A DNA stretch of 24,290 nucleotides from a virus, in IMG/VR virus record IMGVR_UViG_3300025141_000729, positions 1 through 24,290 of that record, one strand, 5' to 3'. Positions 1-24,290 of this stretch are shown piece by piece (position 1 is the stretch's first letter; each line of letters opens with the position of its first letter). The position numbers and the translations under genes are program-made. The notes beneath the pieces are model-generated. The model was given only the letters and a program-made list of their open reading frames with translations. It ran no database searches and was not told the DNA's origin.

Positions 1-2411
1 GGGGCGAACCAAGGTGCTCTTACTGACTCACTGTATCCGATTGTTCCAAGTGCTGCTACGGAAGCAGGAGCGTCAAGGATTACGTCAGAGATAGAGTCTC
101 TGATTCGGACGAATGGGAAGTAAGCGGCACCATAACTTGAGTTAAGTTGGCGTGTCTTAAGGTTTGCAACTGTGTTTGTTACATTAGGGCGGTTTGTGGC
201 TGCGGTGCTTGTGTTCTCGGTTGAAGGAACCAGGTCGCCCTTCAAGTCGATGATAGCAAGAGCATCACCACGATCCTCACATGCGTCAATTAGTGTTGCA
301 GTCAGGGACTCATTAGTCAAACCAGGAATTGTTGCGAGGTTGAACTCGACATATTCTGGGTCACTAATTGTGTCAATGGCACGCTTCACGGAGTTGAAAG
401 CATAGTTTGTAAGCTCTGTCTTACCGCTCAGAAGTGTATTTCTGAATGGCTCGGCCTCGGTGATGTCCAATCCGTCGAATCCGCCGTAGAAGGTAGATGT
501 GAAACGGTTATAGCCAAGGTTCTGGCCACTACCTGTGAGGAGTAGACTTGAACCGCTATGGACTGTTACTGAGTGTCCTGCGAGGCGTGAGCCTGAAACG
601 TAGCACAATCTTGGGTCGCCTACGCCTGCACTACCTGTCATCAAGTCGTCCAGGGTGAAGTACCAAGCTGGGCTGTAGCTGTCTGAGCCATAGTCGATGT
701 CTAGGTTGTTGGCATTTCTTAAAAGCGACTCGGGAGTACTTGGGTCGTATACTGTTGCAGTACCACTTTGAATTGTAGTAGCTCCAAAGTAAGCATCCTG
801 TGGTCTCGCCAAATCATCAGCAGTGGACCCTGTTCGGAGTCCAACCGTTGGATAGAGGAATGAACCTGTTGACGGAATACCGAAAGCAAGAATGTTTGCA
901 TTCGTGTTCGCTGCGAAAACAGAACCACTGGGTCCAAGGAACCTGTTTGAAGAGATGAAGGAATTTGCGTATGCCACCTTTGCACTAGCAGAGCCAGTAG
1001 CCTGCTCGGTGCTGTTTCCGAATCTTGCGGCACGAGGTGGGCCGTAAACACCGAATGGAAGGAAGCGAGCGTCGGTTGAACCAGCGTCTACATCTGTGTT
1101 TACATCAACACGGACGAAGCTAGACACGTTGTCATAGTTTCCATACTCTCTGTATCTTCTATCTGTATCGTCCCAATCAATGTACTTGTCACCGATCTTT
1201 CTTGCGACGTAGTTGATTGAATTAGGGTTAAGGTTACAGTCTGTGTAAGACTCTACAATGCGGACAGCTTTGTCACTATCAGTGATAGCTCTAAGAACCA
1301 CAGAGAAAGTCCCATACTTCTCATCTTCACGAGTTGGAGGCTTAATATCTTGGATTGAAACCTTAATATTCTTTTGTGTCCAATCTCCTGATCCTGGGAG
1401 TCCGACCAAACGGAAGAGCTTTTGTGCGCTCTCAGGCTGGAACGTGTTGTGGTTTCCAATATCCTGTGGGATAAACCAACCAGTTCTTGCATCTGAGAAT
1501 GCTGAGTTACGGTCTCCCCACTGGTTCTCTCCGTTTGTCTCAAGACCAGCAATCATTCCGTTTGCGATACTTCCTGCGCCAGTGATTCCGGCTGAGTACT
1601 CTTCTCTAAGGAAGTTGTCAAAAGTCTCTCCCAACCAGTAACCCTCTGTTGTAGTTGTAACAGTTGAGTTGGTTAGGATTGGGTTTGTGTTAAACACTTT
1701 TCTGATGTATTTGTCTGAATTTCTGTCGAAGTTGAAGACGTACTTGTCAGCAGTTCCTGCTACCACATTGGCGTAGGTGCCGATGACGGCAGTGAACTCT
1801 CCCCATGAGTCTGCGGAAGACGTTGGGAGCCAAGAGTTGGTTGAAGACGTGGCCACTGTGTCATAAAACAAAGCACCTGCTGAGTTCGCTGAATTGTAGT
1901 GGTCGCCTGCGTGGAGGGCAACTGCTGTGGTTGCGTCAGTGTAAAAGACTGCGGCTAGGGACGATGTGTGTCCCATTGCCAAACCTTGAGCACTAGCTGT
2001 TGTTACGAAAAGTCCGTAAGCACCACCTGCTGAAGTGTCAGTTACGTCAGTGACGGTCCAACCTGCATTTCCTGTTGAGGTCTTATTGGTGTGCTCTGCT
2101 CCAAGCAGACGCACCATTGTACAAGGTGAGTTGTTGGCTAACCATGCTTGTGCAGCAAAGGAAGCGTATGTTGGCCCAATTGTATTGCCGTCTCTCCAGA
2201 TATCTCCTCCACCCTGTCCTGGGACTGGGTCTCCGAAAACTCTTACAAAGTCGGACATTGAATTGACCTTTACGGGAACCATTCCTGGTCCTCTGCGTGT
2301 ACGGCCAATAATGACCGGACCTTGGGCTGTAGCAGCCTCTGGAAGTTGTGAATTGTCTACTTCATTGAGTAGAATGCCTGGTGAAACAAAATTGAATTTT
2401 TTTGATGCCAT
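1..2411 (-). CDS. 18: Tail sheath protein (T4 gp18-like), 3' end outside window
   Basis: Contractile sheath subunit that surrounds the tail tube and shortens on infection. The reading frame is open from the ATG at 2411 to the window edge, at least 803 codons, so the C-terminus is missing. The N-terminus (MASKKFNFVSPGI, then NEVDNS) matches the usual phage sheath opening. Near the edge the frame reads YSESVRAPWFA, which resembles the conserved C-terminal sheath domain. T4 gp18 is 659 residues, so this protein is clearly longer. The Gly/Ser/Thr/Ala-rich middle suggests extra surface domains, which is inference. A good ribosome site (AGGAG, 11 bases before the ATG) supports the start. It follows the gp15-like gene, with a promoter-like motif in the gap. 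No tube gene (gp19) is visible; it would be expected just beyond the window. Confidence 0.9.
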   Translation of the reverse strand, partial: MASKKFNFVSPGILLNEVDNSQLPEAATAQGPVIIGRTRRGPGMVPVKVNSMSDFVRVFGDPVPGQGGGDIWRDGNTIGPTYASFAAQAWLANNSPCTMVRLLGAEHTNKTSTGNAGWTVTDVTDTSAGGAYGLFVTTASAQGLAMGHTSSLAAVFYTDATTAVALHAGDHYNSANSAGALFYDTVATSSTNSWLPTSSADSWGEFTAVIGTYANVVAGTADKYVFNFDRNSDKYIRKVFNTNPILTNSTVTTTTEGYWLGETFDNFLREEYSAGITGAGSIANGMIAGLETNGENQWGDRNSAFSDARTGWFIPQDIGNHNTFQPESAQKLFRLVGLPGSGDWTQKNIKVSIQDIKPPTREDEKYGTFSVVLRAITDSDKAVRIVESYTDCNLNPNSINYVARKIGDKYIDWDDTDRRYREYGNYDNVSSFVRVDVNTDVDAGSTDARFLPFGVYGPPRAARFGNSTEQATGSASAKVAYANSFISSNRFLGPSGSVFAANTNANILAFGIPSTGSFLYPTVGLRTGSTADDLARPQDAYFGATTIQSGTATVYDPSTPESLLRNANNLDIDYGSDSYSPAWYFTLDDLMTGSAGVGDPRLCYVSGSRLAGHSVTVHSGSSLLLTGSGQNLGYNRFTSTFYGGFDGLDITEAEPFRNTLLSGKTELTNYAFNSVKRAIDTISDPEYVEFNLATIPGLTNESLTATLIDACEDRGDALAIIDLKGDLVPSTENTSTAATNRPNVTNTVANLKTRQLNSSYGAAYFPFVRIRDSISDVILDAPASVAALGTIGYSESVRAPWFA

Positions 2412-2442
2412 GTTGGAACGTCTCCTGTGTACAATAATTTCT

Positions 2443-2454
2443 CTAATAAATAGT
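2443..2454 (-). promoter_or_regulatory. Promoter-like motif upstream of the sheath gene
   Basis: The minus strand reads ACTATTTATTAG, ending 31 bases before the sheath ATG, in the 66-base gap after the gp15-like stop. It is one of seven intergenic sites in this window sharing ACTAnYTA followed by A/T-rich sequence. It resembles neither a full sigma70 promoter nor exactly the T4 late box TATAAATA. A promoter role is inferred from position and recurrence only. Confidence 0.35.
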
Positions 2455-2477
2455 AAGGACTAGACCTAAAAGTAAAT

Positions 2478-3350
2478 CTAGCTACGATAAAAACCTCTTT
2501 TATCAATCCACGGTGGAGTTTCATCAAGAATGACCCTCTCTCTTGGGATTTTTACCTCTACTGCGTTCTCTCTTACTACTACTTTTGGTTGTTCTTGGTT
2601 TTTATCCTCGCCAATCAAATAGGCAAGAACCTTAATAGTTACTTCGGTCTTATAGATTCTCTCTTCCTCATCCAAAGAAGCTACGTTGTTAGACTGTGCA
2701 AAGTCTTCCTGAATGAATCCTTCGAACATGTGTCCGTCTTTCTTAAGGAGGAACTTGTTGATACCTCCAGTCTTTGTAATGAAGGGGGTGACCATGTCAT
2801 TAATCTGTTGTTGGTATTCGCATCGCAGAGTGATGTTATAGAACATATCAACATAGACCGGCATTGGAATAGACATTGTCTGATAGACAACTTTCTTATT
2901 CTTCTTGGGGAAGTTTGCCTGCCTTCTCTTATTAAGAGCATTGACGTTGGCGAAGTTGGATGTCTTATCCTGATTGATTCTTCGTGCGACGACGATTGAG
3001 CCACCCTTTGCGTCTGGGACTGATGGTATGTTTCCATAGAAGATGCCCTTGCTTGTTGGACTCTTTACTACAGAAGTTCTCTCAACTGAGATAAGAGGGA
3101 GGATAAGCGCTTCTGCCTCATCGTCTCTCAAGGCTCTGTCGGCTTTTATCTGGTGTGATCTTTCAGCGGACATCCACAAAACAGGAACTTTTTTAAATCC
3201 TTTATTGGTCTCGGAGAAAATGTTTAGGTCACTGTTGACCCAGTCATATAACGCTTGGTCGATTGTTTCAAAGGTTGATGGCTGAACTGCATACTCGTGA
3301 AGAATGCTTGGGTCTTCAACCCCGGTGTATGATTTATCTTTAGCAGACAT
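2478..3350 (-). CDS. 15: Tail sheath stabiliser/completion protein, gp15-like
   Basis: Likely caps the tail and joins it to the neck of the head, as T4 gp15 does. Visible family-like features are an N-terminal YDWVNSDLN region, the segment VPVLWMSAERSHQIK (about residues 56-70), the following LILPLISVER, and PMPVYVDMFYNITLRCEYQ (about 160-180), which fits the beta-rich core of gp15. About 290 residues compares with 272 in T4. A TTG lies one codon upstream at 3353, but the ATG at 3350 has a strong GGGAG site 6 bases before it and is the likelier start. It overlaps the end of the preceding neck gene by 11 bases, suggesting translational coupling. The assignment is from remembered motif pattern and neighbourhood, not an alignment. 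Confidence 0.7.
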   Translation of the reverse strand: MSAKDKSYTGVEDPSILHEYAVQPSTFETIDQALYDWVNSDLNIFSETNKGFKKVPVLWMSAERSHQIKADRALRDDEAEALILPLISVERTSVVKSPTSKGIFYGNIPSVPDAKGGSIVVARRINQDKTSNFANVNALNKRRQANFPKKNKKVVYQTMSIPMPVYVDMFYNITLRCEYQQQINDMVTPFITKTGGINKFLLKKDGHMFEGFIQEDFAQSNNVASLDEEERIYKTEVTIKVLAYLIGEDKNQEQPKVVVRENAVEVKIPRERVILDETPPWIDKRGFYRS

Positions 3351-3834
3351 CAAAGACTCCCTCTCTGGATCTGATACATTTCGCTGAGATTTCCATCTTG
3401 TGGTCTACTTGACCAAAGATTTGTTTTGGCTCATCCAACGCAACGATCTCATAGTAAATATCCCCGTATAAGACGAAATCACCTACACGCACAAATAAAT
3501 CTTGGTCTTCGGTTAATCTTCTCTTGTGAAAGTGAATTGTGATAGAAGACATCCTGTCTACACCGATGTTCGGCATGTACGTTGTAGGGCGACCGTCGTA
3601 TTCCACGAGGGCATAAACTCTGACTGGAGGCAAGAATGTCTTTTTGATTGCCTCTCCATAAAGAGGGTGAAAGTTTGTGTGCTTCACGCTGATAGGGTAA
3701 TAGGCAACTTGCTGGCCAATTACTCTCTCAATCAGTTCATCATTTACCTGCTTGACGAAATCACGCTCCGGTTTTCCTGTGAAAAGCGGTGGTGGTGGAG
3801 CGTCTGGCTGGGACCATTTATTTTTATCTGCCAT
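3340..3834 (-). CDS. Putative neck / head-closure protein (gp14-like position)
   Basis: A 164-residue protein between the gp13-like and gp15-like genes, where a second neck protein is expected. The N-terminus is proline-rich (DAPPPPLFTGKPERDF). The core has GVDRMSSITIHFHKRR (about residues 91-106) and then VRVGDFVLYGDIYYEIV (about 116-132), a pattern typical of head-closure or connector proteins in which a small beta-barrel reports a 'format' and a coordinate of the tail interface. T4 gp14 is longer (256 residues) and I cannot line the two up by eye, so the label rests mainly on context. The ATG at 3834 lies 10 bases after the gp13-like stop with an AAGGAGGG site between and partly in it. Confidence 0.5.
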   Translation of the reverse strand: MADKNKWSQPDAPPPPLFTGKPERDFVKQVNDELIERVIGQQVAYYPISVKHTNFHPLYGEAIKKTFLPPVRVYALVEYDGRPTTYMPNIGVDRMSSITIHFHKRRLTEDQDLFVRVGDFVLYGDIYYEIVALDEPKQIFGQVDHKMEISAKCIRSREGVFDVC

Positions 3835-3844
3835 GGTGCCCTCC

Positions 3845-5158
3845 TTATGCTGTCATGATTGGTAATGGAATCTTCGTCTGAATGTTGTTGACGCTATCCA
3901 TTGTGGCTGACTTTGTTTCCATCAGCTTGTCGTATGTGGTGTCGTCAAGAATTTGTTTTAATTCCTCTCGCAATGATTCCTGTTCTGCCTTCGCTTGTGA
4001 AATAAGGTCAGAGCCGTTCAGGGTTACGGAGTCCCCTGGGATTGGTAGGGTTGCAAATTTGCTTCTGATTAGCCCTAGCATCTCTTTTGAGAGGGATAGT
4101 GCAAATCTTCTAATCCACTGCTTACCAATGCCGTTAATGGTCTCATACGGGATGTTAGCGAACGGAGCGGTGTTGATGTTGTTAATACCGCTTTTGCCAT
4201 CTTCCTTTCCGTCATCTTCGTCCCAAGCGTTTTTTTCGTTTGGAATAAAGAACTCAACCCACATCTTGGATGGGGATAGCGTTGTGACATCTGGATAAAG
4301 TCTTAAATTATTATTTTTGATTTCGTAAGACCAATGAGAGTTTCTTGTATAGATTGCGTCTTCATAAGCCATCGCTTGTAGTTTGTTTTGCCAAACTGGA
4401 ATAATCTGGAACTGTGAGTCATCTGCGTATTGTCCGTAGTTTTGGAGGTTTCCAACTGTGTTGAGCCCTCCATAGTATCCATAGAATCTCCAGAAAGCAG
4501 ATGGTGTTTTATAAAATACTTTTGAAATTTCAATTCTTCTATCTTTCACCTTCTCAAAGAATGGGAAACTTGAAGACAGGGCTGATGATTCGGAGATGAT
4601 GGTCTGAAGATCGTAGTCTTGCTGGCCAACAACTGTGTCGAATGAAGCTGAATAGTGATTTTGTGTTCCACCGAAGCCTGCTTCAAATGATGTATTGTTC
4701 CCTATATTTCTTGAATAGGTGAATTGGAAGTCTGGGTATTTAAGTGAAATGCCCGCTTCTGCATGAACTGAATTTCCATCGATGGAGAGGCCGCTATTGA
4801 GACTTGAGGATAGCTCTCCTGCTCGCAAACGACCTTCGTGATCGAATGTTCCTGTTTGCTCTCCCAAGATGCTTGGAAGGATACTCTTTGCCTGATGAAT
4901 GTTGACGATGTAGGAATACTCCAACACCGCTTCTTGGTAGGCTGTGTATACTTGCGAGGAAGAAAGCTCAATGTCTAAGACATCTCCTCCTAATTTGCTG
5001 TATGTGTAAGCAACTTGGTCTGATGCACCAGACAGGAATTCAACCGAGCCAGTATAAACTGTATACGGTAAAACTGCGGATATATGTCCGGGGCTTCCTG
5101 TAATGGGCAAAACGACTTTGCTTGATTGACTTTTCGGGGTTAGGGTGGGACGAGCCAT
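3845..5158 (-). CDS. 13: Putative neck protein, gp13-like
   Basis: Probable head-completion (neck) protein binding the portal vertex after DNA filling. It has 437 residues against 309 in T4 gp13. Recognisable features are SSQVYTAYQEAVLEYSY near residues 67-83, LRLYPDVT near 285-292 followed by WVEFFIPNE, and a C-terminal helical region with LSKEMLGLIRSKF (about 356-368) and PIPGDSVTLNGSDLISQ (about 372-388), the pattern I associate with gp13 of marine T4-like phages. Residues 90-200 look like an inserted Ser/Gly-rich segment and could account for the extra length. It is the first gene after the capsid terminator, with its own promoter-like motif and an AGGAG site before the ATG, and it heads the run gp13-14-15-18. 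It could instead be another virion structural protein. Confidence 0.6.
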   Translation of the reverse strand: MARPTLTPKSQSSKVVLPITGSPGHISAVLPYTVYTGSVEFLSGASDQVAYTYSKLGGDVLDIELSSSQVYTAYQEAVLEYSYIVNIHQAKSILPSILGEQTGTFDHEGRLRAGELSSSLNSGLSIDGNSVHAEAGISLKYPDFQFTYSRNIGNNTSFEAGFGGTQNHYSASFDTVVGQQDYDLQTIISESSALSSSFPFFEKVKDRRIEISKVFYKTPSAFWRFYGYYGGLNTVGNLQNYGQYADDSQFQIIPVWQNKLQAMAYEDAIYTRNSHWSYEIKNNNLRLYPDVTTLSPSKMWVEFFIPNEKNAWDEDDGKEDGKSGINNINTAPFANIPYETINGIGKQWIRRFALSLSKEMLGLIRSKFATLPIPGDSVTLNGSDLISQAKAEQESLREELKQILDDTTYDKLMETKSATMDSVNNIQTKIPLPIMTA

Positions 5159-5171
5159 CTATAAAGTTCTC

Positions 5172-5185
5172 CTAGTGTAAATAGT
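5172..5185 (-). promoter_or_regulatory. Promoter-like motif upstream of the gp13-like gene
   Basis: The minus strand reads ACTATTTACACTAG, ending 13 bases before the gp13-like ATG and overlapping the AGGAG ribosome site. It lies directly after the terminator that closes the capsid gene, which is where a new transcript would be expected to start. It shares the ACTAnTTA core with six other intergenic sites, but its right half is the least A/T-rich of the set. If it is a promoter, the leader would be very short. Confidence 0.3.
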
Positions 5186-5189
5186 TTCT

Positions 5190-5230
5190 GAAAATAGAAA
5201 ACCCCACGCTAACATAAGTTAACGTGGGGT
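5190..5230 (-). terminator. Rho-independent terminator after the major capsid gene
   Basis: On the minus strand ACCCCACGTTAAC, loop TTAT, GTTAGCGTGGGGT forms a stem of about 13 pairs with one G-T wobble, followed by TTTCTATTTT. It starts 34 bases after the capsid stop codon. A strong stem and a T-rich tail in this orientation make it a convincing intrinsic terminator. It separates the highly expressed capsid gene from the neck and tail genes. Confidence 0.9.
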
Positions 5231-5264
5231 CTTTTCTACTAACCTGTTGGTTTATTAGTTAAAA

Positions 5265-7061
5265 TTAACCAATGAGGTCCTCGACGATAACTAGACCGTA
5301 CATATCTGGTCTAACCATCTTCTTGGCGTAGCGGGTCATGACGCCCTTACGAGGAACGAAGTCCTCTGTGCCGAAGATAGTTGGAGTTACCTGGAGTGGG
5401 ACATATGGAGCGTACACGTAGCCGCTCTCAAGGAATGAACCACCCTTGCGTCCTGCGAGGACGACATTGCGTGGGAAGTATGGGTCAACATAGACATCCC
5501 ACTTCTTGCTAAGGTTACCGACCTTTACAGCACCGACAGTACCACGATCTGCATCGCCAGTTACGTCAGCACGGAATCCAGAGGTAAACTCAAGGATGTT
5601 GGCAACTTCTGGGCCACAAACGATGAAGTTTGCGCCACCACGAAGTGTCTTGCGGTGGATACGAGCGGAGACATCGTTGATAGTCTCACAAAGAGTCTCA
5701 TACCACTCAGACACTGTACCGGTGAAGTCTGGAGCAGTGCTTGCACCAATCTCTTTACCAGTCTCACGGTTTACAAACTTACCAGCGTTACGTGACCAGT
5801 AAAGTGTGCCAGCCTGTGAGCCAACGATGAGGTCCTCAAGGATCTCACGGTCGATCTCAAGAGCGATCTGCTCTGAGAGAATACCTGTAAGCTCAACCTC
5901 TGCGTCGAGGTTGTGATAAGCATTAAGGTCTTGACCAAGCTCTGGTGTCCACTTAGCCTTCAACTTCTTGGTTCTAGCAGTCACGGAGACGCTGTCTACC
6001 TTGATGTCGATCTCAGGGATCTCAGTGTTGTTCTCAAGTCCCCAAGTGTCAGCACCAACAACAGCACCGATACCACGAGCGTCAGCTTCGGCAGTAACGT
6101 TGTTGAAGTTATCAGTGATTGGGAAAGCGAGCGTGATGGCGGAAGTACCGGTAAGAGCGGATAACACACCGACAGTGGGTGCTCCAAGGTCGGCAGGACC
6201 GCCGACTCCAGCAGAACCTGTTGAGCGAACAACCATCTGAATCCTTAAAGCTTCATTTGATGGATCACTACCAGCGGAGCCGGAAGCAAGCGTGCTCAAA
6301 CGACGAACCATGCGGATCTTTGTTGAACCACCAGCAATTGGAGTGATTGGAACAAGATTGTCAAGGTTAAGCTGGCCCAAATTAGTAGTACCAGTCATCT
6401 CGAACACAGCGCAAATTGTTCCGGAAAGATCTGGGTCGAAGCGGCAAAGCTCGTTAAGCTTATCTACGTCGGCCTGCGACTGTCCGGGGTGGGCTCCAAC
6501 CCCAGCCGCAACCGTACCGGATGCGACGACAACGAACCCAGAAGGGAGCAGTGCGATGGAGGCAGTTGGAGAGGAATAACCGTTATTAAGGGCGTAGAAT
6601 GACTCTTCGCCACCGTCCTCAGTGCCACTGTTGTATACGCCGAGTTGAACACCACCAGTAATCTGGTGTCCTACAACTCCACCACCGTAAAGTGAGTCGC
6701 CACTCTCGTTACCGAGCTTGGAAGTGGTGAATGTGAAGTCAAGGAAAAAGATGAGACCTGATGGAAGGCTCATTGGCTGAACGGATACGAGATCGTTAGC
6801 GATAAGTCCACCGAAAACACGACGGACGAGTGGGAAAGCTACAGCGGCGAAACCTTCAACGTCTCCACTTGCCATAGTGCTTGCCTCACGAAGTAGCTCC
6901 TTTGCTTGATTCTCAAGCAGGCGGGCCATGCCATTTTTTTGTGAGTCACTGTTAATACCCTCAAGAAGTCCAGTCTTCTCCCACTTATTCAGTAGAGCAG
7001 CACCTTCCTTCTGGAGATCTCTATTAACAATGCCTTCTGTTAATTTATTCAATACAGACAT
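5265..7061 (-). CDS. 23: Major capsid protein, gp23-like
   Basis: Forms the hexamers of the head shell. It has 598 residues against 521 in T4. The N-terminal region carries GFAAVAFPLVRRVFGG, then LIANDLVSVQPM (about residues 70-97), which matches the conserved gp23 segment after the propeptide. A likely prohead protease site is LRE at residues 57-59 (cleavage after E59), giving a propeptide close in length to the 65 residues removed in T4. The C-terminus has YVYAPYVPLQVTPT and a final RKGVMTRYAKKMVRPDMYGLV block typical of the family. Residues 120-290 are richer in Gly, Ser and Ala than T4 and may form an enlarged insertion domain. An AAAGGAG site precedes the ATG at 7061, and the gene is closed by the terminator at 5190-5230. 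Confidence 0.95.
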   Translation of the reverse strand: MSVLNKLTEGIVNRDLQKEGAALLNKWEKTGLLEGINSDSQKNGMARLLENQAKELLREASTMASGDVEGFAAVAFPLVRRVFGGLIANDLVSVQPMSLPSGLIFFLDFTFTTSKLGNESGDSLYGGGVVGHQITGGVQLGVYNSGTEDGGEESFYALNNGYSSPTASIALLPSGFVVVASGTVAAGVGAHPGQSQADVDKLNELCRFDPDLSGTICAVFEMTGTTNLGQLNLDNLVPITPIAGGSTKIRMVRRLSTLASGSAGSDPSNEALRIQMVVRSTGSAGVGGPADLGAPTVGVLSALTGTSAITLAFPITDNFNNVTAEADARGIGAVVGADTWGLENNTEIPEIDIKVDSVSVTARTKKLKAKWTPELGQDLNAYHNLDAEVELTGILSEQIALEIDREILEDLIVGSQAGTLYWSRNAGKFVNRETGKEIGASTAPDFTGTVSEWYETLCETINDVSARIHRKTLRGGANFIVCGPEVANILEFTSGFRADVTGDADRGTVGAVKVGNLSKKWDVYVDPYFPRNVVLAGRKGGSFLESGYVYAPYVPLQVTPTIFGTEDFVPRKGVMTRYAKKMVRPDMYGLVIVEDLIG

Positions 7062-7088
7062 TTTATTTTTAACTCCTTTAAGTTTAGT

Positions 7089-8150
7089 TTATTCGATTCC
7101 CGCCAACGCCTTCCAGCGATTGGAAACGGGGTCTGCGATAGTTTTCTTGGCCTTTCGGCTTCGAAGTGTTGTTGAAGATTTTCTGGTAACTGCTTCGCTC
7201 AGTGACTTTGGAGAACGCTTCCTGTCGATTGCTCCCACTGCGCTTTGAAGTGTTTCGAAAACGACCTTCGCCTCTTCAACACTATCGGTTTTGGAAATCG
7301 CTTCAACAATTTTAGTTTTTTGTCGCTCATTCAAAGAGGTACTGCCCAAAACACGATTAGTATAAAGCAACTTAGCGTTTGAGAGATTGACTTCTTCAAG
7401 CCTCTCTTTCATCTGCATAAGTAAATCTTTATATTTTTTATTCTCGCCAAGAATTTCCTGATTTTCAGAATAGATTTGCTTGAAAGCTTCTTCGAGTTCA
7501 ATTTTCTCCTCGTCGAATTTCTCGCCTTCGGCTTCAATCTGTGCATTCTCAGCGGCAATAACGTTTGCTAAGTCCTGAAGTTGTGCGTGGTTTGTACCAC
7601 CTCCAGGGACTCCGGAAGGAACTGCTGTGGCGTCTACTGTTAACTCTTCAACGATCTCAGCAATGTCTTCCTCATTAATTTCAATTTCTTCCTCCTCAAG
7701 AACTTCTTCTTCTTGGAGGGTTTCTTCTGCCTCTTCAAGATTCTCTTCCTCTTGAATGGCCTCTTCTTCGAGTGGAACTTCGTCTACAATTTCTTCTCTT
7801 GAAGTCATCTCTTCTGGACTTGGTGTAAGTGCTCCGAGGTCAAGCTCGATTTCAACTTCGCCGTCTTCGTGATCTGGACAACCACATTCTGCGTCGTGTT
7901 GATGAGCCATTGGGATCTCTGGAAGCTCTTCTACTTCTGCATCCATTTCAAATTCTTCTTGTTCTTCAAGCTGTGGCGTGTCTTCAATAGCGGCCAGGTC
8001 TTCTGGCTGCTCTTCCTCATCGAGAAGGCTGTCAACTGCCTCTCTGATCTCATCTGAGTATTTCTCGATGATTGCCGCTTCGGCGTTTTTTAACGCAGCC
8101 TCTTTAAGGGCTTCGGCGTCGATGATTGCTTGCTCTAACATTACAGACAT
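7089..8150 (-). CDS. 22: Prohead core scaffold protein, gp22-like
   Basis: Internal scaffold that shapes the prohead and is then degraded by the gp21 protease. The 353-residue protein is extremely acidic from about residue 25 to 170, with long Glu runs, then coiled-coil-like from about 200 to 270, and basic at the C-terminus (RKSSTTLRSRKAKK). Many L-x-E and I-x-E tripeptides, the T4 protease recognition pattern, are scattered through it. A small HQHDAECGCPDHED cluster near residues 83-96 interrupts the acidic region and could bind metal, which is speculative. T4 gp22 is 269 residues. Position immediately before gp23 is as in T4. The ATG at 8150 has GGAG 9 bases upstream. Sequence similarity in scaffolds is weak, so composition and synteny carry the call. 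Confidence 0.85.
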   Translation of the reverse strand: MSVMLEQAIIDAEALKEAALKNAEAAIIEKYSDEIREAVDSLLDEEEQPEDLAAIEDTPQLEEQEEFEMDAEVEELPEIPMAHQHDAECGCPDHEDGEVEIELDLGALTPSPEEMTSREEIVDEVPLEEEAIQEEENLEEAEETLQEEEVLEEEEIEINEEDIAEIVEELTVDATAVPSGVPGGGTNHAQLQDLANVIAAENAQIEAEGEKFDEEKIELEEAFKQIYSENQEILGENKKYKDLLMQMKERLEEVNLSNAKLLYTNRVLGSTSLNERQKTKIVEAISKTDSVEEAKVVFETLQSAVGAIDRKRSPKSLSEAVTRKSSTTLRSRKAKKTIADPVSNRWKALAGIE

Positions 8151-8178
8151 ATTGTTTCACTCCAATAAAAATAAGTCA

Positions 8179-8190
8179 AAAATAAATAGT
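8179..8190 (-). promoter_or_regulatory. Promoter-like motif upstream of the scaffold gene
   Basis: The minus strand reads ACTATTTATTTT, ending 28 bases before the scaffold ATG. It has the same ACTATTTATT start as the site upstream of the sheath gene. It partly overlaps the downstream arm of an inverted repeat (8187-8233), so a terminator reading is also possible; see that entry. Confidence 0.35.
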
Positions 8191-8233
8191 GCGATAAGTC
8201 ACTAAAAGCATTAGCTTGTTGAAAACCGCACTA
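8187..8233 (-). repeat. Inverted repeat in the gap before the scaffold gene
   Basis: TAGTGCG at 8227-8233 (minus strand) can pair with CGCACTA at 8187-8193, with 33 bases between. The downstream arm runs straight into TTTATTTTT. This could be a weak intrinsic terminator for the upstream gene (stop at 8246), a leader structure for the scaffold transcript, or an operator-like site. The seven-pair stem with a long loop is modest evidence. GTGCGGTT here also occurs in the hairpin region before the protease gene. Confidence 0.35.
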
Positions 8234-8245
8234 AATATAGGGTTT

Positions 8246-8680
8246 CTAGGTGTACTCGTTGATACCGGAGCCAGAGAGTACATACATCTCTTTAGTAGGA
8301 ATACGAGTTAATTCTGCGTAGACTTTGAACCCGGAGCCAGCTTTTCTGGAAGTGATATATAATTCTCTACACTTTACATTGAAAGTAAAAGATTCAGTTT
8401 CAACTGGGCCACCTGTGGCGTTGTTTAATTCGACAAAGTGCTCGCCTGCTATTGCTCCACCGTCGCCTTCGTCTTTACTAGCGAAATGAACTCTGATGTT
8501 AGAAGCACTTCCTGAAGCAAACACGGTTATTCTCTTGGTCACTGCTGGGAATTCGATTTTGGCTTCTGCGCCCAGAGCGAGAGTGCTAGAGCCTGTAATG
8601 AAGGGACCTCCAGCTACCTGATATGAACCTACGTTTCCAATACCCACTCCGGGGAATTTTGTGTAATTTGCTTCTGCCAT
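8246..8680 (-). CDS. Unassigned small beta-rich protein, possible head or virion surface protein
   Basis: I do not recognise a named family. The 144-residue protein is rich in Gly, Ser, Thr and alternating hydrophobic residues (for example EFPAVTKRITVFASGS near residues 44-59, then SNIRVHFASKDEGDGG, and FTFNVKCRELYITSRK near 98-113), as expected for a single beta-sandwich domain without enzyme motifs or membrane segments. It lies between the bS21 homologue and the scaffold gene, inside the head operon, so a capsid decoration or other virion surface role is plausible. That role is inferred from context and composition. An AGGAG site precedes the ATG at 8680. The single cysteine (in VKCREL) is unremarkable. 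Confidence 0.75.
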   Translation of the reverse strand: MAEANYTKFPGVGIGNVGSYQVAGGPFITGSSTLALGAEAKIEFPAVTKRITVFASGSASNIRVHFASKDEGDGGAIAGEHFVELNNATGGPVETESFTFNVKCRELYITSRKAGSGFKVYAELTRIPTKEMYVLSGSGINEYT

Positions 8681-8708
8681 CTTTTATCTCCTAGTAATGA
8701 TTGACTTT

Positions 8709-8927
8709 TTAGTAATTAGATTGCTCTTTTGCCTTTAGACGTCTCAAAACTGCTTTTCTCTTTTTTTCTAAGCGTCGTTTTTTAGCGCTTGGCTTTTCAT
8801 AATATCTTCTTGAACGGACATCATCGAGGATGCCCTCTTTCTTGACCTTACGAGAAAATCTTTTTACAGTTCTCTCGATAGATTCTCTATCTTTTGGTTT
8901 TATTTGTACATGTACTGGTTTGCTCAT
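8709..8927 (-). CDS. rpsU: Ribosomal protein bS21 homologue
   Basis: A 72-residue, strongly basic protein, the same size as bacterial bS21 (71 residues in E. coli). It has the family hallmarks in order: a polar N-terminus (VHVQIKPKDRESIE), RFSRKVKKEGILDDVRSR (about residues 24-41), the signature RRYYEKPSAKKRR (about 40-52), and a lysine/arginine-rich helical tail. bS21 sits on the small-subunit platform near the mRNA Shine-Dalgarno helix. Phage-encoded bS21 proteins are known from marine phages, including a pelagiphage, and some have been shown to enter bacterial ribosomes. Its ATG overlaps the TGA of the preceding gene in an ATGA arrangement, so it should be translated together with the protease-core genes, that is, late. 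No truncation or missing core residue was seen. Confidence 0.92.
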   Translation of the reverse strand: MSKPVHVQIKPKDRESIERTVKRFSRKVKKEGILDDVRSRRYYEKPSAKKRRLEKKRKAVLRRLKAKEQSNY

Positions 8928-9352
8928 TTGTCGTTACCTGCTAATGTTTTCCAAGTTCTTGTATTTCCCATAAGTGAGGAGATGTCTATTCCTGCATCTT
9001 CTGGGTCAGTACCAGCAAGAGCGCCGTGGTCAGGGCCTGAAGTTGATGCCATTGGCTTTGTTCCCTCAAAAAGGTCTACGCCATTGTAAGAAGATTGGCC
9101 AATGGCGTTGAGCATCTTCTCTCTGGTCTCTTTCATCTTGCTGTTTCGTGCTGCTTCAGCTTTAGCGAGACGTTGGTCTTCTTGTGCCTCTTGAAGCTTT
9201 GGAGGGGCTGCGTTCAGGGTTGGGGTTGAAATAGCTACGCCGGTTACAACCTCTGCAATAATACCTGATAGAACTCCATCCTCAAAGATTACTTCTTTGA
9301 TACATTCTTTGATAAGCGGCTTCAATACTTTTTTTAATTCTGTTTTTTTCAT
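8924..9352 (-). CDS. Unassigned protein, possible prohead core/internal protein
   Basis: I do not recognise a family with known function. The 142-residue protein starts with a lysine-rich amphipathic helix (MKKTELKKVLKPLIKECIKE) followed by VIFEDGVLSGIIAEVV; I-K-E, I-F-E and similar tripeptides fit the cleavage pattern of gp21-type proteases. Residues 45-80 are Ala/Glu/Lys-rich and probably helical, and the rest is low-complexity Gly/Asp/Ser with a final TWKTLAGNDK. Its ATG overlaps the protease TGA (ATGA), and its own TGA overlaps the bS21 ATG. In T4, small core proteins gp67 and gp68 are encoded beside the protease, so a comparable core role is possible, but no similarity to them can be shown by eye. 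Confidence 0.8.
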   Translation of the reverse strand: MKKTELKKVLKPLIKECIKEVIFEDGVLSGIIAEVVTGVAISTPTLNAAPPKLQEAQEDQRLAKAEAARNSKMKETREKMLNAIGQSSYNGVDLFEGTKPMASTSGPDHGALAGTDPEDAGIDISSLMGNTRTWKTLAGNDK

Positions 9353-9954
9353 TTCTCGTCTCTAATGATGTCGTTTAGAAGTCTGTTGATTTTATCAGCC
9401 TTGGTGTAAATGTTTGGCTCTTTGCCCTCTTTCATCATAAAGGCTCCTGTAGTGGATGGCTCGGATACGAAGTCAAAGCAGATAAGTTGGAAATCGTCTT
9501 CAACGATTGTTTGCCCTGCTCGCTCGCTTACAGATCCCAAACCTCTGGATGAGATTCCCAACTTCACTTTTGCCTTAACAAGGGATTTCAAAACTTGGCC
9601 TGATGGCGTGTCTAAAATCTGGACTTTGCCCATCAAAGCACTGCCGTCCCACCACATGTCTATAACAAGGTGGGAGGCGTTTGCTAAATTAACTACTGAT
9701 GAATCTGGGTGATCTAACTCTCCAAGTGCTCGTCTTTCTTTTACCAATTTGGTGTAGTTCTCAGCTTCTCGTCTAAGAACCCCTTCTGGATAAACTCGTC
9801 CATTTCCGTTTTGCTCTCCAAAACGTTGCATAACTCCTGTTAAATAACAAGCGTCATTGTCACGCATCTGTCTCTTTTCGTCTTCTGTGAGAAGGTCTTC
9901 ACAAATGCCGCCTTCACATAACTCATAAAACTCACTTAGAATCATTTTACCCAT
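9349..9954 (-). CDS. 21: Prohead core protease, gp21-like
   Basis: Serine protease that cleaves scaffold, capsid and core proteins during head maturation. It has 201 residues against 212 in T4. The family motifs are all visible: NGNGRVYPEGVL (about residues 49-60), ALGELDHPDSS with the probable catalytic His82, MGKVQILDTPSGQ (about 108-120), LGISSRGLGSV with the probable catalytic Ser (135 or 136), and DFQLICFDFVSEPST (about 154-168). The L-S-E, I-C-E and L-T-E tripeptides near the N-terminus could serve self-cleavage. The start ATG at 9954 has GAGG 11 bases upstream; an in-frame ATG at residue 4 would be closer to the next gene but farther from that site. It heads a coupled set with the next two genes and follows a 93-base gap holding two hairpins. 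Confidence 0.93.
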   Translation of the reverse strand: MGKMILSEFYELCEGGICEDLLTEDEKRQMRDNDACYLTGVMQRFGEQNGNGRVYPEGVLRREAENYTKLVKERRALGELDHPDSSVVNLANASHLVIDMWWDGSALMGKVQILDTPSGQVLKSLVKAKVKLGISSRGLGSVSERAGQTIVEDDFQLICFDFVSEPSTTGAFMMKEGKEPNIYTKADKINRLLNDIIRDEK

Positions 9955-9980
9955 AATAATTTATTCCTCGATTGAAAATA

Positions 9981-10018
9981 GCGGTCGCTAACCGCACGTT
10001 TATGCTGCCTTTGCAGCA
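9981..10018 (-). promoter_or_regulatory. Two hairpins in the leader/gap before the protease gene
   Basis: In the 93-base gap between 10048 and 9954 the minus strand folds as TGCTGC-AAAG-GCAGCA (10018-10003, six pairs, four-base loop) and then GCGGT-TAGCG-ACCGC (9995-9981, five GC-rich pairs). The second stem is followed by TATTTTC, so it could work as a short terminator for the upstream genes, or both could belong to the 5' leader of the protease transcript. CTATTT after the second stem recalls the recurrent promoter-like motif but lacks its leading A. Confidence 0.5.
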
Positions 10019-10047
10019 GCGTCTCACTGGTTGTAACATCCATTTAC

Positions 10048-10335
10048 TCATTTAGCTTCTCCAACTTGTAATCCAGTATCACCAAACAACATACATAAAA
10101 CATAAGAAGTTCCTGATGAGATGCATCCTAAAATAAATGCGTTCGCCAGATTATAATCAAATGTAAATAGTTCCGTATAGTTGTTTATACCGAAAAGAAG
10201 GCAACCAGACCAGAACCCAATGCACATAGGGCAATGGAAGAATTTACTTTTGGGACGAATCCTATCAAATATACTTCCGTATATTAGGATTTGTGTCATA
10301 CCAAAGGTGCATAAAATGAAATAAAGTAGTTCCAA
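10048..10335 (-). CDS. Small membrane protein with CPMCIGFW motif
   Basis: A 95-residue protein with probable membrane segments at about residues 3-20 and 65-85 and a hydrophobic stretch around 38-50. The central motif HCPMCIGFWSG (about residues 34-44) resembles the C-x2-C-x-GFW signature of small phage and bacterial membrane proteins of the DUF1360 type; that label is from memory. Function unknown. The likely start is TTG at 10335, because no upstream ATG is in frame and the first internal ATG (residue 13) would remove the first membrane segment; GGTGA lies just before the TTG. It follows the preceding stop by about 10 bases, within the head gene cluster, but nothing ties it to head assembly. 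Confidence 0.75.
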   Translation of the reverse strand: MELLYFILCTFGMTQILIYGSIFDRIRPKSKFFHCPMCIGFWSGCLLFGINNYTELFTFDYNLANAFILGCISSGTSYVLCMLFGDTGLQVGEAK

Positions 10336-10345
10336 ACGTCACCAA

Positions 10346-10891
10346 TTAAAAACGATACATGTAGTTCAGACCGTATGGACCTCGGATCCAACCTGGGCGC
10401 ATTCCACCTTTCTCTACTTCTTGCGGGACTTCACCAAGTCTGGTTGAGTCCTCTTCGTCGGGGTCTGTAAGTCTATCGACAGTATTAGCCTCTACCCTAT
10501 CATAGGCGTAGTATGGCTTTTCTTTCTCAATAAATTTACTGATTGAGAATAATGTTGCATTGACGGCGCTTAGATCTTCTCTGAGAGGAGCGCCCAACTT
10601 TGCCTCCATAGAACCGTAAATATTTCCACCTTGCGTAGTTCCTAATTCCAAGACGCCGTGGTCTCTAAGGAAAAAGAATAATCTGTCTTGTGCGGCGTAC
10701 ACTCTATCGTTAACTAACTCTTTTGGAAAAGCGACGACTTTGTTTTTATTTGGCATTACAACAATGTCCATCTCTTCATGATCAAAAATCATAATGTTTC
10801 CATCAAGAGTTTTTCTTGCTTGGAGAGTAATGGTCTCTTTGACTGTTCCGACCTCTACTGTGCTAGGATTTATTTTAACTGTTATCGCCAT
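10346..10891 (-). CDS. Unassigned protein in the portal-protease interval
   Basis: I do not recognise a family of known function. The 181-residue soluble protein opens with a beta-rich region (AITVKINPSTVEVGTVKETI, then IMIFDHEEMDIVVMP), continues with a helical region around RVYAAQDRLFFFLRDHGVLELG (about residues 63-84), and ends in a Gly/Pro/Trp/Tyr-rich tail (GMRPGWIRGPYGLNYMYRF). A C-terminal aromatic tail of this kind is common in virion assembly proteins that dock on a partner, which is only suggestive. Its ATG overlaps the end of the upstream 280-residue gene by 17 bases, so the two are probably co-translated between the portal and the protease. Confidence 0.8.
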   Translation of the reverse strand: MAITVKINPSTVEVGTVKETITLQARKTLDGNIMIFDHEEMDIVVMPNKNKVVAFPKELVNDRVYAAQDRLFFFLRDHGVLELGTTQGGNIYGSMEAKLGAPLREDLSAVNATLFSISKFIEKEKPYYAYDRVEANTVDRLTDPDEEDSTRLGEVPQEVEKGGMRPGWIRGPYGLNYMYRF

Positions 10892-11717
10892 TATTAATTT
10901 CTTTCACCAAGCTTTGAATTTTCAAGACCCTTTTGAGTAAAGCGTCGTTGATTGTTTTTGTGCTGAAACTTTCAACAATCTTTAAAACTGTCTTTGTTTT
11001 CTCTAACATATCCTCGTCTTCTTTTATTTCAAGAGAAGAGAGTGATTGCTGGATTTTACTTTTCAATCTTCCAATCTCTTCGTTGAGATGAATTTTAAAC
11101 TCGACACCATTGTCCAAGAAGGAGACGATGTATTTGTTAAGAAGCTGCTTTTGCTCTTCCAGAAGCTTGCTTCCGTACTCTGCGTTGAACTTCTTTACGA
11201 ATGTCTTGTAAGTGATGTTGTCGATTGTATCAAGGTTCTGAGCTTTCTTTTGCTCTGGGGATGATACCATCGTTCTCATCATTGTCTCCTCAAGGAGAAC
11301 TCTTTCTTTTGTTGTAGCCTCACCATTAAAGATTTGATAAATGGTGGCCAAGCTTTTATAATTTGGAACAAAACTTGAATAAGATTGTTTAGAGAGGCTT
11401 TGGTTGATTTTCTTGATAAGTGTGGTCTGTTCACTGAACAACCCTTTCTTATCTAATCCATCATGTTGCTTTCTAATCTCAAAGATAAGCTTCTCTGCTG
11501 AGTGTGGAGACATGTTGTATGTTTCACACAGTTGCTTGTAGAGCTTTAGTTCCTTCCCCATGAGTGTGTCTCTGTGGAAGTGCTCTTTAATCATTCCCAT
11601 AATTTTATTTTTTAACTCTTCGTTCTTTTTTACGACCGACTTGGTCAGTTCTCTAACCAACATCTCGTAAAGAAAAGCGGTGTTTCTTTTTTTATTATGC
11701 TTCAGTTTTGACTTCAA
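10875..11717 (-). CDS. Unassigned helical protein overlapping the portal gene; probable TTG start
   Basis: A 280-residue, lysine-rich, mostly helical protein without recognised catalytic motifs. The N-terminus has HNKKRNTAFLYEMLVREL (about residues 7-24), followed by charged helices; the last third contains further coiled-coil-like stretches. The reading frame opens with TTG at 11717, inside the last codons of the portal gene (23-base overlap); a GGAGA site lies 9 bases upstream. The first internal ATG (residue 19) has no good ribosome site and would cut into the NTAFLYEMLV block, so the TTG start is preferred. Position directly after the portal suggests a head-assembly role, but this is inference. 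Confidence 0.8.
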   Translation of the reverse strand: MKSKLKHNKKRNTAFLYEMLVRELTKSVVKKNEELKNKIMGMIKEHFHRDTLMGKELKLYKQLCETYNMSPHSAEKLIFEIRKQHDGLDKKGLFSEQTTLIKKINQSLSKQSYSSFVPNYKSLATIYQIFNGEATTKERVLLEETMMRTMVSSPEQKKAQNLDTIDNITYKTFVKKFNAEYGSKLLEEQKQLLNKYIVSFLDNGVEFKIHLNEEIGRLKSKIQQSLSSLEIKEDEDMLEKTKTVLKIVESFSTKTINDALLKRVLKIQSLVKEINNGDNS

Positions 11718-13602
11718 CTTTCTTTGTCTCCAATTCGTTAATAAGTTTGCGAACTTGATTGTTTACTTCAAACAGCTTTTGCTCTTCCTTATAAGTAGTA
11801 TCAAGTTCTTCATAAGTTAGATTTGCGATGCTCTTCAATTCGGAATAGCCTGGATTGCGAACGTATGAGTTATTTTTACCATAGTTGCTTGCACTCTTGG
11901 CTTTCATCCCCTGAAGTCTTCCGCCTGCTGATCTGCGGTCATCGTGACCTTTACGCTTGTACTTTGCCCCTTTCCAACCTGGCTTAGTGTATTCGTCATT
12001 TCGCTTTGCCGGGGCGGCGAGAAGTGGGCTTTCATCTTCTGCCTCGGGCTCTTCTGCTGGCTCATCAAGGTCCAGTTCAGGCTCGTCATCTAGGCCAAAG
12101 TCTTCATCGCCAAAGGCGTCGGTTTCCAAGTCTCCACCGGCTGCTGCCGCCTCAAGATCTGCCTCACCTTCTATTTCAAGGCTGGCCTCAAGTTTGCGGT
12201 CGGTGAACATCTCTCTCTGGTTGCGGAGGAACTCTTCCTCAGACATCCCAAAGAGATGATGGGCAATCCATCGCTTACTGAAGAAGCCTTCGGTTGCTGC
12301 GGAGGCAGCGTCGAATTTAGATCTCCACGTTTCAAGCTCTTGAAGTTGAGCAATCTTGGAAGGGTTATTCAAAGATAGTTTGAAAGAGAGTAGGTCCTCT
12401 CCACGGAAGCCGAGAGTGTAGAGGTGGATAACTCCAATCTTCTCTAATTCTGCGATGACTGCTCTTTGAAGCCTCTGGATGGTTCGGGCGAAGCGAATGT
12501 CCTTCTGTGCGAGGGTTGCTTTGTCCTCGTCAGCACCTTCACCACGGAACAAGTAGGCTTGCGGGACCTTGAGGGCTGCGAATAGTTTGTCCTTCAGATA
12601 CTTGACGTCATCAATGTCTCCGGTGTAAGTTCCACCTGGGAGGGTCTCTACCCTTGTTGAGACGCCTGCACGGGAAGGAATGAAGTAATCCTCCTCGATG
12701 CTCGTTGGGTTATAGCGTAGGTCAACTCTACCTGTGTTGGAATCTACAACTTGGTTACGCTTCATTTGCGTTACAACCTTCTGCATATACTGCTCAACAT
12801 CGTTAGGAGCAATGTTTCCAACATCAACGTAGAAGACTCTACGCTCCGGTGAACGAACAATACGATAAGCCATCACTGCATCTTCAAGGAGGACCAGTTG
12901 TCTCCAAATACGACGGGAGGCTTCTAATACGGATGTTCCGTATGGGGTGTATTTGTCGTTCCCCAGAATTCTAAAATGGGCAATCTGCCAATTCTCAAAT
13001 GTTAAACCACCTGAGTTCCACTGATACTGGACGTAATTAGGATTTGTTTTATCTTCACCCTCCAGTCTTTCAATCTCGCCAGAAGGCATACCGATTACAT
13101 TGGTAATACCGTCTTTGTCGTCAATGTCGAGGTAAAGGAAGAAGTCTCCATACTTACACATTGAACGGGACCAGCCAAACAAATTTGATTCAAGGTTGAT
13201 AACGCTCTGAAATAGAGTGTTGAGAATCATTTTGATTTCTTCGTTGGGGCAACTGATAGACAGGAGAGGTTGAAGTTCTGATGAAGTCGTCATCTCGTCT
13301 GCATAGATGTCCAAAGACGAAGCAATGATTGGCTCATACTCCATTTGATTGAAGTCTGAGTATCTATCCACTCGGTTTTGTGCCGCCAAGAGATTGGAGG
13401 TCATGTTGGCGAAAGGATCGTATGCTACTTTCTTGAACTGTTGTCCACTGGCTGAAGTAAACTTGTACTTGTCCATTTGGATTCTTGGCTCTCGCCTTGG
13501 AATCTGCTGTCTGTAATTTACAATTGGTCCAGAGAATAAGCGGGTTAGTCTCTTAAAAAGTGCAGAGTCTTTGTTTCTCGTATTATCGTCTTTTCCAGCC
13601 AT
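11695..13602 (-). CDS. 20: Portal vertex protein, gp20-like
   Basis: Forms the dodecameric ring at one vertex through which DNA is packaged and to which the neck attaches. The first 480 or so residues match the gp20 pattern: NQMEYEPIIASSLDIYADEM (about residues 85-104), then GDFFLYLDI, the segment YTPYGTSVLEASRRIWRQL (about 217-236), VRSPERRVFYVDVGN (about 249-263), and TYTGDIDDVKYLKDKLF with ALKVPQAYLFRGEG. The 635 residues exceed T4 gp20 (524); the excess is a C-terminal tail that is first very acidic (Asp/Glu-rich, about 485-545) and then basic (KPGWKGAKYKRKGHDDRR) before a short helical end. The gene follows the terminase stop by 8 bases. Confidence 0.95.
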   Translation of the reverse strand: MAGKDDNTRNKDSALFKRLTRLFSGPIVNYRQQIPRREPRIQMDKYKFTSASGQQFKKVAYDPFANMTSNLLAAQNRVDRYSDFNQMEYEPIIASSLDIYADEMTTSSELQPLLSISCPNEEIKMILNTLFQSVINLESNLFGWSRSMCKYGDFFLYLDIDDKDGITNVIGMPSGEIERLEGEDKTNPNYVQYQWNSGGLTFENWQIAHFRILGNDKYTPYGTSVLEASRRIWRQLVLLEDAVMAYRIVRSPERRVFYVDVGNIAPNDVEQYMQKVVTQMKRNQVVDSNTGRVDLRYNPTSIEEDYFIPSRAGVSTRVETLPGGTYTGDIDDVKYLKDKLFAALKVPQAYLFRGEGADEDKATLAQKDIRFARTIQRLQRAVIAELEKIGVIHLYTLGFRGEDLLSFKLSLNNPSKIAQLQELETWRSKFDAASAATEGFFSKRWIAHHLFGMSEEEFLRNQREMFTDRKLEASLEIEGEADLEAAAAGGDLETDAFGDEDFGLDDEPELDLDEPAEEPEAEDESPLLAAPAKRNDEYTKPGWKGAKYKRKGHDDRRSAGGRLQGMKAKSASNYGKNNSYVRNPGYSELKSIANLTYEELDTTYKEEQKLFEVNNQVRKLINELETKKVEVKTEA

Positions 13603-13610
13603 TATTTATT

Positions 13611-15185
13611 TTATCCTTTAATAATCCAACTAAATTCTTGGTATTGTTTTATTGTATCACGATCTTTAACAGGTTTATAGCCATTCATACCAGAAACTGT
13701 GGTATTCATTGTTTTATTTGTTTTTACCATCGCTCCTAACATCGCCTTCTTATACTCTATGTCCTTCTTGCTCTCAACGAATGCTGTATCACGCACCCAA
13801 CAACCGATTGCGAAAGCCATAATCAAGTCGTCGTTGTAACTTCTCATTGATTGAGCTTTGCCATTGTTCCAAACAAAAGTCTTGAACTCGTTGTAAAGTC
13901 TGGAAGAATACGTTTTAATTAGTTTATTTCTCATAAATTCTTCCATCTTCGCAATAATCATAGGTCTTGTCTTGAGGGAAGTTGTAAAACCAGCAACTGC
14001 GGAGTTGATTCCCTCTGCGGTGTATTGGTCAACGTATTCGTGAGTTGATTTGATAGAGTGATAAATGTTTGGGTATTCCATTTCTTTCAGTTTGTCAAGC
14101 ACTGTGAAGCCTACAGAGTTGTTTTCTACAACAATCATACAGTCTCCGAACTCTTTTCCTGCGTCGGCTAGGACATTGGCGAAGACGTCTGGGGTTACCT
14201 TTCCTTGATACTCTCCGACAATCTCCATCGTGTCTAACTTGAAAATGTGAAATACTGAAAAGTCTTTTCCGTCTCCTCTCGCAACGTCTGCTGCTAAGAG
14301 ATAGGAAGCCTCGTTCTGATGTTCTTCCCAAATCCAGAAGTTTCGGTCAAAACCTGCTCTGTATTTTGGTTCTTTGGCCATCTCTCCAATTCTCTTTAGA
14401 TCGTCTGGATGGATAACTGTCTCACCGGAGGTATTGAAATTACACTCTAATTCCTGTGCGATCTGACGGCGGGACATATTTCGTGTCTCTTTCTCAAACC
14501 ACGCTTGGTCACGGTCGGGGTGAACGTCCCACATAAGGAGGGTTGGATGGAAGTCGTTTGCTTGGTGCTCGGAATCGACATAGGTTTGATGAAACCAGTT
14601 TCCTACTCCGTTGGGAGTGGAAAGAGCGATACAGCGACCACCTGTTGACAGTGTGGGGTACAAACCGGTCCAAAGCTCTGTAAGACCTTCAACGTGAGCA
14701 GCCTCGTCTACAACGAGTAGAGAGAGTGCTTCTGAACGACCAGCGTCGCCTGAAGTGGATGAAGCCTTGATTTGTGAACCATTGTCTAACTCAAAGCTTG
14801 CTCGGTTGTCTATCTCAACGTCTGAGATTCTAATCCAGGGAGGCAGGTTCTTGATGATGGCTTTCGTCTTCTTTACAAGATTTGCTGCTGTTCCGAACTT
14901 CGTAGCCATAACGAGGATGTTTTTGTCCCTGTGGAACATCATCATCCAAGCAACATAAGCCGCTGTAATCGTTGAGATGCCTAACTGTCTCGCTTTGAGG
15001 ATAATGTTAAAGCGATAGTCGTTAAAGTCTCTTACTAAATCTTCCTGGTAGTCGTATAGTTTAAACGGAACCAGCCCGTGCATCGGGTGGGAGATTTTAG
15101 CGTAGTTGTTGATGAAGTAATTTGGATCTTTACCACACTTGACGATTTCTGCAAGTATTTCTTTTTTGGATAATTGGTAGGACAT
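13611..15185 (-). CDS. 17: Terminase large subunit, gp17-like
   Basis: ATP-driven DNA packaging motor with a headful-cutting nuclease. It has 524 residues against 610 in T4. The ATPase domain has a Walker A-type KARQLGIST (residues 64-72, the variant form seen in T4-like terminases), Walker B LLVVDEAAH with D160 and E161, and motif III STPNG (189-193). The nuclease domain shows acidic residues in LLAADVARGDGKD (D300), VVENNSVG (E354) and SYNDDLIMAF (D452/D453), the RNase H-like triad. No active-site residue is missing. It directly precedes the portal gene, unlike T4 where gp17 precedes the sheath. No recognisable small terminase (gp16) is seen; the 172-residue gene just upstream is the only positional candidate. 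Confidence 0.96.
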   Translation of the reverse strand: MSYQLSKKEILAEIVKCGKDPNYFINNYAKISHPMHGLVPFKLYDYQEDLVRDFNDYRFNIILKARQLGISTITAAYVAWMMMFHRDKNILVMATKFGTAANLVKKTKAIIKNLPPWIRISDVEIDNRASFELDNGSQIKASSTSGDAGRSEALSLLVVDEAAHVEGLTELWTGLYPTLSTGGRCIALSTPNGVGNWFHQTYVDSEHQANDFHPTLLMWDVHPDRDQAWFEKETRNMSRRQIAQELECNFNTSGETVIHPDDLKRIGEMAKEPKYRAGFDRNFWIWEEHQNEASYLLAADVARGDGKDFSVFHIFKLDTMEIVGEYQGKVTPDVFANVLADAGKEFGDCMIVVENNSVGFTVLDKLKEMEYPNIYHSIKSTHEYVDQYTAEGINSAVAGFTTSLKTRPMIIAKMEEFMRNKLIKTYSSRLYNEFKTFVWNNGKAQSMRSYNDDLIMAFAIGCWVRDTAFVESKKDIEYKKAMLGAMVKTNKTMNTTVSGMNGYKPVKDRDTIKQYQEFSWIIKG

Positions 15186-15205
15186 TCAATACCTTTGATC
15201 TCCGA

Positions 15206-15724
15206 TTACTTCTTACCCATAGCAATCCAACTTTTCATTGCTTCGTAAAGTCTCTCATCAGAGGATTTGATTGTAGCTGTTGGAAGAACTCCCTCTAAAC
15301 CACCAATCATAAAGTATTGTTTTGCTTCAACCCATGTTCTCATACGATTCATGTGTTGAACAAAAATGTGTGGCTCACCCTCTTTTTTTAAAGTGAGGGT
15401 GTTTCCAGTGATTTTCTTATATTCTTTTTTAAGATACTCGGAGATGTCTTTCAGTTGTTGTTCAATGTCTGCTTCGAACTTATTTCTGTTGTGGGTATCT
15501 CTTAATTGGCATTCACCGTGGTACTTGAGGCAAAGTCTGCTACCGTGGAACTGGACATTGAAACCGTCAAGGATGCGAGCATCAATGTTGATGTCTCCAT
15601 CTTCTCTTTTCAAGCCTGCTTCACGAGCCTCACCGTCGTGTGAAATTCGTGTGTCGTGTGAACCATCATAGGCATTTGCTGCTGCTTGTGCGATGCCCTG
15701 GATTACGTCTAATACTGTCGCCAT
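15206..15724 (-). CDS. Unassigned protein upstream of the terminase
   Basis: A 172-residue soluble protein I cannot assign. It opens with a helical stretch (MATVLDVIQGIAQAAANAYD), followed by HDTRISHDGEAREAGLKRED and a likely beta region around GFNVQFHGSRLCLKYHGEC (about residues 54-72). The middle has helix-forming KFEADIEQQLKDISEYLKKE and the end has MRTWVEAKQYFMIGG. It occupies the slot of the small terminase (20 bases before gp17), but no helix-turn-helix or other small-terminase mark is evident, so I leave the function open; a packaging or virion role is equally possible. A GGGAG site stands 5 bases before the ATG, and a promoter-like motif lies 21 bases upstream. Confidence 0.8.
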   Translation of the reverse strand: MATVLDVIQGIAQAAANAYDGSHDTRISHDGEAREAGLKREDGDINIDARILDGFNVQFHGSRLCLKYHGECQLRDTHNRNKFEADIEQQLKDISEYLKKEYKKITGNTLTLKKEGEPHIFVQHMNRMRTWVEAKQYFMIGGLEGVLPTATIKSSDERLYEAMKSWIAMGKK

Positions 15725-15745
15725 TTATGATCTCCCATAGTTTTA

Positions 15746-15759
15746 CTATTATAAGTAGT
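15746..15759 (-). promoter_or_regulatory. Promoter-like motif upstream of the pre-terminase gene
   Basis: The minus strand reads ACTACTTATAATAG, ending 21 bases before the ATG at 15724, in a 54-base gap. It contains TATAAT. Together with the site at 22544-22557 it best matches the shared pattern ACTAnTTATAATA. No convincing -35 hexamer was seen at normal spacing, which fits a phage-modified or late promoter better than a plain sigma70 one. Confidence 0.45.
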
Positions 15760-15778
15760 TTGCTGTCTTTACAAATGC

Positions 15779-16267
15779 TTATTCATTCATTAAATCCCAA
15801 TCAAAATTATACGGGATAATCTTTGCTTTTTTAAATAAATTCTTTTTTTCCTCGACATTTTCCCACATCTTACAGGACCAGTAGCGTGCTTTTGTCTTAG
15901 GTCCAGGGTTGTCGCATTTATGCCTTGCTCTAAAGGACTTGCGGCGCTTTGGATTGGATTTCTTAATTTTCATTTTAGGGTCACCAAAGCGAACAATTCT
16001 GACGTTTCCAGTCTTGGGGTCCTTTACATATACTTTGAATTTTTTAGACTCTCCAGAAGTTCTAATTGGTTTGTTGAGGGTAACCTTTCTTCCCTGGTAT
16101 TCAGCCTCTGGAACTAAATCTGGGCAGTTACACTTTGCTGCTTCTAGGAGTTCAAAAAGGCATACTGGGCAGACAAGCGTTCCGTCTTCGAGGACTGCGG
16201 ATTGCTCTTGAAAAACCTCTATCTCTTCAAGAATAATCTCTTTAAGTCTTTTCTTTGTGATTTTCAC
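15779..16267 (-). CDS. Putative zinc-binding protein with RFGDPK/FRARH domain; probable GTG start
   Basis: Small basic protein of unknown function. Starting at GTG 16267 gives 162 residues beginning VKITKKRLKEIILEEIEVF. Next come C-P-V-C and C-N-C clusters (about residues 33-48) that could hold zinc. The C-terminal half has RIVRFGDPKMKIKKSNP and RRKSFRARHKC, followed by KTKARYWSCKMW, a block I recall from many marine phage proteins without known role. An ATG 42 bases upstream (16309) is in frame but lacks a ribosome site and deepens the overlap with the preceding gene to 68 bases, whereas the GTG has GGAGA 7 bases before it and an overlap of 26. It pairs with another cysteine-rich protein immediately upstream. 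Confidence 0.75.
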   Translation of the reverse strand: MKITKKRLKEIILEEIEVFQEQSAVLEDGTLVCPVCLFELLEAAKCNCPDLVPEAEYQGRKVTLNKPIRTSGESKKFKVYVKDPKTGNVRIVRFGDPKMKIKKSNPKRRKSFRARHKCDNPGPKTKARYWSCKMWENVEEKKNLFKKAKIIPYNFDWDLMNE

Positions 16268-16646
16268 TGTTTGGTCTCCAACCTGTTTTCCAGCGTTCTT
16301 CACGCCCATCTACATATTGAATGTAGCAAGACCAGCAGCATTCGTATTTGTTCATATACAAATCGTCTTTCAGATCAAATGAATAGATTTCGCATACGGG
16401 GCATTTACGGTCACTACTATCTCTTTTAAGTAGTTTTTTGCTTAGTAAAAACCCATCTTGTTCAATCTTTTCAGTCTTTTCTGAACTCTTCTTTCTTTTC
16501 TTCTCGGCTTTTTTGATTTGCTCCTGATAATCCTTTTCCTTCTCATCGGTCCAATCAGATTTAGGATGTTGGACTGTCTTCTCTCCATACTTTCGTTGTA
16601 TGGCTTGTTCGAGTTGAGCTATTTTATCTTGGTCGGGCTTCTTCAT
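16242..16646 (-). CDS. Small putative zinc-ribbon protein
   Basis: A 134-residue protein with a highly charged, lysine/glutamate-rich N-terminal half (about residues 30-62, probably helical) and a C-terminal zinc-ribbon-like domain: CPVC at residues 82-85 and CCWSC at 103-107, separated by 17 residues, then REERWKTGWRP. Two C-x2-C pairs at this distance are typical of a treble-clef or zinc-ribbon fold, which can bind nucleic acid or protein. The partner is unknown. It is the first gene after the fiber terminator, with a promoter-like motif just upstream, and it overlaps the next cysteine-rich gene, so both are probably made together. Confidence 0.78.
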   Translation of the reverse strand: MKKPDQDKIAQLEQAIQRKYGEKTVQHPKSDWTDEKEKDYQEQIKKAEKKRKKSSEKTEKIEQDGFLLSKKLLKRDSSDRKCPVCEIYSFDLKDDLYMNKYECCWSCYIQYVDGREERWKTGWRPNSENHKEKT

Positions 16647-16652
16647 AGGGCT

Positions 16653-16669
16653 CTATTATAATAGATAGT
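16653..16669 (-). promoter_or_regulatory. Promoter-like motif after the fiber terminator
   Basis: The minus strand reads ACTATCTATTATAATAG, containing TATAAT, 6 bases before the ATG at 16646 and directly downstream of the fiber terminator. It shares the ACTAnYTA core but has about three extra bases before TATAATA compared with the sites at 15746 and 22544. A promoter here would restart transcription for the zinc-protein, terminase and portal genes. The leader would be very short if the start point follows the TATAAT by the usual distance. Confidence 0.4.
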
Positions 16670-16683
16670 TAGTTGAATGTTAA

Positions 16684-16729
16684 TCAAAAAGCAAGAGCCC
16701 CCTAAAACCACGAGGGAATTAGGGGGCTC
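16684..16729 (-). terminator. Rho-independent terminator after the long fiber gene
   Basis: On the minus strand GAGCCCCCTAA (16729-16719) pairs perfectly with TTAGGGGGCTC (16705-16695), eleven pairs with a 13-base loop, followed by TTGCTTTTTG. It lies 44 bases after the fiber stop codon. The stem is GC-rich and the tail T-rich in this orientation, so it is a strong intrinsic terminator separating fiber genes from the packaging operon. Confidence 0.9.
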
Positions 16730-16772
16730 CGTTATCTTATAGGAATAAGATTGATAAAGAACTTAGGGGTTA

Positions 16773-19700
16773 TTACTCTGAGAGCTTTGCCTTAAGGTCT
16801 TCAATTTGAGCTTGTTGCTCTTTGATAGCCTCTACGAGAACCGCAGAAACTCTGGCGTAATCAACACCCATGATGTCGCCTTCAGCAACACACTCTGGAA
16901 GAACCTCTTGGATCTCCTGAGCGATGAAACCGAAGTCAGCAGTACCGGAAGATTTCCAGTCATAAGTTACACCACGAAGATTCATAACCTTATCAAGAGC
17001 GCCGTCGAATGTCTCGACATTGGTCTTAAGGTTCTCGTCGGAGTATGTAACGAATGCAGAAGCTCTTACCTTGTTGATGTTGTTTGAGCCTTCAGCTACG
17101 TCGAGAGCGAAGTCACTGCTGCTGTTACTTCCCAAGGAGAGAAGGTTGGCACCTGATTGAAGGATTGCCATTTTGTTAGCAGAAGCGTCGAAGAATAATC
17201 TCTCGTTAGCGGCTGTTGAGTAGAAGATAACATCTTTACCAGTGCCGTCCTCAGAAACAGTAAGAGTTCCGTCAACTTGAGCGTTACCCTGAACTGTTGT
17301 GTTTTGTGAACCGTCAAAGGTCAAAGCAGCAGCGCCGCCTGAGTCTTTGATGTCGTTACCAGCAACCTGGAGGTCGCCTTGGACATAAGTATCACCGTTT
17401 GAGAAATCGACATAGAAACGGAAGCTGTTACCAGCCTGGTTTGAAACAGCGAAACGCTTTCCGCTAGTCTCATTACCTGGCTTGACCATGACGTGACCGG
17501 AAGCACCGGACAAGATCATGCTGCTCTGGGCGCTAACGCCCATTGTGCATTTGTCAGTGCTACTAGCCATCTCAATGTGGGTTGTGCCCTTGGCAGCAGT
17601 CAACAAGAGTTGGCTTTGACCAGTGACGTTACCCTTGACGTCAACAGCACCTTCGATGTCAGCATCTTGCTCAAGGTCGAGGTTGAAACCAGCGAGTTCA
17701 GCAGAAGCACTGAGACGTCCAGCAATGGCGAGAACTGAACCGTTGAAGGTAAGGTTTCCACTATCCTCGATCTCACCGGCAGTACCAGCGAGAACGACAC
17801 GACCTGAAGTAAGGTCGCTAACCTTTGCTGATGAGAATGTAGCAGTAGTGGCGCTTGCAGCACCGATTACTGTTCCGTCGATGGAACCACCATTGAGGTC
17901 CATTGTTGTAACAATACCCATGTCAGCTACTGTACGACTGGCGTTAGTCCAGTTGTTAGCCATGCTTGCGATACCGAGAGCGTTGATGTTATCAACGTCT
18001 CTGCTTCCGTCCAAGACAAGAGCCTTGTTGGCAGCACCAGTACCGTCAGTAATACCGTCAAGCTTTTCCATATCAGTCTCGTTGAGATCAGCGGAACCAA
18101 TGATGAAGCTTGTACCGGCTGTTACGGCACCAGTAGCGGTGACGTTACGGAATCCAGAAGCGTCCTTGTTGGAATCAACAACAACGGCTTTTGAAGCAGC
18201 GACAGTACCATTAGTGATACCATCGAGCTTCTCCATGTCGGTCTCGTTGAGGTCAGCGGAACCGATGATGAAGCTTGTTCCTGCGGTTACTGAACCGGCT
18301 ACATCCATGTCACCATCAATGTCAGCGTCAGCTTCGATGTCGAGTGAGTGCCCTGAAAGAGCGGCAGATGAGGAAACTGTTGAACCGATGAGAGTGGTAA
18401 ATGTACCAGCGGCGGCGCTGTTAGCACCGAGCACTGTTCCATCAATAGCACCACTGTCTACGTTGATGTTGGTGATAGCTTGGCTATTAGCATCAAGAGC
18501 AGCACCAAGCTGGTCAGCTTGAAGACTATCAATGTAAGCAGTTCCGTCGAGGTATAGGTCTTGGAACTCCTTAGTGGAGGAACCGAGGTCGCTGTAACCG
18601 TCAGCGAATGGAAGAATGTCAGCAGCGAAAGTTGCTTCGCCCTTAACCTGAAGGGTTGAGGAGGCGCTGAGTGTTGTGAACTGAGCAGCAGCCTGTGAAG
18701 CAGCACCGATGACTGTTCCGTCAATAGCACCACTGTCTACGTTGATGTTAGTGATAGCCTGACTGTTGGCGTCGAGAGCGGCACCAAGTTGGTCAGCTTG
18801 AAGGCTATCAATGTAAGCAACACCATCAAGGTAAAGATCCTTGAACTCAGCACCGGAAGCACCGAGGTCTACGTCGTTGTCAGTCTCTGGGCGAAGAACG
18901 CCGTCCTGAAGACGCATCTCAGTAGTTCCAGCGAGATTAAAGTCAAGAGCAGTGTTAGAGTGGTCGTACTTGATGGAAGCAACAGTATCAGAACCATTAG
19001 TTCCACCCATTTGGAGACCACCACCATCAGCAGCAGCAGAAGCAGAGCCTGAAGCAGCGACGATGAGCTTATCGACAACCTCAAGAGTTGTCTCTGTTCT
19101 TGAAATGCTGTTGATCTCGTTCACATCGAGGCGGTCGATCTGAGCGTAAGAAGCAGTCAAGAAAGTTGAAGTCATTGAGTTGACAGTGTCGAAGTTGCGG
19201 CTACCGTCAAGGACAAGAGCCTTGTTAGCAGCACCAGTACCATCAGTGATACCGTCCAACTTCTCTAGGTCAGCCTCGTTAAGATCAGCAGAACCGATGA
19301 TGAAGCTTGTTCCAGCAGTTACAGCGCCAGCAGCAGTGACGTGGCGGAATCCGGAAGCGTCCTTGTTAGAGTCAACAACGACAGCCTTGGAAGCGGCGAC
19401 AGTACCATTAGTAATACCGTCTAACTTCTCCATATCAGCCTCATTAAGGTCGGCAGAGCCGATGACGAAGCTAGTGCCTGCGGTTACAGCGCCTGTAGCA
19501 GTTACATTGCGGAAACCAGAAGCATCTTTGCTGGCGTCTACGACGACAGCTTTGGAAGCAGCAACAGTACCATTAGTGATACCATCGAGCTTCTCCATGT
19601 CAGCCTCATTAAGATCGGCTGAACCGATGATGAAGCTTGTTCCGGCTGTTACTGAACCAGCAACGGCCATGTCGCCATCGATATCGGCGTCAGCCTCGAT

Positions 19701-20363
19701 GTCAAGGGAGTGACCGGAAAGAGCAGCGGAAGATGAAACAGTTGCACCAACGAGAGTTGAGAATGAACCGTTGGCAGTGCTATTAGCACCGATAACAGTT
19801 CCGTCGATAGCGCCGCTATCTACGTTGATGTTAGTGATTGCTTGACTGTTAGCATCAAGGGCAGCGCCGAGTTGGTCAGCCTGAAGGCTGTCAACGTAAG
19901 CGGTACCGTCAAGGTAAAGATCCTTGAACTCCTTGGTTGATGAACCGAGATCTGATGTATTATCAGCGGCTGGAAGCAAGTGAGTTTGGAAAGTTGCGAC
20001 TCCACCAACACCGAGTGTTGAGGAACCAGACATTGAACTATCGAAGGTAGCAGCCTCATCGACGTTGAATGTACCACGAACTGTGGTTGAGACACCACTG
20101 GCTGCGAGAGCAGTTTGTCCAGCGACATCAAGAGCACCGTTGAGGTCGGAAGCACCGGCCACGGTGAGAGAGTCATTAACGGTTACATCATCAGCAGTTA
20201 ACTGGGTCATTTCCATAGTAGAGGCGGAAAGAGGGCTGTTAGCCTTAATTCTTTCTGATCCTACTGCGCCGGAAACGAACATTGTACCTGGAGCGGTGAT
20301 TGAACCGGAGTAGTTCTGAAGGGAGATATATTTCCCGTATTCAGATTTATCAATTGCAGACAT
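16773..20363 (-). CDS. Long tail-fiber-type protein with nested repeats and S74 chaperone domain
   Basis: Probable host-contact fiber or baseplate-attached fiber subunit, 1196 residues. The N-terminus (MSAIDKSEYGKYISLQNYSG) is the likely attachment end. Residues 60-900 form a repetitive Ala/Gly/Ser/Asp-rich shaft with two repeat families: units with GTSFIIGSADLNEADMEKLD (period 55 residues) and units with KEFKDLYLDGTAY. The C-terminus is a peptidase S74 intramolecular chaperone domain: YSDENLKTN with the expected catalytic Ser1108 and Lys1113, LRGVTYDW, then FGFIAQEIQEVLPE and a final coiled coil (VEAIKEQQAQIEDLKAKL). In known S74 proteins this domain trimerises the fiber and then cuts itself off before the catalytic Ser. 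The ATG has an AAGGAG site upstream, after a structured leader. Which receptor or host structure it binds cannot be told. Confidence 0.9.
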   Translation of the reverse strand: MSAIDKSEYGKYISLQNYSGSITAPGTMFVSGAVGSERIKANSPLSASTMEMTQLTADDVTVNDSLTVAGASDLNGALDVAGQTALAASGVSTTVRGTFNVDEAATFDSSMSGSSTLGVGGVATFQTHLLPAADNTSDLGSSTKEFKDLYLDGTAYVDSLQADQLGAALDANSQAITNINVDSGAIDGTVIGANSTANGSFSTLVGATVSSSAALSGHSLDIEADADIDGDMAVAGSVTAGTSFIIGSADLNEADMEKLDGITNGTVAASKAVVVDASKDASGFRNVTATGAVTAGTSFVIGSADLNEADMEKLDGITNGTVAASKAVVVDSNKDASGFRHVTAAGAVTAGTSFIIGSADLNEADLEKLDGITDGTGAANKALVLDGSRNFDTVNSMTSTFLTASYAQIDRLDVNEINSISRTETTLEVVDKLIVAASGSASAAADGGGLQMGGTNGSDTVASIKYDHSNTALDFNLAGTTEMRLQDGVLRPETDNDVDLGASGAEFKDLYLDGVAYIDSLQADQLGAALDANSQAITNINVDSGAIDGTVIGAASQAAAQFTTLSASSTLQVKGEATFAADILPFADGYSDLGSSTKEFQDLYLDGTAYIDSLQADQLGAALDANSQAITNINVDSGAIDGTVLGANSAAAGTFTTLIGSTVSSSAALSGHSLDIEADADIDGDMDVAGSVTAGTSFIIGSADLNETDMEKLDGITNGTVAASKAVVVDSNKDASGFRNVTATGAVTAGTSFIIGSADLNETDMEKLDGITDGTGAANKALVLDGSRDVDNINALGIASMANNWTNASRTVADMGIVTTMDLNGGSIDGTVIGAASATTATFSSAKVSDLTSGRVVLAGTAGEIEDSGNLTFNGSVLAIAGRLSASAELAGFNLDLEQDADIEGAVDVKGNVTGQSQLLLTAAKGTTHIEMASSTDKCTMGVSAQSSMILSGASGHVMVKPGNETSGKRFAVSNQAGNSFRFYVDFSNGDTYVQGDLQVAGNDIKDSGGAAALTFDGSQNTTVQGNAQVDGTLTVSEDGTGKDVIFYSTAANERLFFDASANKMAILQSGANLLSLGSNSSSDFALDVAEGSNNINKVRASAFVTYSDENLKTNVETFDGALDKVMNLRGVTYDWKSSGTADFGFIAQEIQEVLPECVAEGDIMGVDYARVSAVLVEAIKEQQAQIEDLKAKLSE
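17997..18593 (-). repeat. Second copy of the large intragenic fiber duplication
   Basis: Encodes residues 591-789 of the long fiber. It contains one SDLGSSTKEF-type unit, the SSAALSGHSLDIEADADIDG linker, and two 55-residue GTSFIIGSADLNE units (starting at residues 694 and 749), ending GAANKALVLDGSR. The same series occurs at residues 137-389 with three 55-residue units. Many segments are identical in protein while the DNA differs at most third positions. Confidence 0.9.
18705..18872 (-). repeat. Isolated third copy of the KEFKDLYLDG unit
   Basis: Encodes residues 498-553 of the long fiber: VDLGASGAEFKDLYLDGVAY, then the SLQADQLGAALDANSQ stretch and the linker NVDSGAIDGTVIG. It matches units at residues 137-194 and 591-648 but is not followed by the 55-residue units, so it marks a partial or later-trimmed duplication. 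Confidence 0.85.
19197..19955 (-). repeat. First copy of the large intragenic fiber duplication
   Basis: Encodes residues 137-389. It contains one SDLGSSTKEF-type unit, the SSAALSGHSLDIEADADIDG linker, and three tandem 55-residue (165-base) units beginning near residues 240, 295 and 350 with AGTSFIIGSADLNE or a close variant. The last unit shifts to GITDGTGAANKALVLDGSR, exactly as the last unit of the other copy does. The copies therefore differ mainly by gain or loss of one internal 165-base unit. Confidence 0.9.
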
Positions 20364-20411
20364 ATTTTATTCTCCTTATATGTTAAAAATATGCGAACGC
20401 ACCAATGCGGC

Positions 20412-20481
20412 ACAAGATACAAGTATCTTGTCAAAAGGCAGGTTGCCTGGGCAAACCACCCTGCCGTCGAGATCCTTCTCG
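20412..20481 (-). promoter_or_regulatory. Hairpin-rich leader upstream of the long fiber gene
   Basis: In transcription order the minus strand can form CGAGA-AGGA-TCTCG (20481-20468), then GGCAGG (20465-20460) with CCTGCC (20442-20437) enclosing a TTGC-CCAG-GCAA inner hairpin, followed by TTTT, and then the perfect palindrome ACAAGATAC-AA-GTATCTTGT (20431-20412). The middle structure could terminate transcription of the upstream fiber gene, though its T-run is only four long. With the promoter-like motif just upstream, the whole could instead be a structured 5' leader. No known riboswitch or ncRNA family is recognised. Confidence 0.55.
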
Positions 20482-20490
20482 TAGCACGCT

Positions 20491-20504
20491 CACAAGTAAG
20501 TAGT
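20491..20504 (-). promoter_or_regulatory. Promoter-like motif upstream of the long fiber leader
   Basis: The minus strand reads ACTACTTACTTGTG, sharing ACTACTTA with the site at 15746-15759 but lacking the TATAATA half. It sits 37 bases after the stop of the shorter fiber gene and about 127 bases before the long fiber ATG, so a transcript from here would carry the three hairpins in its leader. Confidence 0.3.
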
Positions 20505-20540
20505 ATTTTCAGAGCGATTTAGAAGAGCAGATTTTCTAAT

Positions 20541-21479
20541 TTATTCGCTTGGCTGCTCTGTATTTTTCATTTTCTCAATCATTTCTTTTAGTTGATTGAT
20601 TTCATTTTTTTGATTTTTTATTTGCTCTTGCTGTTCTTTAATTGACTCGACCAAAATGGGAATCACTTTCTGGTAATACATTCCTTTTGCACCATCTGAA
20701 TCTTCTTCCCAGTCTACTACTTCTGGGATATGTTCGCCCACCTCTTCAGCAATGAAGCCGTAGTCTGGTTGACCTGAATTCTTCCAGTCAAATGTAACTC
20801 CACGAATCTTAGAGAGGGTTTCAAGAGGTTCATTGATTGTTTCAATGTTTTCTTTATACCTCTCGGAACTATATGTTGCCCAAGCATAGGCAATGCCCTT
20901 ACCATCGTTGCTTGCTGTGTTGGCGAGAGTGAGAGCGTGAGTGGCTGAATTGACGCCAACTCCAATTCTGTTTGTGCCTGTGACGAAGAGAGAACTTGAA
21001 ACGAAGGTTGTTTTTTGCAGATGGATATCTCCTGCTGCCGAGCTTAAGTGAAGGTTATATCCGTTGACTGCACTTACATGACTGTTCCTGATGGCCACAT
21101 TAGAAATCTTCATACCCTTATTTGGGTTTGCGCTCCCGATCTGGATGTCACCTTCTGCGTCAGAACTAATGCTCTCTGAGCCGAGATAGAGGGTGGAACT
21201 GCTCAAGTATAGGGAACCAAAAGGATTGTCTTCGCTTCCTAAATTATGTGAACCGGATCCTGCGGGGATGATGTGTCCTGTGTTAGATATATTATCGTCA
21301 TCATCTATGATAATTCCAGTTTGTTGGACATGTTGGGTGCCGCCTTCATCATCACCTTTTACAAGACGATTGTTGGCAATGCTTCCGGTTACGTTGACAT
21401 CATCATCTCCGTTGCCCGAAATCTCTCTAATAATCTTCTCAAGTTTACCCCGAGAATAGTTGCCTATCTTTCCAGCCAT
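20541..21479 (-). CDS. Short fiber/tailspike-type protein with S74 chaperone domain
   Basis: A 312-residue virion-type protein. The N-terminus is basic and helical (KIGNYSRGKLEKIIREISG), then Asp-rich low-complexity sequence, then short beta-type segments (LGSEDNPFGSLYLSSS, about residues 80-95) as in fiber shafts. From about residue 200 it has a peptidase S74 chaperone domain: YSSERYKENI with expected catalytic Ser204 and Lys209, IRGVTFDWKNSG, YGFIAEEVGEHIPEV, and a C-terminal coiled coil (LVESIKEQQEQIKNQ). The domain is clearly paralogous to the one closing the next gene, but the shaft is much shorter. Possibly a companion fiber segment or adaptor; which one is not decidable. It starts 14 bases after the preceding membrane-protein gene. 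Confidence 0.85.
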   Translation of the reverse strand: MAGKIGNYSRGKLEKIIREISGNGDDDVNVTGSIANNRLVKGDDEGGTQHVQQTGIIIDDDDNISNTGHIIPAGSGSHNLGSEDNPFGSLYLSSSTLYLGSESISSDAEGDIQIGSANPNKGMKISNVAIRNSHVSAVNGYNLHLSSAAGDIHLQKTTFVSSSLFVTGTNRIGVGVNSATHALTLANTASNDGKGIAYAWATYSSERYKENIETINEPLETLSKIRGVTFDWKNSGQPDYGFIAEEVGEHIPEVVDWEEDSDGAKGMYYQKVIPILVESIKEQQEQIKNQKNEINQLKEMIEKMKNTEQPSE

Positions 21480-21493
21480 CCATTTGGACCCTC

Positions 21494-21922
21494 TTACTTG
21501 TTGGCGTAAGTTACACCGATAGTAATTATCACGCCGCTAAGGATTCCGCCAACAAACCACCAATGAGTATTGCTGTTTGGTTTGGATAATGCTAGTTCCT
21601 GAAGCCTTTCTATTTCTTGTGATTTTATTTCAACTACTGAATTATATTTCTTTTCTAAAGCATCGAAGTCAGCTTGGATGTTTTTTATAAATAAATCACA
21701 TTTTGCTTTCTCTCTGTCCTCGATGTACTTGGAATAGAGTCGGCATTGTTCTCCAGAGTATTCTTTCTCTGCGATGGATTGGGCTACTGCCAAATCGTTA
21801 AAAAGAACACCGTTGAATGGAGCCTTTTGTCCTTTCAGGAGTGGTTTTATAATTGGCTTTTCTTCCGCTATTGCTGTGAGTGGAAAGATACACAGTAATA
21901 ATACAGCGATAAGTTTATTCAT
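21494..21922 (-). CDS. Signal-peptide and membrane-anchored coiled-coil protein, possible lysis accessory
   Basis: A 142-residue protein with an N-terminal signal peptide (MNKLIAVLLLCIFPLTAIAEE, probable cleavage after AIA), a segment LLKGQKAPFNGVLFNDL (about residues 28-44), a helical coiled-coil-like middle (about 78-112), and a C-terminal membrane segment (WWFVGGILSGVIITIGVTYA, about 121-140). The APFNGVLF motif recurs, from memory, in small phage proteins near lysis genes. The architecture puts it in the periplasm, anchored to the inner membrane by its C-terminus. Its ATG overlaps the preceding coiled-coil membrane gene by 8 bases. A spanin-like or envelope-acting role is possible; no endolysin is present in the window to confirm a lysis cassette. 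Confidence 0.75.
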   Translation of the reverse strand: MNKLIAVLLLCIFPLTAIAEEKPIIKPLLKGQKAPFNGVLFNDLAVAQSIAEKEYSGEQCRLYSKYIEDREKAKCDLFIKNIQADFDALEKKYNSVVEIKSQEIERLQELALSKPNSNTHWWFVGGILSGVIITIGVTYANK

Positions 21923-22331
21923 TTTCGTCCTCTGCTATTTCAAAACCAAAAGAATCACGGACCAGTTCGGCTAGTTTTTGAGGATCGTCACCTGCTTCAT
22001 CAACAATTTCCTTAACTCGCTTTCTCTTCTTCGCAGTTAATTCTTTCTTGTCTTCTTCGTGCTTTTTCTCAATCTTTTCCATAAGTTCCTGATACTTTCT
22101 AAGATTCTCGTCCTTCTTTCTACTCGCTTCTGCGTGGGCTGCGTTTAGAGCGTCAATCTCTTCTTTGTGGGACTGACGTTGGGCGTCTAAAATCTTCTTA
22201 GCATTATTGTATCCTTTTCTGAATACAAAATAAAGAACAATTGTATAAATGACGAGGGCTGTAATCTTCCAATGGTTTCTCAACCAGACCCAAGCCTTGG
22301 TGAAAAACAACTTGGTTGCAAGCCAACTCAT
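21915..22331 (-). CDS. Single-pass membrane coiled-coil protein, possible spanin-like
   Basis: The 138-residue protein has one membrane helix (ITALVIYTIVLYFVF, about residues 23-38) followed by a long, highly charged coiled coil rich in Lys and Glu (about 45-110) and an acidic end (SFGFEIAEDENE). This layout resembles inner-membrane spanin subunits, but no sequence match is claimed. The start is taken as ATG 22331, which forms an ATGA overlap with the TGA of the upstream gene; an in-frame ATG 15 bases earlier (22346) lies inside that gene and is less likely. Confidence 0.75.
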   Translation of the reverse strand: MSWLATKLFFTKAWVWLRNHWKITALVIYTIVLYFVFRKGYNNAKKILDAQRQSHKEEIDALNAAHAEASRKKDENLRKYQELMEKIEKKHEEDKKELTAKKRKRVKEIVDEAGDDPQKLAELVRDSFGFEIAEDENE

Positions 22332-22525
22332 CTTCCGTGCTTCCATTTAGCAGCGATGTCTGCGACGCCTTGGATGCCGATGTATGCTAGTGCGATGGCG
22401 ACCCATTCGTCTGATGTCATCTTGTCTGCGATTAGAAATCCTGTGGACGTTAACCAGACAAGGAGTTTTCTGGATAACAATCTCTCGATGAAATCGTCCA
22501 GTCTTGCTTTTGCTTGTTCGCTCAT
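22328..22525 (-). CDS. Small two-helix membrane protein, holin-like
   Basis: A 65-residue protein starting MSEQAKARLDDFIERLLSRK, then two hydrophobic segments (LLVWLTSTGFLIADKM and WVAIALAYIGIQGVADIAA) and a basic end (KWKHGR). Size, two membrane segments and charged ends fit a class II-type holin, and the two following genes encode membrane coiled-coil proteins. No activity can be read from sequence. The ATG at 22525 is preferred over an in-frame ATG at 22537 because GAGG stands 6 bases before it. A promoter-like motif precedes it, overlapping the end of the gp46-like gene. Confidence 0.7.
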   Translation of the reverse strand: MSEQAKARLDDFIERLLSRKLLVWLTSTGFLIADKMTSDEWVAIALAYIGIQGVADIAAKWKHGR

Positions 22526-22543
22526 TATAAACCTCATAAGTGT

Positions 22544-22557
22544 GTATTATAATTAGT
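22544..22557 (-). promoter_or_regulatory. Promoter-like motif overlapping the gp46 stop
   Basis: The minus strand reads ACTAATTATAATAC, with TATAAT at 22551-22546, ending 18 bases before the ATG at 22525. Its first base is the last base of the gp46 stop codon. It is one of the two best matches to the shared pattern ACTAnTTATAATA and would start a transcript for the membrane-protein and fiber genes. Confidence 0.45.
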
Positions 22558-24290
22558 TATTGGTTTACAAAAGCATACCCTTCTTGTCGGTCGATGTCGA
22601 TTGTCATATCGACGCAGTCTTTCAGAGAGTCCAGGTGGGAGATCAAAAGGACTGTCTTGAAATAATTCTTGACCATGTCGAGGATTCGGACGAAGCCTTC
22701 CATGTTATCTGCGTCAAGAGCGGTCCCTGGCTCATCTAAGATGAACAGGTCTGACTTGGGTAGGTTTGAGACATTGAGCAGAGCGAGGCGAATTGCCATT
22801 GCTGCAATAGTCTTTTCTGCTCCTGAACCGAGTTCAATCGGTCGTGCTTCATAGCGTGGGTGCTTGATGAAGATTTCTAATTTCTTTCCCTCTGCTTCAA
22901 AGAACACTTCAAAGTCTACAATGTTTGTGAGGGTCTTAAGAATCTCTTCGTTGATGAATGGAAGTTTCTTTTTAATGATGTCATATGGGATTCCATTAGG
23001 GTGTACGCTCTTCATGAAGAGTTCGTAAGCAGCAAAGTTCTCTCTTGATACTCGTAGCTCTTCTTTCTGCTCGTTAATGTTCTCCAGCTTTTGCTCGAAA
23101 TAACCGTGCTTTTTGTGGAGTTCAAGAAGTTGCTCTTCACAATCTCCAAGGAGACTGTTGCAAGTGCTGATTTCACTGTTCAGGCTTCTCTTCTTCGTGA
23201 TGAGTCCACCGAGGTTTTCAATCGCCTCTTTGTTCTCCTCGTACTCACTCTTCTTAGATAACAACGCTGCCTGCTCCTGCTCAAGCTGAAGAGATTTTGT
23301 CTTGTCCCTTTCTGTTTTGAGGGTCAGATCGTTTATCTGCTGCTCTATAGAGCGTCTCTTGGTCTGCATCTGCGTGACCATTTCCAGATGTTGAGTAACC
23401 TTTTCCGGGTCTAACTCATCCAAGAGACCCTGTTCTTTGGCCCTGGAGGAGTTCAACGTGGTGATTAGAGCGGCGATGTTGTTTATTTGGTCCTTTGCTT
23501 TGTATGCGTCGGCAATAAACTTGCAATGAGAGAACTCCTCGCCACAAGGGACTTCGTTAAGAAGATTACTTTTCTTCTTTGCTCTCGTTGCCTTTTCTTC
23601 GGCTTTCTGGATATCTCTTGCTTGAACCTGAATGTTATCTAGGTGCTCGTTGATTGTTTGTTGTTTACTTCGTAGAGCTTCTTCACCAAGGTCGTTCAGG
23701 AGATTATCAATCTTCTTCAAGACGTCTTTGCGGTCTTTCAATTCTAAGGCGGTTGTCTTGGCCTCCTTCTTGAGAGATACTAGCTCTCCCTTCAATCTCT
23801 TCAACTCTGAAGTAATATGCGTAATGTTTATCGGCTCGGCAGGAATGGAGTTGATTAGGTCTTCAACAGCCTTCAATTCTGTCTCGAATGTCTCCAGATT
23901 TGTCTTTATCTTCTGGCATTCTTTCTTTTGTTTGCCTGTCTCTTTCTCGTTGGCGTCCAGAAGTTCTTGATTTTCTTCAATTTCTTGATCATAATCTCGC
24001 TCTTCAAGTCTCTTGAGAGCGCCACGTAGGTCTGAAATGTCGTCCTTTGCCATACGATATTTCTTCTCAAAGATTTCAAGGTCAATGAACTTCGCTAGAA
24101 TCTCTTTGCGCTTTGTAGAACCCTCGCTAATAAACGAGAGGGAACCCAACTGAGAAGCCATTGAGGTCATCAAGAAGTCTTCCATTGTCCCGAAGACCTT
24201 ACGGATGTTCTTGTCCGTCTCGTTTCGGCTTGTTCCATTTAAACTATTGGCCTCACATAAAACTTGGTCATAGTTTGTGAACTCAATGTC
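22557..24290 (-). CDS. 46: Recombination endonuclease/ATPase subunit, gp46 (SbcC/Rad50)-like, N-terminus outside window
   Basis: SMC-like ATPase that with gp47 resects DNA ends in recombination-dependent replication. The frame is open to the window edge (577 codons visible); an internal ATG at 24185 is not the true start because the conserved stretch RNETDKNIRKVFGTMEDF runs through it. The Walker A lobe is therefore outside. Visible parts in order (numbering from that internal Met) are long coiled coils, a hook-like CGEEFSHC (C214 and C221) in place of the classical C-x2-C, a second coiled coil, the ABC signature ELGSGAEKTIAAMAIRL (about 451-467), Walker B LFILDEPGTALD (about 480-491) and the H-loop LLISH (His517). 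The only replication/recombination gene in the window, it precedes the lysis-like and fiber genes. Confidence 0.9.
   Translation of the reverse strand, partial: DIEFTNYDQVLCEANSLNGTSRNETDKNIRKVFGTMEDFLMTSMASQLGSLSFISEGSTKRKEILAKFIDLEIFEKKYRMAKDDISDLRGALKRLEERDYDQEIEENQELLDANEKETGKQKKECQKIKTNLETFETELKAVEDLINSIPAEPINITHITSELKRLKGELVSLKKEAKTTALELKDRKDVLKKIDNLLNDLGEEALRSKQQTINEHLDNIQVQARDIQKAEEKATRAKKKSNLLNEVPCGEEFSHCKFIADAYKAKDQINNIAALITTLNSSRAKEQGLLDELDPEKVTQHLEMVTQMQTKRRSIEQQINDLTLKTERDKTKSLQLEQEQAALLSKKSEYEENKEAIENLGGLITKKRSLNSEISTCNSLLGDCEEQLLELHKKHGYFEQKLENINEQKEELRVSRENFAAYELFMKSVHPNGIPYDIIKKKLPFINEEILKTLTNIVDFEVFFEAEGKKLEIFIKHPRYEARPIELGSGAEKTIAAMAIRLALLNVSNLPKSDLFILDEPGTALDADNMEGFVRILDMVKNYFKTVLLISHLDSLKDCVDMTIDIDRQEGYAFVNQ

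Follow-up and report, generated by a model that had tools for sequence, protein, structure and literature searches.

A phage bS21 gene retained among the head-assembly genes of far-T4-like myoviruses, with probable late expression and a putative role in the host ribosome

Introduction

Why should a virus keep the gene of a ribosomal protein among the genes that build its head, and what could the product do when it is made there? This question is raised by an open reading frame at positions 8709–8927 (minus strand, 72 amino acids) of a 24.3-kb virus record, the whole of which was analysed and is referred to here as the window. An initial annotation had described the product as the small ribosomal subunit protein bS21, had singled out its location in the head operon as the striking feature and had proposed that a late supply of bS21 could shift host ribosomes towards phage structural mRNAs. 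Both the placement and the late-supply hypothesis had already been published (Chen et al, 2022; PMC9723584), as had the incorporation of a phage bS21 into ribosomes (Mizuno et al, 2019; PMC6375957), and the proposal is, hence, a restatement of a published one. The present analysis makes two modest additions, which are the near-universal retention of bS21 in a far-T4 lineage, within the interval from gp21 to the scaffold gene, and a phage-specific, lysine-rich helix 1.

Results

Identity of the gene and its neighbours

Judged by its sequence, the product of 8709–8927 is almost certainly bS21. It contains RYYEKPSAKKRR and scored 58 bits (E = 7.7e-16; cut-off, 27 bits) against PF01165 (Ribosomal_S21), over positions 1–51 of the 55 in the profile, and 48.3 bits (cut-off, 28.95 bits) against the NCBI equivalog TIGR00030, so that the curated cut-offs were exceeded and the whole domain was covered. 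Matches to PHROG 21469 ('ribosomal protein S21') and, by phmmer, to solved bS21 chains were also obtained. The [YF]xKPS core with a basic C-terminal helix is present as YYEKPSAKKRR, and its residues K45 (100%), P46 (98%), and S47 (98%) are conserved in the lineage. The full-length homologue with this signature that the initial annotation had reported is thus borne out, and the family placement that it had asked of a profile search was obtained.

The genes of the minus strand are ordered as terminase large subunit (TerL; 13611–15185; PHROG 2, E = 1.9e-52), portal protein (11695–13602; PHROG 213, E = 6.5e-71), three small genes, a prohead core protease of the T4 gp21 type (9349–9954; PF03420, E = 6e-27; PHROG 207, head maturation protease), a conserved small gene (8924–9352), bS21, a second conserved gene (8246–8680), a scaffold-like gene (7089–8150), a major capsid protein of the T4 gp23 type (5265–7061; PF07068, E = 7.4e-72), and neck and sheath genes. 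The protease is two genes upstream of bS21 and the capsid gene three genes downstream, which makes this a head-module-linked bS21 in the sense of Chen et al (2022), with the prohead protease and the capsid gene no more than about 2–4 genes away, and the site between a protease-linked gene and head genes had therefore been described correctly. Best matches of the terminase, protease, and capsid proteins were to Flavobacterium phage immuto, the huge uncultured phage LR756508, and Microcystis phage Mel-JY01, and Rhodothermus phage RM378 matched the window capsid at 40%. The phage, with its T4-type gp17, gp20, gp21, and gp23, is closer by these best matches to RM378-like and far-T4 phages than to T4 or cyanophages, and is placed on this basis among the uncultured far-T4 myoviruses (PMC4360716).

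The genes flanking bS21 are less readily named. PHROG and Pfam searches gave nothing useful for 8924–9352, which is alignable across the lineage and encodes 142 amino acids with the N-terminal motif KKxELKxxLKPLIKEC, or for 8246–8680. The former product, whose gene is an almost invariable neighbour of bS21 in the lineage, may be a component of the prohead core or may work together with bS21. The latter (144 amino acids) was modelled by AlphaFold2 as a beta-sandwich (mean pLDDT, 80.5), for which a fold search gave weak beta-sandwich matches and no confident assignment, and it may be a virion or head protein, such as a head decoration protein. The product of 7089–8150, an acidic coiled protein in the gp22 position, gave no PHROG match; a scaffold role is suggested by its composition and by its position, which is between bS21 and the capsid gene in relatives too.

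Elsewhere in the window, the product of 15779–16309 (PHROG 7595, to which no function is assigned) carries a CxxC pair and an N-terminal helix motif, KKRLKEIILEEI, that resembles the motif of 8924–9352, and the two may have a targeting signal in common. A 1196-amino-acid fibre-like protein is encoded at 16773–20363, with 165-bp internal repeats at 19218–19652, and the C-terminal part of its neighbour at 20541–21479 matched tail-fibre PHROGs. Searches of the window against Rfam and for tRNAs gave no match.

Conservation of the locus among relatives

Relatives were assembled from viral contigs fetched by their protease, independently of bS21, to which contigs found by bS21 were added. bS21 was inside the interval, always on the same strand, in 41 of the 46 loci with a complete interval from the protease to the scaffold or capsid gene, a figure that mixes protease-fetched and bS21-fetched contigs; the question of whether other phages keep the gene between gp21 and gp22 is thus answered in the affirmative for related phages. 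Because the two sets are mixed there, the cleaner figure comes from the contigs fetched by the upstream neighbour (8924–9352 type), in which bS21 was present on the same strand in 79 of 80, the lone exception being a contig that ends 54 nt downstream. bS21 directly follows that neighbour in 66 of these 79 loci, and in several members it lies on the far side of the gene corresponding to 8246–8680, still between the protease and the scaffold gene. A second copy was looked for in relatives' records of up to 204 kb, and none was found. Among the five loci at first scored without bS21, immuto lacks it genome-wide; for the other four (L044, L056, L078, and L107), absence was rejected, as a broader profile recovered a divergent bS21-like gene. 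Effectively, bS21 belongs to the core genes of this far-T4 lineage.

Divergent derivatives occupy the same slot at L044:5078–5401, L056:7042–7374, L078:7060–7329, and L307:2501–2824. In the first three, the N-terminal half is recognisable, an insertion (HPVHGT..CR) replaces YYE ahead of a KPS-like motif, and a long basic tail follows; the L307 copy is 71% identical to that of L044, and a search with the L044 derivative found one other relative only. These derivatives could have adapted to a host with an atypical ribosome, or their function could have changed.

The coupling that had been claimed between bS21 and the gene upstream is a feature of the window more than of the lineage. The start ATG of bS21 (8927–8925) does share 4 nt (ATGA) with the TGA of 8924–9352, as had been noted, but this overlap is found in only 12 of 58 related rows, and most of the others start 0–42 nt past the upstream stop.

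Transcription signals

A strong intrinsic terminator is predicted after the capsid gene (5198–5233, minus strand; 16-pair stem and T-rich tail; fold z = -7.2 against shuffles) and is likely to be the end of the bS21-carrying transcript. The stretch from bS21 to the capsid gene holds no strong terminator or hairpin comparable with it. The T4-type late promoter TATAAATA gave 21 matches against 14 expected, a count reached by 7 of 100 shuffles, and sigma-70 promoters occurred in the window at chance frequency; neither kind of motif was more common than expected by chance. The terminator and the gene order are compatible with late expression of bS21, which would be transcribed late in infection with the head-assembly genes on a transcript that stops at this terminator. 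We consider this late co-production with head proteins to be likely.

Differences from bacterial bS21

The KPS motif is fixed in the lineage as in bacteria, and the conservation profiles of phage and bacterial bS21 correlate (rho 0.45, p = 0.0004); ribosome binding is, therefore, probably kept. At aligned positions 25, 32, and 44, the lineage departs from residues that hardly vary among the bacteria sampled, so that binding might differ. Two of these changes fall in helix 1: a lysine that bacteria commonly have at position 25 is replaced, and the glycine of position 32, invariant in the sampled bacteria, is lost in most of the lineage. Helix 1 is also marked by K29 (100%) and by K27 and K30 (98% each), and the net charge of residues 14–32 is +6 in the lineage versus +2 in bacterial bS21. 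According to a published interpretation of the structure, helix 1 covers the anti-Shine-Dalgarno (anti-SD) sequence where mRNA would bind (PMC9723584). In Bacteroidota, the anti-SD is sealed by the aromatic residue Tyr54. At the position corresponding to residue 54 of Flavobacterium johnsoniae bS21 (sequence checked against 7jil), the aromatic of the Bacteroidota-type, anti-SD-sequestering protein is absent: the window has Ala59, and R, K, or A is commonest in the lineage. The changes in helix 1 could conceivably alter the choice of mRNA.

Shine-Dalgarno sites and the host

Of 23 window genes, 16 have a site that pairs with the 16S tail with an energy of -4 kcal/mol or lower, compared with 22% of random sites. 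Strong SD sites on most structural mRNAs, as had been claimed, are thus general in the window, but those of bS21 (-4.6) and of the gene just upstream (-2.9) rank toward the weak end. Lineage-wide medians were -10.2 for the capsid gene, -6.8 for the scaffold gene, -4.6 for bS21, and -2.5 for random sites, and the capsid and scaffold SDs are the strongest measured in the lineage; the TerL value was set aside because its start codons were probably picked too far upstream. The window genes are, hence, unlike those of a Bacteroidota phage, which mostly lack SD sites (1 of 13 in immuto at the same threshold), and this strong SD usage suggests that the host is probably not a typical member of Bacteroidota.

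Inheritance and selection

Distances among the bS21 proteins track those of TerL (rho 0.57) and the portal protein (rho 0.59), with a protease–TerL control of 0.65. In a tree that included 102 bacterial sequences, the 58 lineage rows formed one branch (SH-aLRT 100), within which the lone bacterial row, on a branch of length 3.05, probably reflects faulty sequence extraction. This tree, built on 57 columns with many unresolved forks and a bacterial sample biased toward sequences with YYEKPS and toward one further phylum, indicates a separation of the phage clade from the sampled bacteria and not an origin. The nearest bacterial clade had been expected to hint at the host; as the lineage bS21 is one phage clade that follows phage core genes, and the bacterial sampling is biased, the naming of a host from the tree was rejected. 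The dN/dS ratio of bS21 (median 0.07, maximum 0.18; 36 close pairs, some from other phage groups) indicates purifying selection; the window's nearest relatives have 0 or 1 synonymous change at bS21 and add nothing to this estimate.

Discussion

Putting these lines together, we regard it as moderately probable that 8709–8927 encodes a functional phage bS21, that the gene is handed down along with the head-assembly genes in a lineage of marine far-T4-like myoviruses and is most likely transcribed late, and that the product probably enters the 30S subunit. In the host 30S, the phage protein would displace or supplement the host bS21, which is loosely bound beside the anti-SD tail, and would keep initiation efficient during the bulk translation of strong-SD head mRNAs. 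Of these steps, incorporation into the host 30S appears likely, and a real preference for phage mRNA is the weakest and is doubtful. As a family, bS21 binds the 30S platform near the 3' end of the 16S rRNA; incorporation of a phage member has been demonstrated only for the bS21 of pelagiphage HTVC008M, which enters E. coli ribosomes (70S), and ribosomes containing it supported in vitro E. coli translation at about 5% (Mizuno et al, 2019; PMC6375957), so that incorporation need not help.

How much the protein does beyond entering the subunit is the point at which explanations part. It may act by dose, topping up a limiting and easily lost protein and thereby keeping 30S subunits intact late in infection with no preference for phage mRNA. 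That bS21 assembles late, is loosely bound, and is exchangeable (PMC9578407; PMC6375957), that it is under purifying selection with a fixed KPS motif, and that no special selectivity is needed all speak for this account, which we nevertheless rate as somewhat unlikely to be the whole explanation, the lineage-fixed changes of helix 1 near the anti-SD (K29, K27, K30, the loss of G32, and the charge of +6 versus +2) hinting at more. The same changes speak for specialised ribosomes, the idea of the initial annotation and of Chen et al; in the form considered here, the re-tuned, lysine-rich helix 1 of this phage-specific clade, retained beside the head genes throughout a widespread marine lineage, would produce host ribosomes that prefer strong-SD late phage mRNAs, shifting initiation to head mRNAs and off host mRNAs. 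The capsid and scaffold SDs, as the strongest measured in the lineage, fit this idea, as does the finding that Francisella bS21 paralogues alter gene expression (PMC9578407), but the helix 1 contrast was drawn against a biased bacterial comparison set, and such specialisation seems unlikely on present evidence.

A role outside the ribosome would be that of a basic, bS21-like head protein enclosed in the virion as an internal or core component, which would be delivered early or would bind DNA; packaging was raised by Chen et al as well (PMC9723584). The gene stays between the protease and the scaffold gene even when it switches side of its 8246–8680-type neighbour, basic tails vary freely, and some members have an insertion ahead of KPS, all of which speaks for such a protein. 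We consider it improbable, given that the KPS core is fixed in the main clade, that the conservation profile is like that of bacterial bS21, and that a T4-type [LI]xE cleavage site was not found in the 72-amino-acid sequence. Phages do acquire host genes, and several acquisitions of bS21 have been inferred (Mizuno et al, 2019; PMC6375957), but a recent passenger with no special use is scarcely credible here, with bS21 near-universal in the lineage, forming one phage clade (SH-aLRT 100), co-inherited with phage core genes, and having a dN/dS of 0.07. If phage bS21 truly enters host ribosomes, as in the reading we favour, marine far-T4-like viruses would routinely alter the host ribosome in late infection, and the lineage-wide conservation, together with the fixed changes in helix 1, offers specific residues to test.

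Several known systems can be compared with the window. Flavobacterium phage immuto (MW353176), a far-T4 relative, gave the best matches overall for terminase, protease, and capsid and has the same head-gene order; it differs in that bS21 is missing from the entire genome and SD sites are all but absent (1 of 13). The deposited, annotated genome of Microcystis phage Mel-JY01 (PP395634) has terminase, protease, one gene, RpsU, and capsid in this order on one strand; its bS21 is distant (40% identical over 45 amino acids) and, in the tree, groups with that of L022 and not with the main phage clade. The pelagiphages HTVC008M and Mosig share with the window a marine myovirus bS21; in Mosig EXVC030M (L308, MT647606), however, it is located among genes for an AAA ATPase, a peptide deformylase, a small heat shock protein, and a sliding clamp, and not in the head module. 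This setting suggests a timing different from that of head-linked bS21. With bS21 among replication and proteostasis genes in Mosig, late linkage is not general, and the head link is lineage-specific.

The closest parallel is with the phages of lake Bacteroidetes, in which bS21 lies beside protease and capsid genes, a protease being within ten genes of bS21 in 310 of 900 published bS21 phages, and is highly expressed when the late genes are, with the proposal that host bS21 is replaced so that phage transcripts are favoured (Chen et al, 2022; PMC9723584). Common to them and the window are a bS21 a few genes from the prohead protease, capsid, portal, and terminase genes, a co-conserved hypothetical neighbour, and the proposed late supply and ribosome takeover (PMC9723584). 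In the lake phages, bS21 is on the strand opposite to the structural genes and not in one operon with them, whereas it is on the same strand in the window; their bS21 has a Tyr54-like aromatic, which the window bS21 lacks; and their hosts are usually without SD sites, whereas the window phage genes have strong ones. The window is a useful case for an idea that arose in Bacteroidetes phages, as its genes, unlike those of its Flavobacterium phage relative, carry SD sites.
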